Shown here piece after piece: positions 1-64,000 of a DNA stretch of 64,000 bases. The stretch is from Thermodesulfobacteriota bacterium (lineage in GTDB: Bacteria > Desulfobacterota_D > UBA1144 > Nemesobacterales > UBA2774). Below the pieces are notes generated by a model. The model saw nothing but the letters and a program-made list of their open reading frames with translations, had not been told where the DNA came from and ran no database searches. The translations under genes and the position numbers were made by a program. Position 1 is the stretch's first letter. Every line of letters begins with the position of its first letter. The DNA lies in NCBI GenBank assembly GCA_040754335.1, contig JBFMCV010000005.1:186001-250000 (forward strand). Direction: 5' to 3'.

Positions 1-1552
1 GTACCCTCCTGTAAAACCCGGACAGGGTCTCAATAGGCTCGGGGCTCGTTACAAACGTGACAAGGACCCACGTAAGCACGGAAACCGGGATAACCAGAAC
101 CTGGTGCCTGAGCTCGAGCGGGATGCCTTTCGACCTCGTATATACGACTATTACTAAAATGGCGAGAAGGGAGGACGCAAGCGCGGATATCTCGGACCAC
201 GCGTTTATCCTCCACCAGAACCACCTCAGAACGAGCACGAGCCCTATTCCGGCGCTCATCGCCCAGAGGAATATCCACGCCTTCCCTATGTTGGTAATGT
301 GGAACGCAAAATAGCCGGCCAGAAGGGTCAACCCGAGCGTGCAGACCCTCGAGACGAATATGTAGTGCTTCTCGGGAGCCGCTTTATAAATAAACCGCCT
401 GTATACGTCGTTCATGAGATAAGAGGCGCCCCAGTTGAGCTGCGTCGACAGCGTCGACATAAAAGCGGCGAGGAAGCTCACGAAGAGGAGGCCCTTCAAG
501 CCCGGGCCGAGGAAGTCCCTGATCACGACTATGTACATGGCCTCGTTGTCCCCCTTCGCCGCGTCGGCCCCGGAATAGATCAGAAGGGAAGCGAGCGCGA
601 CCAGCACCCACGGCCAGAAGCGTATTATATAGTGGTTCACCGCGAACCATGCCGTTCCCGCGACCGAGTGCCTCTCGTTCTTTGCGGAGCACATCCTCTG
701 AATGAAATACCCCCCGCCGTCCGCGTTGTGGGAAGACCACCAGATGACGGTGACGTAAACGAGAAAGGTAAAAAAACTCGACGAGAAGAAACCGCCGCTT
801 ACCGGTTCGCCTCCGGAGGGGGTCATGATGAACGATATATGCTTTTCGTCGATGCCGCCCAACTTTTCTATAAATCCCGAAAACCCGCCTATCTCGGGCG
901 ACCCTATGACCACCCAGGCGAGTACGATCGTGCCGAAGAGCGCTATGAAATACTGGAGGAAGTCCGTGAGCGCCACCCCCCAAATTCCCGACATCATCGT
1001 GTAGAAAAAGGCTATCGATATGCATATCACTATTGCGGCCGTGGTTTCGACGCCGAAGAATATTTTCAGGACCTTCGCCATCGCGCTTATGACCCAGCCC
1101 ATCACTATGAAGTTGAAGAGGGTCGCGAAATAACAGGCCTTGAACCCCCTGAGAAAAGCCGCCGGTCTGCCGCTGTATCTTATCTCTATTAGCTCGTTGT
1201 CGGTGATCACCTCGGCCCTTCTCCAGAGCCTCGCGAATACGAGGACAATGAAGACGTGGCTGAAGACGTAGTTCCACCAGAACCAGTTCTTCCAAATCCC
1301 TTCCGTCCTGACCCATCCCGTTACGGCCAAAGGCGTATCGGCCGCGAAAGTGGTTGCGACCATGGACGTGCCCAGGAGCCACCAGGACATGTTCCTGTCG
1401 GATACGAAGTAGGAGGACATGCTCCCGCTCGCCCTCTTCGTGAAATAAACCCCGACGACAAGGGACACGAGCAGGTACGCAGCGACGATACACCAGTCGA
1501 GCGGGCTAAGGTACGAGAGTGCTGAATCGAGTGCTCCACCCATGGACGGCAT
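1..1552 (-). CDS. Sodium:solute symporter (SSS/SLC5 family), C-terminus cut by window edge
   Basis: Inner-membrane carrier of the family that couples solute uptake to Na+. The frame is open from an ATG at 1552 to base 1, giving 517 visible residues. The last ones include SPEPIETLSGFYRRV, which resembles the conserved segment after the core helices of this family, so only a short tail should be missing. The N-terminus shows helix 1 (LDWCIVAAYLLVSLVVGVYF) followed by the family-type stretch SYFVSDRNMSWWLLGTSM and an ATTFAADTP helix. A second ATG lies three codons in (1543). The gene follows nagZ by 35 bp as the last member of murQ-anmK-nagZ, so it probably imports a murein sugar such as MurNAc or anhydroMurNAc. 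The substrate is inferred from the neighbours only. Family call firm, substrate weak. Confidence 0.88.
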   Translation of the reverse strand, partial: MPSMGGALDSALSYLSPLDWCIVAAYLLVSLVVGVYFTKRASGSMSSYFVSDRNMSWWLLGTSMVATTFAADTPLAVTGWVRTEGIWKNWFWWNYVFSHVFIVLVFARLWRRAEVITDNELIEIRYSGRPAAFLRGFKACYFATLFNFIVMGWVISAMAKVLKIFFGVETTAAIVICISIAFFYTMMSGIWGVALTDFLQYFIALFGTIVLAWVVIGSPEIGGFSGFIEKLGGIDEKHISFIMTPSGGEPVSGGFFSSSFFTFLVYVTVIWWSSHNADGGGYFIQRMCSAKNERHSVAGTAWFAVNHYIIRFWPWVLVALASLLIYSGADAAKGDNEAMYIVVIRDFLGPGLKGLLFVSFLAAFMSTLSTQLNWGASYLMNDVYRRFIYKAAPEKHYIFVSRVCTLGLTLLAGYFAFHITNIGKAWIFLWAMSAGIGLVLVLRWFWWRINAWSEISALASSLLAILVIVVYTRSKGIPLELRHQVLVIPVSVLTWVLVTFVTSPEPIETLSGFYRRV

Positions 1553-1587
1553 AATCTACCTGATACGGGCACTGCGTGATAGTAAGC

Positions 1588-3129
1588 CTAGAACCCGGTA
1601 TCGACGGGCATTCTCCCTCTCGCCTCTAAATCCCCGAGAAGCACGCGGGCGGCAGAGGACTGGCATTCGCTCATGGAATCGAAGGCGCAGATGACCGTAT
1701 CGAATCTATCGAACCCGCGCACTACGTAGGGCGAGCCTAAGGATATGAGGGCCTTATCCGCGGGAAGCGCAGCTATTTCATCCAATGCGCTCCTGAAGAA
1801 TTCGGGCAGCGCAGACTGCTTTTTCCACGCCCCTACAGTGGTGTAGATGAGGCATATGAGGGCGTCGTACTCCCTTGACCGCGCGATTAATTCATCCAGC
1901 TGTGTGGTATATGTTACATGGACAGCTTTAAAATCTATTCCCGCACTGCCTAAGGATTCCGTGAAAGGGCCCGCGATGTCCCCGTCCGATCGGGTCACGT
2001 CGAAGACGAAAACAAGGGCCTTCCGCGAGCGGAGTTTCCCGCCCTTGAGCCTGCATATGGATCCTTCCGATATGCGCTCGATTATTCTCGTGCCGTTTTG
2101 AGATCTTACGGGCGATCCTGCAGGGGGCTTCGTCAGCCGCATGTTTTTTGCCGATACGATGCGGCTCACCGACCTGTCCAGGGTATTCATATTCAGCTCT
2201 CCGGTCGAAGCCATATCAAAGAGCCTGCTCAAGAGGGTTACAGGGTCCCGGGGATCGAGAATAATATCGCAGCCCGCTTCGAGTGCGAGGTGAGCGTTAT
2301 CCCATTCTTCGCCCATCCTGTTAATACCGGACATGTGGAATGAGTCGGTTATGACAAGGCCATTATACGCCAAACCCCTCCTCAGGATACCGTCTACGAT
2401 ATCGCCGGAAATGGTCGCGGGGATGTTCCCGTTCGAGACCCTCGGGAAGGCAACATGTGCCGTCATGAACGCGGCGGCGTCTTCCCGGACGGCGCGCCTG
2501 AACGGAACGAGACCGGAGGATTCGAGCTCCCGGAGGGTCGTATACTGGACGGGCATGACCTCGTGTGAGTCGGCACCCGTGTCTCCGTGTCCGGGAAAAT
2601 GCTTCCCGCATGCGAGAACACCTCCATCCTGCGCGCCCCTTATAAACGCCGCTCCCAGGCGGGATACAAGCCCCGGGTCGTCCCCGTACGAGCGTATGTT
2701 GATTATGGGGTTATCAGGGTCGGTATTCACGTCGAGCACGGGGGCGAAAATAAGGTTCAACCCGCACTCCTTCATCTCCTCGGCTATGAAGCGCGCTTCT
2801 TCGTATACGAGGGCCTCCTCCCCAATGGCTCCGAGCGACATGGTGAAGGGGAAGCGAACCGCGTCCGAGATTATCTGCCCTACCCCGCGCTCGGCGTCGA
2901 GGCCGAATAAAAGCGGTACGTCGGAAATAGAGCTGAGCTCTTCTACGGCATTTTTTACGGACTTTTTATCCCCTCCGAAAACTATAAATCCGCCGGCGCC
3001 GTATTCGCTTATCAGTCTCTTGACCAAGGGAAGAGGGTCGGGCTCCCTGAAATCGAGCCTGGGCATCACGACCTGACCTATTTTTTCGCGCGTGCCGAGA
3101 TCGGATATGTTTGCTTGCTTGATATTCAT
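1588..3129 (-). CDS. nagZ: Beta-N-acetylhexosaminidase NagZ (GH3)
   Basis: Family 3 glycoside hydrolase that removes GlcNAc from GlcNAc-anhydroMurNAc (and its peptides) during murein recycling. The 513-residue protein has the signature KHFPGHGDT at 176-184 with the Asp187-Ser-His189 general acid/base dyad typical of NagZ, and the nucleophile Asp262 in VITDSFHMSG. It is longer than the roughly 340-residue single-domain enzymes. The extra C-terminal part (about 350-513) corresponds to a second GH3 domain, as in Bacillus-type enzymes. No signal peptide is visible, so a cytoplasmic site is expected. It lies 38 bp downstream of anmK and 35 bp upstream of the symporter gene, all on the minus strand, consistent with one transcript. 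No strong Shine-Dalgarno precedes the ATG. Confidence 0.93.
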   Translation of the reverse strand: MNIKQANISDLGTREKIGQVVMPRLDFREPDPLPLVKRLISEYGAGGFIVFGGDKKSVKNAVEELSSISDVPLLFGLDAERGVGQIISDAVRFPFTMSLGAIGEEALVYEEARFIAEEMKECGLNLIFAPVLDVNTDPDNPIINIRSYGDDPGLVSRLGAAFIRGAQDGGVLACGKHFPGHGDTGADSHEVMPVQYTTLRELESSGLVPFRRAVREDAAAFMTAHVAFPRVSNGNIPATISGDIVDGILRRGLAYNGLVITDSFHMSGINRMGEEWDNAHLALEAGCDIILDPRDPVTLLSRLFDMASTGELNMNTLDRSVSRIVSAKNMRLTKPPAGSPVRSQNGTRIIERISEGSICRLKGGKLRSRKALVFVFDVTRSDGDIAGPFTESLGSAGIDFKAVHVTYTTQLDELIARSREYDALICLIYTTVGAWKKQSALPEFFRSALDEIAALPADKALISLGSPYVVRGFDRFDTVICAFDSMSECQSSAARVLLGDLEARGRMPVDTGF

Positions 3130-3167
3130 TCAGTCAGGAAACTGTTTTTTATAATATAGCCCGGCGA

Positions 3168-4349
3168 TCATAACCTGCCCAGCGCTATCTTGCCCAGGGG
3201 GACCCTGTGCGAAGCGCCTGTTACGCCGGTCAGGTTCCCCGGATTCCCGGAGATAAGCTCGTTTGCCAGTATCGCGAAAGCCACGGCCTCTTTCGCATCA
3301 GACGGGATTCCGTATTCGTCGGACGTCGAGCATTTTATATCATTGAATTCGGACCTGAGCCTGTCCATAAGTACCGGGTTCCTGCACCCCCCGCCGCTGA
3401 AGATTATCTCGCTTATTTTGTGGTGGGGAAAAATAAACCTAACATAGGAAAGGGCGATCGATCCGACCGTGAGCTCAAGGAGCGTCGCCATCAGTCCGGT
3501 GAGCGGTATTTGCCCTTTGTTCACGCGGGATACGAGAGCCTCCGCGCGCTCCTTGCCGAAGAGCTCCTCGCCCGTCGATTTAGGGGGAGGCTTAAGGAAA
3601 TAAGGGTCGGACAAAAGCTCTTTAAGGAGCTTCTCGTCCGCTTTACCGCGGGACGCGTATTCCCCGTCCTCATCGAATTGCTTCTTTCCTCCCGTAGAAA
3701 TGCTCATCACCCTGTCCATGAGCATATTCCCCGGGCCCGTATCGAACGCGGTCACCTCTTCGAGACTACCCGGAATGACTGTCGCGTTCGCTATGCCGCC
3801 AATATTCTGGGCTATGCGCACACGGCCGGGCTTATTAAACAGCAAATAATCCGCATAAGGGACTAGAGGAGCCCCTTCCCCGCCCGCAGCTATATCGCGC
3901 GTCCTGAAATCACCGACTGTCGTAATCCCTGTTGACTCGGCGATCACGTCGAGCTCGCCAAGCTGAAGCGTCGAGGGAACCCCTTCACGCCCGGAGGGAG
4001 GGTTGTGAGAGACGGTCTGCCCGTGGGAGCCAATAAGATCAACCCGATCCTTTTCCATACCGGACTCATCGATCACCTTCAGGGCGGCGTCCGCAAACGC
4101 GGCGCCGATGAGAAAATCGAGGCTCGATATATCGGCCGGGGAGCATCGGGGCGTCAAACTCTCGAGCCCGCGCCTTATGTCCTCACGATAGGGGACGCAG
4201 ATGAATTTGATCAAATCGACCTTTGTGTCTCCGCCGCTGCCGGTAATGTTTACAAGTGCCGCGTCTATGCCGTCCCTCGACGTACCGGACATGAGGCCGA
4301 CCACGAGCCTTTCTTTTTTGTCGATGAGTGATTTAAGATAGTCGAGCAT
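3168..4349 (-). CDS. anmK: Anhydro-N-acetylmuramic acid kinase AnmK
   Basis: Opens the 1,6-anhydro ring of anhydroMurNAc and phosphorylates it with ATP to MurNAc-6-phosphate. At 393 residues it is close to the usual family length. The family phosphate-binding motif GLMSGTSRDGIDAAL is at 18-32; further family blocks include GSHGQTVSHNPP, FDTGPGNMLMDR and the C-terminal IIFSGGGCRNP. It sits between murQ (37 bp upstream) and nagZ (38 bp downstream). Its product is the substrate of MurQ and its substrate is the product of NagZ, so the three genes encode consecutive steps of one pathway. No signal peptide; cytosolic enzyme. Confidence 0.95.
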   Translation of the reverse strand: MLDYLKSLIDKKERLVVGLMSGTSRDGIDAALVNITGSGGDTKVDLIKFICVPYREDIRRGLESLTPRCSPADISSLDFLIGAAFADAALKVIDESGMEKDRVDLIGSHGQTVSHNPPSGREGVPSTLQLGELDVIAESTGITTVGDFRTRDIAAGGEGAPLVPYADYLLFNKPGRVRIAQNIGGIANATVIPGSLEEVTAFDTGPGNMLMDRVMSISTGGKKQFDEDGEYASRGKADEKLLKELLSDPYFLKPPPKSTGEELFGKERAEALVSRVNKGQIPLTGLMATLLELTVGSIALSYVRFIFPHHKISEIIFSGGGCRNPVLMDRLRSEFNDIKCSTSDEYGIPSDAKEAVAFAILANELISGNPGNLTGVTGASHRVPLGKIALGRL

Positions 4350-4386
4350 ATATGGCTGTGTTCAAAACGATTACACGGAATGAAGG

Positions 4387-5283
4387 CTACCCGAGCGCCC
4401 TTCGCAAAAATCCATTATTTTTCAGCAGCAGATCCTTCGCTTTTTTATAATCGAGGCCCTTTTTCGCCATTACAACAGACGCCTTCACGTCCCAGCCGGA
4501 TTTCCTGAGAAGCCTCCCTGCTTCCCGCTCGTCCACACCCGCTATTTCCATCACGATCCTCTTCGCCCTGTCCCTGAGCTTGGCCGACCGCGGCTGCACG
4601 TCCACCATCAGGTTGCCGTAAGTCTTTCCGAGCATGACCATGGCCCCGGTAGTGAGCATGTTCAGAACCATTTTAGTCGCTGTGCCGGCCTTCATACGCG
4701 TGGAGCCGACTATCGCTTCGGGGCCCACGAGGACCGAGATTATAATATCGGGGACCTCCGTGTCTACCGGGTTGCACGTGACTAGTATCCTGCCGCTCCC
4801 CTTCTTTTGCGCGTACGAGAGAGCGCTCTCGACGAAAGGGGTGGTCGCGCTCGCGGCTATACCGACGAGGACGTCTTTTTTGCCGAGCCCCACTTTTTTG
4901 AGCTCCTTCCTCGCCTCCTTGGCTGAGTCTTCCGCGCCCTCGACAGAGTTCCAGACGGCTTTCCTGCCCCCGGCTATTATCGCCCTTATCATGGACGGAT
5001 CGGTGCCGAATGTCGGGGGGCATTCCGCCGCTTCCAAGACGCCCAGACGCCCGCTCGTGCCCGCGCCTATGAATATGAGGCGCCCGCCCCGGCCGAGCCG
5101 TTCGACTATCAATTCCACGGCCTCGGCGATATGCCGTTTTTCCCTCCGGACGGCAGCTGAGATTGTATCGTCCTCGGCCAGTATGAGCCCGACTATCTCA
5201 TCGGGGGAGCATTCGTCGAGGCGCGCTGTGCGGGGGTTTATTTTTTCTGTAAGGAGGTGTCCTGTCTTCCGGCTCTTCGTCAC
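4387..5283 (-). CDS. murQ: N-acetylmuramic acid 6-phosphate etherase MurQ
   Basis: Cleaves the D-lactyl ether of MurNAc-6-P to give GlcNAc-6-P and D-lactate. The 298-residue protein has the SIS-fold signature GAGTSGRLGVLEAAECPPTF starting at 73, with Glu84 at the catalytic position. It also has the family N-terminus NPRTARLDECSPDEIVGLI and the later motif VGSTRMKAGTATKMVLNML. It is first in the minus-strand murein recycling operon. The promoter should lie between 5284 and the divergent tRNA-Gly promoter near 5340, but no clear minus-strand -35/-10 pair was identified. Confidence 0.95.
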   Translation of the reverse strand: MTKSRKTGHLLTEKINPRTARLDECSPDEIVGLILAEDDTISAAVRREKRHIAEAVELIVERLGRGGRLIFIGAGTSGRLGVLEAAECPPTFGTDPSMIRAIIAGGRKAVWNSVEGAEDSAKEARKELKKVGLGKKDVLVGIAASATTPFVESALSYAQKKGSGRILVTCNPVDTEVPDIIISVLVGPEAIVGSTRMKAGTATKMVLNMLTTGAMVMLGKTYGNLMVDVQPRSAKLRDRAKRIVMEIAGVDEREAGRLLRKSGWDVKASVVMAKKGLDYKKAKDLLLKNNGFLRRALG

Positions 5284-5338
5284 GGGGATAATTATATCCC
5301 GAAGAGACCGAATTATTAATACGGAGAGGGTGTTTTTG

Positions 5339-5367
5339 TTGACAATCCCCTGCTCATGTAATAGATT
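5339..5367 (+). promoter_or_regulatory. Sigma-70-type promoter of tRNA-Gly
   Basis: A consensus -35 box TTGACA (5339-5344) is separated by 17 bp from a -10-like TAGATT (5362-5367). The tRNA gene starts 10 bp later at 5378, the spacing expected for a stable-RNA promoter. Confidence 0.7.
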
Positions 5368-5377
5368 TTCAGGTGAA

Positions 5378-5453
5378 GCGGGTGTAGCTCAGCTGGTAGA
5401 GCATAAGCTTCCCAAGCTTAGGGTCGCGGGTTCGAATCCCGTCGCCCGCTCCA
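5378..5453 (+). tRNA. tRNA-Gly (anticodon CCC), CCA encoded
   Basis: The cloverleaf can be folded by eye. Acceptor GCGGGTG pairs with CGCCCGC, the D arm is GCTC/GAGC, and the anticodon stem TAAGC/GCTTA holds loop TTCCCAA with anticodon CCC at 5411-5413. The T arm GCGGG/CCCGT encloses TTCGAAT. The discriminator base is T and CCA is encoded at 5451-5453. The CCC anticodon reads GGG glycine codons. Confidence 0.93.
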
Positions 5454-5992
5454 TTTAAAACAAATTCCTGATAAAACCGGATTCGAACCCGCTGAGACAA
5501 TGACGGGAATATCTGTAGAATAAATTAAGAACCGGCCTTCGGCAAGCTTCCCGGCTTCGCTAAGGCTTCGGGGGGACCGCAGGGCGAACGGGTTTGGTCT
5601 GATAGATGAGTGTAGGGTGTCACCCCCATCCTAACCTTCCCCCCTCAAGGGGGAAGGAAAAAATAAAGGCTCAGGATGAACGGGTTAGGGTACGATGTCG
5701 GTTTAGCACCGTAGGTGCCTGGAACAATGGAACACACAATGTGTGCGCCGGATCACCCCTACGGCTCATAGCCTCTGGGAGACGTGCCGCAAGCGGGAGG
5801 AACGGGATTTGTTGGACGTAGGAATGAAATGTGACACCCCCACCCAAACCCTCCCCCTTATAAGAAAGGGGGAGGGAAGTAAGAAAAAAGATCCTCCATA
5901 ACCCTCACTGCTATGGCACGGCCTATGCCATGACGAGTTGCCGAAACGAGCCCTTTTTCTAAGGGGGAAAAAGAAAGGAAAGACTTAAGAAT
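5454..5992. repeat. Non-coding spacer with palindromic intergenic repeats
   Basis: This 540-bp spacer contains no convincing gene. Two related palindromic units are visible. Unit A (about 5619-5660) pairs CTTCCCCC with GGGGGAAG. Unit B (about 5831-5880) pairs CCCTCCCCCTT with AAGGGGGAGGG after a shared CACCCCCA-type lead. A third, shorter C-run/G-run inverted repeat lies at 5949-5972, and a GC hairpin built on CCGGCTTCG/GGCTTCGGGG lies near 5551-5573. This is the style of dispersed REP-like intergenic repeats, whose short reading frames (starting CHPHPNLPPSRGK) are often mis-annotated as proteins. No tRNA terminator with a T-run was seen. Confidence 0.55.
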
Positions 5993-7072
5993 CTAGTTCG
6001 CGGAGGAGCTGTCCTGTTCCGCGTTGCTGGCCTTTTCCTGCTCGACGAAGTACTTAACGGCGGCGCGGACGAAGCGGCTCCTCTGGGCCTCGCCCAGAAG
6101 CCCCTTCAGGCTGTCGTAGACGCTCGGGTCGATGAGCAAAGCCCCGAGTGTGCCTTCCCCTCCCTTGAGCATCTCGGATATCTCCCTGAAATTAGACATA
6201 GTCTCCTTGAGCTCGGTTATGGCACCGTCCTGGCCGTTTAAATTGGCCGTGGCGTCTTTCAAATTAGCCACTGTTGAGTTGATGTCGCTCGAAAGCTCCT
6301 TGTTGTAAACGAGATCGTGGAGAGCGCCGTCCCCCCTGTTGATCTGGTCGATCAGTGTGTCGAGCTTGGTGACAGCTTTATTGAGCTTTATTAGAGCGTT
6401 CTCCTCTGCCTTGCCCTTCTTGTCCTTCTCCCCGTAAATCATCGTGTTCAATATCCCGTTATTCTTCTCGATAGCCTCGATGTTTTTTTGAATAGCTTCG
6501 GAGCTCGCCCTGACTGAGGCGAGGGTCTTGCTGATATTATTAATATTCTCCTCCTCCCCGAACGCCTTCACTATCTTGTCGAGGCTCTCGGAGATGCTTA
6601 TGATGTTAGCCAATAGATCGCCCGACTGGCCGATTATGCTCGCGAATTCGATTGGAGTCTGACTCTCTATCTCCATGGTTTCAGGGATCTTGGCAAGCGG
6701 CTTTTCAATTCCGGGAATTATTTCTATATATTTGTCCCCCAAAAGCCCTTCGGTCCGGATTGTAGCCTTCGCGTCCGGATTGAGTCTGCTCATTCCGTCC
6801 CTGCTTATCTTCATCGTCACCGTTATCACCTTATCGCCGACCGGTTTCGGGGAGAACTCTATATCGGTGACCTCGCCTATCCTTACGCCGGAGAGCCTGA
6901 CCGCCGCGCCCTTAATAAGGCCGGCGGTATTCGTGAAGGAGGTGGTGAGGGTATAGCTCTTCTCGAAGAAGCGCTGCTCGCCTGTCAGGAAAAAAACGAT
7001 CAGTATAAATAAACTCAGTGTTATTAATACGAATAGACCGACTCTAAAATTCAATACCCTCTGATTCCTCAT
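5993..7072 (-). CDS. MCE/MlaD family protein, membrane anchored
   Basis: Substrate-binding-type component of a lipid-trafficking MCE system. The 359-residue protein has a short cytoplasmic start, one transmembrane helix (about 11-30, VGLFVLITLSLFILIVFFL), and then the MCE domain (about 38-120) with the family run GLIKGAAVRLSGVRIGEV and the later LGDKYIEI. The rest (about 130-340) is a long helical, heptad-rich periplasmic tail, as in MCE proteins that form tunnels across the periplasm. The usual permease (MlaE) and ATPase (MlaF) genes are not adjacent. Transport of phospholipid or another hydrophobic substrate is inferred from the family. Confidence 0.88.
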   Translation of the reverse strand: MRNQRVLNFRVGLFVLITLSLFILIVFFLTGEQRFFEKSYTLTTSFTNTAGLIKGAAVRLSGVRIGEVTDIEFSPKPVGDKVITVTMKISRDGMSRLNPDAKATIRTEGLLGDKYIEIIPGIEKPLAKIPETMEIESQTPIEFASIIGQSGDLLANIISISESLDKIVKAFGEEENINNISKTLASVRASSEAIQKNIEAIEKNNGILNTMIYGEKDKKGKAEENALIKLNKAVTKLDTLIDQINRGDGALHDLVYNKELSSDINSTVANLKDATANLNGQDGAITELKETMSNFREISEMLKGGEGTLGALLIDPSVYDSLKGLLGEAQRSRFVRAAVKYFVEQEKASNAEQDSSSAN

Positions 7073-7242
7073 GGACCTGATCTCCCGAGAACTTAATTAA
7101 CCCGATTAAAGAGGCTGGTAATATTGAATAAATTTTAATCCCAATTAGGCTAATTGTTAAAATTATACGTCAGAAACGGTAAATTCTCAAAGCCGACGGT
7201 CTATGCTCGCGGATATTACTTAATATAACTGCCGCGCGTCTA

Positions 7243-7270
7243 TTGGAATTTCCAAGCATTCCGCTACAAT
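7243..7270 (+). promoter_or_regulatory. Probable purH promoter
   Basis: TTGGAA (7243-7248) and TACAAT (7265-7270) are separated by 16 bp, about 100 bp upstream of the purH ATG. The -35 box lies inside the near-palindrome TTGGAATTTCCAA, which could bind a regulator. The leader contains no purine-riboswitch core that I can recognise. The remainder of the 7073-7370 spacer, shared with the divergent MCE gene, is AT-rich. Confidence 0.5.
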
Positions 7271-7370
7271 ATTACTTTCTCCGGAGCGCAATACATATAA
7301 ACTTCCAAAAATCGCAGACGGCTTCAGGGAATGGATGGTTCTATAAACTCACCTCGGAAGGAGTGTAATC

Positions 7371-8933
7371 ATGAGTAAAATTGAGAGAGCCATTATCAGC
7401 GTTTCTGATAAAGAGGGGATAGGCAATTTCGCCAAGGGTCTCAAGGAATACGATATAGAGATCCTGTCGACCGGCGGTACGGCGAAGCGGCTCAGGGACG
7501 GGGGAATAGAGGTTACGGAGATTTCGGATTTTACGGGCTCCCCCGAGATACTCGGGGGGAGGGTAAAAACACTCCATCCGAAGCTGCACGGGGGAATTCT
7601 GGCGCTCAGGGGCGATGAGACACACGAGAAGCAGATGAAGGAGAACGGGATAGTGCCTATCGACATGGTCATCGTCAACCTGTACCCGTTCGAGGAAGTG
7701 ATAAAAAAAGAAGAAGTCGAGCTCGGCGAGGCGATAGAGAATATAGACATAGGAGGCCCCACCTTACTTCGGGCCGCCGCCAAGAACTATCAGCACGTAA
7801 CGCTTGTCACGCACCCGGAGGACTACAAGGACATTTTGAAGGAGCTCAAGAAAAACAAGGGGGCGATATCCCCCGAAACGAACTTCAGGCTCGCAGTAAA
7901 GGCGTTCTCGTACGTGGCGCGCTACGACGCCGCAATATCGAACTATCTGGGCGGGCTCGAGAAGGACGGCGGAAAAAACAAATTCCCCGCTACGATAACA
8001 ATGCACCTGGAGAAGAAGATGAAGCTCCGGTACGGTGAGAACCCGCACCAGGAGGGGTCGTTCTACGTTCTACCGGAGGTAAGCGAGCCGTGCATTTCCA
8101 ATTCGGTCCAGCTCCAGGGTAAGGAGCTTTCTTTGAACAATATATACGATACGGACGCCGCGCTCGAAGCTGTAAAGGACTTTCATGAGACGGCCTGCGT
8201 TATCGTTAAGCACAATAACCCGTGCGGCGTCGCGACCGATGAGAGCGTGGTAAACGCGTTCCTCAAAGCAAAGGCGTGCGATCCCGTGAGCGCATTCGGC
8301 GGGATCGTGGCGTTCAACAAAGACGTGGACGAGGTAACAGCGTCCGAGCTCGCGAACATGTTCCTCGAAGTGGTCATTGCGCCCGGCTATTCGGAGAAGG
8401 CGCTCGAAGTGCTGTCAAGCAAGGGGAATCTACGCGTGATGAAAACACCGCCGCTCAAAAACGACACCGGGCCGGGCCTCGATTTCAAGAAGGTCGTCGG
8501 AGGGGCTCTCATTCAGGACAGGGACACCGGAGTGAACGACGATTTCAGGGATATGAAGGTTGAAACCAAACGTCAGCCCACCGACGAAGAGCTCGAAGCG
8601 CTGAAATTCGCGTGGAAGGTATGCAAACACGTGAAGTCGAACGCCATAGTCTTCGCCCGTAACGGCCAGACCGTCGGCATCGGAGCGGGACAGATGAGCA
8701 GAGTCGATTCCGTGAAGATCGCCACATTCAAAGCCGTGATGCCGACAGAGGGCGCCGTGATGGCCTCGGACGCCTTCTTCCCGTTCAGGGACGGGATAGA
8801 CGAAGCTGCTAAAGCGGGAATCACGGCGATAGTACAGCCCGGAGGCTCGATAAGGGACAAGGAAATAATCGCCGCAGCCGACGAGCACGGCATGGCGATG
8901 GTATTTACGGGCGTAAGGCACTTCAAACATTGA
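7371..8933 (+). CDS. purH: Bifunctional AICAR transformylase / IMP cyclohydrolase PurH
   Basis: Catalyses the last two steps of IMP synthesis: formylation of AICAR with 10-formyl-THF, then ring closure. The 520-residue length is standard. The N-terminal IMP cyclohydrolase (MGS-like) domain covers about 1-150 (RAIISVSDKEGIGNFAKGL; STGGTAKRLRDGGI; LGGRVKTLHPKLHGGIL). The transformylase domain follows, with KLRYGENPHQ, VKHNNPCGVA, DPVSAFGGIVAFN and the terminal DKEIIAAADEHGMAMVFTG. The ATG has a good Shine-Dalgarno (GGAAGGAG, 7357-7364). It stands alone, with no other pur genes beside it. Confidence 0.97.
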   Translation: MSKIERAIISVSDKEGIGNFAKGLKEYDIEILSTGGTAKRLRDGGIEVTEISDFTGSPEILGGRVKTLHPKLHGGILALRGDETHEKQMKENGIVPIDMVIVNLYPFEEVIKKEEVELGEAIENIDIGGPTLLRAAAKNYQHVTLVTHPEDYKDILKELKKNKGAISPETNFRLAVKAFSYVARYDAAISNYLGGLEKDGGKNKFPATITMHLEKKMKLRYGENPHQEGSFYVLPEVSEPCISNSVQLQGKELSLNNIYDTDAALEAVKDFHETACVIVKHNNPCGVATDESVVNAFLKAKACDPVSAFGGIVAFNKDVDEVTASELANMFLEVVIAPGYSEKALEVLSSKGNLRVMKTPPLKNDTGPGLDFKKVVGGALIQDRDTGVNDDFRDMKVETKRQPTDEELEALKFAWKVCKHVKSNAIVFARNGQTVGIGAGQMSRVDSVKIATFKAVMPTEGAVMASDAFFPFRDGIDEAAKAGITAIVQPGGSIRDKEIIAAADEHGMAMVFTGVRHFKH

Positions 8934-9055
8934 GGGAAAGACTTCTCAAATCCAGCCATTCATACGGCCGATTGTGGGCTCCAGGCAAGGACCAAGCCGG
9001 CAGTTGCGTTTTTCAATTTCCTCTCACATGGCTTAACCTATAGGCTGACGCTGCT

Positions 9056-9084
9056 TTGACGGTGCTGCCCGTGTGCTCTATAAT
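9056..9084 (+). promoter_or_regulatory. Strong promoter placing transcription start at the ATG (leaderless candidate)
   Basis: TTGACG (9056-9061), a 17-bp spacer, and a perfect TATAAT (9079-9084). The start codon of the next gene is at 9094, only 9 bp after the -10 box, so the expected transcription start (about 9091) is at or within a few bases of the ATG, and no Shine-Dalgarno is present. Confidence 0.65.
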
Positions 9085-9093
9085 AAGCCATAA

Positions 9094-9684
9094 ATGAAGC
9101 TTACGGTATTTTACGATTATACCTGCCCCTTCTGCTACATCACCTCGAAAAACCTGGAGACCCTTTCAAACGAATTCGATCTGGATATCGAGTGGAAGGG
9201 CATCGAGATCCACCCGGAAATCCCAAGTCAGGGCCAAAAGAGCAGCAGGTCCCTGAAATCCATCAAAACTGTCGAATCGATAAAAGGCGCGGCGAATGAG
9301 AGCGGAACTGTGATAGCGCTCCCGGGTTTCCGGACCAATTCCAGGCTGAGCCTCGAAGCCTCTGAATTCGCAAAAACGAGGAACCGGTTCAAGGGCTTCC
9401 ACGACTCGATATTTGAAGCCTATTTCGCGGACAGAAAAAATATCGGAGACTTAAAGATAGTAATTGAAGCAGGTATAAAAGCGGGGCTCGACGGCGCGGA
9501 GCTTGAGGAGTGCCTCGGCAAACGGACGATGTTCCATAAAGTCGAGGAAAATAAAAAAGCCGCACAATCAAACCTAGTGACAGGAGTGCCAACTCTCATA
9601 ATGGGTAAATTCCCCGTTTACGGAAATCAGTCTCTCGAAACTTTGAGACACATGATCAGGAGAGCGATCGAGAGGACTGCCTGA
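9094..9684 (+). CDS. DsbA-family thioredoxin-fold protein (FrnE-like)
   Basis: A thioredoxin-fold oxidoreductase of the DsbA/FrnE type, 196 residues. The N-terminus VFYDYTCPFCYITSKNLETL carries the redox motif CPFC at about residues 11-14, followed by the helical insertion domain and the cis-Pro region GVPTLIMGKFPVYG near 166-179. There is no signal peptide, so it is probably cytoplasmic, as FrnE proteins are. They act on thiols in redox stress, but the substrate here is unknown. The gene ends at a bidirectional terminator. Its promoter lies immediately upstream and leaves essentially no leader. Confidence 0.85.
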   Translation: MKLTVFYDYTCPFCYITSKNLETLSNEFDLDIEWKGIEIHPEIPSQGQKSSRSLKSIKTVESIKGAANESGTVIALPGFRTNSRLSLEASEFAKTRNRFKGFHDSIFEAYFADRKNIGDLKIVIEAGIKAGLDGAELEECLGKRTMFHKVEENKKAAQSNLVTGVPTLIMGKFPVYGNQSLETLRHMIRRAIERTA

Positions 9685-9715
9685 CGTTTCCGTCAATTTA
9701 AGCTTTAAAACAAAA

Positions 9716-9752
9716 AACCCCTTCCCTTGCCGAGCAAGAGAAGGGGTTAATT
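9716..9752. terminator. Bidirectional rho-independent terminator
   Basis: Stem AACCCCTT (9716-9723) with AAGGGGTT (9741-9748), plus an inner CTTGC/GCAAG stem around loop CGA. A T-rich tract follows on the plus strand (TTAATTTT) and a run of T precedes it when read on the minus strand (the A6 at 9712-9717). It serves the DsbA-like gene and the convergent outer-membrane gene. Confidence 0.8.
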
Positions 9753-9808
9753 TTATCACACCGGTGAGAGACAAATAACGTACCGTCTCCGCCCGGGCGC
9801 CGTGATTT

Positions 9809-11368
9809 CTATTTAAAGAACTGGTCGATGAAGATCATCAGCCTGCCCTGTACCGTGAACGGCGTTTCATCGTAACGAACACCGTCTGACTCTACCTCGT
9901 TGGCAGCGAGAGTATTGGCCGCCTGCGCCTCGAGGAGCGTATCCAAGCTGCTTCCCGGGAACACTATACCGCCGATGAGGTCGAGGTTGACGCCGGGATA
10001 CATATGCCAGGTGAGCGTACCTTCGACTTCCGTACCCATGTAGGTATCGAGGCTGTCAACACCCGGGTAGGGGTTATCCGTTTCTTCGTTGAAAGCTACT
10101 ACTACCTGAGGAGTGAAGGAAAGCTCGTCGATGAGCTTTACCGTACCCCACAGTCTCGCATAGTACGCGTTGAAAACGCTGCTCTCAACCTGGTAAATGT
10201 TCGGGATCATGTTCTTGAAAAGAAGGTTGTCGAGGTTGTAAGCGGGGTTGAAGAATATGACGCTACCTTCGATCGAGCCCGTGCTAAGGTCATCACCCTT
10301 AGACCAGCCGAATTCGGCCGCTACTATCTTCATCGGCCAGCCCGGATATACTTCCGCGCGCGCCGCGAAGATAATGTTGGACGCGTCTATATCTATATCA
10401 CCTACTCCGGCTATGCTGAGCTCACCCCAGGCTCCCTGCATTTCACCAACGAGCCTCCAGAGGTCAGTCTTGTAATCGATCAAACCGGAATATAGAACCA
10501 GATGGTCGAGGTTTACACCGCTGGTCGCTGCGCCTGAATTAGGCGGAACTCCCGGGTCCGTACCGCTCGTCGGGAAAGTTCCGACCGAGTCCTGGTGGAT
10601 GTACGGGAACACATAACCGCCGATCGTCAGGTTACCGCCGGCGACGTTCGGGCTGTTGAATATAAGGGCCGCTGCTGCGATATCATAACCGTTTCCGTTT
10701 CCGGTAACCACGCTGTTGCCCTGTGTGAATATATCCGAAACCAATACGAATGTGATAGACGAAGAGCCAGCTGCGAAAGACTTAAGATAAAGGAACCTGT
10801 CGAGCACGAAACCGAGGTCGCTGTAGGGATCCCAACCGCCGTTCGCAAGAATTCCGAGACCCCAGTCGAATGGCTGGCGTCCGACCCTTACGAAACCGAT
10901 GTTGTGGGGGAGAACTATGTCCGCATGGAGCATCCTTACATCGAAGAACCCCGGATCGTCTATCGCTAAAGGACCGGTCAGGATCGCACCCCTGAACCTG
11001 TCGCTGAACGATAGGCTCGAATTGACGACAGTGTTGCGTCCACCAAGAAGCTCTGTCGTGGAACCGCCCCAAATGTTGTTGTCAAATACGTTCAACTGTG
11101 CCCGGATCGTGACTGCGTCGCTGAGCACCAGCTGGGGGGTTAAGCGCAGAGTGGTATCCGCGAAAAATATATTGTCATCATTATTGTTGAAACCGAGGTC
11201 TATCGCGTTCTGTCTGCTCAACGCAGATATAAAGGTTGCGTTACCGATGTAACGCGCTCTCGTACGCATGTAACTCGGAAAGCCGCCCAAACTGAGTTCG
11301 ACAGCGAACGTAGGCACGGCCATACATAGAGCCAATAAAAACATAAAAAGCCATTTGGCTTTACTCAT
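9809..11368 (-). CDS. Outer-membrane beta-barrel protein (porin-like), family not recognised
   Basis: A 519-residue protein with a clear signal peptide (MSKAKWLFMFLLALCMAVP then TFA, cleavage likely before VELSL). The mature part alternates polar and hydrophobic residues and is rich in Gly, Tyr, Phe and Asn, as in transmembrane beta strands: SLGGFPSYMRTRARYIGN, FVRVGRQPFDWGLGILANGG, LTWHMYPGVNLDLIGGIVF. It ends in QFFK, near the aromatic C-terminus expected of outer-membrane barrels. Motifs such as RVGRQPFDWGLGI resemble alginate-export/TonB-independent porin families, but I cannot name the family. The start is supported by AGGAGG 8-13 bases upstream and a good promoter further up. It converges on the DsbA-like gene. 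Confidence 0.75.
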   Translation of the reverse strand: MSKAKWLFMFLLALCMAVPTFAVELSLGGFPSYMRTRARYIGNATFISALSRQNAIDLGFNNNDDNIFFADTTLRLTPQLVLSDAVTIRAQLNVFDNNIWGGSTTELLGGRNTVVNSSLSFSDRFRGAILTGPLAIDDPGFFDVRMLHADIVLPHNIGFVRVGRQPFDWGLGILANGGWDPYSDLGFVLDRFLYLKSFAAGSSSITFVLVSDIFTQGNSVVTGNGNGYDIAAAALIFNSPNVAGGNLTIGGYVFPYIHQDSVGTFPTSGTDPGVPPNSGAATSGVNLDHLVLYSGLIDYKTDLWRLVGEMQGAWGELSIAGVGDIDIDASNIIFAARAEVYPGWPMKIVAAEFGWSKGDDLSTGSIEGSVIFFNPAYNLDNLLFKNMIPNIYQVESSVFNAYYARLWGTVKLIDELSFTPQVVVAFNEETDNPYPGVDSLDTYMGTEVEGTLTWHMYPGVNLDLIGGIVFPGSSLDTLLEAQAANTLAANEVESDGVRYDETPFTVQGRLMIFIDQFFK

Positions 11369-11410
11369 CTCTCCTTACCTCCTTTGATTTAGTTTTAAAG
11401 TTCTGAGCTT

Positions 11411-11439
11411 ACTCTATATAAATTAAACTCTTTTGTCAA
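11411..11439 (-). promoter_or_regulatory. Promoter of the outer-membrane barrel gene
   Basis: Read on the minus strand, a perfect TTGACA (11439-11434) is followed 17 bp later by TAGAGT (11416-11411), about 43 bp upstream of the start codon. The rest of the 11369-11684 spacer is AT-rich and contains a 7-bp stem (ACACCAT 11575-11581 / ATGGTGT 11598-11604) of unknown role. Confidence 0.5.
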
Positions 11440-11632
11440 GAGGTTTTTTCGACTGATACCGCAACCCTCTCGACTCTTCTCTCTCCCTTGCACACATTCT
11501 AACACACTTTGTTTAAAAATCTAGCTCCCATGTGAAAAAATGTAAAAAATCTCTAAATCACACGCCCTAATTATACACCATTATTAATGTAGGAAATATG
11601 GTGTCTTAATATATCGCCGGCCAAACGCATTC

Positions 11633-11661
11633 TTAACAATATATTGATACGCCGTTAACAG
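11633..11661 (-). promoter_or_regulatory. Possible Pho-box-like heptamers (minus orientation)
   Basis: Read on the minus strand, CTGTTAA (11661-11655), GTATCAA (11650-11644) and TTGTTAA (11639-11633) recur at an 11-bp period, the spacing of PhoB half-sites. The middle unit is poor. The site lies upstream of both the minus-strand barrel gene and the plus-strand phosphoesterase. Confidence 0.3.
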
Positions 11662-11669
11662 TACCGATT

Positions 11670-11675
11670 TATAAT
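11670..11675 (+). promoter_or_regulatory. -10 box of metallophosphoesterase gene (leaderless candidate)
   Basis: A perfect TATAAT (11670-11675) ends 9 bp before the ATG at 11685, exactly the spacing seen at 9079-9094. There is no Shine-Dalgarno. A -35 is not clear: TTGATA at 11644-11649 would give a 20-bp spacer. Confidence 0.5.
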
Positions 11676-11684
11676 ACCGGTAAT

Positions 11685-12413
11685 ATGAAAATTCTAATAA
11701 TTTCAGACATCCACGCGAACTGGCACGCGCTCCAGGCGGTCCTTGCCAGGGAAAGCCACGACGCGCTCATATTCCTTGGAGACGTAGTGGACTTCGGCCC
11801 CGACCCCAAAAACTGCGTTAATTTTCTGATGAAATCCTCGAAAACCCGCTTTTGGGGGGTGAGGGGAGACCACGACCACGCGCTTGCTTTCGGTACGGGC
11901 AGCAACTGCTCGGAGGAGCTCAGCAGGCTCTCCAACATATCGAGGGAGTGGGGCGAGTGCTTTCTCTCGGGCGAAGAGGTCGGGTTCCTTAGGAGGTTGC
12001 CTCTCGACAGGGACTTTTCGATAGACGGTATCGATTTCGAGATCGCGCACGGCTCGGACCCCTATTCCTATGTATTCTATAACATGGTCGTCCGGGGTGA
12101 TCAGCCCTCTATCGAAACTCCGGATGAATCGGGAAGCGGCGAGAGTCGAAAATTTATACTGACCGGGCACTCTCACAAACCGTTTGTAAAAACCATAGGG
12201 AATACCACGGTACTCAATCCCGGCTCCGTAGGGCAGCCGAGGGACCGCGACCCGAGGGCATCCTATGGGGTGATCGAGAACGGAGAGGCCTCCATAAGAA
12301 GGATCAGCTACGACATCGAGAAAACGGTCAAGGACCTCGAAAGGAGCGGGATGCCCTGCGGCGCTAAATCGAGGCTCATATCCATGCTGGTCTCGGCATC
12401 CGTTATAAATTAA
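11685..12413 (+). CDS. Metallophosphoesterase (YfcE/MJ0936-type)
   Basis: Calcineurin-like phosphoesterase of 242 residues, probably a cytoplasmic phosphodiesterase with two metal ions. The metal-binding motifs appear in order: SDIHANWHAL (Asp6, His8), FLGDVVDFGPDP (GD motif), VRGDHDHA, TGHSHKPF (GHxH) and the family tail NPGSVGQPRDRDPRASYGV. The third motif is GDHD where GNHE/GNHD is usual, so the conserved Asn is replaced by Asp. The natural substrate cannot be read from sequence. Nearby Pho-like heptamers and the phoBR block downstream hint at a phosphate role, which is only inference. Confidence 0.88.
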   Translation: MKILIISDIHANWHALQAVLARESHDALIFLGDVVDFGPDPKNCVNFLMKSSKTRFWGVRGDHDHALAFGTGSNCSEELSRLSNISREWGECFLSGEEVGFLRRLPLDRDFSIDGIDFEIAHGSDPYSYVFYNMVVRGDQPSIETPDESGSGESRKFILTGHSHKPFVKTIGNTTVLNPGSVGQPRDRDPRASYGVIENGEASIRRISYDIEKTVKDLERSGMPCGAKSRLISMLVSASVIN

Positions 12414-12578
12414 GCCCGTCCCACCGTATACCGCGCACGGATTCGCCCTACGTGCTTCGGCTCCAATATTGAACTAATGCCTCCTTCGGGCATCGGCTTT
12501 CTACCCAGGCGTTAACCCAAAAGTCATTATCCCCGGTCGCGGCCGGTCTATTCGTATAATTTGCCGGTCGATTAAAAA

Positions 12579-12617
12579 GAAGCCCGGCACATGAGGCCGT
12601 CTCATGTGCCGGGCTTC
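12579..12617 (-). terminator. Rho-independent terminator of the OprP-like porin gene
   Basis: A perfect 17-bp stem GAAGCCCGGCACATGAG (12579-12595) pairs with 12601-12617 around a 5-base loop. On the minus strand it is followed by TTTTTAAT, so it terminates the porin transcript coming from 12697. The remainder of the 12414-12696 spacer shows no gene. Confidence 0.9.
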
Positions 12618-12696
12618 GGAGGTTTCGGAGCCAGAATGAAAAAGGGAGATGATTTAATTTTTCTTTATTCCCTAAATAACCCCGACCCTGATCAGA

Positions 12697-14094
12697 TCAG
12701 AAGTTGGCCTGTACCTGCACCCTGAATATGTTCGCATCCACGTCGGGCTCGCCTTCGGTGAACTCGTTCCTCTGGAACGTATAGTTAGCCATCAGCTTCC
12801 ACTTGTGGTTATGAGACATATAGTAGTTGAGACCGGGGGTTAATTCCCAAGTTTTGCTGGTCACGCTCGTGTCGGGCGGGACGACCCCTGAGCTCGTATC
12901 GTAGTCTACAAGGGCATACCTCGCCGCAATCTCGACCGTCTTGGGGACCAGGAACACGCCGGCCTGAGCCCTGAAGCCCTGGTCAAAGGCTGTATCCTGA
13001 GGGCCCGTGTCAGGCGCAATCCACCTGGCGTCGTATTCGCCCTCTACGTTGAAGTAACGCATCTTGAAGTTCAAATCGGCAGTCAACTGAGTGAAGTCGC
13101 TCGACGGGTACGCTAGCTCCGCTATCCTGTCGCATACTCCTCCGTTGGGTGTCTTTACAGCACAGTCGAGTCCGGGCAGTACGGAGCCGCCGACGCCCGC
13201 CGTGAAAGTAGGCTCCTTGGCGAAGTTGGGAACTATCTCGTAGGCTTTGGCCGTCGGGAACGTGCCGTTTGCGTCGAACTTATAATCGTCGTCCCCTCCG
13301 AGACCGAGCTGTATCCTGCCTACATAGAGCATGTTGGAGTCAACGCTCGTCCCGTTTATACCGTCCCCGTTGAATACGCCCACGCCGTATGAAACGTTGT
13401 TGTTAGCACCTAAACCGCCAACCAGGGCGAGACCGCGGTCCCTCTCGAGAGAGAACTCGGAGTTCACGATCGACCTCTCGATGAACTGCAGAGCGCCCGA
13501 AGAGTTGAGCTCTTCCCTGTTGAACGGGACCTTCCACTGGCCTATCCTGGGTGCGATCTCCTTCTGATATGCGGCAGTGAAATACATATCCTTCATAAGG
13601 GAGCTGCTTGCGGGGTCTATCATGAACGTATAATAGAACCAGGGGGCAAACGCGATACCCGACCACTTGAGCTCGAGCCTCCGGAGCTGGAAGTTGGTCG
13701 CGACATCTTTTCCGTCCGTATCGTTGACCGAGCCGATTATCTGGGCCAGTATGCTGAATTTCATCTTGAACGGCATACCCGCCTTATCGGTCGATTCAAA
13801 AACGAAACCGCTGTCGTACTTGGCCATAAACTTGTTGTACCACGCATCCTCGTCAACCGTCTCCTGCTTCGTCTTTAACTCGGCGATCTGCTCCTGATCC
13901 GCCTGCCTGGCGTTCTCGAGCAGGTCAATCTGCTGCTTGAGCTGGTCGATCTGCTGCTGATTCTGGCGCTGGATCGCTTCGATCTGCTGCTTCAATTCCT
14001 GTATCTGCTGTTTAGTCGACTGCGCTTTGGCGCTTACGCCCGAAAGCGGCAGGACCAAAACCGCGATAAATAGCAGTTTCAGTAACGTCTTCAT
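12697..14094 (-). CDS. Phosphate-selective porin (OprO/OprP family)
   Basis: Outer-membrane trimeric porin of the polyphosphate/phosphate-selective type. The start is the ATG at 14094 (MKTLLKLLFIAVLVLPLSG), with GGAGGA 9-14 bases upstream; an in-frame ATG at 14133 would add 13 residues before the signal peptide and lacks a ribosome site. From 14094 the protein has 465 residues: signal peptide (about 1-25, ending AKA), a Gln-rich coiled coil (about 26-75, repeats of QQIxxLKQQI), then the beta-barrel with SILAQIIGSVNDTDGKD, RRLELKWSGIAFAPWFYYTF and the C-terminal strand FRVQVQANF ending in Phe. It is divergent from phoB-phoR, with a Pho-box array in the spacer, so induction in phosphate starvation is expected. 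Confidence 0.88.
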   Translation of the reverse strand: MKTLLKLLFIAVLVLPLSGVSAKAQSTKQQIQELKQQIEAIQRQNQQQIDQLKQQIDLLENARQADQEQIAELKTKQETVDEDAWYNKFMAKYDSGFVFESTDKAGMPFKMKFSILAQIIGSVNDTDGKDVATNFQLRRLELKWSGIAFAPWFYYTFMIDPASSSLMKDMYFTAAYQKEIAPRIGQWKVPFNREELNSSGALQFIERSIVNSEFSLERDRGLALVGGLGANNNVSYGVGVFNGDGINGTSVDSNMLYVGRIQLGLGGDDDYKFDANGTFPTAKAYEIVPNFAKEPTFTAGVGGSVLPGLDCAVKTPNGGVCDRIAELAYPSSDFTQLTADLNFKMRYFNVEGEYDARWIAPDTGPQDTAFDQGFRAQAGVFLVPKTVEIAARYALVDYDTSSGVVPPDTSVTSKTWELTPGLNYYMSHNHKWKLMANYTFQRNEFTEGEPDVDANIFRVQVQANF

Positions 14095-14142
14095 CTCTCG
14101 ACTTCCTCCTTTAGAGAATTTGGGGAACATCATAGAGAGGAA

Positions 14143-14182
14143 TCGTTAATCTGATGTGAAATTAATGTTAAGGTACTGTTAA
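14143..14182 (+). promoter_or_regulatory. Pho-box array: four heptamers at 11-bp period
   Basis: TCGTTAA (14143), ATGTGAA (14154), ATGTTAA (14165) and CTGTTAA (14176) are each 7 bp with 4-bp spacers, the architecture of PhoB sites. A -10-like TATGTT (14191-14196) starts 8 bp past the last heptamer. The array sits between the porin start (14094) and phoB (14266) and could serve both, in particular phoB autoregulation given its plus-strand orientation. Confidence 0.7.
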
Positions 14183-14265
14183 GGGGGGCGTATGTTATTG
14201 CAAGTAGCCGCTTATCGTTTAATCTAAGGGGTAGTTTCCTGTATACTTAGAATAGGTTAGGTGCT

Positions 14266-14955
14266 ATGACTGAAAAACTGATTACGATAGTGGACGATGA
14301 AGAAGATATAGTCAAGCTCGTGAGCCACCACCTGAAAAGGGAGGGGTTCAAGGTAAAGGAGTTCCATAACGGGCGGGATTTTCTTTCTTACATAGAATCC
14401 GTGGTCCCGGACCTGGCGGTGCTCGACATCATGCTGCCCGGAATAGACGGGCTCGAGATCTGCAGGATCCTGAAAAACAAGTCGACGACCGCCTCCGTAC
14501 CCATAATCATGCTGACGGCCAAGGCCTCGGAAGCGGACGTAGTCGTAGGGCTCGAGCTCGGCGCGGACGATTACATCGTAAAGCCGTTCAGCCCGCGTGA
14601 GCTCGTGGCCAGGGTGAAGACGGTCCTGCGTAGAACCGGGGCCAAGGAATCGGACGATAATATAATAAAGATAGGCCCATTGACCATAAACACCGAGAAG
14701 TATGAAGTCTCGGTGGATAACGAAAAGGTGTTACTCACGACGACGGAGTTCAAGATCCTTGAGGTGCTCGCGGACGGAAAGGGGAGGGTTTTCACGAGGG
14801 ACCAGCTCCTTAAAAAGAAAAGGCTCTGGGGGGATGACAAGCTCGTTTACGACAGAACGATCGACGTGCACATAAAAAACCTCAGGGAAAAGCTGGGGGC
14901 TGCGGGGAACATGATTAAAACAGTAAGAAGCATAGGTTATAAACTAGAAGAGTAG
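14266..14955 (+). CDS. phoB: Phosphate-regulon response regulator PhoB
   Basis: OmpR-type response regulator, 229 residues. The receiver domain (1-120) has the acidic pair Asp10-Asp11, the phospho-acceptor Asp54 in LAVLDIMLPG, and Thr/Lys in MLTAKAS. The winged-helix DNA-binding domain (about 135-229) shows TTTEFKILEVLADGKGRVFT, YDRTIDVHIKNLREKLG and the end VRSIGYKLEE. It is followed after 7 bp by phoR and divergent from a phosphate-selective porin, and it lies just downstream of four PhoB-type heptamers. This is the basis for naming it PhoB rather than a generic regulator. Confidence 0.9.
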   Translation: MTEKLITIVDDEEDIVKLVSHHLKREGFKVKEFHNGRDFLSYIESVVPDLAVLDIMLPGIDGLEICRILKNKSTTASVPIIMLTAKASEADVVVGLELGADDYIVKPFSPRELVARVKTVLRRTGAKESDDNIIKIGPLTINTEKYEVSVDNEKVLLTTTEFKILEVLADGKGRVFTRDQLLKKKRLWGDDKLVYDRTIDVHIKNLREKLGAAGNMIKTVRSIGYKLEE

Positions 14956-14962
14956 GATCCTG

Positions 14963-16732
14963 TTGAGCATATTCTGGAAACAGTTCATCTCCAGCTTTCT
15001 GATAATATTCCTTATTTTGTTCCTGTTCACTTTCCTCGTCATAGGCGAGCTGCAAGACTACGATAAGTCTCTGACCAAGGAAAGGCTCCTGACCGCGGCA
15101 ACCCTCGCGGGCGAGATACTGAAACCCTCCATAGCCGGGGGCAATCGTCAGGAAATCCAGCGTCTGGTATCCGGGCTCGGGGAGAAAACAGGGGTCAGGA
15201 TCACGGTCATAGACGAAAACGGCACGGTGCTGGGCGACTCAAGCCGAAACCCCTCGGAATTGGGAAACCACGCGGACAGGCCCGAGGTAAGGGAAGCCAT
15301 CGCGAACGACGTCGGGGAAAGCAGCCGCTACAGCGAGACGCTTCAGAGGGAGATGCTCTATGTAGCCGTCCCGTACAGGGATAACGTGAACAGGGTCAAG
15401 GCGGTCGTAAGGACGTCCCTCCCGCTGAGCTTCCTCCAGAAAACGATACATCCCATAGAAACGAAGGTCATATATCTCGGCGCGATCCTCACGGCGCTCG
15501 CCCTCCTCCTCTCGCTCGGGCTCTCGAAAACCATTACCCGCTCGCTCAGGGGGATAATAAACTCTTCGGAAGAGCTCGCCAGGGGAAACCTGGACATAAG
15601 CATCCCTGTCGGCGGCGGAAAATCGGAAATTTCAAAAATCTCCATAGCGCTCAACCGAATGGCCCAAAAGCTCAACGAGCTGTTCAAGCAGCTTTCCAAG
15701 GAGAAGAACCAGCTCGAAGCCGTGCTCGGCGCAATGAGCGAAGGGGTAATGGTCGTATCCCACGACGGCAGGGTCATCATCATAAACAGCGCTTTAAAAA
15801 AGATGTTCAACCTGAAGGAGGACCCCACGCGGAAACTGTACTGGGAGATCCTGAGGAACAGGGAGCTGACGAAGCTCGTCGAGAGCGTGCTTGAGAACTG
15901 GACGCCCGACTCGAGGGAGATATTCTATCTTTACCCGGACGAGAAGCACTATTTCGTGAACGTGATCCCCCTCGATTCCCCCGATAAAGAAGTAATAGTG
16001 GTGATGTTCGACATAACCGACTTCAAGAGGCTCGAGAAGATAAAGGCCGATTTCATCGCGAACGTCTCACACGAGCTGAGGACACCGCTCACAGCCATCA
16101 AGGGGTATACCGAGACACTCGAGGAAGAGGCCTATGAGAGCCCGGAGGACCAAAAGCACTTTCTCAGGATCATCAAGCGGCACACGGACAGGCTTATAAA
16201 TATAGTATCCGACCTGCTGGTGTTATCCGAGGTCGAAAGCAGGGATTCCCTCTCCAGGGAGAGCGCCGCAAACGACCTCGAAGAGATAAATATCAACGAA
16301 TCGATAAAATCGTCGCTCGACGCGCTCAGGTCAAAGGCGCAGGAAAAGAGAATAGACATATCCTACCGGACCGACGAGGACGCGCATAAGATCAAGGCTA
16401 ACAGGTTCCTCCTCGAACAGATGTTCATCAATCTTATAGACAACGCCGTGAAGTACACCCCTGAGAACGGGAAGGTCGACGTAAGGGTCTCAAGGGAGAA
16501 CTCGCATATACTGACCGAGATCAGCGATACGGGCATAGGCATACCGAAGGAGCACCTCCCGAGGATATTCGAGCGGTTCTACAGGGTGGACAAGACACGC
16601 TCGAGGAACCTCGGAGGCACGGGCCTAGGCCTCAGCATCGTGAAACACATAGTGATAATGCACGGGGGCAAGATAGAGGTGCATAGCGAGGAAGGGAAAG
16701 GAAGCAAGTTCAGCATCACGCTCCCGGCGTAG
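14963..16732 (+). CDS. phoR: Sensor histidine kinase PhoR
   Basis: Membrane histidine kinase partnering PhoB, 589 residues from a TTG start at 14963, 7 bp after the phoB stop. Order of parts: TM1 (about 6-27), periplasmic sensor region (28-165), TM2 (about 170-188), HAMP (190-245), coiled linker, PAS (about 250-345), HisKA with the phospho-acceptor His370 in NVSHELRTPLTAIKGYTE, and HATPase with N-box LIDNAVKYTPENG, G1 DTGIGI and G2 GTGLGLSIVKH. The large extracytoplasmic sensor region makes it the type found in Gram-positives and some Desulfobacterota rather than the short E. coli form. Confidence 0.92.
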   Translation: MSIFWKQFISSFLIIFLILFLFTFLVIGELQDYDKSLTKERLLTAATLAGEILKPSIAGGNRQEIQRLVSGLGEKTGVRITVIDENGTVLGDSSRNPSELGNHADRPEVREAIANDVGESSRYSETLQREMLYVAVPYRDNVNRVKAVVRTSLPLSFLQKTIHPIETKVIYLGAILTALALLLSLGLSKTITRSLRGIINSSEELARGNLDISIPVGGGKSEISKISIALNRMAQKLNELFKQLSKEKNQLEAVLGAMSEGVMVVSHDGRVIIINSALKKMFNLKEDPTRKLYWEILRNRELTKLVESVLENWTPDSREIFYLYPDEKHYFVNVIPLDSPDKEVIVVMFDITDFKRLEKIKADFIANVSHELRTPLTAIKGYTETLEEEAYESPEDQKHFLRIIKRHTDRLINIVSDLLVLSEVESRDSLSRESAANDLEEININESIKSSLDALRSKAQEKRIDISYRTDEDAHKIKANRFLLEQMFINLIDNAVKYTPENGKVDVRVSRENSHILTEISDTGIGIPKEHLPRIFERFYRVDKTRSRNLGGTGLGLSIVKHIVIMHGGKIEVHSEEGKGSKFSITLPA

Positions 16733-16777
16733 GACGCACTTCAAGCGAGGGGCTGAATACAAAGGGGCGGGCAGATA

Positions 16778-16825
16778 CCGGCGGGTAATTTCTCGGAGAA
16801 ATAAACCCGGCTCGTATCCGGGAAT
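16778..16825. terminator. Possible convergent terminator between phoR and pheA
   Basis: The 96-bp spacer contains two weak stems: TTTCTC/GAGAAA flanked by GGGT/ACCC, and CCCGG/CCGGG at about 16808-16824. Neither has a strong T-run, so the call is tentative. Confidence 0.3.
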
Positions 16826-16828
16826 AAA

Positions 16829-17914
16829 TCAGGCGCTCCTGCCGATGGGATAAGACCCGAGGACTTTGAGATAGACACAATTTTCAGCCACTCTTTCTAA
16901 GAGGCTTTTTATCGCCTTTTCATCCCTGTGCCCTTTGAAATCCACGAAAAAAAGATACTCCCAGGGCCTTTCCTTGGAAGGCCTCGATTCGATCTTGGTC
17001 AGATTCACCCCCGCCTCGGCGAAGGGCTGAAAAAAGGACTTCTGGAGCTCGCCGGGCTTATCCCTGAGCGAGAACACGATCGACGTCCTGTCTTCTCCCG
17101 TGGGGGCGCTTGTGCGGTTCCCGATCACGAAAAATCTGGTCGTATTCCAGTTATTGTCTTCGATGTTCTTCTCGAGAACCTTGAGTTTATATATGGACGC
17201 CGAATGCTCACTGGCCACTGCCGCCACCCCTTTGCTCCGGGATGCGAGCCTCGCGGCTTCCGCGGTGCTGGAGGTCTCCCGGATCTTCCTGTTCGGGAGG
17301 TTTTTGGTCAGCCACTTCCTGCACTGGGCGAGGGGCTGCGGATGGGAAGCTATTGCCTTGACGTCCTTGAGCGTTCCGGATTTGCAGAGCAGGAACAGAT
17401 TTATTTTCTCGAAAAGTTCAGCCGATATCGTGAGGCTTGTGCCGGAAAGCAGATCCAAGACTATACCTATCGACCCTTCGATGGAATTTTCGACCGGCAC
17501 GACGCCGTACAAAGCCCTCCTGTTCTCAACCTCCTCGAAAACGTCCTGGAAGCTGCCTAACGGTATAAGCTCCGAAGAGCCGCCGAACTCGTGAAAAGCC
17601 GCCTGGTGAGAGAAGCTGCCTTCGGGACCGAGATAGGCGACTCTGAGAGGCTGCTGAAGCGCACGGCAGCCCGAAATGATTTCGCGGTAGACCCTCAATA
17701 CCGAATCGTTCGAGAGCGGGCCTGAATTTAGCTCAATGAGCTTCCTTTCGATCTGCCTTTCGCGCACAGGGTCGTATACACCGACGTTGTTCTCGTTCTT
17801 AAGCTCTCCGATCCTAAGCACGACCTCGCCGCGCCTGTTCAGCAAATCCAGCAACTCGCGGTCGATTTCGTCTATTTCTTTTCTGAGTTTTTCGAGGTCT
17901 TGAGAGGAGCCCAT
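16829..17914 (-). CDS. pheA: Chorismate mutase / prephenate dehydratase (P-protein)
   Basis: Bifunctional enzyme of phenylalanine synthesis, 361 residues. The AroQ chorismate mutase domain covers about 1-90 (LRKEIDEIDRELLDLLNRRG; VYDPVREREIE-like block reading VYDPVRERQIER). The prephenate dehydratase domain covers about 92-270 (VAYLGPEGSFSHQAAFHEFG; TSSTAEAARLAS; the catalytic TTR motif in NNWNTTRFFVIG). The ACT regulatory domain (about 280-355) contains the phenylalanine-binding ESRP motif in TKIESRPSKERPWEY. Feedback inhibition by phenylalanine is therefore expected. It stands alone on the minus strand. Confidence 0.95.
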   Translation of the reverse strand: MGSSQDLEKLRKEIDEIDRELLDLLNRRGEVVLRIGELKNENNVGVYDPVRERQIERKLIELNSGPLSNDSVLRVYREIISGCRALQQPLRVAYLGPEGSFSHQAAFHEFGGSSELIPLGSFQDVFEEVENRRALYGVVPVENSIEGSIGIVLDLLSGTSLTISAELFEKINLFLLCKSGTLKDVKAIASHPQPLAQCRKWLTKNLPNRKIRETSSTAEAARLASRSKGVAAVASEHSASIYKLKVLEKNIEDNNWNTTRFFVIGNRTSAPTGEDRTSIVFSLRDKPGELQKSFFQPFAEAGVNLTKIESRPSKERPWEYLFFVDFKGHRDEKAIKSLLERVAENCVYLKVLGSYPIGRSA

Positions 17915-18046
17915 TATTTATTATTCGAGGAGAATTAGGGACAAGGATAGCAACAGGGGAAAATTATGTCAAATAATCCGATTGAGTGATTGTAAATATC
18001 CGCGTAAGGCGCGGGTGAAGGGCGTTTCCCGCTTTATCCGAAACCG

Positions 18047-18568
18047 TCATAGCTCCCTCTCCTGCACGCCTGAATCCATGATGGCGGCCTTCCTGATTAC
18101 GGATTTATCCACGAAGATGGGGGACTTCATTCTCGAAGCAAGCGCTATCGCATCGCTCGGGCGGGCGTCGATATTCGATACCTTCCCGTTTACGGATACG
18201 ACCACCTGTGCGTAAAATACCTGGTCGCGGAGGTCAGTTATTATTATCCTCTTGACCTCGGCGTTAAGCGTCCTTACCATAGCCGCTACAAGGTCATACG
18301 TCATCGGACGCGGCGGTATCATTCCCGAAAGCCCGATCTCTATGGACCTCGCCTCACAGAGCCCCACCCATATGGGAAGAACAGTCTCCTTTTTCTTGTC
18401 CGTGAGAAGGACTATCGGTGTCTGGGTCGCCCGGTCGAACCCGAGGGCCTCGATCTCCATCTCCTGAAGGGCGTCATCGCTCTTTTTTTCCACACCGAGG
18501 GCAGCCGCAACAGCCGCGAGCACTATGACGCCCAATGCAACACACATGGATTTTGTCCTGATGCCCAT
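18047..18568 (-). CDS. DUF151 / bifunctional nuclease-domain protein with signal peptide
   Basis: A 173-residue protein whose core (about 38-165) matches the DUF151/BFN fold: EMEIEALGFDRATQTPIVLL, LPIWVGLCEARSIEIGL, PRPMTYDLVA and the strongly conserved NIDARPSDAIALASRMKSPI. It differs from the common form in starting with a hydrophobic segment (about 7-25, MCVALGVIVLAAVAAALG) that reads as a signal peptide, so this version should be exported or periplasmic. Plant and bacterial relatives were described as nucleases, but the biochemical role in bacteria is unsettled. It is monocistronic, near the gspLMN and cupin genes. Confidence 0.82.
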   Translation of the reverse strand: MGIRTKSMCVALGVIVLAAVAAALGVEKKSDDALQEMEIEALGFDRATQTPIVLLTDKKKETVLPIWVGLCEARSIEIGLSGMIPPRPMTYDLVAAMVRTLNAEVKRIIITDLRDQVFYAQVVVSVNGKVSNIDARPSDAIALASRMKSPIFVDKSVIRKAAIMDSGVQEREL

Positions 18569-18689
18569 ATGCAGATACCTCCCGGAAGTAGAATATCACA
18601 AACTCCTTAATATCAGTAAGCGAGCGCCCAGACGCAGACGCTTCCTCTTTACGTCACGAACGTCTTGACTGAGAGTAATGGAGCGGTGT

Positions 18690-18956
18690 CTATTTTTCCC
18701 CTATCATATAAAGGCACCCTTCAGGACCGACCTTCGCTGAATGAACCGCGCCTGCCGGAACGTCGAACCTCTCACCGGGCCCGTACGTGACGGTTTTTCC
18801 CTCCGAGGTCACGGTGATCCGGCCTTCGAGTACTATGTGTGCGGTTATTCCGCTGTGGGTATGGTCGGGGTAATAGGCGTTCGGGCGGTCCCTGTGCATG
18901 AAAATCCCGGAAAACCCCTCATCGCGGAGCCTTTGCTCATGGCTCTTTTCGTTCAT
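18690..18956 (-). CDS. Small cupin-domain protein
   Basis: An 88-residue single-domain cupin. The metal-ligand motif PDHTHSGITAHIVLEG (about 30-45) is followed by the second cupin motif GPGERFDVPAGAVHSAKVG (about 59-77). It is too small to be anything but a single beta-barrel. Such proteins bind a metal and a small ligand or act as simple dioxygenases or isomerases, and the function here is not determinable. It lies 46 bp downstream of gspN on the same strand. Confidence 0.8.
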   Translation of the reverse strand: MNEKSHEQRLRDEGFSGIFMHRDRPNAYYPDHTHSGITAHIVLEGRITVTSEGKTVTYGPGERFDVPAGAVHSAKVGPEGCLYMIGEK

Positions 18957-19002
18957 GGCTCGCCGCCAGGGCTGATTGATGAATTAAGCCGAGTGATGCC
19001 GG

Positions 19003-19893
19003 TCAGAACCTTGTTATCGTTCCCTTTTCGAACCTCGGGTTCTTTATCGTGCCGAGTATCTTGCCGCCAAGGCTCCCGTCCCTCTGTGTCGCCAAGTACG
19101 GAGTCAGGAGCGCTTTGTACTTGGCCATCTGGTCGCCTTTCATCTCGAGGCGGTAACCCAGGTCGATGACGCCGCCCTTCGGTATCTCCCAGAAGAGGGG
19201 AGTGGTGCCGGTTATCTCCAGATTGATGTCCTTGCCCGTCACGTTGAGCGCCAGGATGTTCGTCCTCTTTCCTTCGATATTCCCCTTCACCAGGGACTTG
19301 AGGCCGGTGAAGCTGGGGAGGCTCATTCCCTTGACTTTAATATCCTTGATATCGAGCCTGTCGATCTCGAACTGGAATCCCCCCTTGGGCTCGGGCTCGA
19401 GCTCTATATGCATGCTGCCGTCCATCACGCCGCCCAGTGAAAACAGGCTGCCTCCGTCGGATAAAAGCAATGCCGGCATCGAGTCGATCGAGACGTGCTT
19501 CACGGTGGCATCTATTTCCTTTGCGCGCGACCCGGCCATGCTCACGCTGCCTTCAACCTCTCCGTTCAGAAGCTTGGCCTTGAACGGGAATTTACGGGAT
19601 CCGGTTATAAACGCTAAGACCGACGGCCTTATGCTTAAGGTGTCGATAGCGAGGAACCGGTCCTTCGTTTTGTAGAGCTTTACGCCCTCGAGCCTTATGC
19701 TCAGCAGGGGAGAAACGCTTGCTTTCTCTATCTCCACCTTATAGGGGGTGCTGCTCTCGAGCTCGGCGACGATGCGTTTTTTTATAAGGTCGCCCGGGAA
19801 GGTTATAAAGAGAAAAACAAGGAACGCCGCCAGGAAGAACACAGCGTAGGAGAGCGGCCTCACGTGCCTCAGTTTCATGAGCTTTTCCCTCAT
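19003..19893 (-). CDS. gspN: Type II secretion system protein GspN
   Basis: A 296-residue inner-membrane-anchored protein: a short basic cytoplasmic start, one hydrophobic helix (about 15-32, LSYAVFFLAAFLVFLFITFP), then a periplasmic domain made of repeated beta segments. The segments VEIEKASVSPLLSIRLEGVK and DIKVKGMSLPSFTGLKSLV resemble GspN of delta-proteobacteria and related AsmA-like proteins. It lies one base after gspM and downstream of gspL, which supports the name. In secretion systems GspN is an accessory component and not always present. Confidence 0.8.
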   Translation of the reverse strand: MREKLMKLRHVRPLSYAVFFLAAFLVFLFITFPGDLIKKRIVAELESSTPYKVEIEKASVSPLLSIRLEGVKLYKTKDRFLAIDTLSIRPSVLAFITGSRKFPFKAKLLNGEVEGSVSMAGSRAKEIDATVKHVSIDSMPALLLSDGGSLFSLGGVMDGSMHIELEPEPKGGFQFEIDRLDIKDIKVKGMSLPSFTGLKSLVKGNIEGKRTNILALNVTGKDINLEITGTTPLFWEIPKGGVIDLGYRLEMKGDQMAKYKALLTPYLATQRDGSLGGKILGTIKNPRFEKGTITRF

Positions 19894-19894
19894 A

Positions 19895-20494
19895 TCAGCC
19901 GAGCTCCCTGAACTCGAACGTCGACACCCTAAGCTTGACGGTCATGGAATCCGATTTGTTGAACTTGGTGCTTATATTCAAGTTAGACACCTTGAGGAAC
20001 GAAGGCGTATTTTGAATCTTGTACAATATATCGACCAGGTCCTTGAGCGAGAGGTCCTTAAGCTCGACGTCGATGCTTTTCTCCTCATAAAAATCCTCGG
20101 ACTCCGCTGTTCTTAAGTTTACATCCTTTATGGAAAAATTCTTTCTGTCTATATTCTCGTCCAGCAGTATCTGCTCCACGACGGATATGAGCGGCTCGTT
20201 CTCCTTTTTTATCCTGCGCGATAGCTCCTCTATCCTCTTCTTCGAGCCTTCGTATTCGCTCCTGAGATTTTCTATCCTCACGAGCTCGGTCTCGAGCTGC
20301 TTGACCTGCTTCTCGAGACGCTCCGTGCCGGAAGAAAAGGTATGAAAGACTATATAAACGATAAGCAGACAGAGACCGGCTAGGCCGACCCTCACAGCCC
20401 TTACGTCCCTTTCGGACGAAGAAAGACGCGAAACCCTCTCGCGCAGTTCGCTAAAAGCCCTTTTAATACCGCCGCCTGCAGAACCTATATCCAT
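19895..20494 (-). CDS. gspM: Type II secretion system protein GspM
   Basis: A 199-residue bitopic protein: cytoplasmic N-terminus (1-30), a transmembrane helix (about 34-52, VRVGLAGLCLLIVYIVFHTF), a long coiled coil (about 55-95, ERLEKQVKQLETELVRIENL) and a ferredoxin-like periplasmic domain (about 100-199). It is one base downstream of the gspL-like gene. GspM and GspL form the inner-membrane platform that links the cytoplasmic ATPase GspE to the pseudopilus. Confidence 0.82.
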   Translation of the reverse strand: MDIGSAGGGIKRAFSELRERVSRLSSSERDVRAVRVGLAGLCLLIVYIVFHTFSSGTERLEKQVKQLETELVRIENLRSEYEGSKKRIEELSRRIKKENEPLISVVEQILLDENIDRKNFSIKDVNLRTAESEDFYEEKSIDVELKDLSLKDLVDILYKIQNTPSFLKVSNLNISTKFNKSDSMTVKLRVSTFEFRELG

Positions 20495-20495
20495 G

Positions 20496-21998
20496 TCACA
20501 CTTCCGATTTTACCACCAGTGACAGCTCGAACTTGGTTTTACCGTCGACTGTGTTTCCCGTCTGATTCCTCGTCACGGACTCGAATATTTTGGATTTGGA
20601 CAGGGCCTCTTCTATCTCCGTGACTTCCTGGTAAGAATCGCATACCCCCTGTATCTTGAGTTTGTTATCGCTTTCGAATTTAATATCGTTCACGACGAGC
20701 TTCATGCTCGCGGGCAAGCTCTGGGATATGTCCCTCAGCACCTCAAGCGGCGTGCTCGCGCCCTCGACCCCCCGGATCGTCATGAGCTTTTCCCTCTGCT
20801 TCGACACCTCGGTTTCCATGAACTGGACCGGCCTTGGAATCACCTTCACTTCGGGAAACGTGTCCCTCACGAGCTCGGCGATCTCCGCCTCGAGGACCTT
20901 GACCTCCTTTTTTAGCTCGAAATACCTCGATGCGCTGCTGTACAGGAGAAGTACGAGAAGCAGGGCGAAAAGGATCGCCGGCGCCATGAAAACCCTTCTG
21001 AGCTCCCGGTCGGAGCCAACGTACTTGAATTCGTCCTTCCTGTAGTTAAGGTACCCGCTCTTAAACGAGCTCCCGTAAAGGGCGAGCGCGTAAGACCTCG
21101 CGTATAACTGGGAATTCTCCGAACCGAGATCAGGGATAAAGAGCTTCTTCACATCCCTCCCGAACTCCTTTTTAAAAATATCCGCTATACCCGGCGCCTG
21201 GGAAACCGCCCCCGAGATCAGGATAGTGTTTATCTTCTCTCTGAGCTCCGTCTCGAAAAAATGTAGCGTTTTTTTAATCTCGCTTATCACGGGCGCGAGA
21301 CATTGCTTCAGGTGTTCGCCGCCTTCCCCCGAAAGCTCGGCTTTGGAGAACCCGAATTCGTCTGTCGAAACCCCTCTCAAACCGCACAGATTTTCGACGA
21401 AGAACTCGATCGGCTTCCTCGACGACCTCACGCGCTTCAGTCCGTTTTCATCGAAAAGCGCAAAGCTCATGTCCCCTTCGCCTATATCCACGAGCATAAC
21501 GGGCCTTACGCCCTCGAGGAGCTCGTTCAGGGCCCCTAACGCAATGGGCGTGTAGGTGACGATCTTCGGGTCGATCCCGGCTTTATTGAAATAGCCCACG
21601 GCGGACGCGACTTCCTCCTTTTCGAATACGCATACGAGCGCCTCGGCGCCGCCCTCGCCCCTCACGAGATGATAGGCGTGGCACTTATCCTGTGGTTCGA
21701 AAGTGGATATGTTTTCGAGCTCGAAGCCGTACACCTGGTCTATCTTCTTCGGGTCGACGAAGGGGAATTTTATCACCCTCACAGAGATCGGGTCGACTGA
21801 TAAGGAAACGGCCAGGTCACCCTTGGGAAGTGAGTATTCCCTGAACACATCATTCAATGCTTCGGATGAGTTAGGAGTAAATTCTGAAGATTTCGTACGT
21901 ATGGTCTGAAGAAGCTGGACATCTCTTAATCCTCTTTTAATCAAGGATATCCTTGCATCTTTCTTCCCTATATCAAGCCCTGCGAATCTGCCGTACAT
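20496..21998 (-). CDS. gspL: Type II secretion system protein GspL (PilM/PilN-like fusion)
   Basis: A 500-residue protein. The N-terminal actin-like (PilM/GspL cyto) domain spans about 1-310: FAGLDIGKKDARISLIKRG, PVMLVDIGEGDMSFALFDEN and ILISGAVSQAPGIADIF. A transmembrane helix lies at about 333-352 (MAPAILFALLLVLLLYSSAS), then a coiled coil and a periplasmic PilN/GspL domain (about 360-500). It is the first gene of gspL-gspM-gspN, each separated by a single base. The other secretion genes (gspC-K, gspE/F) are not in this window, so this is a split T2SS locus or an orphan platform module. Confidence 0.82.
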   Translation of the reverse strand: MYGRFAGLDIGKKDARISLIKRGLRDVQLLQTIRTKSSEFTPNSSEALNDVFREYSLPKGDLAVSLSVDPISVRVIKFPFVDPKKIDQVYGFELENISTFEPQDKCHAYHLVRGEGGAEALVCVFEKEEVASAVGYFNKAGIDPKIVTYTPIALGALNELLEGVRPVMLVDIGEGDMSFALFDENGLKRVRSSRKPIEFFVENLCGLRGVSTDEFGFSKAELSGEGGEHLKQCLAPVISEIKKTLHFFETELREKINTILISGAVSQAPGIADIFKKEFGRDVKKLFIPDLGSENSQLYARSYALALYGSSFKSGYLNYRKDEFKYVGSDRELRRVFMAPAILFALLLVLLLYSSASRYFELKKEVKVLEAEIAELVRDTFPEVKVIPRPVQFMETEVSKQREKLMTIRGVEGASTPLEVLRDISQSLPASMKLVVNDIKFESDNKLKIQGVCDSYQEVTEIEEALSKSKIFESVTRNQTGNTVDGKTKFELSLVVKSEV

Positions 21999-22065
21999 GT
22001 TTAAGTAAATTACTTAATCCAGCCCTTTAAATCTAAAGTAAAGCCCTTTTAAAGTCAAATAGATT

Positions 22066-22809
22066 CTATAACCCCTTTGCCCTCGATAACGTGAATACCG
22101 AAACGCCGGAGGCGCCCGATTTGAGTATCTCCCGTGCGCATTCATCCGATGTGGAGCCGGTCGTAAAAACGTCGTCGACTAGCAGTATCGACTTATCCTT
22201 AAATGCTCCGTGGGATGTGACCGAAAACGCCCCCCTTACGTTCCTTCGCCTATCCTCTTCGTTCCTGAACTCGATCTGGGGACGGGTATCCCGGATCTTT
22301 TTAAACGTGAGCAGGTCGCATTCGATCCCTCTCCTCCGCGCGAGGTTATGAGCGAGGAAGGCCGACTGGTTGTATTCCCTGTTCCTAAGCTTGCTCATGT
22401 GCATCGGAACGGGAACCACGAGGTCGAAGCCGCCCTTGGGAAAAGGGAAATTATCCAACAGCAGGGACGAGAGAAAACCTTCCAAGCCGAGCCTGCCCTC
22501 GTATTTGAACTCGTGGATCATGTCCCTGATCTTACCCTCGTAGAGGACTACAGAGCGGGCGGACTCGAAAGAAAAACTCCCCCTCAAACACCTGCCGCAC
22601 AGGTGACCCGGTCCGCCGGGCGACGGGGCCGTAACATCGGCATCAAAATGATCGGCGCTGAAAAAACCGAACGGAGTCCCGCACCTGCCGCATGAGGAAA
22701 AGTCGCTAATGAACTTCACTTCCGAAAAGCAGCTCACGCAGACGGGGTTCTTGTCCGCGACCGGGATATCGCACGTCGAGCATATATTCGGAAATATGAG
22801 ATCGAGCAT
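22066..22809 (-). CDS. comF: ComF family phosphoribosyltransferase-like protein
   Basis: A 247-residue protein of the ComF/GntX family, associated with DNA uptake and transformation. The N-terminal zinc-binding part has Cys pairs in FPNICSTCDIP, VCVSCF, SCGRCGTPFG and HLCGRCLRG. The C-terminal half is a type I phosphoribosyltransferase domain with the PRPP loop ILLVDDVFTTGSTSDECA. The biochemical role in competence is not settled. Relevant here is that comM, another competence-associated gene, is broken by the island 20 kb away. Confidence 0.88.
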   Translation of the reverse strand: MLDLIFPNICSTCDIPVADKNPVCVSCFSEVKFISDFSSCGRCGTPFGFFSADHFDADVTAPSPGGPGHLCGRCLRGSFSFESARSVVLYEGKIRDMIHEFKYEGRLGLEGFLSSLLLDNFPFPKGGFDLVVPVPMHMSKLRNREYNQSAFLAHNLARRRGIECDLLTFKKIRDTRPQIEFRNEEDRRRNVRGAFSVTSHGAFKDKSILLVDDVFTTGSTSDECAREILKSGASGVSVFTLSRAKGL

Positions 22810-22874
22810 TATTCAGGGGTTTAAACCGAACCGTGATACGACCCTCAGGCGCCGGGGACACGAAAAAGACCCCC

Positions 22875-23975
22875 CTATACCCTCATCGGCATTATTACCG
22901 ACAAATAAACCTCGTCGCCCTCGGGCTTGAGGACAGCGGGGCTCAGCTCATCGATCAACCCTATCTGAACTCTTTCGCCCGTGATCACCTCGAGCACGTC
23001 CATCAGGTACCTGGCGTTGAAACCCAGCTCCATGGGCTCGCCCGAATAATCGAGGGGCACCGTTTCCTTCGCCTCGCCGACTTCAGGCGAAACGGAGATG
23101 AGCGTCATGCCGCCCTTGGCGATAACGAACTTCACGCTCCTCGTTTTCTCAGATGAAAGTATCGAGACCCTTTTGAGGGCTTTCAGGAACTCGTTCCTGT
23201 CGAGGGTAAGCGTCGCTTTCGTGACTTCGGGCGTCACCTGGCGGTAGTCGGGAAAATCAGCGTCTATGAGCCTCGCTATGAGTATTATGTCCTCCCCTTC
23301 AGCCATGAAGAAGTTGTCGCCGGCCCCTATCCTGACCTTGTCCGAAAGCTTGAGGACTTTCCTCAGCTCCGCCACGCCCTTTTTGGGTACGACGAAGCCT
23401 TTGCCGAACTTTACCCTGCTGTCTATGCTCTTCTCCACGAGCGAAAGCCTGTGTCCGTCCGTTGCCACGAGCCTAAGGCTCTTGCCGCCCGCCTCCTCGA
23501 AGAAGATGCCCGCGAGGTTCCTCCTCAGCTCGTCCGGAGAGACGGCAAAAATAGTCTTCGATATCATCTCTTCGAGCAGTGCGCTCTCCACGGAAAAAAG
23601 ATTGTCCGAATGGAGCTCGGGGATAATTGGAAAGTCCTCGCTCGGAAGTCCGGCTATTTTGAATACCGCGGACGAGGCCCTTATCTCGACCCAGTGGTTC
23701 CCGATTTCCTCGACCTCAATATCGCCTGTCTCGAGCTCCTTCACGATCTCGTACAGCTTGCGCGCGGGGAGCGCAATGCTGCCCGTCTTCGACACATCTG
23801 CCTGAGACCACGTGCTCATTGTCGTTTCCAGGTCGGTGGCAGAGATACCTATCCTGTTTTTGTTGACGTTCAAGAGGACGTGAGAAAGCACGGGCATGGT
23901 GGCTCGCCTTTCCGAAATCCCCTGAACAAGCCCCAGTTTGAGTGAAAAGTCTTCCGCTCGAGTTTTAAACTTCAT
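22875..23975 (-). CDS. dnaN: DNA polymerase III beta sliding clamp DnaN
   Basis: Ring-forming processivity clamp. The preferred start is the ATG at 23975 (MKFKTRAEDFSLKLGLVQG), which has AGGAGC 9-14 bases upstream, giving 366 residues. A TTG at 24002 would add nine residues without a ribosome site. Family blocks include RRATMPVLSHVLLNVNKNRI, GSIALPARKLYEIVKEL, LVATDGHRLSLVEKSI, PDYRQVTP and the C-terminal EVYLSVIMPMRV-type end (usually YVIMPMRL) that closes the peptide-binding pocket. It lies just past the DnaA-box cluster, in the order dnaA-oriC-dnaN. Confidence 0.96.
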   Translation of the reverse strand: MKFKTRAEDFSLKLGLVQGISERRATMPVLSHVLLNVNKNRIGISATDLETTMSTWSQADVSKTGSIALPARKLYEIVKELETGDIEVEEIGNHWVEIRASSAVFKIAGLPSEDFPIIPELHSDNLFSVESALLEEMISKTIFAVSPDELRRNLAGIFFEEAGGKSLRLVATDGHRLSLVEKSIDSRVKFGKGFVVPKKGVAELRKVLKLSDKVRIGAGDNFFMAEGEDIILIARLIDADFPDYRQVTPEVTKATLTLDRNEFLKALKRVSILSSEKTRSVKFVIAKGGMTLISVSPEVGEAKETVPLDYSGEPMELGFNARYLMDVLEVITGERVQIGLIDELSPAVLKPEGDEVYLSVIMPMRV

Positions 23976-24206
23976 AGTTTCTGCTCCTGCTACGGTATTC
24001 AATCATATTATATGTATATCAGTAGTAATAGTAGTAGAGCCTGTTAAATTGTTGAAAAGCACTAAAACATATCTCTATTAAAAGGAATTTTATGTTTATA
24101 AACCTGTTGGCAATAACGGGGTTTTATCCACATCTATCCACAGATTTTGTCTTGAAATGCGGAGCTGCGATTTCTCCACAAATCTGTCCACATAGTTTTG
24201 CACTTC
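23976..24206. other. oriC: Replication origin (oriC), dnaA-dnaN spacer
   Basis: The spacer holds DnaA boxes, all in the same orientation: TTATCCACA (24124-24132, perfect), CTATCCACA (24134-24142), TTCTCCACA (24172-24180) and CTGTCCACA (24184-24192). A further CTATCCACT (24207-24215) overlaps the dnaA stop. Toward dnaN there is an AT-rich stretch (24000-24110), a candidate unwinding region. It includes five consecutive TAG/TAA triplets at 24023-24037, whose orientation relative to dnaA and dnaN matches the DnaA-trio element described in Bacillus. Two more boxes lie upstream of dnaA. Confidence 0.85.
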
Positions 24207-25745
24207 CTATCCACTTATCAGGCTCTCTATTTTTCTCGACAGCGTTTTCACCGTGTTTTCGAGAGACGGGTCTTTACCGAGGTTGTTTTCTATCTTCTTG
24301 ACCGCGTGTATTACGGTCGAGTGGTCCTTACCCCCGAACTTTTCCCCGATCTCCGGGTAAGAAGCCCCGGTGTACCTTCTGGCGAGGTACATTGTAATCT
24401 GCCTCGGCACGGCGATGTTCTTCTGTTTTTTGTCGGATTTCAGGTCCTGCACCCTTATACCGAAGAAGTTGGCCACTTCCCTCTGAATGCTCTCTATGCT
24501 CAGGAACTTCTTGTCCTGCTGTTTCAGTATGGTCCTTAACACTTCCTTTGCAAGGTCGAGGGTTATCTCGGTTTTGAGCAGCTTGGCGTGGGCGATGATG
24601 TTCGTGAGCGTTCCTTCGAGCTCCCTGATGTTGGATGTCGTGTTCTGCGCCAGGTAGAGCGCGACCTCGTTCGGGAGAATTATCCCTTCGGACTCGGCCT
24701 TGTTCTTGATGATAGCTATCCTCGTCTCCGTTTCGGGCGGCTGTATGTCTGTAATGAGGCCCCATTCGAACCTCGATCTCAGCCTTTCCTCCAGGTACGA
24801 CATATCCTTCGGTGACTTGTCGCTCGTGAGCACTATCTGTTTTTTCGATTCATAGAGGGTGTTGAACGTATGGAAGAATTCCTCCTGCGTGCTCTCCTTC
24901 CCCGCTATGAACTGGATGTCGTCGATCAGCAGCACGTCGCACCCGAACCTGTACCTGTTCCTGAACTCCTCCATCTTGTTCGACTTGATGCTGTTGATTA
25001 CCTGGTTGGTGAAGTGCTCGGCCGAGATGCAGCATACCCTGGCCATGTTCGACGTGGATTTGACGATGTAATTGCCTATCGCGTTTATGAGGTGCGTTTT
25101 TCCGAGCCCCACGCCCCCGTAGATGAATAGCGGGTTATACGCCTCTCCGGGTTTTCTTGCGACGGCGGTCGAGGCCGCGTGCGCGAACTGGTTGCTCGGG
25201 CCGACTATGAACCTGTCGAATGAATAGTTGGGATTGAGCGTGCCGGTGAAAAGCTTGGCCGGTACGGCGTCTTTCGAGTCCGCGGGCTCGTCCTTGGCTC
25301 TCTTCTCTTCCCCTGAGGCTTGTCTATCCTCCGCCGTGACGATTTTTACGGTGACGGATTTTCCGTAGATCTCCCTTATCGTATCGCCGATGAATTCGAG
25401 ATAGTGGTTGTTTATCCAGTCCTTGTCGAACTCGCTGTTCGCCCGGAGCGTCAGGGAATCCCCCGTTTCGGACACGGGTTTTAACGGCGCGAACCAGAAA
25501 AACACCTGGGGATTTGATTTCTTTTTTATCCTTTCGAGGACACGGTCCCAGACGACAGGCTTGTGTTCGGGGCCTTCGCCTGCCTGGTGCGGCTTGGTGG
25601 GCCGGAACGATTGTCCTATAAAAAACTCGAGTCCCTTTCCGTCATCCTTTTTGTCAGTAAACAGCGTTCTGAGATTATGCTTCAGGGGCGTTCTTTTAGC
25701 GGCCAATGTCCTCTGCTCCTCCAAATCAAGAGATAACTTATCCAC
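24207..25745 (-). CDS. dnaA: Chromosomal replication initiator DnaA
   Basis: AAA+ initiator that binds DnaA boxes and melts oriC. From the GTG at 25745 it has 512 residues: an unusual N-terminal extension (1-62), domain I (about 65-135, VWDRVLERIKKKSNPQVFFW), a linker, the AAA+ domain with Walker A GGVGLGKTH (210-218) and Walker B LLIDDIQF, and domain IV with the signature GGKDHSTVIHAVKKI. The GTG overlaps a perfect DnaA box (25738-25746). A TTG at 25706 preceded by GGAGGAGC is an equally plausible start and would give 499 residues. An autoregulatory role for the overlapping box is likely whichever start is used. Confidence 0.97.
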   Translation of the reverse strand: MDKLSLDLEEQRTLAAKRTPLKHNLRTLFTDKKDDGKGLEFFIGQSFRPTKPHQAGEGPEHKPVVWDRVLERIKKKSNPQVFFWFAPLKPVSETGDSLTLRANSEFDKDWINNHYLEFIGDTIREIYGKSVTVKIVTAEDRQASGEEKRAKDEPADSKDAVPAKLFTGTLNPNYSFDRFIVGPSNQFAHAASTAVARKPGEAYNPLFIYGGVGLGKTHLINAIGNYIVKSTSNMARVCCISAEHFTNQVINSIKSNKMEEFRNRYRFGCDVLLIDDIQFIAGKESTQEEFFHTFNTLYESKKQIVLTSDKSPKDMSYLEERLRSRFEWGLITDIQPPETETRIAIIKNKAESEGIILPNEVALYLAQNTTSNIRELEGTLTNIIAHAKLLKTEITLDLAKEVLRTILKQQDKKFLSIESIQREVANFFGIRVQDLKSDKKQKNIAVPRQITMYLARRYTGASYPEIGEKFGGKDHSTVIHAVKKIENNLGKDPSLENTVKTLSRKIESLISG

Positions 25746-25769
25746 AATCCATCAACACCGTGTGGATAG
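25738..25769. promoter_or_regulatory. DnaA boxes upstream of dnaA
   Basis: A perfect TTATCCACA (25738-25746) overlaps the annotated dnaA start, and the inverted CTATCCACA (TGTGGATAG, 25761-25769) lies 14 bp away. The pair fits DnaA autorepression or a second origin sub-region. The rest of 25770-26026 is AT-rich then GC-rich, with no gene. Confidence 0.75.
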
Positions 25770-26026
25770 TTATTTAATCAGTTTTAGAATGTGAATTAAG
25801 CCCCACCCAAATCCGTAGGTTACATCCTAACAGATGCAAAAATATATTGTCAAGTATTATTTTTTTATCTTTAGATTTCCGTTCGTTACGCTCTATAGTT
25901 GAAGATCGGGAGGCATTTTTCGGGAGCGGGCGGTGAGGCTTCCGAAGGGCGCAACCATCTTGCGGAGATTGATATTTTTGACTCCACAAAAAGAGGAATT
26001 TCAGGGCTCGGATCACGGGAGAGCCG

Positions 26027-27310
26027 TTAAACAGGGCTTTTGTCGAGTGAAGCGCGAACGCCTCTTTCGACGTCGACGCGGCTCAGTATGAGGGCGCCCG
26101 CTATAAAGAACACGATGAGAGAAAAAATGCTGAGCCTGCTCGACCCGGCCAGCTGAGCGACCACGGCGAATACGAGGGGCCCGACTATCCCGGCGAACCT
26201 GGAGCTCATGCCGTAGAACCCGAAGAACTCGGCCGTCTTCTCCCTGGGCAGCATAGAGCCGTAGAGTGATCTGCTCAGCGCCTGCGTTCCTCCCTGGACC
26301 GTTCCCACGAGGAAGGCGAGTATGAAGAAGTGGAGTGCCGTCTCCATGAAATAGCTTGCGACCGAGATCACCGTATAGACGAAAAGCCCGAGCATTATCG
26401 AATTCTTTGCGCCTATAAACCTGGCCAGTCTTCCGAATGCGAACGAGAAGGGGATTCCTACGAACTGTGTCATGAGGAGGGCCCCTATGAGTGCGGTCTC
26501 GCTTATGCCTATCTCGGCCCCGTATATAGTCGCCATCTTGATTATGGTCCCTATGCCGTCGTTGTAGATCCAGAAGGCCGCGAGGAATAGGAAGAGATCC
26601 CTGTATTTCCTCAGCTCCGAGAACGTGGCCGAAAGTCTTTTGAAGCCGGCTGTCAGAACGCTGCCGTCTATTTTTTTGCGCTTCGGCACGGGAGGCTCGC
26701 TGACGTTAACGATGAGGGGTATCGTGAAGAGCGCCCACCAAACGGATACGGTGATAAAGGAGATGCGTGTGGCGAGCGCCTTGTCCTCCATGATTTGTAT
26801 TATGCCTATGTCGAGGGCAAGGAGTATCCCTCCCCCGAGGTATCCGAGCGCGTAACCCTTGACGGAGACGCGGTCGATCTCTTCGGGAGCGGCGACGCTC
26901 GGGAGGATCGAGTTGTAGAAGACCTCGGACATGGAAAAACCTATATTCCCGAAAACGAAGAGGAGGGACGCCAGGAGCCAGTCCCCGCTTGTCACGTAGT
27001 AGAGAAGCGCAGTCGAGAATATTCCGATTGCCGCGAATACGAGGAGGAACTTTTTTTTGATCCCCGAGTAATCTGCGACGGCCCCCATTACCGGGGCCAG
27101 AAGCACGGACACGATAAGCGCGATGACGGTCGTATAACCCCAGTACACGGTAGCGGTGTTCCCTGACAGGTTTTCGGCCGCTACCCGGCTGTAATAAACC
27201 GGGAGCACCGCGGAAATGATTATCGTGGCGAACGATGAGTATGCCCAGTCGTAGAGGCACCAGCTCAGGACCTCTTTTTTCTTTTTCTTGACTCCTGCGA
27301 TGTCGGGCAC
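26027..27310 (-). CDS. MFS transporter, UMF1/Atg22-like
   Basis: A 427-residue inner-membrane protein with about 12 hydrophobic helices. The N-terminal motif LSWCLYDWAYSSFATIIISA is typical of the UMF1 (Atg22-related) branch of the major facilitator superfamily, as is the Asp-rich helix near GAVADYSGIKKKFLLVFAAI. The second half has TVQGGTQALSRSLYGSMLP and FFGFYGMSSRFAGIVGPLVF. Members have been linked to amino-acid export, but the substrate here is unknown. It lies upstream of dnaA on the same strand, with 280 bp between them. Confidence 0.87.
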   Translation of the reverse strand: MPDIAGVKKKKKEVLSWCLYDWAYSSFATIIISAVLPVYYSRVAAENLSGNTATVYWGYTTVIALIVSVLLAPVMGAVADYSGIKKKFLLVFAAIGIFSTALLYYVTSGDWLLASLLFVFGNIGFSMSEVFYNSILPSVAAPEEIDRVSVKGYALGYLGGGILLALDIGIIQIMEDKALATRISFITVSVWWALFTIPLIVNVSEPPVPKRKKIDGSVLTAGFKRLSATFSELRKYRDLFLFLAAFWIYNDGIGTIIKMATIYGAEIGISETALIGALLMTQFVGIPFSFAFGRLARFIGAKNSIMLGLFVYTVISVASYFMETALHFFILAFLVGTVQGGTQALSRSLYGSMLPREKTAEFFGFYGMSSRFAGIVGPLVFAVVAQLAGSSRLSIFSLIVFFIAGALILSRVDVERGVRASLDKSPV

Positions 27311-27407
27311 GTTTATTTAACCGGTCTCATTCGGGAGGCTTTATACTTAGACCCGGTTTCAGTCCAGTATTATTATTGGAAACGCATTAAAAGGAAAGAA
27401 ATCCCGG

Positions 27408-27578
27408 ATGATAGGACTCCTTGTTTTTTTTCTCCTGTGGACCCCGCTCTGCCTTCTCATTGTGTTCGGGCTCCCTTTATTTGATCTGGAAAGCAGGCTC
27501 GACCTCGGGCTTATTGTCTGGCTCATCGGGGGGCTCCTCGGGTTTTATTATATTACGGCCAGGAAATGGAGGCAGTGA
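27408..27578 (+). CDS. Small two-helix membrane protein, unknown
   Basis: A 56-residue reading frame starting ATG at 27408 with AAAGGAAAG 10-18 bases upstream. It has a first hydrophobic helix (MIGLLVFFLLWTPLCLLIVF), an acidic loop (LFDLESRLDLG) and a second helix (LIVWLIGGLLGFYYITA) ending in a basic tail RKWRQ. The positive C-terminus and hydrophobic pattern indicate an inner-membrane protein with both ends probably cytoplasmic. No family recognised. The good ribosome site and lack of an overlapping gene support it being real. Confidence 0.6.
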   Translation: MIGLLVFFLLWTPLCLLIVFGLPLFDLESRLDLGLIVWLIGGLLGFYYITARKWRQ

Positions 27579-27630
27579 ATGCTCCCTGAGTCAGCAGCAT
27601 CTTTCATAAAAAGGTAGTTATACCGGCATA

Positions 27631-27677
27631 TTGACAGTAGGCTTTAATTAGATGGTAATCATTCCCAAATGATAATT
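27631..27677 (+). promoter_or_regulatory. Ferritin promoter with Fur-like inverted repeat
   Basis: A perfect -35 TTGACA (27631-27636) with a -10-like GGTAAT (27654-27659) 17 bp later. Overlapping the -10 is an inverted repeat AATCATT (27657-27663) / AATGATA (27668-27674) resembling half-sites of the Fur operator. Iron control of ferritin is inferred. Confidence 0.45.
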
Positions 27678-27779
27678 ACTTGAGATTGAGCTCATTTTAT
27701 GGGATAATTTTAATGATATTCAGGCGCCGAATTATTAAGGTGTCCTAAGTTAAATTACCGACATTCAAAGGAGGCCGGC

Positions 27780-28268
27780 ATGCTCAGCAAGGAAATTCAG
27801 GACGCGCTTAACAACCAGATCAAGAACGAGTACTTCGCTTCATACACCTACCTTTCCATGGCCGCACATTGTGAGTCTATAAACCTGAGGGGTTTTGCGA
27901 AATGGCTCCGGAAGCAGAGCTCTGAGGAGCTCGAGCATGCGATGAGGCTCTTTGATTACGTCATAGACCGCGACGGCCATGTCGTCCTTCAGGCGATAGA
28001 AAAACCCCTGTCCAAATACAAATCCCTCTCCGATATGTTTCAGCAGGTGCTCGACCACGAGAGAGAGGTCACGGGGATGATAAACAAGCTCTACGAGAAG
28101 GCGATAAACGAAAACGACCACGCGACCGCCGTAGAGCTCCACTGGTTCATACACGAGCAGGTGGAAGAGGAAAAGAACGCGACCGAGATCCTGGACAAGC
28201 TTAAATTCGCGGGGGATAACAGCTCCGCAATTCTGCTCCTCGACGGTCAGCTGGGACAGAGGGGCTAA
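27780..28268 (+). CDS. ftnA: Non-heme ferritin
   Basis: Iron-storage four-helix bundle that forms a 24-mer and oxidises Fe(II). The 162-residue length is standard. Ferroxidase ligands are visible: Glu in NEYFASYTYLSM (about 17), Glu and His in SEELEHAMRLFDY (about 50-53), Glu in DHEREVTGMI (about 94), and the Gln/Glu site in HEQVEEEKNATEI (about 126-130). The ATG has AAAGGAGG about 7-14 bases upstream. A Fur-like inverted repeat overlaps the presumed promoter. Followed after 13-37 bp by a DsbA-fold gene, perhaps in the same transcript. Confidence 0.95.
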   Translation: MLSKEIQDALNNQIKNEYFASYTYLSMAAHCESINLRGFAKWLRKQSSEELEHAMRLFDYVIDRDGHVVLQAIEKPLSKYKSLSDMFQQVLDHEREVTGMINKLYEKAINENDHATAVELHWFIHEQVEEEKNATEILDKLKFAGDNSSAILLLDGQLGQRG

Positions 28269-28305
28269 CGCCCTGCGGCAGGTGAGGGCCTCTGGCTCCG
28301 GTACA

Positions 28306-28926
28306 GTGAATAATGTGCCGTTAAACTTCCAGTTCTGGTATGATCTCGCAAGCCCGTACTCATATATTTCAGTAATGAGGATAGAGAGCCTCTGTTCCGT
28401 GGCCGGAGTCGAGGCCGAATGGAAACCCTTCCTGCTGGGTCCGATTTTCAAGAGACAGGGATGGGATACCTCCCCCTTTAATATCTACGGGGCGAAAGGG
28501 AGGTACATGTGGCGCGATATCGAGCGCCTCTCCGCCAAATACGGGATACCGTTCCGCAAGCCCTCTGGATTTCCGAGGAACGGGGTTCTCGCATCGAGGG
28601 TCGCCATTGCTTCGGAATCACAGGTATGGCGGAGGAGTTTTTCGAAACTCGTTTTCACCGCTAATTTCGCCGAGGACAGGGATATTTCGGACGAGGCAGT
28701 GATCTCCTCGATACTCGGCTCGCTCGGCGAAGAGCCCGCGCGTGTTATCAGAAGTGCCCTTTCGGACGAGAATAAAGGGAAGCTAAGAGAGAGTACGGAA
28801 GAGGCTGTCGCGCTCGGCATTTTCGGCGCCCCGAGCTTCGTTTCGGGGGACGAGGTCTTCTGGGGGAACGACAGGCTCGAAGACGCCATCGAATGGCAGA
28901 GAAGTCTCGGGGAAGAGTCCCGCTGA
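28306..28926 (+). CDS. 2-hydroxychromene-2-carboxylate isomerase-like DsbA-family protein
   Basis: Thioredoxin-fold protein of the HCCA isomerase/GST-kappa branch. The motif FQFWYDLASPYSYISVMRI places the catalytic Ser where DsbA proteins have Cys, and no CxxC is present. The middle helical domain contains MWRDIERLSAKYGIPFRKPS, and the cis-Pro region is GIFGAPSFVSGDEVFWGNDR. The best start is uncertain: the GTG at 28306 (MNNVPLNFQF, 206 residues) fits family N-termini, while a GTG at 28282 would add eight residues. Members isomerise glutathione-dependent intermediates in aromatic degradation, and the real substrate is unknown. Confidence 0.82.
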   Translation: MNNVPLNFQFWYDLASPYSYISVMRIESLCSVAGVEAEWKPFLLGPIFKRQGWDTSPFNIYGAKGRYMWRDIERLSAKYGIPFRKPSGFPRNGVLASRVAIASESQVWRRSFSKLVFTANFAEDRDISDEAVISSILGSLGEEPARVIRSALSDENKGKLRESTEEAVALGIFGAPSFVSGDEVFWGNDRLEDAIEWQRSLGEESR

Positions 28927-29062
28927 AAAGTTTATAGAGAAGCACCCCCTAATAGATTCGTTTCCAGAACCATCTAATCGACCCGGGTCATACACCGTTC
29001 GGAATTTTCCCTGTCACCCGTATCCTCGGCTGATTGAAATGGTCATCCTGTACTTTTAATAT

Positions 29063-31105
29063 ATGGATGAGACTGATTTACTTAATGCTCGCCGCGCCGC
29101 GCTTTTGTTTAATGGAGGTTTTGGAGAAAGCGGGCTCTCAAGCCGCGCGGAGAAACGGAGAAACGGATTGGAGAAGAAAGCAGGAGCGGACCCTTGCGGT
29201 CAAGATGACGAGAGGGCGATTCGGATAATAATGGAGGGGACGGCCGGCGAGACCGGAGAGGGGTTTTTCAAGTCACTCGTGAAGAACCTGGCTATGGCGC
29301 TCAATACGAGAGGCGCGTGGGTGACCGAGTATCTCAACGAATCGAAGAGGCTAAGCTCGCTCGCTTTCTGGCTCTCGGGGGAATGGGTGGAGGAGTACGT
29401 GTACGATATATCGGGTACGCCCTGCGAGCTCGTGGTGGAGAAAAAGGATATTTTTCTCGTACCGGAGAACGTCATAGAGCTTTTCCCGCGTGATCCCGAT
29501 TTGAAACCCATGGGCGCCGTCAGCTATATGGGTGTGCCGCTACTCGACACCGACGGGAGCGTGCTCGGGCACCTTGCTGTGCTCGATTCGAAGCCGATGC
29601 CCGACGAGTCCCGGGTGCGCACGATATTCAGGATATTCGCTTCGCGGGCTTCCGCCGAGCTCAGGAGGCTCCGGGCTGAATCGGAAGTGAGGGAGCGGGA
29701 GGAAAAGCTTGGGCGGCTCGTCGACAGCGCTATGGACGCCATCATCGAGCTAAACAACATGCTGGAGATCAATATGATGAACCCGGCCGCGGAGAAGCTT
29801 TTCAAATCCCGATCACCCGAGAGAAAGGGGAAGAGCTTTCTCGAATACCTTGCGGACGGGAGCGGTGAAAAGCTCAAGGGGCTCATTGCCGAGCTTGCGC
29901 TCCTTCCCGAAGGGAGGAGGTACATCTGGGTCGCCGGGGGGCTTACGGGCATGCAGGCGGACGGCGTATTATTTCAAGCCGAAGCTACTATCTCGCAGTT
30001 CGAGATGGGGAGGAAGCGGTTCTATACGGTGATATTAAGGAACATCAACGAGCGTCTCGAGGCGGAGCAGAGGATAAAGCAGCTTGCCTGGGAGGCCGAC
30101 TATCTCCGCGAAGAGATAAGCTCACTAGAGAATTTCGGAGAAATCGTGGGCGAATCCAAGGCGCTCAGGGCTGTGCTCAGGAACGTGCTCCAGGTTGCGG
30201 GGACGGATGCGACAGTGCTTATCTATGGAGAGACCGGGACGGGGAAGGAGCTCATAGCAAGAGCCATACACGCGGAGAGCGGCAGAAGAGACAAGCCGCT
30301 CATAAGGGTGAACTGCGCGGCCATACCTGCGACATTGATCGAGAGCGAGTTCTTCGGTCACGAGAAGGGGGCCTTCACCGGCGCGACCGCGAAGAGGGAG
30401 GGGAGGTTCGCTCTCGCTTCGGGCGGCACTATATTTCTCGACGAGATCGGAGAGCTGCCGCTCGAGCTGCAGTCAAAGCTACTGCGCGTGCTACAGGAGG
30501 GGGAGTATGAGCCCGTCGGGAGCTCCCAAACAAGGAAAACGGATGTGCGTGTGATCGCGGCCACGAACAGGGATCTGCGTCGGGCTGTGAAGGATGGGAA
30601 ATTCCGTGAAGACCTTTACTACCGGCTGAGCGTGTTTCCGCTAGAGCTTCCGCCCTTGAGGGAAAGAGGGGACGACGTTATCAAGCTCGCGCGGATATTC
30701 GCCGAAAAGTTCGCAAAGAGGATGGGTATGACTCTTAATCCGTTTACACAGGCGGAGATCGATGGAATGATGTCATACAGATGGCCCGGCAACGTGAGGG
30801 AGCTTCAGAACGTGATCGAGCGCGCGGTGATCACTTCGAGTAAGGGACATTTGAATCTCGAGCGCGCCCTTCCTCAAACCGGGGAGGCGTCGGCGAGGGA
30901 GTCGCCGGCCGCGGATCGGCTTCAGGGAAAGCGCATACTTACACAAATGGAAATGGACGAGTTGGAAAAACGGAATATCGCCGCCGCCCTCGAACAGACA
31001 GGCTGGCGCGTCTCGGGCGAGAACGGCGCGGCAAAGCTACTCGGTATGCCGCCGACAACGCTTGCCTCCCGCATCAAGGCGCTCGGGATTACGCGCCTCA
31101 GATAA
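29063..31105 (+). CDS. Sigma-54-dependent transcriptional activator (GAF-PAS-AAA+-HTH)
   Basis: Bacterial enhancer-binding protein, 680 residues. A charged N-terminal segment (1-55) precedes a GAF-like sensory domain (about 60-205), a PAS domain (about 210-335), a coiled linker, and the AAA+ domain (about 360-595) with Walker A GETGTGKE, the sigma-54 contact loop GAFTGA, Walker B GGTIFLDEIGELPLELQ and the R-finger region YYRLSVFPLELPPLRER. The C-terminal Fis-type helix-turn-helix is GAAKLLGMPPTTLASRIKAL. The domain order resembles FhlA/NorR-like sensors. The target promoters are unknown; a GG-N10-GC element occurs upstream of the OsmC gene at 33217. The start lacks a clear ribosome site, so the N-terminus is uncertain. 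Confidence 0.9.
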   Translation: MDETDLLNARRAALLFNGGFGESGLSSRAEKRRNGLEKKAGADPCGQDDERAIRIIMEGTAGETGEGFFKSLVKNLAMALNTRGAWVTEYLNESKRLSSLAFWLSGEWVEEYVYDISGTPCELVVEKKDIFLVPENVIELFPRDPDLKPMGAVSYMGVPLLDTDGSVLGHLAVLDSKPMPDESRVRTIFRIFASRASAELRRLRAESEVREREEKLGRLVDSAMDAIIELNNMLEINMMNPAAEKLFKSRSPERKGKSFLEYLADGSGEKLKGLIAELALLPEGRRYIWVAGGLTGMQADGVLFQAEATISQFEMGRKRFYTVILRNINERLEAEQRIKQLAWEADYLREEISSLENFGEIVGESKALRAVLRNVLQVAGTDATVLIYGETGTGKELIARAIHAESGRRDKPLIRVNCAAIPATLIESEFFGHEKGAFTGATAKREGRFALASGGTIFLDEIGELPLELQSKLLRVLQEGEYEPVGSSQTRKTDVRVIAATNRDLRRAVKDGKFREDLYYRLSVFPLELPPLRERGDDVIKLARIFAEKFAKRMGMTLNPFTQAEIDGMMSYRWPGNVRELQNVIERAVITSSKGHLNLERALPQTGEASARESPAADRLQGKRILTQMEMDELEKRNIAAALEQTGWRVSGENGAAKLLGMPPTTLASRIKALGITRLR

Positions 31106-31114
31106 ATCGTGTAT

Positions 31115-32080
31115 CTAGAACGTGAGCCTGCTCCCCACGGCGAGCGGGTTCACCACCTCGTCGCCGAAGGCGTTGATTAAAGCGTGGACTGCGCGCCACC
31201 CAGTGCAGTGCCCCGGAATTATCAGCTTGAAGCCGAAGTTTTTGAGGGCAGCTACGGTATCGCCGATGAACTCCTCGTTGGGATAGACGAGGTGGAGTCC
31301 GCCCGCGAGCGCATAGAGGGGGACGTCCGGGAACAGCTCACGCGAGTGCGTGCAGATATTGACGATCCCTGCGTGCGAGCAGCCGGTGAATATCGCAATG
31401 CCCTTCCCCTTGATGATCGCCGCCATAAAACGCTCTTCAATTACCAGCGGGTCGGGCTCCCACTCGCCCGTATCCCTGAGCCGCACCTGGTTCTCGAGTC
31501 CCCTCTCGAAGCTTCTCCTGGGGATTTCGCCGCTAAGATAAAAAGCGCCGCCTAGGATTTCCTCAGGCCCGGCCGAATATGCTATTGTCAGTCCCGCGCG
31601 TTCAAGCTCGTCCGGCGCGGGCACATCCTGAAGCGGCAGTATGCTTCCGTCACTGAGACGGTCTGCCCGTTTGACAAATGCACCCGGGTGTACGTGAAGC
31701 GGGATCGGGCTCCCAGCGTTTCGTCTCCGTATAAGCTCTGCCGCCTTCAGAAGGCCCTCTGAGTGATCGAAGTGGCCGTGAGAGAGCACGAGCGCATCGA
31801 CATTGCCGAAATCGAACCCGGTCTGCCGGGCGTTTCTCTCTAGAGTGTAGGGGTCGGGGCCCGCATCGAAGAGGACGGTCCGCGTTTCTCCCTCGATATG
31901 CGCTGTTACTGCGAGGCATATCCCGTGCTGGGCTATAGAGAGCGATTCGCCCGCCATCTCCTTCATGCCCGCGTCCATCAGAACGCGGAGCTCAGGCGTG
32001 AAGTAGGCGGGGCGAGTCGAAAGCATGTCCGCCGTATTGTCGACCAAGACATCTACCGAAATTTCGTCTGCCGTTCTCAT
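31115..32080 (-). CDS. MBL-fold metallohydrolase
   Basis: Metallo-beta-lactamase-fold hydrolase, 321 residues. The signature LSHGHFDHSEG gives the HxHxDH metal ligands; the following conserved blocks are FTGCSHAGIVNICTH (third His) and IIPGHCTGWRA (last His). This order matches the subgroup annotated with methanopterin-related dihydropterin synthase (MptE-like) proteins, but it is found in many bacteria without that pathway. The substrate is unknown. It converges with the sigma-54 activator and lies about 90 bp downstream of the methyltransferase gene on the same strand. Confidence 0.85.
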   Translation of the reverse strand: MRTADEISVDVLVDNTADMLSTRPAYFTPELRVLMDAGMKEMAGESLSIAQHGICLAVTAHIEGETRTVLFDAGPDPYTLERNARQTGFDFGNVDALVLSHGHFDHSEGLLKAAELIRRRNAGSPIPLHVHPGAFVKRADRLSDGSILPLQDVPAPDELERAGLTIAYSAGPEEILGGAFYLSGEIPRRSFERGLENQVRLRDTGEWEPDPLVIEERFMAAIIKGKGIAIFTGCSHAGIVNICTHSRELFPDVPLYALAGGLHLVYPNEEFIGDTVAALKNFGFKLIIPGHCTGWRAVHALINAFGDEVVNPLAVGSRLTF

Positions 32081-32169
32081 CTTCTGGCTTCCCGACCGTA
32101 CGCACGGCGCAACCGGCCTGGGTCAAACTTTTCCTGATGACCCCTGACTGTGATGAGACTAATAATAAA

Positions 32170-32958
32170 CTACGGTTTGCGGGCATAGAAGTTCACGCCC
32201 TGCACATAGAGGTCTTTCGAGACCTTGATTTCAGCCGTCGTGTTCCTGAAGCAATCGAAGCGCTCGGTGACCTCGCAGTCGGCGAATCCGGCGGATTCCG
32301 CTATCACGGGCAGCTCCTTTTCTGTGAGCGCTCCTCCTATACACGCCGCCCAGAGATCGGGGTTGCCCCTCGCGTCTAACTTGAGCTCCCTTTGCACGAC
32401 GACGTCCCCGAGGAAAAGTCTTCCTCCGGGTTTGAGCACGCGGTGAATTTCCCTGAAGACAATCTCCTTGTCCGGTGCCAAGTTCACAACGCCGTTCGAA
32501 ATAACTACGTCGATGCTGCCGTCCTCTACCGGAAGCTCTTCGAAGACCCCCTCTCTGATTTCGACTATGCCGGAGAGGCCGGCTTCACTCGCTCCCTCAC
32601 GTGCGCAGGCGCGCATCGCCTTCGTCATGTCCACGCCGATCGCTTTCCCCGCAGGTCCGACGCGCTTTGCCGCAAGGAGTAAATCCATACCTGCCCCGCA
32701 TGCGTGGTCGAGCACGGTCTGTCCTCTTTCTATTCTTCCAATCCTGTGCGGGTTGGCCACGCCGGCAAACCGCGCTGTGCTGATTTCTGGGAGCGCGTCC
32801 AGCTCGTCCCTGTCATATTTTAGATAATCGCATGCGTACACAGGTCCCCTGTGGAAATGGAAATCGCCCCCCGGGTCGCGCGCTACCCTGTCGTAAGTCT
32901 CGTAGACGCGTTCCCTCAAATATTCGGTATCGAAACCTATCGGACATCTGACAGCCAT
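32170..32958 (-). CDS. SAM-dependent methyltransferase, ArsM-like but missing one key Cys
   Basis: Class I methyltransferase of 262 residues. SAM-binding motif DHACGAGMDLLLAAKRVG, then GVDMTKAMRACAREG, LPVEDGSIDVVISNGVVNL, PDKEIVFREIHRVLKPGGRLFLGD and WAACIGGALTEKELPVIAESAG. The whole series tracks arsenite methyltransferase (ArsM). In ArsM the block corresponding to SNGVVNL normally reads SNCVxNL and that Cys binds As(III); here it is Gly. The later Cys (AACIGGA) and Cys residues near the N-terminus (VRCPIG, YACDYL) are present. It may therefore methylate another substrate, or arsenic by a modified site. No ars genes are adjacent. Confidence 0.75.
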   Translation of the reverse strand: MAVRCPIGFDTEYLRERVYETYDRVARDPGGDFHFHRGPVYACDYLKYDRDELDALPEISTARFAGVANPHRIGRIERGQTVLDHACGAGMDLLLAAKRVGPAGKAIGVDMTKAMRACAREGASEAGLSGIVEIREGVFEELPVEDGSIDVVISNGVVNLAPDKEIVFREIHRVLKPGGRLFLGDVVVQRELKLDARGNPDLWAACIGGALTEKELPVIAESAGFADCEVTERFDCFRNTTAEIKVSKDLYVQGVNFYARKP

Positions 32959-33100
32959 TTGAAGCCTCCTTGTATATTTTACGGGTTATCTCTGCAATGA
33001 CCGTGCCGAAGTCTCGGGTTCAGATGTTTGCAATGACTGCAATCAGTTATGAATGTTTGATGAGCGAGATAAAGTAGCGATTTTCGGATACTCGCGGAAA

Positions 33101-33148
33101 TTCACGAATAATAATTACGAGATCTCGTAAATTACGAAAATTCGTGAA
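33101..33148. promoter_or_regulatory. Nested inverted repeats in the divergent OsmC/methyltransferase spacer
   Basis: An exact 16-bp palindrome TTACGAGATCTCGTAA (33115-33130) is embedded in an outer pair, TTCACGAAT (33101-33109) and ATTCGTGAA (33140-33148), almost concentric with it. This looks like a two-dimer operator controlling either of the two divergent genes. The rest of 32959-33284 has no gene. Confidence 0.55.
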
Positions 33149-33216
33149 AAATTCGAATTCGGGAAATATCCCTCTAACCCCTTGTTATCTTTAAACAATT
33201 ATGACTTATTCAAAAC

Positions 33217-33231
33217 TGGCACACGCCGTGC
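33217..33231 (+). promoter_or_regulatory. Candidate sigma-54 (-24/-12) promoter of the OsmC gene
   Basis: TGGCAC (33217-33222) with GG and GC exactly ten bases apart (GG 33218-33219, GC 33230-33231). The -12 part CGTGC deviates from TTGCA. The site is also a small inverted repeat (GGCAC/GTGCC), so the promoter reading is tentative. A sigma-54 activator gene is 2 kb away. Confidence 0.35.
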
Positions 33232-33284
33232 CGTTAGCCCAACAGTTCTGAAAAACAAAAATCTAAAATAAGGAGGTAAGTAAA

Positions 33285-33866
33285 ATGTCAGAACAAACAG
33301 CTTTAAAAGATCAGTCGGATACGGTTTTAAATGGGGTCAACGTCACGAAGTTGTTTGACGCCATGGAGTTGATAAGCGGAAACGCGGAGATCGCGAAGTT
33401 CAAATTCCGCAACAGGAACAGGTGGATAAACGGCGGCCTCAACCGGTCGAGCATAGACGGTTTTTACGGAGCGCTCGAGGAGCAGAGGAGGGAGACACCC
33501 TTCTTGCTCGATAACGACGAGCCGCCTGTGCTTCTGGGTGAGGACAGGGGTGCGAACCCGGTAGAGCAGGTTCTTCACGGTCTTGCCGGGTGCATCACGA
33601 CCACCCTCGTATATCACGCCGCCGCCAAAGGGATAAGGATCGACGAGATGGAGACCTCTTTCGAGGGCGACCTCGATATAAGAGGGCTTCTCGGACTCCC
33701 GGGCGCTAAGAGGAGGGGATACGAGGAGATCAGGGTAACTGTGAAGGTGAAGGCCGACGCGTCTAAGGAAGAGATCGAAGAGCTAGTGAAGCTCGCCGAG
33801 AGACGCTCGCCCGTTTACGACATAGTCACTAACCCTGTACCTGTAAAGGTAACGGTTGAACTGTGA
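33285..33866 (+). CDS. OsmC family protein
   Basis: A 193-residue member of the OsmC/Ohr superfamily. A disordered or helical N-terminal part (1-55) precedes the OsmC core. The first redox Cys lies in EQVLHGLAGCITTTLVYHAA (about 106). The second Cys expected in the SPVYD region is absent (RRSPVYDIVTN). It is thus the one-Cys type often called OsmC-like rather than a canonical hydroperoxidase. Start supported by AAGGAGG about 8 bases upstream. Followed by a strong terminator. Upstream are nested palindromes and a sigma-54-like element. Confidence 0.88.
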   Translation: MSEQTALKDQSDTVLNGVNVTKLFDAMELISGNAEIAKFKFRNRNRWINGGLNRSSIDGFYGALEEQRRETPFLLDNDEPPVLLGEDRGANPVEQVLHGLAGCITTTLVYHAAAKGIRIDEMETSFEGDLDIRGLLGLPGAKRRGYEEIRVTVKVKADASKEEIEELVKLAERRSPVYDIVTNPVPVKVTVEL

Positions 33867-33873
33867 ACCGAAT

Positions 33874-33929
33874 GCGCGGCTGCGCTTCTTCCTCGTATCC
33901 CGGAGGAGGCGCAGCGCGCAGTCGTTTTT
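33874..33929 (+). terminator. Rho-independent terminator after OsmC gene
   Basis: GCGC-GCTGCGC (33874 onward) pairs with GCGCAGCGCGC ending near 33919, extended by TTCCTC/GAGGAG, and followed by GTCGTTTTTAT. Confidence 0.8.
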
Positions 33930-33947
33930 ATATCCGGGGTTCCTCCG

Positions 33948-33973
33948 TATAATATTCATGCATATGCATGAAT
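33948..33973. promoter_or_regulatory. -10 box followed by a perfect 20-bp palindromic operator
   Basis: TATAAT (33948-33953) is directly followed by ATTCATGCATATGCATGAAT (33954-33973), which is identical to its own reverse complement. The expected transcription start falls inside the palindrome, the classic position for a repressor operator. The next gene starts 20 bp downstream. No clear -35 was seen, because the OsmC terminator lies just upstream. Confidence 0.65.
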
Positions 33974-33993
33974 AAGCCTGGGAGGTAATTCAA

Positions 33994-34458
33994 ATGTCCG
34001 TAAAAGAGCTTGTCTTGAACGCTGTATCACCGTCGCCGCTTTATCTCGTAGAGCTGCCGGAGACGAAATGCAGGATAATTAAAAAAAATAATAACCGCGT
34101 CTACTGCGGCGTGTATCCGCTCATAGGCGGTCTTTTCAGAAAGGACGTGGAGGAAACGAAAAAGTTCGGCAGGGCATTATGCGACGCCGTCGCCGTGAAG
34201 ATGAACAACCACGGATTCTTCACAACGGACGAAACGCCCGAGTACGGCATATCTTACGGTTTAACCGGGAAGGAATACGAGTACATATACGAGAGGACGG
34301 GGGCTTCGAAAGACCGTCACCTCGTCGTCATGTTCGCATATCCCGAAAGGGAAGCGCTCGAGACCCAGACCTGCTTCGAGGAGCTTATGAGAAGGGAGTA
34401 TTTAAGATACAGGATCGAGGATTCAGGCTCCGGCTCCGGCCTTGAGTTCGTTTACTGA
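33994..34458 (+). CDS. Conserved-looking hypothetical protein
   Basis: A 154-residue soluble protein without signal peptide or membrane helix. Not recognised. Visible features: a basic cluster IIKKNNNRVY near 30, two Cys (VYCGVYPL and RALCDAV), and a C-terminal SGSGSG linker followed by LEFVY. The start is supported by GGGAGG 9-14 bases upstream. It is controlled from a promoter overlapped by a perfect 20-bp palindrome and appears to be a single-gene transcript. Codon use matches the host genes. Confidence 0.75.
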   Translation: MSVKELVLNAVSPSPLYLVELPETKCRIIKKNNNRVYCGVYPLIGGLFRKDVEETKKFGRALCDAVAVKMNNHGFFTTDETPEYGISYGLTGKEYEYIYERTGASKDRHLVVMFAYPEREALETQTCFEELMRREYLRYRIEDSGSGSGLEFVY

Positions 34459-34518
34459 CATATTAATGATCCGCGGATTCATATCTGTTATTGAACACCG
34501 CTTCCGGTCGAAGGAAAG

Positions 34519-35904
34519 TCAGAGCAGGAAACTGAGATTTGAGGACTCGTCTGTATCCGTATGGAGACGTCCCGAACGTATTGCTTTCCTGAAGGCTTCA
34601 TAATCGCGCTCCACCTGGTCCGCATAGGCTTCAGCGTACTTTACCAGGGCGTCGTCAAAGCTCTCCGAGGATCCCAGGTATCCCGCGATCATGCACGTAT
34701 CGCCGGCTTTGGCGTGAGCCCGCGCCAGGGCCCAGCCGCACATCTTCGCATAGGCCGTCAGGGTCTTGGGCAGGAATTTATCGAGCTCTGCCGAAACCTT
34801 CATGTCGCGGAGCTGACGGACGTAATAATCGTGGCCGTCCGGTACGCTGGCCCAGCCGAGGAATATGTCGCTCGCCGCCTGCATCAGGCGCTGCCCAGTC
34901 ACGATGCGCTCGCCCTGGTGCGCAAAGCGGCTCTTGCGGCCCGGGGGCTCGAGCACCGACCTGCGCGCCTCTTTTATCTGAAGGAAAAGAGGGTCATCGT
35001 CATCGGCGAGCTGGAGCGAAACGAAGCAGCGCGTGCCGACGCTCCCGACGCCCACGACCTTGATTGCCACGTCCTGAAGCTTATAGCGGTCGTAGAGCCG
35101 ACGACGATCTTCTTGAAGAGAGGCTCTGTAATGTTCTATGAACCTTTGCTGAGCCTTTTCATATTCCGGTACGTTCTCATGGAAATGGTAGATAAACGGA
35201 GGGTCATCGACGATCCTCCTGCGCCCGTCCACTTCTTCAGTCAGCTTGGGGAAGACGGCCTCGGATGTCCGCGAGCGGGCCTGCTTTTCCTTCCTGCTTA
35301 ACCGGTTCAGCATGTCCTTATTGCCGCGAAAGAACTCTTTCAGGTCGTCGATCGTGATTTGGGAGTACCAGACGTCGAGCGCCTTCATTTCGGCGAAGGC
35401 CGACATCCGCGTTCTATAGGTCTCGAGGGCGGCTCGCACCGCCGTGTCCGCGTTTTTTTTCGAAAAACCCCGGTCTCTCGAGGCGAGCACGATGCTCACC
35501 GCCAACCGCTTGGCATCCCATTCCCACGGCCCGGGACACGTCTCGTCGAAATCGTTGATATCGAAGGCCAGGGACCTCTCGGGCGTGGCGAAGCCTCCGA
35601 AGTTCATAAGGTGGCAGTCCCCGCAAACCTGAACTGTGATCCCTGACGCGGGAGATTTCATCAGGTCCCTCGCCTGAACTATCGCGGACCCCCGGAAGAA
35701 GCTGAAGGGCGACTGGGCCATCCTTCCGTAGCGAACGGCAATGAGGCCGGGTATGTGGTCTGAGTTGGATTCCTCGAGGAGTCCTACGGCATTATAGGAG
35801 CGGGAGCGCGGATTCCATAACGCGTGCGCGGAGCGGGAGCACTTTTCGCGGAGCGCCCTCCCTTGTTTCCGCCTCTCCGCTTTCGAAAGAGTTTCATGAT
35901 CCAT
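34519..35904 (-). CDS. DUF2252 family protein
   Basis: A 461-residue protein of the DUF2252 family, which has a kinase-like fold. Diagnostic blocks: VRYGRMAQSPFSFFRGSA near 58-75, the motif VCGDCHLMNFGGFATPERSL near 93-112, FDINDFDETCPGPWEWDAKR, and later VVGVGSVGTRCFVSL and GWALARAHAKAGD. The GDCHxxNFG motif resembles the HxxN catalytic loop of aminoglycoside-type kinases. The substrate is unknown. No signal peptide. It is flanked by host genes with no obvious pathway link. Confidence 0.88.
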   Translation of the reverse strand: MDHETLSKAERRKQGRALREKCSRSAHALWNPRSRSYNAVGLLEESNSDHIPGLIAVRYGRMAQSPFSFFRGSAIVQARDLMKSPASGITVQVCGDCHLMNFGGFATPERSLAFDINDFDETCPGPWEWDAKRLAVSIVLASRDRGFSKKNADTAVRAALETYRTRMSAFAEMKALDVWYSQITIDDLKEFFRGNKDMLNRLSRKEKQARSRTSEAVFPKLTEEVDGRRRIVDDPPFIYHFHENVPEYEKAQQRFIEHYRASLQEDRRRLYDRYKLQDVAIKVVGVGSVGTRCFVSLQLADDDDPLFLQIKEARRSVLEPPGRKSRFAHQGERIVTGQRLMQAASDIFLGWASVPDGHDYYVRQLRDMKVSAELDKFLPKTLTAYAKMCGWALARAHAKAGDTCMIAGYLGSSESFDDALVKYAEAYADQVERDYEAFRKAIRSGRLHTDTDESSNLSFLL

Positions 35905-36066
35905 GCGGTTCTCCTCCGCCCGTTATGACTGTCCCGACTACCCCCCGAAGCCAATCCTATCACAATGAACGGGAGAGTTGAATGGGGATTATCATGCATT
36001 TGCAAATATTATGTCAGGAGCCATCGCCTCATCGGAAGGAGCGGCAGGGAACCTCGACTGCACGGT

Positions 36067-36951
36067 TTAAGTCTTGATAGACGAAAAGAATTTGATGAGC
36101 TCGGCGGATACGTCTTCCGGTTTTTCCTCGGGGAGGAAGTGGCCGCAGTCGAGCGTCCCGCCACGGACGTCCGCGGCTTTCTCCTTCCACGTCTCGATTA
36201 CATTGTAAGTCCGGTTTATGAACCCTTTGGCTCCCCAGATGACAAGCAGGGGGCAGGCAATCTTCTTCTCGAAGTCCTCCTCGTCGTGAACGAGGTCGAT
36301 TGTGGCCGCGGCTCTGTAATCCTCGCAGCTCGCGTGAATAGCGGCGGGGTCGCTGAAGCATCTCACATATTCCCTCACCGCTTCTTCGTCGAATCGGGCT
36401 CCCGGCGCGCTCCAGCGCCTGAGCTTCTCCCTCAGATAATATTCCGGGTCGCAACCGATCATTTTTTCAGGAAGACCGTCAGGCTGGATAAGGAAGAACC
36501 AGTGGTAATACCCTGTCGCGAACGCCTTGTCGGCTCGCGTGAACATCGTGTGCGTGGGGGCGATGTCCATGACGCATGCGGCTTCTATGCGGTCAGGATA
36601 ATCGAGAGCCATCCTGTGCGTGACGCGTGCTCCCCTGTCGTGGCCTGCCGCGAAGAAGCTCTTGTATCCCAGCGATTCCATGACCTCCACGCAGTCCTTC
36701 GCCATGGCGCGCTTCGAATAGGTGTAATGGTCGGGCGAGGATTCGGGCTTCGAGCTGTCCCCGTAACCTCTCAAATCCGTGCATACCACGTAGAAGTGCT
36801 CTGCGAGTGCGGGAGCGGTCAGGTGCCACATCACATGAGTCTGAGGATATCCGTGCAGCAGGAGAAGCGGTTTTCCTTCCCCTCCGTGGACGATGTTGAT
36901 CGTCGCACCGGATGTTTCGATCTTCACCCTCTCGAATTTATCACCGAACAT
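36067..36951 (-). CDS. Alpha/beta hydrolase, likely fluoroacetate (haloacetate) dehalogenase
   Basis: A 294-residue alpha/beta hydrolase. The nucleophile elbow is GHDRGAR with Asp105, Arg106 and Arg109; HGYPQTHVMW is the oxyanion region; catalytic His271 is in CGHFLPEEKP. His150-Trp151 (YYHWFFL), Trp180, Tyr212 and Asp129 are present. These match, at a near-constant offset of about five residues for most, the set known for Rhodopseudomonas fluoroacetate dehalogenase (Asp110, Arg111, Arg114, Asp134, His155, Trp156, Trp185, Tyr219, His280), in which His, Trp and Tyr hold the fluoride. Epoxide hydrolases also use an Asp nucleophile but lack this His-Trp-Tyr halide pocket. Dehalogenase is the best call; activity on C-F is inferred. 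Confidence 0.8.
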   Translation of the reverse strand: MFGDKFERVKIETSGATINIVHGGEGKPLLLLHGYPQTHVMWHLTAPALAEHFYVVCTDLRGYGDSSKPESSPDHYTYSKRAMAKDCVEVMESLGYKSFFAAGHDRGARVTHRMALDYPDRIEAACVMDIAPTHTMFTRADKAFATGYYHWFFLIQPDGLPEKMIGCDPEYYLREKLRRWSAPGARFDEEAVREYVRCFSDPAAIHASCEDYRAAATIDLVHDEEDFEKKIACPLLVIWGAKGFINRTYNVIETWKEKAADVRGGTLDCGHFLPEEKPEDVSAELIKFFSSIKT

Positions 36952-37030
36952 ACCGGTTGATTACGTTACAACCGAATGGCGCGCATGTCGAGTAGCGGTG
37001 CCGGTTGTCCCTCACGTCGTCAACGGATGA

Positions 37031-38611
37031 TCAGTACACCCATCCGAACGCGAGGTCGATTCCGCTCTCGCCGTTGAAATCGTCCGAGCCCAGCATCCGG
37101 TACGCGTAATCGAGCTTGACGAATATGGAATTGACGAACGTGTAGGAAAGCCCTCCGGTGAAGACCGTTCTCTCGTACCGCGGATTGTCGAAGAGGGTAT
37201 CGCGCGGGTTGAAGAAGGTATCGTAATAATCGACCCTGACGAACGGCTCGAGCCTGTGCAGGTGATCCAGGCCGACGTAGGTATTTATGTTGTAGCCGAT
37301 CTCGCCCCAGGACGAAAAAGCGTTATCCGAGACGGCAGTTCTGGGCACGTCCAGGTTGTTTGACAGCCTCTTGTTCCTTTCCGAGACTTCTTCCGCGTCC
37401 CACAGGTGTCCCCATATCACGTCGCCGCTCCCCCGCCACCTGCCGTGCTCGAATATCACGTGCGCGTCCAGCAGCAGTAACGGAGCATCCACGTCCGGCA
37501 GGTCGTCCTTGGGCCTGTTGGCCGACGTGTCTATTCCGTAATATGCGGACGTGCCGACCAGGAGACCGTAGTTGGGAAGCTTGAAGTCGACCCTCCCGAC
37601 GAGCGCGAGGCCCGTCGCTTTTATCGTCTCGAATTTACCCTGATGGCCCCCTGTAATCCAGTTGAGCGAGCCGAAGCCCGTGGAGTCGAGCCCATTCACT
37701 ACCTGGAAGGTCAGATCCCAGTTGTCGTTGACGTAATACTCGAAGCTCGCGCCCATCTCGTCCCATACCGCCGGTATGACGTTCGTCTCCGACTCCGGAC
37801 GCCGGGCCGCGAGATAGTCCGTCGGCTTGTTGAGAAACGACATCAGGCCGATCGCGAGGTAGAACCGCCCGGCTTTAAGCTTGCCCCAATCGCTGAACTT
37901 TTTGCTCAGGTATAGCTCCTCTACGTTTACCTCCCCGCCCTTCTCGATTTCCTGCTCGTATTCTCCGAACTCCTCATACTCGATTTCGAAGGTCGACCCG
38001 GTGCCCCCGTGCTCGAATTCCACCTCTGCCTCGAACCCGAGCCCGGCGAACATCTCCCCTTCGAGCTCGAGCACGAACCGCGTAAGATCGAATTCAAGCC
38101 TGTTGTCCGAGCCCGACCCGCCGGGACGGTTCTGATTCGGACCGTAGTTGTACCATGAGAAAAGGATGTCCGCGTAACCTTCCCACGTAAGCTTGAACGG
38201 GCCTTCTTCAGCGAGTTTTTTATAAGGCTTGTCGCCCGCGTTTATCCTCTCGAAGAAGTCTTCCTCGTCTATATCCCTTTCATCTTCCTCTTCGGTGTAT
38301 TTCTCTACCTCCCCCTCGTCTTCTCCCACTCCCTCCTTCTCCTGGGGAGAGGGCTTCGCGGTCTTGGGCTGCTCCGCCGTGAGCTCGTCTATGCGCTTTT
38401 CGAGTGACTGTATCTTTTCGGCGTTCTCCTTTTTCATCTTTTCGAGCTCTGCAGTCCTTTCCGCGTTTTCCTTTTTCAGCTCCTGTATCATCTCTTTTAA
38501 TTCCTGAAACTCGTCCTTGCTTGGCGCGGCCTGTGGATATGCGGCCTCCGTGAGAAGAAAGGCCGTGAGACATATGCCCAGCGTGCTCAGAATTAAACTG
38601 TATATTTTCAT
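37031..38611 (-). CDS. Outer-membrane porin with coiled-coil stalk
   Basis: A 526-residue exported protein: signal peptide (1-26), a Lys/Glu coiled coil (about 33-80, repeats like LKKENAERTAELEKMKKEN), an acidic linker (about 88-125), then a beta-barrel (about 135-526). Barrel strands include FKLTWEGYADILFSWYNYG, KLKAGRFYLAIGLMSFLN and the terminal SGIDLAFGWVY. It belongs to the broad OprP-like or DcaP-like porin class with an N-terminal trimer stalk. It begins 10 bp after the di-heme oxidoreductase gene in an operon headed by an imelysin and Fur sites, so uptake of an iron or metal compound is a reasonable inference. Confidence 0.8.
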   Translation of the reverse strand: MKIYSLILSTLGICLTAFLLTEAAYPQAAPSKDEFQELKEMIQELKKENAERTAELEKMKKENAEKIQSLEKRIDELTAEQPKTAKPSPQEKEGVGEDEGEVEKYTEEEDERDIDEEDFFERINAGDKPYKKLAEEGPFKLTWEGYADILFSWYNYGPNQNRPGGSGSDNRLEFDLTRFVLELEGEMFAGLGFEAEVEFEHGGTGSTFEIEYEEFGEYEQEIEKGGEVNVEELYLSKKFSDWGKLKAGRFYLAIGLMSFLNKPTDYLAARRPESETNVIPAVWDEMGASFEYYVNDNWDLTFQVVNGLDSTGFGSLNWITGGHQGKFETIKATGLALVGRVDFKLPNYGLLVGTSAYYGIDTSANRPKDDLPDVDAPLLLLDAHVIFEHGRWRGSGDVIWGHLWDAEEVSERNKRLSNNLDVPRTAVSDNAFSSWGEIGYNINTYVGLDHLHRLEPFVRVDYYDTFFNPRDTLFDNPRYERTVFTGGLSYTFVNSIFVKLDYAYRMLGSDDFNGESGIDLAFGWVY

Positions 38612-38621
38612 GTCGTCTTCC

Positions 38622-40007
38622 TTAGAGTGAAGATAAAAATTTGATGAGCTTGTCGCGCTCGCCCTTTGGCAGGTTCATGAACCCGTCTTTCGCGTTTTCA
38701 GCTTCGCCGCCGTGCCAGAGTATCGCCTCTTCGAGAGTCCTGGCTCTCCCGTCGTGCAAATAGTTCTGCTGCCCGAGAACCGTTACCGTGAGACCTATAG
38801 CCCAGAGGGGCGCTGTCCTCCATTCGCGGCCTGTCGCCTGAAAATCCCGACGGTGGTCGGCGAGGCCTTCGCCCATGTCGTGCAGTAGCAGGTCGGTAAA
38901 AGGCTGGATTACCTGATTCCTTAGCTCGGAAAGCTCGTGGTCCCCTGTTTCCATCACTGATGCATGACAGAGACTGCATCCCAGATCGAAGAAGATGCTT
39001 TCGCCCCGGGGGACGTCAGGGTCGTCCGTTTCCGCACGAAGCGGAACGGCTAGGGTCTGGGTGTAAAAGGTGGTCAGCTCGAGGGTTTCCTCGTCGATTT
39101 CGGGGGCGGGTTCATTGCCCAGGATGTCGGGGCTCGAAACGCCCATGTCCTCTATGTATGCGGTCGCTGCCTGCTGCCTCAGGTTAGGCATGGAAGCTTT
39201 GTGACCGAACCTGCCGATCTCGGTCGTCTGTTTGATGTTGTTCCAGACCATGTTCGGCCGTCCTGATATGCCGTCGCCGTCCTCGTCGCCGGGGTCGGCC
39301 ATGGCGAGTATCTCCTCCTCCGGTACGGCTTCGAGGAGGCCGAGGCCGATCACGGGCGGGGGTATCCTGACCGAGGTGAGGATGTTGCTGCCGAGGGGTT
39401 CTCCGTTTGCAAGCACTATGGTAAGAACCGGACGCCTAAGGTTATAAGGCGTGCCGTCCGGATACGTTCCGGTTACCTCCTCCCATTCCAGTGTCACATC
39501 CGCCTCGGGCTCGAATCCGAACGTGGCGTGGTCCTGTATCTGGTTCCCGATGCCCTCGACAGGGGGGTTGCCGCCCTGTACCGTCGGCGTGCCTTCGGGA
39601 TCCGAGACCCTGACGAGAGCCATGCTCCGGAGGCCGGTATTTCCGAATTCCGGAAGCCCCCTGCCGTTCTTTATGTGGCACGACTCGCATGAAACGTTGT
39701 TGAAAAGCGGGCCGAGACCGGGATTGACGACTGCAGGCGGCGTTACGAAGACGTCGCCGAAAGTAGCGTCGCCCAGTGTGTGCTTGATCAAGGATTCTTC
39801 GGACAGATTCGCCGCTGGCTCTTCGAATGCGAACGAGGTGCGGTTGTCCACGCTGGTATCACCGCCGGCTTTTACAGTTGTATCCGTTTCCCCCGATCCT
39901 CCACTGTCGCAGGCGGCAAGAAGCAGGGCCGCTGCTATGATAAAAACAAAAAAAGAAACGAATTGCTTATAGAAATTCCCTGGTACAGTCTCACCTGTGT
40001 GAATCAT
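38622..40007 (-). CDS. Di-heme oxidoreductase (DUF1111) lipoprotein
   Basis: A 461-residue periplasmic or outer-membrane-anchored protein. The signal sequence ends in a lipobox (ALLLAAC, about residue 33). Two c-type heme sites are visible: CESCH in NVSCESCHIKNGRG (about 108) and CSLCH in DLGCSLCHASV (about 346). Further DUF1111 blocks are GLGLLEAVPEEEILAMADP, GRFGHKASMPNLRQQ and LHDGRARTLEEAILWHGGEA. This family was annotated as thiol oxidoreductase and commonly neighbours imelysins in iron-regulated operons, as here. Its electron donor and acceptor are unknown. Confidence 0.88.
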   Translation of the reverse strand: MIHTGETVPGNFYKQFVSFFVFIIAAALLLAACDSGGSGETDTTVKAGGDTSVDNRTSFAFEEPAANLSEESLIKHTLGDATFGDVFVTPPAVVNPGLGPLFNNVSCESCHIKNGRGLPEFGNTGLRSMALVRVSDPEGTPTVQGGNPPVEGIGNQIQDHATFGFEPEADVTLEWEEVTGTYPDGTPYNLRRPVLTIVLANGEPLGSNILTSVRIPPPVIGLGLLEAVPEEEILAMADPGDEDGDGISGRPNMVWNNIKQTTEIGRFGHKASMPNLRQQAATAYIEDMGVSSPDILGNEPAPEIDEETLELTTFYTQTLAVPLRAETDDPDVPRGESIFFDLGCSLCHASVMETGDHELSELRNQVIQPFTDLLLHDMGEGLADHRRDFQATGREWRTAPLWAIGLTVTVLGQQNYLHDGRARTLEEAILWHGGEAENAKDGFMNLPKGERDKLIKFLSSL

Positions 40008-40072
40008 GTTCCCTCACCCAACGAGCGGCGCCAATTCCGGCGATTGATTCGGAAGAGGCGCCGGACGTTAAT

Positions 40073-41149
40073 TTATTGCTGAATTACCGGCAGGACTTCA
40101 TTGTTGAGAGTATCGAAAGCCTGCCTGCAGGCTTCCTGGGCGGCGACGATCTCGTCCGCTGCGTCCGGGTCGAGAATCGCGTCACGGAACGGCTGGGGGA
40201 TTGCCAGGATCGCATCAATTGCATCATTGATCTCATCTTCCATCCTCTGAGCAAGCTCCGGGTCTGACTCGGCTACGAGCTCGTCAAGCCCCGTGCCGAT
40301 CAACCCTAAGCCCGGGTGGTCTCCGGTATAGGCGTGCAGCGCACCGCGAACGTCGTTCGCAAAGTCCTGGCGTGAGTTAAAGCTGAACTGGCTTTCGACG
40401 GCTTCCACGTCCTGGTTATCGAACGGCTCTGCAATCTTGCCGTTTGCGACCTCGTCGAGGATGATCGACATACCTTCGATTATCTGCTCAAGAGCGCTCA
40501 CCTGAGAGGGGAATACGGAATTATTGCCTGCGCCTTTCATTATCTCCCCGAACGGCTCGTCCCCTCCGGCCCAGTCCGTGTAGAGCTCTTCAGAGGTACT
40601 TTCAATATCTCTTACGACTGATATGAGGTATTCGAATTCCCTTGCGCCGAGCTCGTCGACGTCAAAAGCGAAGAGGAGGTATTCCGCGGTGTGGAACCCC
40701 TTGAGCGTGGGATCAAGATTCCCGACAAATTCCTCGGTCAGCTCGGCATCGCTCGAAAGAACTGCGTCCAGGTCTGTCCTGTTGACAGGCCAGCTGTCGA
40801 GTGCGGGATCGTGGCCTTTGAAATCTACAGGCCCGAAGAGCCAGGACTCGCTCTGCTCCCAGGGTATTCTGGCTGCAAACCACGCTTCCCGGGCGGCTTC
40901 GAGGCTTTCTTCCGTCGGATCCGCTTCCAGGGCCTCGCAAGCCTCCCTTAGCGTAGCCGACCGTTCGCGTAAATGGTCGTAAGTGGGTATAACCACGTTA
41001 TCTACATAGTCGTCGATTATACTCTGAATGAATTCATCGTTCGTTCCACCCCCGCCTCCACCTCCTGAATCATCGGACCCCCCGCCGCCGCAGCTTAAAA
41101 CGAAAAGAATAGATACTATCGTTACCAGAATCCCCTTCTTGCTTAGCAT
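40073..41149 (-). CDS. Imelysin-like (M75 family) iron-regulated lipoprotein
   Basis: The start is the ATG at 41149 (MLSKKGILVTIVSILFVLSC), with AGGAGG about 9 bases upstream; an upstream in-frame start at 41248 would run through the promoter region. The 358-residue protein has a lipobox (FVLSC, Cys20), a Gly/Ser linker, then the helical imelysin domain. The family GxHxxE motif is present as LKGFHTAEYLLFA, together with GPVDFKGHDPALDSWPVNRT. Imelysins are Fur-regulated periplasmic or surface proteins of the EfeO/M75 group, thought to bind iron or another metal rather than act as peptidases. First gene of the operon; two Fur-type palindromes lie directly upstream. Confidence 0.87.
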   Translation of the reverse strand: MLSKKGILVTIVSILFVLSCGGGGSDDSGGGGGGGTNDEFIQSIIDDYVDNVVIPTYDHLRERSATLREACEALEADPTEESLEAAREAWFAARIPWEQSESWLFGPVDFKGHDPALDSWPVNRTDLDAVLSSDAELTEEFVGNLDPTLKGFHTAEYLLFAFDVDELGAREFEYLISVVRDIESTSEELYTDWAGGDEPFGEIMKGAGNNSVFPSQVSALEQIIEGMSIILDEVANGKIAEPFDNQDVEAVESQFSFNSRQDFANDVRGALHAYTGDHPGLGLIGTGLDELVAESDPELAQRMEDEINDAIDAILAIPQPFRDAILDPDAADEIVAAQEACRQAFDTLNNEVLPVIQQ

Positions 41150-41197
41150 GACAAATTCCTCCTCTTGAATTACAGGGCGCACCGGCCCTATAATAAT

Positions 41198-41216
41198 ATT
41201 GATTATGATAATCAAT
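41198..41216. promoter_or_regulatory. Fur-type operator, promoter-proximal
   Basis: ATTGATTATGATAATCAAT is a 19-bp palindrome apart from its central base and closely follows the Fur consensus. It lies about 50 bp upstream of the imelysin ATG. Confidence 0.7.
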
Positions 41217-41295
41217 AACATCTTAACTGTATCAACCCGGGCTGTCAAGAAATAGTCAATAATATGAGAATGTTAGATGGAAATAATTATTATAT

Positions 41296-41314
41296 GATAA
41301 TGATTATCATTATA
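41296..41314. promoter_or_regulatory. Fur-type operator, near-consensus
   Basis: GATAATGATTATCATTATA differs from the palindromic GATAATGATTATCATTATC consensus at the last base only. It lies 80 bp upstream of the other Fur site. The rest of the 41315-41808 spacer holds no gene that I can support. Confidence 0.8.
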
Positions 41315-41808
41315 ATTATCTTAATTTGACGTGCAATCATTGCATTTACATAAGTGAATTATCTGGAATTTCGATTAGTCCGGCGCTGAAAAAATAAAGG
41401 GATCGGCCGGACAAGGATGAGGACAGGACGGCCTCCGTATAGGACTGTGCCGGCGGCTCAGGAGATCGGCTTAAATGATGTAAACTGCTTTAGCAAGGTC
41501 TTCGAGATAGCGCTCTTCGGCGGAAGGAAATAATAAGTAAGCACGCACGATAACAAAGAATTGCAGTCTTGCATCTTATACTGTTTCAAAACGTCTAATT
41601 CGATATAATATTTCCGTTGTTTTACCCTCATAATGGAGAATGCCGTTAGAATCACAACACAGAAACGGATCACGAACGATTTCGACATGAGTGAAATAAG
41701 TGTCCTGGAATATGCGCCGCCACCGTTCATGTATATAAATCCGTCAGTCATTAGATTAAGTGTTATTCTGTCGCGAATCAGGCGGGACTCTCCAGTTTTG
41801 GAGAGATT

Positions 41809-42930
41809 ATGATTGACTTATTACCTGTTTTTCTTGCGGCCGGGCTGCTGTTCTTCCTGTCGTTTGTCAATGGGGGGAACGATGTTTCGAAGGCCGTAGC
41901 CACACTCGCCGGAGCGGGGCTCGCTTCCGTCCGAGGCGCTATCGCATGGGGAACGCTCTGGACGGTGGCGGGCGCGCTCGCGGGGCTGCTTTGGGGCGGC
42001 TCGCTCATAAAAAATATCAACGGCAGCGTCTATGTCGAGTCTCATGATTTTTACATGCCGCTGGCACTCTCGGTATCTGTTGCGCCCATTCTCTGGGTCG
42101 CGCTGGCAACATGGCGAGGCTGGCCCGTATCCACGACTCACGCCATAGTCGGCGGGTTCGTCGGAGCGGGGTTAATGGCTTATGGAACGGGAGGCATCGA
42201 CTGGCCCCACACCTTTTCAAAAATAGCGCTGCCGCTTCTGGCAAGCCCTTTTATAGCGATTGCTCTAGCGTGGTTTTTAGCGCCGGCGCTTGAGAAATCC
42301 GCCCGTCTTACCAATCGCGTAAGATTATGTTTGACCCCTGTGCCAAAGCTCTCGCTTGTAGCCTCACGCGGCGCTATAACTCGTCAGGCGGAGGCTCCTA
42401 TAGACGATTGCCTCGTCTGCGACTGCGACAGCCCGCAGGCTGGCCTGACCCACGGCGTGACGTTGTCCGTCGACAATATGCACTGGCTTACCAGCGGAAT
42501 GCTGTCCTTTTCACGAGGGCTGAACGATGCGCCGAAGCTGGTCGCCGTCGTCGTGCCATTCCTTATGCTCGGCGATCTTGCGGCCCCTGCGTGGCTGTTT
42601 ATCTGGGGGGCGTTGGCTATGGGCGCAGGAAGCTGGTTCGCCGGAAAAAACATTACCGAGGTGCTTGGCTTTAATGTTACGAAGATGAACCATGAGGAAG
42701 GATTTTCCGCTAATCTGGTGGCCGCCTTTCTCGTGGTCGGGGCAAGCCGTTTCGGTCTTCCCGTTTCAACCACGCACGTTTCGGCGTCCTCGATCATGGG
42801 TGTAGGTCTTAGCCGGCAAAAGGGGCTTAACATAAATACGGTCAGGACGATGCTGTTCGCGTGGCTCGTGACCGTGCCGGCCGCGGGGCTGTTTGCCGCT
42901 CTCATTTATATGGCAGGTGCTTTATTATAA
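41809..42930 (+). CDS. Inorganic phosphate transporter, PiT family
   Basis: A 373-residue inner-membrane Pi:cation symporter. The two inverted PiT signature repeats are visible: SFVNGGNDVSKAVATLAGAG (about 19-38) and SFSRGLNDAPKLVAVVVPFL (about 228-247). The matching second motifs are GWPVSTTHAIVGGFVGAG and FGLPVSTTHVSASSIMGVG. About ten hydrophobic helices surround a hydrophilic central loop containing a Cys pair (CLVCDCDS). No PhoU-like partner is next to it. It is not adjacent to the phoBR block, and no Pho-box was recognised upstream. Confidence 0.92.
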   Translation: MIDLLPVFLAAGLLFFLSFVNGGNDVSKAVATLAGAGLASVRGAIAWGTLWTVAGALAGLLWGGSLIKNINGSVYVESHDFYMPLALSVSVAPILWVALATWRGWPVSTTHAIVGGFVGAGLMAYGTGGIDWPHTFSKIALPLLASPFIAIALAWFLAPALEKSARLTNRVRLCLTPVPKLSLVASRGAITRQAEAPIDDCLVCDCDSPQAGLTHGVTLSVDNMHWLTSGMLSFSRGLNDAPKLVAVVVPFLMLGDLAAPAWLFIWGALAMGAGSWFAGKNITEVLGFNVTKMNHEEGFSANLVAAFLVVGASRFGLPVSTTHVSASSIMGVGLSRQKGLNINTVRTMLFAWLVTVPAAGLFAALIYMAGALL

Positions 42931-43043
42931 TATTTTGTGGTGCAATATATTCTGCTCAGGCATTACATCAGGAGGCATCTATGTTTGCGGGACAGTCTCA
43001 ATTGCCCGCAAAAAAGTCAGCAGGAGTTTTGTTTGCAATATGT

Positions 43044-43876
43044 CTACAGTACGTTTCTATCCAGCGAGCGGTACTGTATCGCTTCCGAGATGTGATGGGC
43101 AAGGACGTTTTCCGAGCCTTCGAGGTCGGCTATCGTTCTCGATACCTTGAGAATCCTGTCATAGGCTCTCGCGCTTAGTCCGAACTTGTCAATCGCCATT
43201 TCGAGGAGCTTAATACCCTTCTCGTCGGGTTTCGACACCCTCCTCACCATCGACGGGGACATCTGCGAGTTCGAGTGTATCTTCGACCTCTTGAACCTCG
43301 CCTTCTGTATCTCACGCGCGCGGTTGACGCGGTCTTTGATAAGAGACGAGCCTTCTCCTCCCGCTTCGTCCGCCAGCTCCTTGTACCTGACGGTGGGGAC
43401 CTCAACGTGTATGTCTATCCTGTCGAGGAGCGGCCCTGAGACCTTGGCCCTGTATTTCTGAATCTGGATAGGGGTGCACGTGCACTCTTTCTGGAGATCC
43501 CCGTGATAGCCGCAGGGGCAGGGGTTCATAGCAGCGACGAGCATGAAGTTAGCGGGGTATGTGATCGAGGTAGAGGCCCTCGATATAGTAACCGTGCCGT
43601 CTTCCAAAGGCTGGCGCATGACTTCCAATACATTTTTACGGAACTCTGGAAGCTCATCGAGAAAGAGGACTCCGTTGTGAGCGAGGCTGACTTCTCCGGG
43701 CTTCGGTATCGCGCCGCCACCTATCAGACCCGCGTCGCTTATCGTGTGATGAGGGGCGCGGAACGGCCTCGTCGCGTATAACGATGAATGGTCGGGGAGG
43801 AGACCGGAGACCGAATAAATCTTGGTCGTCTCAAGCGCCTCCTCGAAGCTCATGTCGGGGAGGATCGTAGGTACTA
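43044..43876 (-). pseudogene. comM: comM (yifB) Mg-chelatase-like ATPase, C-terminal fragment cut by island
   Basis: C-terminal half of the ComM/YifB AAA+ ATPase, a helicase-like competence factor. The in-frame comM sequence begins with the RLPTILP-like region (read as [20 protein letters not shown]), directly after where the Walker A motif GPPGSGKT should be. It then continues normally: [28 protein letters not shown] (Walker B), [25 protein letters not shown] and the end [10 protein letters not shown]. The N-terminal domain and Walker A (about 240 residues) are missing, because DNA beyond about 43876 belongs to the recombinase-bearing island. An internal ATG at 43853 could start a 269-residue product without ATP-binding loop, which should be inactive. 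Confidence 0.9.
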
Positions 43877-45540
43877 TTCTTATCTAATTTGGTAATCTTT
43901 CCTTCCTCAATAAACCTTTGCAAAATATCTGGGTTCCATTTTAATTTATAGTCACAAGTAGGACCTCCCGGTCCGTCCAGCTCATTATCCTCCTGATAAT
44001 CCACAATGACTTTATCCATTAACATAGATTCAACTAGCAGTTTTCGGTCTTTTAAGTTTAAATTAAAAATAGCCTTTCTTATTTTGCTTTTGAGATTTCT
44101 GTTATTGTGTAAAAAATTCAAAATATCCTTCTCGCCTTCATTTAAAGAAACTAACTCTTGATATTCGAGTTTGGTGTCATCTAAACTACCTTTGAGAGCT
44201 AATATCTCGTCTTTGTTTATTCTTAGTCTATCATTTAACTCACCGATGTTTATTTCATCTTCTTCGGTTAATTTAAAGAGATTATTTCTTGCTCTCTCCT
44301 TTTTATTAAACTCCGATTCTAACCTGGCTATTGTTTCCTTTAATTGATTGATTTTATCCTCGTGTTTTTTAGAATTAAGCAGGTGCTCTAAGATTTTGCT
44401 CGGATTTAACGAAAACTTCATTAAAATATCGCTCCAAACAGCGTTTTCAATATTCTTAGTATAAATATAAGGCAGACTGCATTTCTTTTTGCGTCCCGAG
44501 GCTATCAAGTTCTTTTTACTTGTCCCCGCCCAATAACAACCATAATAGCGTGGTGCAGTGCCATCTCTTCTAATATTTCCTACTCTTGGCTTTATTCGTC
44601 CTCCACATCGTCCACATATAAGAACGTCACGCAATATTAAATCATCTGTTTTATCAGAACGTTTAGATTTGCGTTTATTAAATTCTGTCTGTTCTTGTAT
44701 CTTATTCCATTGATTTTTAGGGATTAAAGGTGGTATCTGATAAGCGATATATTCAGAATTAGGTTTTTTCTTTTTACTTCTTTTTGAACCAGCCCCCCTT
44801 CCTCCATCTTCATATACGTACTGATTAACAATATAATTGCCATAGTAAGCAGGATTTTTTAGTATGTAACTAATTGTTGTGCTACTCCAATTTGCACGTT
44901 TACATTTAATTCCATTTTTCTTCAGCCTTATACACATGTCTTGAAAAGACATTTTCTGATTCAAATACATATCAACTAGCAAGTTATAAACCTTGGCTTC
45001 ATCTTCATTGATTTCAAGCTGTTTCTTTTCTTTATTCCAGTAGTAGCCGAATGGTGGCTTGCCAATAAATGTGCGTTGCTCTTTCCACCTAGCCATCTTG
45101 TTTTCATGCATTTGCTCCTTAATAGTATCACGCTCCCATTCTGCTAATAGGGCTAAAAATCCAGCTATCATTCTGCCTGTAGTAGTTGTTGGGTCTATGT
45201 TTTCTTTTAAGCTTACTAAAGTTATACCGTTCTTTTCCATTTCATGAGACAAGTTCATATATTCTCTAGCATTGCGTGCAAATCTTGATAGCTTTGTGAA
45301 GATAACAACTTCGAACTTTCCTTGGTTAGCGTCGCTAATTAATCTCTTAAAATCAGGTCTGTATTCAATCTTAGCTCCAGAAATTCCCTCATCGGCATAT
45401 ATGCAGACTAATTCCCAACCTTTATCTTTAGCAAAGTCTTCTATCTGTTGCCTTTGTGTTGAGAGACTTTCACCTTCTTTGACCTGCATAGTCGTAGAAA
45501 CCCTTATGTATCCAACTGCTTTCTTATGATTTTTGTTCAT
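43831..45540 (-). CDS. Large serine recombinase (integrase)
   Basis: Site-specific recombinase of 569 residues. Resolvase catalytic domain (about 7-150) with the nucleophile Ser15 in [10 protein letters not shown], the ARG-type block [15 protein letters not shown], and the recombinase domain (about 175-280, including [20 protein letters not shown]). A zinc ribbon follows ([10 protein letters not shown] ... CYWAG ... CSLPY) and a long coiled coil (about 390-480) used for synapsis. The start ATG has a GAGGGCGG site. The final dozen or so codons ([13 protein letters not shown]) are read from comM DNA in a different frame, so the attachment site lies inside the 3' end of the gene. It is the likely agent that split comM. 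Confidence 0.93.
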
Positions 45541-45710
45541 CTACCGCCCTCTTAAATGGTATATGCATAATTATACAATTTATGATTTATCAATCACCGT
45601 GGCCTCTCGGCAATCAACCCTATTAAACTTATTATACTCATGCAGTGAAGTTTGCGTTCGCAGGTATTTGGCTGAATTTTAGATGCATGATAATCCCTTT
45701 ATATACAGGA

Positions 45711-45911
45711 GGTCGGAAACATCGCGAGGAAATGTTACAACCCGGAGCAGATAATAGGGCATTTAATCCAGGCAGATGTTCACTCTTCTCAGGGAAGAGC
45801 GTATCGGAGATATCCAGGGAGATAGGAGTAACGGAGAACACTTATTACCGCTGGCGAAATGAACAAGACGGGAAAAGGCAAGTGAGGACTTGCTCCCATG
45901 TGGAATACTAA
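45711..45911 (+). pseudogene. IS3-family transposase OrfA relic (frameshifted)
   Basis: The block GKSVSEISREIGVTENTYYR followed by WRNE (about 45791-45864) is the helix-turn-helix of IS3-family OrfA. The preceding EQIIGHLIQADV sits in another frame (from 45745), and KHREEMLQP in a third, so at least two frameshifts have occurred. No OrfB follows. The rest of the 45541-46193 spacer has no other recognisable gene. Confidence 0.65.
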
Positions 45912-46193
45912 ATTATTAAATGCTGTCTTGCATTAATCCTTTAGTTAGCATCAAAATCAAAACTTGTTTTCAATTGAGCGAGCATATATGATGTGTTTAT
46001 TTGAGGTAGTTTCTTTTGTGTTTCCAGAGTCTTATAGTGATTATGATAAAAACTGTGTTCCACACGTGATGGAAAATGTGAATTGAAGCATCTTGAATAA
46101 TTATGTTTAGTAGTTCATTATAAAAAAGGCAAAGTGCAGAAATTATTAAGATTTTTGAGCACAGAATGCTTATTTTGAAGGAGATAATAAACA

Positions 46194-46667
46194 ATGAAAA
46201 AACTAGCTATATTCACAGTGATATTGTGTGGATTCCTGGGTGGATGGGGAAGTTCTAGTGTTCCATCCTGCGATGATGAAAATATTAAAAAGGAAGTAGT
46301 TGCTATGGTAACAAGTCGCATGAAAGACCAATTAGTGCCTAGAGCTGTTATTGCGGCGGGAGACGCAGTATCTAGATTTTTTTTATATACCTATGAGGAA
46401 TACGTAGTACTTAAGAATACATCCGAGGATGAAACAGAAAGGGAATTTGCAGCGAAAGTTGTTAGATTTATAGATGAATTAACGGCAAAAGTGACTATAA
46501 CTCTAAAATATATTAGAGTAAATCAACGCTTTGATGATATTCAGAAAATTGAATGTGGTGGAAATATATTTTTCCTAAAAGACAATGATTTAAATACTCC
46601 TATTATATATACATTGCAATATACTGAGGATGATAACATTTATATTGAAATTTATGGACTTGAGTAG
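46194..46667 (+). CDS. Hypothetical exported protein
   Basis: A 157-residue protein with a probable signal peptide (MKKLAIFTVILCGFLGGWG), then a mostly alpha-helical acidic region (EVVAMVTSRMKDQLVPRAV; ETEREFAAKVVRFIDEL) and a C-terminal beta-rich end (IIYTLQYTEDDNIYIEIYG). Not recognised. It starts with ATG after AAGGAGATAATAAAC. AT-rich codon use matches the island, not the host. It has no operon partner; relics lie on both sides. Could be a cargo or immunity-type surface protein, but nothing in sequence says so. Confidence 0.65.
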   Translation: MKKLAIFTVILCGFLGGWGSSSVPSCDDENIKKEVVAMVTSRMKDQLVPRAVIAAGDAVSRFFLYTYEEYVVLKNTSEDETEREFAAKVVRFIDELTAKVTITLKYIRVNQRFDDIQKIECGGNIFFLKDNDLNTPIIYTLQYTEDDNIYIEIYGLE

Positions 46668-46698
46668 TTTTCTGCCCCTGCATATTAAGAATGGTGGG

Positions 46699-46773
46699 AT
46701 GAGCTTGTATAAGAAATACAGACCGAATAATTTAAATGGTGTAATTCACAAGGGTGAGGCTTTAAAGATATAA
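46699..46773 (+). pseudogene. Clamp-loader-like N-terminal relic
   Basis: A 24-codon frame reading MSLYKKYRPNNLNGVIHKGE then a stop. The YKKYRP opening followed by a GE-type block is the N-terminus of DnaX/RFC small-subunit-like clamp loaders. The rest of the gene is absent, so this is a truncated fragment, possibly of phage or plasmid origin. The match is short. Confidence 0.35.
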
Positions 46774-46794
46774 AGAAATGTATTTAATAAGCCT

Positions 46795-46900
46795 AATCCG
46801 CGCATGCATAAATCTATAGTGACCCTCCATCGCCTGCTTAATTGTCTCAGTCTTGAACTCCTATATGTACTTCCGGTTCGAGATAGACTCCTCCTCTCTT
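46795..46900 (-). pseudogene. IS3-family OrfA relic
   Basis: On the minus strand the frame reads NRKYI, stop, EFKTETIKQAMEGHYRFMH, the N-terminal helix region of IS3-family OrfA, with an in-frame stop. The remainder of 46774-47213 holds no other recognisable gene apart from the methyltransferase promoter. Confidence 0.45.
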
Positions 46901-47149
46901 GCTTCCAATTTTACCTCTAAATCTGTCTAGCAAACCGGGGGAAGTCCAATCCCATCTCCTTCGTTTCATGTCTACTCTCCCCCATTGTTTACTACAGATA
47001 TTTTAATAGCTTATTTCCAATAGCCTCTTAATGGGGAGCAGTATAATCAAACTTATAATCTAGACCTTTTAAGAGTGGTAAGGTTAGTTTGTTAACGGAA
47101 TGAAATATAACCCATACTTTTAACCAAGCCAATTTTCAAAAACACAGTA

Positions 47150-47179
47150 TTGACAATAGATTATTCTAAGTGCGATAAT
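47150..47179 (+). promoter_or_regulatory. Methyltransferase promoter that decides its start codon
   Basis: Perfect -35 TTGACA (47150-47155) and -10 GATAAT (47174-47179) with an 18-bp spacer. The -10 overlaps the upstream ATG at 47178, so transcripts begin after it and translation must start at the ATG at 47214, which has GGGAGGAGAGGAG upstream. Confidence 0.6.
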
Positions 47180-47213
47180 GAGAGCCAACATTAGCAGGGA
47201 GGAGAGGAGTGTG

Positions 47214-50045
47214 ATGTTAGGCGGGAAAATCACTGAAAGAACACTTTATCATCCTTTGATGCAAATTCTTAATGAAAATAATGCAAGTGGCATCAGTGAG
47301 TTAAGATATAATGGAGAGCCAGACATTGTTTTTGAATTCTTGGGTGAGAAATGGCTACTTCCAGTTAAAATTGGACAGAACAATAAGATTTTAACAAACA
47401 ATTTAATACAAGCGGAAAGGCACAGAAGAGAATCCAGAATTAATAATTGCACTCTACTTTTTTTTCCAGATTCAATAAGAAAAACTCATCCATCTGAAGA
47501 AGCGGTCGAAAGAGCTGTTAGAAACAGCGAATGTAAAATAATTGTTCTTTCTGACTTAATACAAAGTGAATATATCAGTAAATTTCCTGAGTTCCTTTTT
47601 GAACTTTCTACTGAAATTCAAGTTCTTAAGAATCAGAAGCAACAAAAATATTTCTCGTTAGATTTTGTAGTCCCAATTTTACAAACACACCTCCAAGACA
47701 TCATGCATAGCCTCAAACTTCAAGAAAGTCAAGTTATGCAGGTAGTAGCGGATAAATCTCTATTTAAATCTCTAGGACATATAAAAGCGGATGAGAATCA
47801 AGTAGTAAGATTTCTGGCAGCATATGTTTTTACAAGTCAAATTCTTTTCTTAAGGCTTTTTCAAAGTGCTTTGGGTAAACCGCAATTTATTCCGCCCGCT
47901 ACACGTATAAAACTTAGAGACGCATTTAATGAAATTTTAGAAATAAATTATGAGCCTATATTTTCTATAGATGTTCTTGAAGCAATTCCAGATGCCTTTA
48001 TTAAAGATACTTACGACCTTATACACGGTTTAAGGATTGAGAATATTAAGTACGAGCTTCCGGGACGGATTTTCCATGAGCTTCTTCCACCTGAGATAAG
48101 GAAAATGCTTGCAGCATTCTATACCAGACCCTATGCTGCGGATATTCTTGCGGGCCTATCCATCAATGATTATAACGCCAGGATTTTTGACCCTGCATGT
48201 GGTTCTGGAACAATATTGGTATCCGCATATAAAAGAAAAAAGCAATTAGCTTTTGATGAGCATCTTCTACACAAAAAGTTCTGTGAAGAAGATATACACG
48301 GTGCTGATATTATGCCTTTTGCTGTCCATCTTACTGTAACTAATCTTGCATCCCTAGATGTGGCGACAACAATAAATGAAACACGGATTACTGAAGCTGA
48401 TAGTTTGAAACTATTTGTGGGTGACAAATATACCGCAGGAGTAAGAATAGGAGAACTTTTCCCAAGTTTGGTAAAGGGCAAAAAAGCCAAAGGAGGCGAA
48501 CATGAGTTTAAACTTAACGAAATGGATGCTGTTCTTATGAACCCACCTTTTACTAAAGTGGAAAGAGGTATAGGGAAATATATCTTAATGAATAGATTTA
48601 AGGATGAATGCGGTGGAGAAGTAGGTCTTTGGGGGCATTTCATTTTTCTTGCGGATAATTTTCTGCGCCCAGGAGGTATATTAGGTGCAGTTATTCCTAT
48701 CAATGTACTACGAGGGAGAGAAAGTGCTAAGGTTCGTGAATTTTTGTTCTCGGAGTATACCCCCCTTTATATCTTGAAGCTCGTAAATAATTATGCCTTT
48801 TCTGAAGGAGCAGAATATAGAGATATTATTTTTATTGCACAGAAGAAAAAACCATTGGATGGCCATAAAGTAAAATTTTGTCTTATTAAGAGGGATATAA
48901 CGAAATTTTTAGACAAAGACATAAAATCCATTATAACGCAAATAAAAACCCAAGAGCATCTTCGTTCTAATGAGCTCGATATAAACTCTGAGACTGTTGC
49001 TGATATACGTTCTAGAATGGACAATTTGATGTGGTTTATAGGTATTTCTGATTTCGTGGGTAAAGATTCTATAACTCAATTTTTTCCTGAGATTCTCAGT
49101 AATTTGAGGAAATTCCCTAATAGTTATTCTAAAGAGGGATATAGATTTGCAGAAGGTATTTCTAAAGCCATTTTAGCAACAAGAAGATTAAGTGATGCCA
49201 GAGTTGAAAAAGCATTTTTGTTTTTTGATAAAGAGGACAAAAATAATATTTCTGCTCGAACACATAGTGGAATACATTACAGTCTTGAAAAGGATGCGTT
49301 TGTTCCCGGTCTGCGCACTACGGTTTCTTTAAACAATATGGATATCACAAGCTCTCTAGATTACATTGCCTGTTCTTCTTATAAGGAATTTTTGAGAGTT
49401 AAGAAAGCATGTGGATTTAATGGAAAAGTTAATTGGACTGTAATACAAGATGCCCTTTCTAAAATCAAAACAAATATTGCCATTGCTCGTAGAATTAATC
49501 CATTTTCTCCCAATATACATCTTGTCTCTTTTTTTTCACCGGTTTATTTCCATCCCGGAGACCAATTTAAAGTTATATTAGAAAACGATATTAATACCGC
49601 CAAGGCAATTTGTGTCCTTTTAAATTCAATATTATTTTTTGCTCAGTTTTTTCTTTTAAAGGAAGAGAGCACTGGACGGCAAGTAGATATAAGGGGTTCA
49701 GATTTTGATGAGATGTATCTATATCCGAATTCTAAATTACATATCACGTCCCTTGCTAAAATATTTAACAGATTTAGCAATGTTGACTTTCCTTGTCTTG
49801 CTGAGCAATTTGATAAAAACTTTTTTGCCAGATATGAAGAGTGGTGGGAAAGAGAAATGGATAGGGGAGAAAAACACCTGATTTCTGTGTTAAACAAATC
49901 AGTGTCCCCTTCGGATGTTAGAATTGATTTTGATTTAGCTGTATTAGAAGCATTGGGTATATCAGTAAAGAGAAAGGAACTAATTAAGCTTTATGAAATC
50001 TTTGTAAATGAAATGATTATAACAAGGGGACTTAAAAAAGATTGA
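47214..50045 (+). CDS. Stand-alone N6-adenine DNA methyltransferase, type IIG-like
   Basis: A 943-residue protein from the ATG at 47214. The middle is a gamma-class N6-adenine methyltransferase: AAFYTRP (about 301), SAM-binding DPACGSGTILVSAY (326-339), and the catalytic NPPF (443-446, in AVLMNPPFTK). A target-recognition-like C-terminal half (about 600-943) follows. The N-terminal domain (1-140) has the outline of a PD-(D/E)XK nuclease: GEPDIVFEF (Asp37), then LPVKIG, where the expected acidic-x-Lys is Pro-Val-Lys (50-52). The nuclease may therefore be degenerate. No separate restriction subunit is adjacent. It could be an orphan or anti-restriction methylase, a type IIG enzyme, or part of a phage-defence set. 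AT-rich like the island. Confidence 0.82.
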   Translation: MLGGKITERTLYHPLMQILNENNASGISELRYNGEPDIVFEFLGEKWLLPVKIGQNNKILTNNLIQAERHRRESRINNCTLLFFPDSIRKTHPSEEAVERAVRNSECKIIVLSDLIQSEYISKFPEFLFELSTEIQVLKNQKQQKYFSLDFVVPILQTHLQDIMHSLKLQESQVMQVVADKSLFKSLGHIKADENQVVRFLAAYVFTSQILFLRLFQSALGKPQFIPPATRIKLRDAFNEILEINYEPIFSIDVLEAIPDAFIKDTYDLIHGLRIENIKYELPGRIFHELLPPEIRKMLAAFYTRPYAADILAGLSINDYNARIFDPACGSGTILVSAYKRKKQLAFDEHLLHKKFCEEDIHGADIMPFAVHLTVTNLASLDVATTINETRITEADSLKLFVGDKYTAGVRIGELFPSLVKGKKAKGGEHEFKLNEMDAVLMNPPFTKVERGIGKYILMNRFKDECGGEVGLWGHFIFLADNFLRPGGILGAVIPINVLRGRESAKVREFLFSEYTPLYILKLVNNYAFSEGAEYRDIIFIAQKKKPLDGHKVKFCLIKRDITKFLDKDIKSIITQIKTQEHLRSNELDINSETVADIRSRMDNLMWFIGISDFVGKDSITQFFPEILSNLRKFPNSYSKEGYRFAEGISKAILATRRLSDARVEKAFLFFDKEDKNNISARTHSGIHYSLEKDAFVPGLRTTVSLNNMDITSSLDYIACSSYKEFLRVKKACGFNGKVNWTVIQDALSKIKTNIAIARRINPFSPNIHLVSFFSPVYFHPGDQFKVILENDINTAKAICVLLNSILFFAQFFLLKEESTGRQVDIRGSDFDEMYLYPNSKLHITSLAKIFNRFSNVDFPCLAEQFDKNFFARYEEWWEREMDRGEKHLISVLNKSVSPSDVRIDFDLAVLEALGISVKRKELIKLYEIFVNEMIITRGLKKD

Positions 50046-50109
50046 CTCAATTTGTAAGTTCCCCTAAAAGCAGACATGTGATAAGTAGGACTGTCTGTCA
50101 AAATGAGCC

Positions 50110-50205
50110 TCACCCAAAAGCTGTACTGGGTAAATTTGAGATTCCTGGCTTTTTGGAATGCATTTTCACATACTCCTGCGGCGTCAGATTACCCAAAACC
50201 CAAAA
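50110..50205 (-). pseudogene. IS3-family transposase OrfB C-terminal relic
   Basis: On the minus strand the frame reads LGNLTPQEYVKMHSKK then PGISNLPSTAFG and a stop, the standard C-terminus of IS3-group integrases (GxLTPxEF). Nothing upstream encodes the DDE core. Adjacent bases (50085-50110) may be an IS end. Confidence 0.6.
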
Positions 50206-50305
50206 TATCTTATAGAGAATATAAATAATCTATAAAATATCCTTGTCTATAGAGTAATATTCTATATAATATTAGCCATAGACTATACAATTTGCGGAGC
50301 ATAAA

Positions 50306-50959
50306 ATGAATTCTACCACTTATATCATAGACAGAGAAAAGATTTTAGACCTAGAACAAAGAGCAAGGCTGATAAAAACATGTCGAGACAAGGCTGAACT
50401 GGATTTACTGCATGGTCGTGAAACATGGGTAAAACGTTACATGTTGGTTGATATAGCATTATTTACTGGTTTACGGGTAGCTGAGATTGCTAATTTAACA
50501 ATCGGTGATATCAATATAAAAGCCAAAGACCCCTATCTAATTGTTAGGAAAGGGAAAAGGGGAAAAAAAAGAGATGTTTATTTGGATAAAGAACTTGTCA
50601 CACATATTAAGTTTTTTATCAATTGGAAGAATAAGACAATGATGGAAAAAGTTGACGTCGATTGTCCTCTATTTACTGGTAGAGATGGAAAACATTGTGC
50701 AGTAATAACCCTGATGAAATCTTTTAAAAGAGCCATCGAAGATTCAAACCTGCCTTTGCATTATTCAATACACAGTGCACGGCATACATACGCAACTTTT
50801 TTATTACACGCTACAAACAATCTTAGATATGTTCAGAAACAACTTGGACATAGTAAAATAAGCATGACTGCTTTATATGCAGATGTATTACCATCTGAAA
50901 ATGGTAACCTAGCTAATAAGATTAGAAACAATAATCAAAAATATCAGGGAACGCTGTGA
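50306..50959 (+). CDS. Tyrosine recombinase, catalytic domain only
   Basis: A 217-residue XerC/D-type recombinase. The full catalytic set is present: Arg57 (TGLRVAEIANL), Lys in KGKRGKKRDVYL, His156 and Arg159 (IHSARHTYATFL), His182 (KQLGHSKIS) and Tyr191 (ALYADV). The N-terminal SAM-like core-binding domain (about 90-100 residues in XerC/D) is missing, so the protein is shorter than usual integrases. Small tyrosine recombinases of this type exist in plasmids and invertons, so it may be functional. AT-rich. A good -10 (TATAAT) lies about 40 bp upstream of the ATG, and the next gene starts one base after its stop. Confidence 0.85.
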   Translation: MNSTTYIIDREKILDLEQRARLIKTCRDKAELDLLHGRETWVKRYMLVDIALFTGLRVAEIANLTIGDINIKAKDPYLIVRKGKRGKKRDVYLDKELVTHIKFFINWKNKTMMEKVDVDCPLFTGRDGKHCAVITLMKSFKRAIEDSNLPLHYSIHSARHTYATFLLHATNNLRYVQKQLGHSKISMTALYADVLPSENGNLANKIRNNNQKYQGTL

Positions 50960-50960
50960 A

Positions 50961-51221
50961 ATGCTCGGTGCAGATACCATCATACAACCAGCCGTCAGTG
51001 TCCTAGACAGCATTAGTTATTTCAGTAGGAACGACCTCGTGCTGACCTATCATAATCCGGATTTAGTAGTTTGTTTCGCCAAGTCGTTTATTCAAAGTGC
51101 TATCCCTACATACATGTTTAAGAGGGCTGAGCTTAAAGGAATAGAGACTAAGGCGGTAGATTATGAGAGTATCTTAAAACGTGATGCATTTGATATTCAA
51201 ATAAGACCTGTACCACATTGA
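50961..51221 (+). CDS. Hypothetical protein coupled to the tyrosine recombinase
   Basis: An 86-residue frame whose ATG begins one base after the recombinase stop, so translational coupling is likely. No family recognised. Composition is mixed (SVLDSISYFSRNDLVLTYHN; AVDYESILKRDAFDIQIRPV) with no membrane helix. Its base composition is less AT-rich than its neighbours. It could be a small accessory factor, or a fragment of a larger gene. Confidence 0.5.
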   Translation: MLGADTIIQPAVSVLDSISYFSRNDLVLTYHNPDLVVCFAKSFIQSAIPTYMFKRAELKGIETKAVDYESILKRDAFDIQIRPVPH

Positions 51222-51377
51222 CCAGGTTACACCCACACCCTGAGTATCATTGGTTGCATTGAATTAATGTCATCATTCTCCATCAGGGCGCATTGAAGTA
51301 CACCATCCATAGGTTTACACTATCTCCATAACAACCCCGAAAGGAGGCTGCTTGGTCTTTGCGGACGGCTTATACGA

Positions 51378-52082
51378 GTGGATAAACTAAATGCAATACT
51401 GACAGAGAAAAGACACGTAACTTCTGCATACCATGCACATTTAGGAAGGTATTGGAGACTTTATGGAGAATCTAGATTACTACATGCACCGTTAAGTTAC
51501 TCCGCCTTTGAATTTCGCTTAGCTATGGAACGCTCTCTTCTTGAATTATTCTATCTTATGAGCGACCGAAAACTCTCTGATGAAGAATTGAACTATGATT
51601 TCGGTCAAGTTCTTAAATCCATTTATAAATTTCTAGGTGGGAGAAAAGTCGGTAAAAAAAGATTAATGCGTTGGATGGAATTTAACTTATTATATCAGAA
51701 ACTTCTAGGCACTAAATTGGGCTATCCGAAAAAAAAAGTTGCCATAATCGACGTTGAAAAAGTGAATAAATTTTGGTGCAGCTTGAGCAAATATTGCCAT
51801 CGCCAATTACTACCAGAATCTACTTGGAATGATAAGAAATGGATATTAGGGGGATACAAGTTATTAAATCAGGTCGAGACCTACATTTGGGAAATTATGG
51901 TAAATTCAAGTTTAGGTTGGCTTGACCCAAATTCTCTCCCTCCAGAAATACAGGCAGTGGTAGAAGATTTTATAATTGAGCGAATAGACATCAAAATCCT
52001 AGAAGGTAGATTGCAATTAATGATTCCAGTATTGATGCAAAGAGGAATAAAAAGAATCAATATTATTACTCTTACGACATAA
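51378..52082 (+). CDS. Hypothetical helical protein
   Basis: A 234-residue protein from a GTG start at 51378. Mostly alpha-helical and basic: SYSAFEFRLAMERSLLELFY, KSIYKFLGGRKVGKKRLMRW, CSLSKYCHRQLLPESTWNDK, and a C-terminus of alternating hydrophobics (IERIDIKILEGRLQLMIPVL). No catalytic signature recognised. It is followed by the convergent nuclease-like gene. AT-rich codon use. In an island with a methylase and nuclease it is a candidate for an uncharacterised defence or regulatory factor, which is only inference. Confidence 0.6.
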   Translation: MDKLNAILTEKRHVTSAYHAHLGRYWRLYGESRLLHAPLSYSAFEFRLAMERSLLELFYLMSDRKLSDEELNYDFGQVLKSIYKFLGGRKVGKKRLMRWMEFNLLYQKLLGTKLGYPKKKVAIIDVEKVNKFWCSLSKYCHRQLLPESTWNDKKWILGGYKLLNQVETYIWEIMVNSSLGWLDPNSLPPEIQAVVEDFIIERIDIKILEGRLQLMIPVLMQRGIKRINIITLTT

Positions 52083-52171
52083 GATATTATTTATTACAGG
52101 TTGCAAGTAACCTCTCCATCGTCTATAGAAGACATCATAGTGGGTTTACGGATAAGTCCTTAATATGTATT

Positions 52172-52630
52172 TCACGGCAAAAATTCCGAGAATATCTTCC
52201 AGTTATTTTCCCACCTCGAATCTAAGTCTGTCGGAAAGAATCTCCTCTCCCAGTTAGTAGTTCCATGAGCATGATGTTTGATACAAGCTTTGCCTACCTC
52301 TTGTTTTAAAGCAATCCAATATCGAGGGCTTTCATTAGTCTTAGGTGAACCCAGCCACACAAAAACAACGTACAGATTACTGTTTGGTAGTTGCATCCAA
52401 GATTCCGCACTTGCGCTAAGGATAAAAGTTGAACTCCTATCTGGATGACAGGATTTTACTTGAATAAACCCTAGCAATGTCCCGTCTTTTTTGCCAATGA
52501 TTATGTCATCATCCGAAAAGTTCTCAGGCAATAGTGCATTGGGAATACCCCGTTTCGACAACTCGGCGGATACATACAACTCACCAGCGTGCCCTCCTAA
52601 CTTTTTAATCCATTGTGGTGTCCTAGCCAT
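52172..52630 (-). CDS. PD-(D/E)XK nuclease-like protein
   Basis: A 152-residue protein with the layout of small PD-(D/E)XK endonucleases: Glu17 in GHAGELYVSAELSKRGI, an acidic cluster (FSDDDIIIGKKDG, 39-50), and the core strand FIQVKSC giving Gln57-x-Lys59. Later GTTNWERRFFP and a Trp-rich end are similar to group I homing or very-short-patch type nucleases. It could be a restriction, repair or defence nuclease. No methylase is in the same operon, although the island encodes one 2 kb upstream. The next gene upstream on the same strand is a membrane protein 38 bp away. Confidence 0.65.
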   Translation of the reverse strand: MARTPQWIKKLGGHAGELYVSAELSKRGIPNALLPENFSDDDIIIGKKDGTLLGFIQVKSCHPDRSSTFILSASAESWMQLPNSNLYVVFVWLGSPKTNESPRYWIALKQEVGKACIKHHAHGTTNWERRFFPTDLDSRWENNWKIFSEFLP

Positions 52631-52667
52631 ACTTCACCTCATTGTACATATATTGGCTCATTCGTAC

Positions 52668-53081
52668 TTAATAATTTCCCAGAATCGAAGGGAAAAAATA
52701 CGCAATAGCCAACAGTATGATGAAAGCTATAAAGGATGATACTAATGAAGCAGATGCCCTATTCCTATAATCCGATGAAAAAATATACAAGTATGGATTA
52801 TCCTTGTACCTTTTATCAATTTTTCCTTTCTTTGTTGTGTGTTCATTTTGACCACCAAACACTATTAAGCAATAAACTATAAAACTGACCCCATATGTAA
52901 AAATAATAACTTCATAAGTACCTGTAATCTGTTGAACTATAATCCCATATCGTAATACTCCCCAAAAAATTCCAGGTAATATAACACCAACCATAACATT
53001 AAAAAATGGACCTCCAGTATTAATTAGATTTAATATGAAGAGCATTGTAATCATTAATAAAATACTTATAAGTATTGACAT
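52668..53081 (-). CDS. Hypothetical membrane protein
   Basis: A 137-residue protein with four likely transmembrane helices: about 4-22 (LISILLMITMLFILNLI), 28-46 (NVMVGVILPGIFWGVLRYG), 56-75 (TYEVIIFTYGVSFIVYCLIVF) and 113-131 (LVSSFIAFIILLAIAYFFP), plus a basic cytoplasmic loop (TTKKGKIDKRYKDN). Not recognised. It lies between a truncated metallopeptidase frame (4 bp upstream) and the nuclease-like gene (38 bp downstream), all on the minus strand, so the three may share a transcript. Confidence 0.6.
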   Translation of the reverse strand: MSILISILLMITMLFILNLINTGGPFFNVMVGVILPGIFWGVLRYGIIVQQITGTYEVIIFTYGVSFIVYCLIVFGGQNEHTTKKGKIDKRYKDNPYLYIFSSDYRNRASASLVSSFIAFIILLAIAYFFPSILGNY

Positions 53082-53084
53082 TGG

Positions 53085-53234
53085 TTACCCCCATGTAAGA
53101 TAAGATTTTGATAGAAACAAGAACATCTTCCCGTGGTGCGGATACCGGAGGTGCAGGAGCTCATGAACTATCACCACATCCCTTTTCTTCTTAGGTTCTT
53201 CCAATAAGTGTGTGGTGGCATACATTTTCTCCAT
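53085..53234 (-). pseudogene. Truncated zinc metallopeptidase (YgjP/DUF45-like) relic
   Basis: A 49-codon frame contains RDVVIVHELLHLRYPHHGKM, the HExxH zinc motif with the downstream HxxF-type spacing of YgjP/SprT-like metallopeptidases. The N-terminal substrate-binding half is missing; the reading frame is open a little upstream (GVRLVKVTTF) but has no family match. It is probably a decayed gene end, though a mini-protease cannot be excluded. The rest of 53235-53403 has no recognisable gene. Confidence 0.5.
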
Positions 53235-53403
53235 AAATGTGGTGACCTTAACTAATCTAACTCCAAAACCTCTGAATCACAAGAGACTGTCATAACTCAC
53301 AAAAATCTCTTTATAAAGGATTCAGCATGCTATAAGAGAATGCTTGTTATTTAATCCCTTATGTTTTAAAATGCGTGTATCTTCTTAGCCAAGGATAACC
53401 ATC

Positions 53404-54054
53404 ATGAGAAATGTATCTATCATAACCCGAACTATAATTTTGGTAACCATCTTTACATTTTTCCTTTTCGTTCACTTCGCAAGCTCACTGGAATTCTTCA
53501 ATATCAATGGGGTAACTTACGAACTACAGGAAATTGACATCGGAAGACAGCTTGGTTGTAGACCGGGGACATTTACTGCTGTGGTTATAAGGAATTCTGA
53601 ATCCCAAGAAGAGCTATGGTCTTACCCCAGCTCGACTGAGGTAAAGCAGAACTACTTTCATAACAATGAGTGCCCTTCCCTTGGAGCCGGTTACAAGGAA
53701 ATAGAACGTATTTGGAAAAGGGGAGAACCTAATAATGTGGATTTTATGGTTAAGTCGACTCGTTGTGCCGCAGCTTGTTATACTGGTTTGGTAACAATAT
53801 TCCGGTTTGATGGGAAGAATGTAACACAGGTTTTAGCTTTGAACGAAAAGTACATAACGGTTGATTTTATGGAGCCTGATTTTACGGCAATATATCAAAT
53901 ATATGATGGGGAATGCAACGCATGTCCTACGAAATGGGGTCGAGATGTATATAAGTGGAATGGGCAAACATATAAGCGTATTAAGAGTCAGGTCTCTAAA
54001 ACAAAGAGTGCTGAGCCACCATGGGAACATCAATTGCCAGAATTGAAGTATTAA
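53404..54054 (+). CDS. Hypothetical exported Cys-containing protein
   Basis: A 216-residue protein with a signal peptide (about 1-28, ILVTIFTFFLFVHFASSLEF region). The mature part is beta-rich with six Cys (QLGCRPGT; NNECPSL; STRCAAACYTG; DGECNACPTKWGRD), suggesting disulfides in the periplasm. No family recognised. Its stop is 3 bp before the next ATG, so the two genes probably form an operon. AT-rich, island-type codon use. Confidence 0.62.
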   Translation: MRNVSIITRTIILVTIFTFFLFVHFASSLEFFNINGVTYELQEIDIGRQLGCRPGTFTAVVIRNSESQEELWSYPSSTEVKQNYFHNNECPSLGAGYKEIERIWKRGEPNNVDFMVKSTRCAAACYTGLVTIFRFDGKNVTQVLALNEKYITVDFMEPDFTAIYQIYDGECNACPTKWGRDVYKWNGQTYKRIKSQVSKTKSAEPPWEHQLPELKY

Positions 54055-54057
54055 ACT

Positions 54058-54786
54058 ATGACAAATAGAATTACCAAACTTATAACATCCAACCAATATC
54101 ATCTGTGGACCGACGCTCTCCATGCAAGAGCACTAGCTAGGCAGTCTGACAATGAATGGGACAGAGGGGCATATGTCAGATGGGCTGTGAACACAGCTTG
54201 GACAGTGTTTGAAGTAGTATGCGAGGATGTAACAGGTGCATCTGGATTAGGGAATAGATTTAAGGATAATCTCAATGAAGCTCTCGCAGATGGTGGGTAT
54301 CCAGTTATTAAATGGGGAGAGGGTATATGGCAGAGAGTGGCTAATCTATATGAGGAGCGTAAAAGGTATACCCATAGGGGTATAACAGACGCTGATTTAT
54401 TCCCCGAATTATCGGTGGCCGAGAATGCGATTTCCGTAATAAGAAAAGCTATAATCAACATACACAATCACGTAAGCAAGGAGCCACCGGATTGGGCTTA
54501 CGATGACGCTGATTATGGTTTGATTGAAAGTGGAGCAAAATTATTTTCACCTAGTATACATCTTACACATATGAACGCTAAAGAATTTCCTCACGAGGAC
54601 TCCATAAGGATAGTCATTGTATCCCAAGGGAAAGAAACTGAAACTGACGTTTTTCCACCAGGTGCATCTTATCAAGCTCGTATTGAAGAGTTGATTAAGG
54701 GTTCGAATGTTCCAATGACTGCTATTAAGGTTTACCAAGGTGATACTTTAATTGAGGAATACGATGTACGGATAAGAGGTTCGTGA
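54058..54786 (+). CDS. Hypothetical protein with possible HEPN-type RNase motif
   Basis: A 242-residue cytosolic protein translated 3 bp after the previous gene. The N-terminal half (1-140) is alpha-helical and contains NLYEERKRYTHRGIT, in which Arg101-x4-His106 fits the Rx4-6H catalytic signature of HEPN ribonucleases found in toxin-antitoxin and defence systems. Helices before and after it (YVRWAVNTAWTVFEVVCEDV; SVIRKAIINIHNHV) match the HEPN four-helix pattern. The C-terminal part (150-242) is beta-rich. The HEPN reading is a hypothesis from one motif and helix context, not a firm family match. Confidence 0.5.
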   Translation: MTNRITKLITSNQYHLWTDALHARALARQSDNEWDRGAYVRWAVNTAWTVFEVVCEDVTGASGLGNRFKDNLNEALADGGYPVIKWGEGIWQRVANLYEERKRYTHRGITDADLFPELSVAENAISVIRKAIINIHNHVSKEPPDWAYDDADYGLIESGAKLFSPSIHLTHMNAKEFPHEDSIRIVIVSQGKETETDVFPPGASYQARIEELIKGSNVPMTAIKVYQGDTLIEEYDVRIRGS

Positions 54787-55508
54787 GGTGTTAGACACCC
54801 TTTATGAATAGTTCTCTGCTACTCCCCATTTATAAGCTCTCGTAAGACTTTGGAATGTGCTAATTTCGGTGGCAAATATTAGCGTAAGCAGGCTTATACG
54901 GCGACTTTTTACAAAAGTAGGGGGTTTGTGCGTGTTTAAACTTAAAAACCGTTTTAAGCGGCTAATTTGGGGATTTAAGTAGCAGTGAATTTGAATGAAA
55001 TAAAGATGTGGATGGTGACAAGATGTTAGCGGTTATACAGCCCCCCCTAATTTATCCTGTCCGTGTTTTAAAGGAACCGGGAACGAGCGGGAAAGGTCGC
55101 TTCATCAGAGTGTACTAACACTGCCTAGTCCATGGCTTATTTGCATCATCTTGTTAAATTGACTCTAAAAGGTATTTAGTGGAAAAACAGTCAGGAAATC
55201 GAATAGAATCCGCCGAATAGTATTTATTCTTCACTAGGAAAACGAAATGAGCAAACATTATTCTCATTTACAAGATTAACAAAAGTACTCCATAGCAATA
55301 GATACAGATTGATTAGTGCACAGATTCTTCTAAATCATTGGAGAATTATCTGGAGTATCTAACTTGGAAGGTGAACCGCTTTCTGAGGAATTGACACAGA
55401 TGGCGTATGCTAAAAAACGGATTGATACACGAGAAAATTATCATCAACCTAATACTGATATTGGATGTAAGATATTCGTAAATTCTTTCAAAGATACAAA
55501 CAGAAAAA
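54787..55508. other. Non-coding AT-rich stretch, possible plasmid-type origin
   Basis: No convincing gene over about 700 bp. A hairpin-capable CTTAAAA/TTTTAAG pair lies near 54949-54967, and a C-run (CCCCCC) near 55042. Given the HUH replication initiator 1 kb to the right, a double-strand origin for rolling-circle replication could be here, but no nick-site consensus was recognised. Confidence 0.3.
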
Positions 55509-55628
55509 TTAACTATTCAGTCTGTAAGCATCCTCAGAATAAGAAATCGTCTTATTCCCCATTATGATAACGCATCTATCAAAAGGGGCATCAACACCTG
55601 CCGTTGTCAATTCATTTGAGGTCATCAT
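55509..55628 (-). pseudogene. SF2 helicase / restriction-subunit relic
   Basis: A 39-codon frame reads MTSNELTTAGVDAPFDRCVI then IMGNK. The segment SNELTTAGVDAP resembles motif V of superfamily 2 helicases in restriction R subunits (usually LTTGVDAP, with one inserted Ala here). The flanking motifs are absent, so it is a fragment of a lost restriction or helicase gene. The match is short. Confidence 0.35.
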
Positions 55629-55836
55629 CCGCCTGCCTCCGATGTTGTATACCCCATAAAAGACCATAGATAAATGCTACTAAGCTCAACTTGTAGTTTA
55701 CAAGAAAAATCAACTCAAATATTTCATTATTATGATATACCTATACTATTCAAGAGAGGAAAATCCTCAACTTGTTTCGGTCTGAATGTAAGTAGCAATC
55801 GACTAACCCACTAATTCAGTGGTCTCGAATGCAAAT

Positions 55837-56415
55837 TTACCCCTCTCGTTCTATTCGAGGGATGAAAATATCAGGTTCAACCCCTTTGCGGATGTGCTTC
55901 GTCATGTAACGAATTGCACCCCCGGCTGGGTCGTAAGGCTTTATCACTGCATGCCCATTAACAATCCGGTCAAGCAAAGGTCCAGCCTTATCTTTTCGTT
56001 GTCCGTTAGTCTTCCAGAGCTTAGCCATGTACTCCCTGTTAATCTCTTTTAGCCCTTTAGCACCTAGCAGGGCGTGAAAGTGAAGGATTCCCCTTTTCTG
56101 ATACTCTATAGAGAGCGCATACCGAATGCCAAGCCCTTCCTGTTTATACTCCTCGCCGAAGAGTTCAAGGTTAAGAGACTCAAGCCACTTCTCGAATCGC
56201 TTCTTAGCAATCCAGGGCTTTATCTCGTCTCGAAATGTTAAAGTGACAAACAGGTCGTAGTCATAACGAGAGATAAATTCTCGCCAGGCCTCTTGCAAAT
56301 CGAGCTTTATCCAGCCTGTTCTGAGAGGCTCATACTCGCTTTGTTTTTGCTTATTCTTAGGCATATTATTACCTAAGCTATTACCATTCCACTTATTTCT
56401 GCTTTTCACTCTCAT
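55837..56415 (-). CDS. HUH replication initiator (rolling-circle Rep-like)
   Basis: A 192-residue protein from an ATG with GGGGGAGGA upstream. Motif 1 is LFVTLTFRDE (55-64), motif 2 is the metal-binding HUH HFH at 112-114 in GILHFHALLG, and motif 3 is AIRYMTKHI with Tyr170 and Lys173. This is the full set of rolling-circle Rep and relaxase-type HUH endonucleases with one catalytic Tyr. It would nick a plasmid or phage origin and prime replication of an excised circle. It lies 200 bp downstream of a broken excisionase on the same strand. Confidence 0.8.
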   Translation of the reverse strand: MRVKSRNKWNGNSLGNNMPKNKQKQSEYEPLRTGWIKLDLQEAWREFISRYDYDLFVTLTFRDEIKPWIAKKRFEKWLESLNLELFGEEYKQEGLGIRYALSIEYQKRGILHFHALLGAKGLKEINREYMAKLWKTNGQRKDKAGPLLDRIVNGHAVIKPYDPAGGAIRYMTKHIRKGVEPDIFIPRIEREG

Positions 56416-56614
56416 TCCTCCCCCTCTTTATCTGCAAATTCAGTAAGTTTTTTAAATTTAAATCCCATGCTCACTACTCCACTAGGAAAACGCGATAAAA
56501 TTTTTTAGGCCCTTAGTATCTATCTAGGCGTGAAATTGCAATATGTGCCCCGCTTGTGATTCACGTAAGCGACCGAATACCGACTGATTCAAATTAATAC
56601 TGTTCGGGATATTT

Positions 56615-56815
56615 TTACTCACCTTTCCCTCTGCTTATATTCAAATCGCATCTGAATGTCTTTAACCAATTTTCAAAATCCTGTATTGGGATTAAAACTT
56701 TTGAACCGTATTTCAACATAGGTAATTCTCTTCTAGCTGAGTGTCGATATTATGTCCATTTACTCAATCCAGAGTACTCCGCAGCTTCGGAAATCGTCAT
56801 ATATTTTTGTTCCAT
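56615..56815 (-). pseudogene. Excisionase/HTH_17 protein with in-frame TAA
   Basis: A 67-codon frame starting ATG at 56815 reads MTISEAAEYSGLSKWT, TAA (56750-56752), YRHSARRELPMLKYGSKVLI and PIQDFENWL, then ends at 56615. The two parts together form a complete MerR-like excisionase (helix-turn-helix, then xxGxxxxIPxxxFExWL). The stop occupies the position where the family usually has Leu or Ile (TLYR), so a single TTA to TAA change explains it. The broken gene would leave the element unable to excise by this factor. Confidence 0.75.
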
Positions 56816-57110
56816 AAATACATCTCCGGCGGCTTTTTTGGCCTATTTGTTTTGCCCCTATACTTTTATTGTACTCATGGGTAGACGTTTGGATTTCCTA
56901 GTATTTATAAAATAATAAAAATTTGTTTTGGATTCGCGTTGACCCGGGTTTTGACGTTTACTTCAAATAAATGCATTCTGAATACTCCTACACTTAGAGA
57001 TGGGTGAAAAGAAAAATCTCTTACAGTCACTTTCTTAGTGGTTTATTTTGTGAGAAGAGAAGAAGATAGATTAGATTAAAATAGTAGGGACTATTTGAGG
57101 GAATTAATAT
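56816..57110. other. AT-rich spacer at right end of island
   Basis: No gene seen. It separates the excisionase pseudogene from tRNA-Gln. It presumably contains the right junction of the island, but no repeat of comM or of the tRNA 3' end was recognised. Confidence 0.4.
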
Positions 57111-57184
57111 TGGCTGGGGCACTAGGATTCGAACCTAGACTGATGGATCCAGAGTCCATAGTACTACCATTATACTATGCCCCA
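57111..57184 (-). tRNA. tRNA-Gln (anticodon CTG), CCA encoded
   Basis: Read on the minus strand: acceptor TGGGGCA pairs with TGCCCCA, discriminator G, encoded CCA (57113-57111). The anticodon stem ATGGA/TCCAT encloses CTCTGGA with anticodon CTG. The T arm CTAGG/CCTAG encloses TTCGAAT. The 3' end faces the island, a common arrangement at tRNA attachment sites. Confidence 0.92.
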
Positions 57185-57292
57185 GTAGACCTTAAAGTAT
57201 TTATAATTATGCCTTTTCCGTCAAGTATCTTGATAGCATTCGCCCATTTGATAAAATAGAACTGTAGAAAAACAAGCGAAAGGAGATATTGC

Positions 57293-57472
57293 ATGCCCGC
57301 TAAAACTCTTACCGTAAAGGCGAAAAACAAGGAAGAGCTCAAAAAAAACGTGGAAAAGGCTTTAAAAGAAGCGTCCAAACACGGCATGATTTTTGTAAAA
57401 CAGGGGTATAAGGAAAACAGGGTCAAAAAATCCAGGGGCGAATACGAGATTGAAATCGAGGTACACTCTTAA
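57293..57472 (+). CDS. Small basic hypothetical protein
   Basis: A 59-residue frame with ATG at 57293 and AGGAGA 7-12 bases upstream. Lys/Glu-rich: KTLTVKAKNKEELKKNVEKA, then IFVKQGYKENRVKKSRGEYE and a beta-type end IEIEVHS. Not recognised; the outline is a helix followed by strands. It lies 12 bp upstream of queF on the same strand, so it is probably co-transcribed with it. Host-like composition. Confidence 0.65.
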   Translation: MPAKTLTVKAKNKEELKKNVEKALKEASKHGMIFVKQGYKENRVKKSRGEYEIEIEVHS

Positions 57473-57484
57473 ACATAAATCAAG

Positions 57485-57877
57485 ATGCAAATGACCCCTT
57501 CACAAAAGCTCGAGACGTTCGAAAATCAATACCCCGGCAGGGAATACGAGATCGACATCACCTGTCCCGAATTCACATGCGTGTGTCCCAAGACCGGTCA
57601 GCCGGACTTTGCCACGATCAACATCAAATACGTACCCGACCGGCTCTGCATAGAGCTCAAATCGCTCAAGCTCTATATCTTTTCTTACCGTGACGTCGGC
57701 ACCTTCCACGAGCACGTGACCAATAAAATCCTCGACGACATAGTAGAAGCGTGCAAACCGCTTAGAGCCGAGGTCACCGGAGACTTCAACGTGCGCGGCG
57801 GAATCAAGACAGTCGTAAAGGCATCCTATCACAAGAGCGAGAGCGGTAAAGCGGGATTCAAGCAGCAGACGAATTAA
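57485..57877 (+). CDS. queF: NADPH-dependent preQ0 reductase QueF
   Basis: Reduces the nitrile 7-cyano-7-deazaguanine (preQ0) to preQ1 for queuosine in tRNA. The 130-residue unimodular type. The catalytic Cys34 lies in [12 protein letters not shown] with Asp41, the NADPH-binding motif is [14 protein letters not shown], and the following [14 protein letters not shown] is standard. No other que genes are adjacent. Confidence 0.95.
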
Positions 57878-57977
57878 TACAGGCGCAGCAAACCTTGTGC
57901 GTCATCCGTGATTTCGCGGATGGCCGGATGACGGTCAGTTGAATACTCCCGTCCCGGCGTATATAGGCAGGCGACCG

Positions 57978-58790
57978 ATGCTTGTGAAGATCCAGATCAC
58001 GATAACCGCGTTGATTATAGCCGTGATAATCGGCGTGGCCCTCGCAGCGCCGTACGTCGCGCCGTACGCATACGACGAGACCGACTTCAGGAACGCGCTC
58101 GCGAAGCCCGGGGGCAAACACCTGATGGGCACGGACCAGGAGGGCAGAGACCTCCTCAGCAGGATAATATACGGCTCGAGGGTGTCCATAACCGTCGCAC
58201 TCGGCACGGCGCTCATCGCGCTGATAATAGGGACGTTTTACGGCGCTGTCTCAGGTTACATGGGCGGGAAGACGGACGAGGCGATGATGAGGCTCGTCGA
58301 CATATTCTATTCACTCCCCGACCTCCTTCTCATAGTCCTCATTACGCTCGTCATCGGCAGGGGCGTCCTCGGGATCGTGCTCGCGCTCGGCCTCACGGCG
58401 TGGATGCGCGTGGCGAGGATCGTGAGGGGGAGCGTCCTCCAGTTAAAAGGGGTCGAATTCGTCCAGTCGGCGAAGAGCCTCGGCGCCTCCCCTTCGAGGA
58501 TACTCGGCTACCACATCATTCCGAACATACTGAGTCCGCTCATAATAACGCTCACATTCGCGGTGCCCTACGCAATACTCGCGGAATCAACCTTGAGCTT
58601 TTTAGGACTCGGCATCGCTCCGCCCGAGTCGAGCTGGGGGACGCTCGCGAGCACGGGATGGCAGGGTATGAGGACATTCCCCCACCTCATAGTATTCCCG
58701 AGCCTAGCTATTTTTATTACGGCATTTTCATTTAATCTATTCGGCGAGGGCATGAGGGATTACCTCGATCCGCAAAAAAGAGGGAGGTGA
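57978..58790 (+). CDS. ABC transporter permease, DppC/OppC type (orphan)
   Basis: Inner-membrane permease of a dipeptide/oligopeptide/nickel ABC importer. The preferred start is the ATG at 57978 (MLVKIQITITALIIAVIIGV, 270 residues); a TTG at 57939 would add 13 residues. The OppC family signature is present: HLMGTDQEGRDLLSRIIYGS, MRLVDIFYSLPDLLLIVLIT, and the EAA loop FVQSAKSLGASPSRILGYHI before helix 5. It ends FNLFGEGMRDYLDPQKRGR as usual. The companion permease, binding protein and ATPases are not in this window. Its stop overlaps the region of the next gene's start. Confidence 0.9.
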   Translation: MLVKIQITITALIIAVIIGVALAAPYVAPYAYDETDFRNALAKPGGKHLMGTDQEGRDLLSRIIYGSRVSITVALGTALIALIIGTFYGAVSGYMGGKTDEAMMRLVDIFYSLPDLLLIVLITLVIGRGVLGIVLALGLTAWMRVARIVRGSVLQLKGVEFVQSAKSLGASPSRILGYHIIPNILSPLIITLTFAVPYAILAESTLSFLGLGIAPPESSWGTLASTGWQGMRTFPHLIVFPSLAIFITAFSFNLFGEGMRDYLDPQKRGR

Positions 58791-58792
58791 GT

Positions 58793-60931
58793 ATGCTGAA
58801 GACTCTGAAGAAAGACCGGCCGGGAAGCGGCATGAAGCCGCACATTCTTTTGTATGCGCTTTCGTATGCCGCGCTTTACTCCGCGGTTGCAATATCCGCC
58901 ATCTTCACTTTTCATTCGTCCGCGCGCGCCCAGATAAACTGCCAGTCCGAAATCTACCTGCCCGCAAAGACGGATGCCGAGGACAGGTTCAAAAAGGGTT
59001 ACTGCTTCATACAGCTCGGACAGTTCCAGGAAGGCGTGACACGGCTTACCGGTTTGGAAACCGAGCTCCCCGTAATAGCAGACTACGTTATCTATTATCA
59101 GGGGGCGGGGTATGAGAACCTGGGCGACCTCGCAAACGCGGCCGCGCAATTCAACAAGGTCATAACCGGTTACCCCGACAGCGGCGTCAGGAAAAAGACC
59201 CTCGCTAGGCTCGGCGGCATATACACGGAGTCAGGCGACTACGCCAACGCCGAGCGCATATTCAGGTCCCTCTACGCCGAGGAAAGCGACAGGGAGCTCA
59301 AGGCGTCCTCTCTCGAAAGCCTCGGTCAAGCCCTCGAGAAAGAGGGGAAATACTCCGAGGCAGTGAATACTTATAAACAGGTGTGGGTCGAATTCCCCGA
59401 GACAAAATCCTCTTACAGCGCGCAGAAAGCAGCAAAGGAGGTCGGTGCTGCCACGGGCGTCCCGTTCGTACCGACCGAATCCGATTACCTCCAGAGGGCA
59501 GACAAGCTTTATGAGCTCTCGAGGTGGTCTTCCGCTGCACAGAACTATGATATGGTCACGTCCCTGAGCACTGACGCAAGAACCAGAAAGGGCATAGCCA
59601 TGGTCAACGCGGGCAGGCTCAACGAAGCCGAAAACGTGCTGAGCGGGATCGATTCCCCCGAGTCCCTTTTCTGGAGGGGAAAGCTCAAATCGAAACAGGG
59701 TCTCGACGGGGAAGCCGCATCGCTCTACACCAGTATCCATACCCGATTCTCCTCGAGCGAGCTCGCGCCCGAAGGGCTTTACAACGCGGGGAGGCTCTAT
59801 CAGATAAACGACGATTTCGACAGGGCGATAAAGACCTACGACCTACTCATAAGGACTTACCCTAAAAACAGCTTCTCAGAGGACGGCGCGTGGAACCTGG
59901 GCTGGATATATTACAAACGGGGAATGTATGCGGAAGCGCTTGCAACATTTTCGGCGTTCACCAACTCGTCCTCCGCCTTCAACGCGGCAAACTCGAGGTA
60001 CTGGAAGGCAAGGACGCTCGAAAAGCAGGGAAGGAGGGACGAGGCGAGAGCCGAGTACATGGAGCTAGCCGGGATGACCACCCCGACATACCACTCTTAT
60101 ATGGCTCAAAAGAAAACGGGGTACACGCCCGCTTATCCGAACGTGAGCCCCGAAGCGACGACGCTCAACCCCTCGGCCGCCGCGAAGAAGGAAAAGGCCG
60201 AGATGCTTATCAGGCTCGGACTGCCCGAGGACGCGAGGCTCGAGATCGAAAAGATGGAGGCGCTGGCGAACACCAAGGAGGAATTCGTCGCGGTCAGTCT
60301 CCTTTATTCGAAAGTGGAGGATTACTATAACTCCATAAAAGTGGCCCAGGACATCGGGCTCCCCCAGGCCAACAGCCTTTCTTTTCCGCGAGGCTACAGG
60401 GACATAGTTGCTTCATATGCGAAAAAATACGGCGTCGACGAGCTGCTCGTCTACTCCGTCATTAGGGAAGAGAGCAGGTTCCAGAAAGACGTCGTCTCCC
60501 CCGCAGACGCAGTAGGCCTCATGCAGCTCATCCCCCCCACAGCGAGGACGGTAGCGAGCCAGATCGGGCTGAGCGGCTTCACTACCGAGATGCTGACTAT
60601 CCCGAGAATAAACATCGAGATGGGCATTTTTTACCTGAGTCAGGTCCTCGATCAGTTCGACGGTGACGTGGAGCTCGCGCTCGCGAGCTATAACGCAGGC
60701 CCCGGCAGGGCGGCCGACTGGAAAGTCGATTTCTACGGGCTCGAGAAGGACGAGTTCATAGAAGAGATTCCGTTCAGGGAGACGAGAAACTACATAAGGA
60801 GAATATTGAGGAGCTACGGGGCATACAAGGCGATATACGGGAATTCAGCCGTGGCTGCGCCGGTGAATACGGCCCCGGCTGAGAATTCCTCTCCCGCTCA
60901 GAGCACGGTGACGAACAGCCCGGTTAATTAG
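58793..60931 (+). CDS. slt: Soluble-type lytic murein transglycosylase with TPR repeats (Slt70-like)
   Basis: Cleaves glycan strands of murein to anhydroMurNAc ends, the substrate stream for the nagZ/anmK/murQ operon at the left of the window. From the ATG at 58793 (GGGAGG just upstream) the protein has 712 residues. It has a hydrophobic export segment (about 13-45), a long superhelix of TPR-like repeats (about 60-530), then the SLT catalytic domain (about 540-670) with Glu560 in VIREESRFQ, the motif GLMQLIPPTA, ASYNAGPGR and the Arg/Tyr end ETRNYIRRILRSYGAY. The tail is Ala/Pro/Asn-rich. It overlaps convergently with hisH by four bases. Confidence 0.9.
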   Translation: MLKTLKKDRPGSGMKPHILLYALSYAALYSAVAISAIFTFHSSARAQINCQSEIYLPAKTDAEDRFKKGYCFIQLGQFQEGVTRLTGLETELPVIADYVIYYQGAGYENLGDLANAAAQFNKVITGYPDSGVRKKTLARLGGIYTESGDYANAERIFRSLYAEESDRELKASSLESLGQALEKEGKYSEAVNTYKQVWVEFPETKSSYSAQKAAKEVGAATGVPFVPTESDYLQRADKLYELSRWSSAAQNYDMVTSLSTDARTRKGIAMVNAGRLNEAENVLSGIDSPESLFWRGKLKSKQGLDGEAASLYTSIHTRFSSSELAPEGLYNAGRLYQINDDFDRAIKTYDLLIRTYPKNSFSEDGAWNLGWIYYKRGMYAEALATFSAFTNSSSAFNAANSRYWKARTLEKQGRRDEARAEYMELAGMTTPTYHSYMAQKKTGYTPAYPNVSPEATTLNPSAAAKKEKAEMLIRLGLPEDARLEIEKMEALANTKEEFVAVSLLYSKVEDYYNSIKVAQDIGLPQANSLSFPRGYRDIVASYAKKYGVDELLVYSVIREESRFQKDVVSPADAVGLMQLIPPTARTVASQIGLSGFTTEMLTIPRINIEMGIFYLSQVLDQFDGDVELALASYNAGPGRAADWKVDFYGLEKDEFIEEIPFRETRNYIRRILRSYGAYKAIYGNSAVAAPVNTAPAENSSPAQSTVTNSPVN

Positions 60932-61566
60932 TTTGCGGCTTTTGCCTTCTCCCCGCAGAGAAGGCCGAAATTCCTGAGAAGCCTCAACCCGTGGGAGCTG
61001 CTTTTCTCCGGATGGAACTGGCAGGCGAAGATGTTGTCCACCGCTACTGCCGCTGTGAATTCAAGCCCGTATTTACACGTTATGGCTATCGCGCTCTCGT
61101 CTTCGGGCACGGGGTAATACGAGTGGACGAAATAGAACCAGCTCCCGTCGGGAACCCCTTCCAGCAATGCGGATCTCTTTCTTATGTCGATCCGGTTCCA
61201 GCCCATGTGCGGGACTTTCAGCCGCTCTTCTTTAAAGGAGGGGAACCTGACGACCCTGCCCTTCAACAATCCGAGCCCGGAGACGCCCGGCGACTCCTCG
61301 CTCTCCTCGAAAAGCACCTGGAGACCGAGACAGATGCCCAGATAAGGCTTCCCCGACCCGATGAATTCCTTTATTGTTTCCGTAATGCCGTTCTCTTCGA
61401 GATTCCTGACGCAATCACCGAATGCTCCCTGACCCGGAAGCACGAGACCGCTCGCTTTCTCGATGTCGCGGGGGTCCTTCGTAACGCTGACGGTAAAACC
61501 CTGGCTCTCGAGCGCCTTGCTAACGCTCCTCAGATTGCCCATTCCGTAATCGACTATCGCGATCAT
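60928..61566 (-). CDS. hisH: Imidazole glycerol phosphate synthase glutamine amidotransferase subunit HisH
   Basis: Supplies ammonia from glutamine to HisF in histidine synthesis. The 212-residue class I glutaminase has Cys79 in YLGICLGLQVL, the His-x-Glu pair in CQFHPEKSS (about 187-189), and the family start IVDYGMGNLRSV. It follows hisB by 3 bp on the minus strand; hisA and hisF are not seen. Converges with the transglycosylase gene. Confidence 0.95.
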   Translation of the reverse strand: MIAIVDYGMGNLRSVSKALESQGFTVSVTKDPRDIEKASGLVLPGQGAFGDCVRNLEENGITETIKEFIGSGKPYLGICLGLQVLFEESEESPGVSGLGLLKGRVVRFPSFKEERLKVPHMGWNRIDIRKRSALLEGVPDGSWFYFVHSYYPVPEDESAIAITCKYGLEFTAAVAVDNIFACQFHPEKSSSHGLRLLRNFGLLCGEKAKAAN

Positions 61567-61569
61567 GGA

Positions 61570-62160
61570 TCAGAGTTTCCCTTTGGTGGAAGGAATGCCG
61601 GACGACCTAGGGTCGATCCTCGTAGCGTTGTCGAGCGCCCGGCCGACCGCCTTGAAGATAGCCTCGATCATGTGGTGGAGGTTGTCGCCGTACTTGAGCT
61701 CTATGTGGAGGTTGCACATGAGAGTGTTCGAGAAGGACTTGAAGAACTCTTCCCCGAGCTCGAGGTCGAATTCGCCCACCTTGCTTTTAGGCACCTTGAC
61801 CTTGTAGACGAGATAGGGCCTACCGCTGAGGTCGACGGAGGCGAAAGCGAGCGTCTCGTCGAACGGCACGAAAGCCTCCCCGAATCTTCTAATCGACTTC
61901 TTGTCGCCGAGCGCCTTGAGGAACGCCTCCCCGAGGGCGAGCCCCACGTCCTCGACCGTGTGGTGGAAGTCCACGTCGAGGTCGCCCTCGGCGCTTATTT
62001 TAAGGTCGAAATAACCGTGCTTGGCTAACTGGGAGAGCATGTGGTTAAAGAACGGTATCCCGGTGTCTATTTCAAAATCGCCCCTGCCGTCGAGGTTGAT
62101 ATCGACCTTGACCTTGACCTCCGACGTAACCCTTTCGGTTTTCGCTTTTCTTTGTTTCAT
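61570..62160 (-). CDS. hisB: Imidazoleglycerol-phosphate dehydratase HisB
   Basis: Dehydrates imidazole glycerol phosphate. This is the monofunctional 196-residue type without the phosphatase domain found in enterobacteria. Metal-binding His motifs are FFNHMLSQLAKHGYFDL and DVDFHHTVEDVGLALGEA, with the second half-repeat NLHIELKYGDNLHHMIEAIF. The start gives RKAKTERVTSEVKVKVDINL, normal for the family. First of a two-gene his operon with hisH. Confidence 0.96.
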   Translation of the reverse strand: MKQRKAKTERVTSEVKVKVDINLDGRGDFEIDTGIPFFNHMLSQLAKHGYFDLKISAEGDLDVDFHHTVEDVGLALGEAFLKALGDKKSIRRFGEAFVPFDETLAFASVDLSGRPYLVYKVKVPKSKVGEFDLELGEEFFKSFSNTLMCNLHIELKYGDNLHHMIEAIFKAVGRALDNATRIDPRSSGIPSTKGKL

Positions 62161-62272
62161 AGATGGTTATGAATCATATCAGAAATTAAAGGACTGTCCA
62201 AATGAGCGCTGCGGGCTCTTTACCGCTGTACCAATCTTCCGCACGCCCTTATGCGCGAGTAAAATACCGGGA

Positions 62273-62704
62273 ATGAAGATCTCGATCTCGGACGAAACGG
62301 GCGGGCTCGGAGGCGCGTACAAGACCCGGCTCAGGAAGATCGCGGGCGCGGTGCTCGAGGATATGGGACTGCCCTCAGGGACCGAGCTTTCCCTTTCGTT
62401 TATAAACGACGGGAGAATGAGGGAGCTCAACCGGGACTGGAGGAATATTGACCGCACGACGGACGTTCTTTCTTTCCCGCAGGAGGGCGGCCCGGACTAT
62501 ACAATCCTCGGCGATATCGTTATCTCTCTCGACACGGCGGAAAGACACAGCATCAAATACGGCGGCACACTCCACGACGAGCTCAAGAAGCTCATCGTCC
62601 ACGGCGTGCTCCATCTCCTCGGATACGACCATAAAAAGAAAAGGGAAAAAGAAATAATGCGGGAAATGGAATCCCTACTCCTGTCGTCTGTAAAGGACTT
62701 CTGA
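62273..62704 (+). CDS. ybeY: Endoribonuclease YbeY (16S rRNA maturation)
   Basis: Zinc endoribonuclease for rRNA 3'-end processing and ribosome quality control, 143 residues from the ATG at 62273. The three-His metal site is HGVLHLLGYDH; the family blocks NRDWRNIDRTTDVLSFP and ILGDIVISLDTAERH precede it. A longer upstream reading frame exists but has no family match and overlaps hisB antisense. A -10-like TAAAAT ends 7 bp before the ATG, with no Shine-Dalgarno, a third candidate leaderless start. Converges with the CNNM gene. Confidence 0.93.
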   Translation: MKISISDETGGLGGAYKTRLRKIAGAVLEDMGLPSGTELSLSFINDGRMRELNRDWRNIDRTTDVLSFPQEGGPDYTILGDIVISLDTAERHSIKYGGTLHDELKKLIVHGVLHLLGYDHKKKREKEIMREMESLLLSSVKDF

Positions 62705-62721
62705 AAACGGATTCTACCGGG

Positions 62722-63954
62722 CTATTTTTTCTTCGTTATAACCAGCTTCACTTCGTCGATGGACCTGGTAGTCGCCCTGGTGATAGTAAACACGCAGTTC
62801 TTGAGCTTGATCTTATCACCGGTTTTCGGTATCGAGCCCGATTCAGATAAGAGGAAGCCGCCCAGGGTTTCATAATCTATGCTCTCCGGGATGCCCAGGC
62901 CGAGGTCGTCGTTTATCACGTCTATCTCGATTTTCGGGTTCACGAGATACTCGCCCTCGCCCATCTTCCTCCAGAGCTTGATCCCCTTATCGTACTCGTC
63001 CTCTATCTCGCCGACGATTTCTTCTATAATATCCTCGAGCGTTATCACCCCGACCGCGCCCCCGTACTCGTCCACTACAACCGCCATTCCCGCTCTGCCC
63101 TCTTTCATTTCGTCGAGCAGCTCGTCGACGAGCTTGGATTCGGGCACATAGAAAGGCGGCCGCGAGAAGTTTTTCACCCTGTCGTTCGGGTCGGCCCCGA
63201 TTAGATAAAAAGAGTGGAGCATGCCCGTGATATTGTCCACTCTATGGCTGTAAAGGGGGATCCTCGAGTAGCCGGTTTCCTTGATCATGCGCACGGCGTC
63301 GCCGACCTTCGCCTCGTCGCTGAGCGCGCTCACGTGTATGAGCGGGATCATTATCTCGTCTACCGTAGTCTCGGAGAACCTGAAAATCCTCTTTATGATC
63401 CTTTCCTTGTAGTCCACCTTAGGAATCGACGTGTCGCCCTCTATGACGCCTATAAGCTCTTCCCTCGTTATGAATGTGTTCTCCGTGCTGCCTATCAGCG
63501 TCAGTATCTTCTTCGTGAAAATGTTCACGACTATCAGGATGGGATAAAAAATCTTGGACGCTAGCCACAGCGGATATATGGACCAGAGGATTATCGTATC
63601 CCTTTTTTTCTGGAACACCGCCTTCGGCACCACCTGACCGAATATGACGATAAGGGGCGACAGGATAAGAACGGTGTAGTATTCCTTTCCGCTCCCGAAC
63701 CTGTGATGGATATAAAAAGTCATTATTATGGTGCTCGTTATCAGGGACAGGTTAATCCCCACGAGAGTCGTGCTGATAAACCGCTCGATCTCGGAGAACG
63801 CGCTCATTACGAGCTTCGCGCTCTTCGAGCCCCTGTCGGCGAGCACCTTCATCCTGACCTTGTCGCACGAAATGAGCGCTATCTCGGAGCCCGCGAAAAA
63901 GCCCTGTATCAGGAGCGAGAGCGCGATTATCACGATCAGCAGCTCAAGCGACAA
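62722..63954 (-). CDS. CNNM/CorC-type membrane protein (DUF21-CBS-CorC_HlyC), downstream copy
   Basis: A 410-residue protein with an N-terminal DUF21 membrane domain (about 1-185; FFAGSEIALISCDKVRMKVL, GINLSLITSTIIMTF), a CBS pair (about 195-320; VDEIMIPLIHVSAL, GYSRIPLYSHRVDNITGM) and a C-terminal CorC_HlyC domain (about 325-405). VVVDEYGGAVGVITLEDIIE is a hallmark. Relatives act in magnesium or cobalt efflux or its regulation, and were formerly called hemolysins. It starts with a TTG at 63954 that overlaps the end of a similar upstream gene. Confidence 0.9.
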   Translation of the reverse strand: MSLELLIVIIALSLLIQGFFAGSEIALISCDKVRMKVLADRGSKSAKLVMSAFSEIERFISTTLVGINLSLITSTIIMTFYIHHRFGSGKEYYTVLILSPLIVIFGQVVPKAVFQKKRDTIILWSIYPLWLASKIFYPILIVVNIFTKKILTLIGSTENTFITREELIGVIEGDTSIPKVDYKERIIKRIFRFSETTVDEIMIPLIHVSALSDEAKVGDAVRMIKETGYSRIPLYSHRVDNITGMLHSFYLIGADPNDRVKNFSRPPFYVPESKLVDELLDEMKEGRAGMAVVVDEYGGAVGVITLEDIIEEIVGEIEDEYDKGIKLWRKMGEGEYLVNPKIEIDVINDDLGLGIPESIDYETLGGFLLSESGSIPKTGDKIKLKNCVFTITRATTRSIDEVKLVITKKK

Positions 63955-64000
63955 CGGCCACCTCCTCCCTCATCCTCTGAACCTTAATCTCGGTAATCCT
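63944..64000 (-). CDS. End of an upstream CNNM/CorC-like gene (partial)
   Basis: The frame ending at 63944-63946 gives the last 18 residues, RITEIKVQRMREEVAVVA. RITEIKV resembles the terminal strand of CorC_HlyC domains, the same region that ends the downstream gene (FTITRATTRSIDEVKLV). Its stop overlaps the TTG start of the next gene, indicating translational coupling. Only the tail is visible, so the call is moderate. Confidence 0.55.
   Translation of the reverse strand, partial: RITEIKVQRMREEVAVVA

What the first reader, a model, noticed from the sequence alone, without database searches (positions are those of the whole stretch)
55837..56815. HUH replication initiator beside an excisionase killed by one stop codon
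Rep has all three HUH motifs and looks intact. The upstream excisionase is complete except for a TAA (56750-56752) at a position usually Leu/Ile. The element can perhaps still replicate if excised but may be locked in place, or the strain may read through or suppress TAA.
Basis: partly seen in the sequence, partly recalled or inferred. Interest (0 to 1): 0.5.

Follow-up and report, generated by a model that had tools for sequence, protein, structure and literature searches.

The report
Broken excision gene inside mobile island
A small DNA-replication gene and a neighbouring DNA-binding gene broken by one stop codon sit at one end of what looks like a 13-kb piece of mobile DNA in a bacterial chromosome; the parts are of known kinds, but the mobile piece is also tied to a chromosome inversion that split a host gene in two.

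Summary
A 192-aa HUH initiator (PF23343) lies at 55837-56415(-); upstream, 56615-56815(-), a 66-codon excisionase/HTH_17-family frame continues on both sides of an in-frame TAA. The integrase disrupted comM; comM's 5' half is now 31 kb away, inverted, and the halves join in frame exactly at the core. A sister island in another genome (integrase 72% identical) sits in prxQ with the same kind of arms. The broken gene is the first gene inside the end opposite the integrase, where small serine-integrase excision factors can lie (phiJoe). Against this, the sister island lacks it, and in two other genomes such genes precede larger, replication-type genes, so it may be a Cox-like regulator of Rep instead. 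'Locked in place' is plausible but unproven: integrase and attachment sites look intact. TAA ends 14 of 49 window genes, so recoding is unlikely. Ordinary parts; the integrase-linked inversion is the most interesting aspect.

The parts
43872..57086 (.). integrative island, 13,215 bp between the two attachment cores
   Evidence: att arms and cores; A+T-rich block; no island DNA aligned in the fetched stretches of G029, G030, G033, G035 C9, G039, G040
43870..43871 (.). left attachment core (GG on + strand), comM 3' half on its left
   Evidence: comM halves join in frame at this core
43872..43895 (.). integrase-side attachment arm
   Evidence: 23 of 24 identical to the arm next to comM 5' in G031
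57087..57088 (.). right attachment core (GG on + strand), 22 bp from tRNA-Gln
57063..57086 (.). far attachment arm, inverted copy of the integrase-side arm
   Evidence: 15 of the 17 nt next to the core; 3 of 20,000 shuffles of the 293-nt end zone reach 15; 16 of 24 over the longer arm
55837..56415 (-). Rep, HUH replication initiator, 192 aa, PF23343
56615..56815 (-). excisionase/HTH_17-family gene (66 codons) broken by an in-frame TAA at 56750-56752
43831..45540 (-). large serine integrase, 569 aa (Resolvase, Recombinase, zinc ribbon); its last 12 codons and stop lie in comM DNA
   Evidence: the last point read directly from the sequence
50306..50959 (+). tyrosine recombinase, 217 aa
   Evidence: Pfam Phage_integrase E=2.1e-27; 76% identical relative in G035
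47178..50045 (+). cargo: N6-adenine methyltransferase / type IIG-like gene, 955 aa
55055..55245 (.). non-coding stretch shared with the G035 island (76% over 73-75 bp, then scattered identity)
43044..43869 (-). comM 3' half (host gene disrupted at the left core)
57111..57184 (-). tRNA-Gln beside the right end; an 18-mer of its 3' part occurs once in the genome

Best explanation
The two genes are the excision/replication end of a serine-integrase island. SHOWN: the reading frames and families, the broken HTH frame, the integrase abutting a disrupted comM, the in-frame fit of the comM halves at a two-base core, and the intact comM and different gene order in relatives. INFERRED: the far end at 57087; that the HTH protein, first gene inside the far end, either switches the serine integrase to excision (RDF/Xis), or acts as a Cox-like regulator of the Rep operon with a share in excision; and that after excision Rep nicks the circle and starts rolling-circle replication. 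With the HTH frame stopped at residue 22 of 66, inside the HTH domain, regulated excision (and perhaps Rep control) is most likely lost, leaving an island with an intact-looking integrase and Rep but no switch. Also inferred: the integrase took part in a past rearrangement, because the three junctions (comM 3'/island, island/tRNA-Gln flank, comM 5' scar) share the core and the 17.7-kb host segment between tRNA-Gln and comM 5' is inverted relative to its flanks.
For: Families and broken frame. Att arms: left GG at 43870-43871, right GG at 57087-57088, arms 15 of 17 inverted. The G035 island has arms identical over the first 16 nt at both ends and sits in prxQ, whose halves give a near-full AhpC-TSA match when joined. 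G031 has the same arm joined to comM 5'. comM halves join in frame as [14 protein letters not shown]. Relatives with uninterrupted comM, and with a Pal-like gene near tRNA-Gln. Location: the HTH start is 272 bp inside the far core; in phiJoe-type elements the int gene and the small RDF gene lie next to attL and attR (PMC5311408, passages). PMC4111918 Table 2 lists the phiRv1 RDF as 'Rv1584c/Xis', 73 aa (passage). [quoted passage not shown] Other decay in the island: a transposase remnant near 45.8 kb.
Against: G035, whose island has an integrase 72% identical, has no HTH match at E 0.001; the first gene inside that island's far end is a 92-aa protein without family match. A cognate RDF would be expected to follow its integrase. 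The validated phiJoe RDF shows no HTH_17/excise match. The far arm is only 16 of 24 over the longer arm; a 16 of 19 match was reached in 3 of 60 shuffles of the whole island; with up to 2 mismatches the 16-nt arm pattern has 6 places in the genome against 17 for the reversed control. No nick site was found: no inverted repeats of 9 nt or more within 80 bp in 54780-57115. No excised form could be looked for.
Confidence: 0.5

Rival explanations
1. The HTH gene is not an excision factor but the regulator (or DNA-binding partner) of Rep in a two-gene replication module captured by the island. The stop then changes Rep expression or replication, not excision.
For: In G033 a 68-aa HTH_17 gene lies 5 bp before a 568-aa Phage_GPA/PF23343 initiator. 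In G007 the closest uninterrupted relative (48%) lies upstream of a 759-aa gene on a contig with terminase-like genes (these two functions read by eye, no profile run). The G035 island shares both recombinases, but G035 has no match to HTH or PF23343.
Against: A phmmer scan with this HTH found no match in the frames of 50 loci that hold Rep relatives; it also missed the HTH_17 gene of G033, so it is insensitive. The gene is the outermost one at the att end, where RDF genes can lie.
Confidence: 0.35
2. The stop is a sequencing or assembly error and the HTH gene is intact (independent of the choice between the two readings above).
For: One codon breaks an otherwise uninterrupted frame with a plausible ribosome-binding site (sequence). 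The genome is an assembly of 20 contigs.
Against: Other decay in the island (transposase remnant) makes a real pseudogene unremarkable.
Confidence: 0.1
3. Rep-HTH is the end of a separate element integrated in tRNA-Gln by a tyrosine recombinase (AICE-like), not of the serine-integrase island.
For: tRNA-Gln is 296 bp from the HTH start and a tyrosine recombinase lies about 5 kb away.
Against: An 18-mer of the tRNA-Gln 3' part occurs once in the genome even with 2 mismatches. A serine-integrase arm lies between HTH and the tRNA. RepSA scores below its cut-off.
Confidence: 0.06
4. TAA is read through or suppressed and the HTH protein is made.
For: Both sides of the stop match the family.
Against: 14 of 49 window genes end in TAA. 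The two tRNAs in the window are Gly and Gln; the rest of the genome was not checked.
Confidence: 0.03

Closest known systems
Large serine recombinase islands in comM (Mg-chelatase/ATP-dependent protease gene)
   Same: LSR with Resolvase, Recombinase and zinc-ribbon domains, integrase gene at one end, two-base core, comM as target (PMC10083194, passages)
   Different: comM halves are 31 kb apart and inverted; the second end sits beside tRNA-Gln
phiJoe integrase / gp52 RDF and phiRv1 integrase / Rv1584c (Xis)
   Same: int and a small candidate switch gene lie at the two ends of the element and would flank attP in the circle (PMC5311408, passages)
   Different: gp52 shows no HTH_17/excise match; the candidate here is broken and not shown to be an RDF; Rv1584c itself was not compared
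Pfam PF23343 REP_ORF2-G2P initiators (inovirus, microvirus and small-plasmid Reps)
   Same: HUH and Tyr motifs, score above cut-off
   Different: 24-28% identity to the three phage/plasmid relatives aligned; shorter C-terminus; no phage structural family among the 7 island proteins scanned with PHROGs
P2 Cox / gene A arrangement and pSAM2-type AICEs (recalled)
   Same: an excisionase-family HTH protein near a HUH initiator
   Different: a serine integrase at the att site instead of a tyrosine integrase, and no tRNA att duplicate

Membership tests
Large-serine-recombinase integrative island | LSR with N-terminal resolvase, recombinase and zinc-ribbon domains | tested here: met
   PF00239, PF07508, PF13408 all above cut-off
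Large-serine-recombinase integrative island | target gene restored in frame when the flanks are joined at a two-base core | tested here: met
   comM halves; sister island in prxQ. The comM flanks are not collinear here
Large-serine-recombinase integrative island | second attachment arm and core at the other end | tested here: met
   57070-57088: 15 of 17 plus GG; 3 of 20,000 shuffles of the end zone. Moderate strength: 3 of 60 whole-island shuffles reach the 16 of 19 score
Large-serine-recombinase integrative island | excision as a circle | not testable with these tools
   no reads
HUH initiator, REP_ORF2-G2P (PF23343) | profile match above curated cut-off | tested here: met
HUH initiator, REP_ORF2-G2P (PF23343) | HUH motif and catalytic Tyr | tested here: met
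   H112, H114, Y170 invariant in 17 of 17; the second Tyr common in relatives is His here
HUH initiator, REP_ORF2-G2P (PF23343) | HUH fold | tested here: inconclusive
   model mean pLDDT 74 (77 of 191 residues at 90 or more, 50 below 50); Foldseek no E of 0.001 or less; VIA-align best Z 7.9, rmsd 3.6, 111 aligned, 2x3g SIRV1 ORF119, then AAV Rep domains (Z 7.0-7.4), with ribosomal S6 and other unrelated folds in between and close behind
Excisionase family DNA-binding protein (TIGR01764 / HTH_17) | profile match above cut-off | tested here: met
   with X at the stop
Excisionase family DNA-binding protein (TIGR01764 / HTH_17) | uninterrupted reading frame | tested here: not met
   TAA at 56750-56752
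RDF of this serine integrase | gene conserved beside related integrases | tested here: not met
   no HTH match at E 0.001 in G035, the only other genome where the integrase-bearing island could be read whole; the G031 contig ends in the integrase
AICE (pSAM2 type) | integration in a tRNA gene with a duplicated 3' end | tested here: not met
   one copy only

The most novel reading that the evidence does not exclude
A serine-integrase island with a near-palindromic attP acts on several sites of one chromosome and remodels it: two insertions in inverted orientation (or an attL/attR x attB reaction), inversion of the 17.7-kb segment between them, and precise loss of one copy leaving a two-base-core scar at comM 5'. 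An HTH-Rep operon would couple excision to rolling-circle copying, and the stop codon fixed the rearranged state.
Probability: 0.3. Interest if true: 0.5.

Novelty: new member of a known kind. Interest (0 to 1): 0.35.

Why it matters
It turns a 'broken excisionase next to a Rep' into a bounded island with its integrase, both attachment sites, a defined target and a sister island in another genome. Excision factors of serine integrases are hard to predict (PMC5311408, passage), and this is a testable candidate. The three core-sharing junctions are a small example of a serine integrase tied to a chromosomal inversion. The stop codon itself is ordinary decay.

Tried and rejected
tRNA-Gln as att site: rejected, no second copy of an 18-mer of its 3' part. 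First idea that the comM 5' junction carries the island's other arm: rejected, the arm is absent there; it was found at 57.07 kb instead. Inovirus or microvirus provirus: Rep hits are weak (5 phage records at 24.6-34.0% identity; 3 plasmid records at 31.7-36.8%), and none of 7 island proteins scanned with PHROGs gave a structural family. Upstream small ORFs, listed for 29 of the loci, looked HTH_17-like by eye only in G033, so the trio is not supported. Conserved non-coding stretch: no Rfam match; folding no better than shuffles in the window (z -0.62 and -0.21) but z -2.25 and -2.99 in G035; the 17-nt pattern gave 52 viral stretches, about what I estimate by chance (my estimate, no tool). Promoter and terminator scans at 54700-57300 found no more than shuffles. 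Close Rep relatives: genome contigs 0, viral contigs 0, 1 of 57 phylum genomes, the own one; PF23343 in 2 of 57. PDB by sequence: only a chance-level hit for Rep, none for HTH. Tyrosine recombinase in phages at E 1e-10 and serine integrase in plasmids at E 1e-30: no match. Tyrosine-recombinase relatives in G031 and G032 are at a contig start or short. PADLOC: only the methyltransferase among 6 window proteins matched. Paper searches (listings) gave background; only PMC4111918, PMC5311408, PMC3783163 and PMC10083194 were opened, as passages. The host phylum is unnamed here and I do not assign it. Gene names such as QueF, Pal-like, phosphate-permease-like and prxQ were given by eye, except that the joined prxQ matched AhpC-TSA.

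Full report
What was checked. Rep is an open frame at 55837-56415(-), 192 aa, and matches Pfam PF23343 (REP_ORF2-G2P) at E=9.7e-12, above the curated cut-off. Aligned with 16 relatives fetched from genomes and viral contigs, H112, H114 and Y170 are invariant. The second Tyr that at least 90% of the rows have in YxxKY is His here, so this is a one-tyrosine motif. An AlphaFold model is confident in the core only (mean pLDDT 74; 77 of 191 residues at 90 or more, 50 below 50). Foldseek gave nothing at E 0.001 or less. The structural realignment puts SIRV1 ORF119 first (Z 7.9, rmsd 3.6, 111 residues) and AAV Rep domains next, but ribosomal S6 and other unrelated folds are mixed in at nearly the same Z, so the fold evidence is inconclusive.

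The broken gene. Reading 56815 to 56618 on the minus strand with X at the TAA (56750-56752) gives 66 residues with scores above cut-off for HTH_17 and TIGR01764 'excise'. The two pieces match their own halves of the profile when scanned apart, each weakly. An uninterrupted relative, 48% identical over 56 aa, is in G007. The gene starts 272 bp inside the right end of the island described next.

The island. The region 44.0-57.5 kb is A+T-rich (GC 0.31-0.43 per 500 bp, against 0.49-0.57 in the 2.5 kb to its left and 0.53-0.62 in the 1.5 kb to its right). Its left end is a large serine integrase, 43831-45540(-), which abuts the 3' half of comM (43044-43869, minus strand). Comparison with G031 and G035 shows the attachment arm: TACTATTCTTATCTAAT follows a two-base core at the left end (core GG 43870-43871, + strand). 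G031 has the same arm (23 of 24) joined to comM 5'. In G035 an integrase 72% identical sits at the end of an island whose two ends carry inverted copies of the arm, identical over the first 16 nt. That island lies inside prxQ: the joined halves match AhpC-TSA over 123 of 124 positions. In the window, the inverted copy of the arm lies at 57070-57086, followed by the core GG at 57087-57088, 22 bp from tRNA-Gln: 15 of 17 match, reached in 3 of 20,000 shuffles of the 293-nt zone where the end was expected. In a 19-nt comparison (16 of 19), 3 of 60 shuffles of the whole island did as well, and over 24 nt it is 16 of 24; so the far end rests on its place and core as much as on similarity. In the whole genome the combined 16-nt pattern occurs without mismatch only at these two places, but it was made from them; with up to 2 mismatches there are 6 places against 17 for the reversed control.

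The inversion. comM 5' is not next to comM 3' but 31 kb away, at L005 10081-10782 (contig C5:260081 onwards, + strand). Joined at the core, the halves read in frame as [14 protein letters not shown], as in G030. In G030 comM is uninterrupted and followed by the phosphate-permease-like gene, and the Pal-like region aligns from about 0.46 kb beyond tRNA-Gln. G029 has a Pal-like gene, tRNA-Gln, QueF and comM in order on one contig. So here the segment from tRNA-Gln to comM 5' is inverted relative to its flanks. The comM 5' junction keeps the core CC but continues into DNA without the arm. Two routes fit: recombination of one island end with a second attB, or two insertions in inverted orientation, homologous recombination between them, and precise excision of one copy. 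[quoted passage not shown] Either route means that the integrase acted again after the first insertion. Of 16 family genomes, 11 had a match to the comM 3' half; in the 10 with a near-full match the open frame is 510 aa or longer in 7 and 306 aa or shorter in 3 (G000, G035, G040). G035's comM carries a different serine recombinase; G040 was not examined further.

How it most likely works. Serine integrases join attP to attB alone but need an RDF to excise efficiently (PMC5311408, PMC4111918, passages). In phiJoe-type integrated elements the integrase gene and the small RDF gene lie next to attL and attR and flank attP in the circle (PMC5311408, passages). Here the integrase is at one end and the HTH gene is the first gene inside the other, which makes it a candidate RDF, with Rep next to it to copy the excised circle. 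Against this, G035, whose island has close relatives of both recombinases, has no HTH match, and an unrelated 92-aa protein is in that place. The validated phiJoe RDF does not match HTH_17/excise. In G033 an HTH_17 gene lies 5 bp before a gpA-type initiator, and in G007 the HTH gene precedes a 759-aa gene. A Cox-like regulator of the replication operon that also acts in excision would reconcile both, but this is inference. I give 0.5 to the excision-switch or combined reading and 0.35 to a pure regulator of Rep; a sequencing error (0.1) is independent of that choice.

What the stop does. It falls at residue 22 of 66, inside the HTH domain. A downstream ATG with a purine-rich stretch before it could restart translation but would lack the helices before it (sequence, read by eye). 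TAA is a working stop in this genome: it ends 14 of 49 genes that I marked in the window, 11 of them outside the island. So the HTH protein is most likely not made in full. Whether the island is therefore immobile depends on the role of this protein; att sites, integrase and Rep look intact.

What is not known. No reads, so neither the base call nor circles could be tested. No second genome of the species. The nick site was not found. A non-coding stretch at 55055-55245, shared with the G035 island (76% over 73-75 bp), may be an origin or a site for the tyrosine recombinase; no test distinguishes these.

Verdict. The parts are of known families; the assembled island, its target and the linked inversion are the added value. 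Interest 0.35.

Noticed in passing
window 43044-43871 and L005 10081-10784: comM is split by the island; its halves are 31 kb apart in inverted orientation and join in frame at a two-base core, so a 17.7-kb host segment has been inverted.
   Followed up: yes
window 43831-43871: The integrase frame has no stop before its own attachment core; its last 12 codons and stop come from comM DNA. The G035 integrase likewise ends in prxQ DNA, so the C-terminus should change between integrated and circular forms (read from the sequence).
   Followed up: partly
window 55055-55245; G035 C8:49740-49990: Non-coding stretch conserved between two otherwise different islands, with a perfect 8-bp outer stem in G035 that is degraded in the window.
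   Followed up: partly
window 50101-50959: Tyrosine recombinase of 217 aa; its upstream region from about 50101 is conserved too in G031 and G032, where the gene is cut by a contig start or short.
   Followed up: partly
window 45780-45911: Remnant of a transposase (PF01527 HTH_Tnp_1 above cut-off on a 40-aa piece; IS3-type is recalled), another broken gene in the island.
   Followed up: partly
G035 C9:51231-52607 (L113): A second, distant serine recombinase (29% identical) interrupts comM in G035 near the Walker A region; comM is a repeated target in this family.
   Followed up: partly
window 55229-55244 and 56477-56492: A 16-nt direct repeat (15 of 16) brackets the Rep gene; a similar motif is in the G035 stretch. 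May be chance.
   Followed up: no
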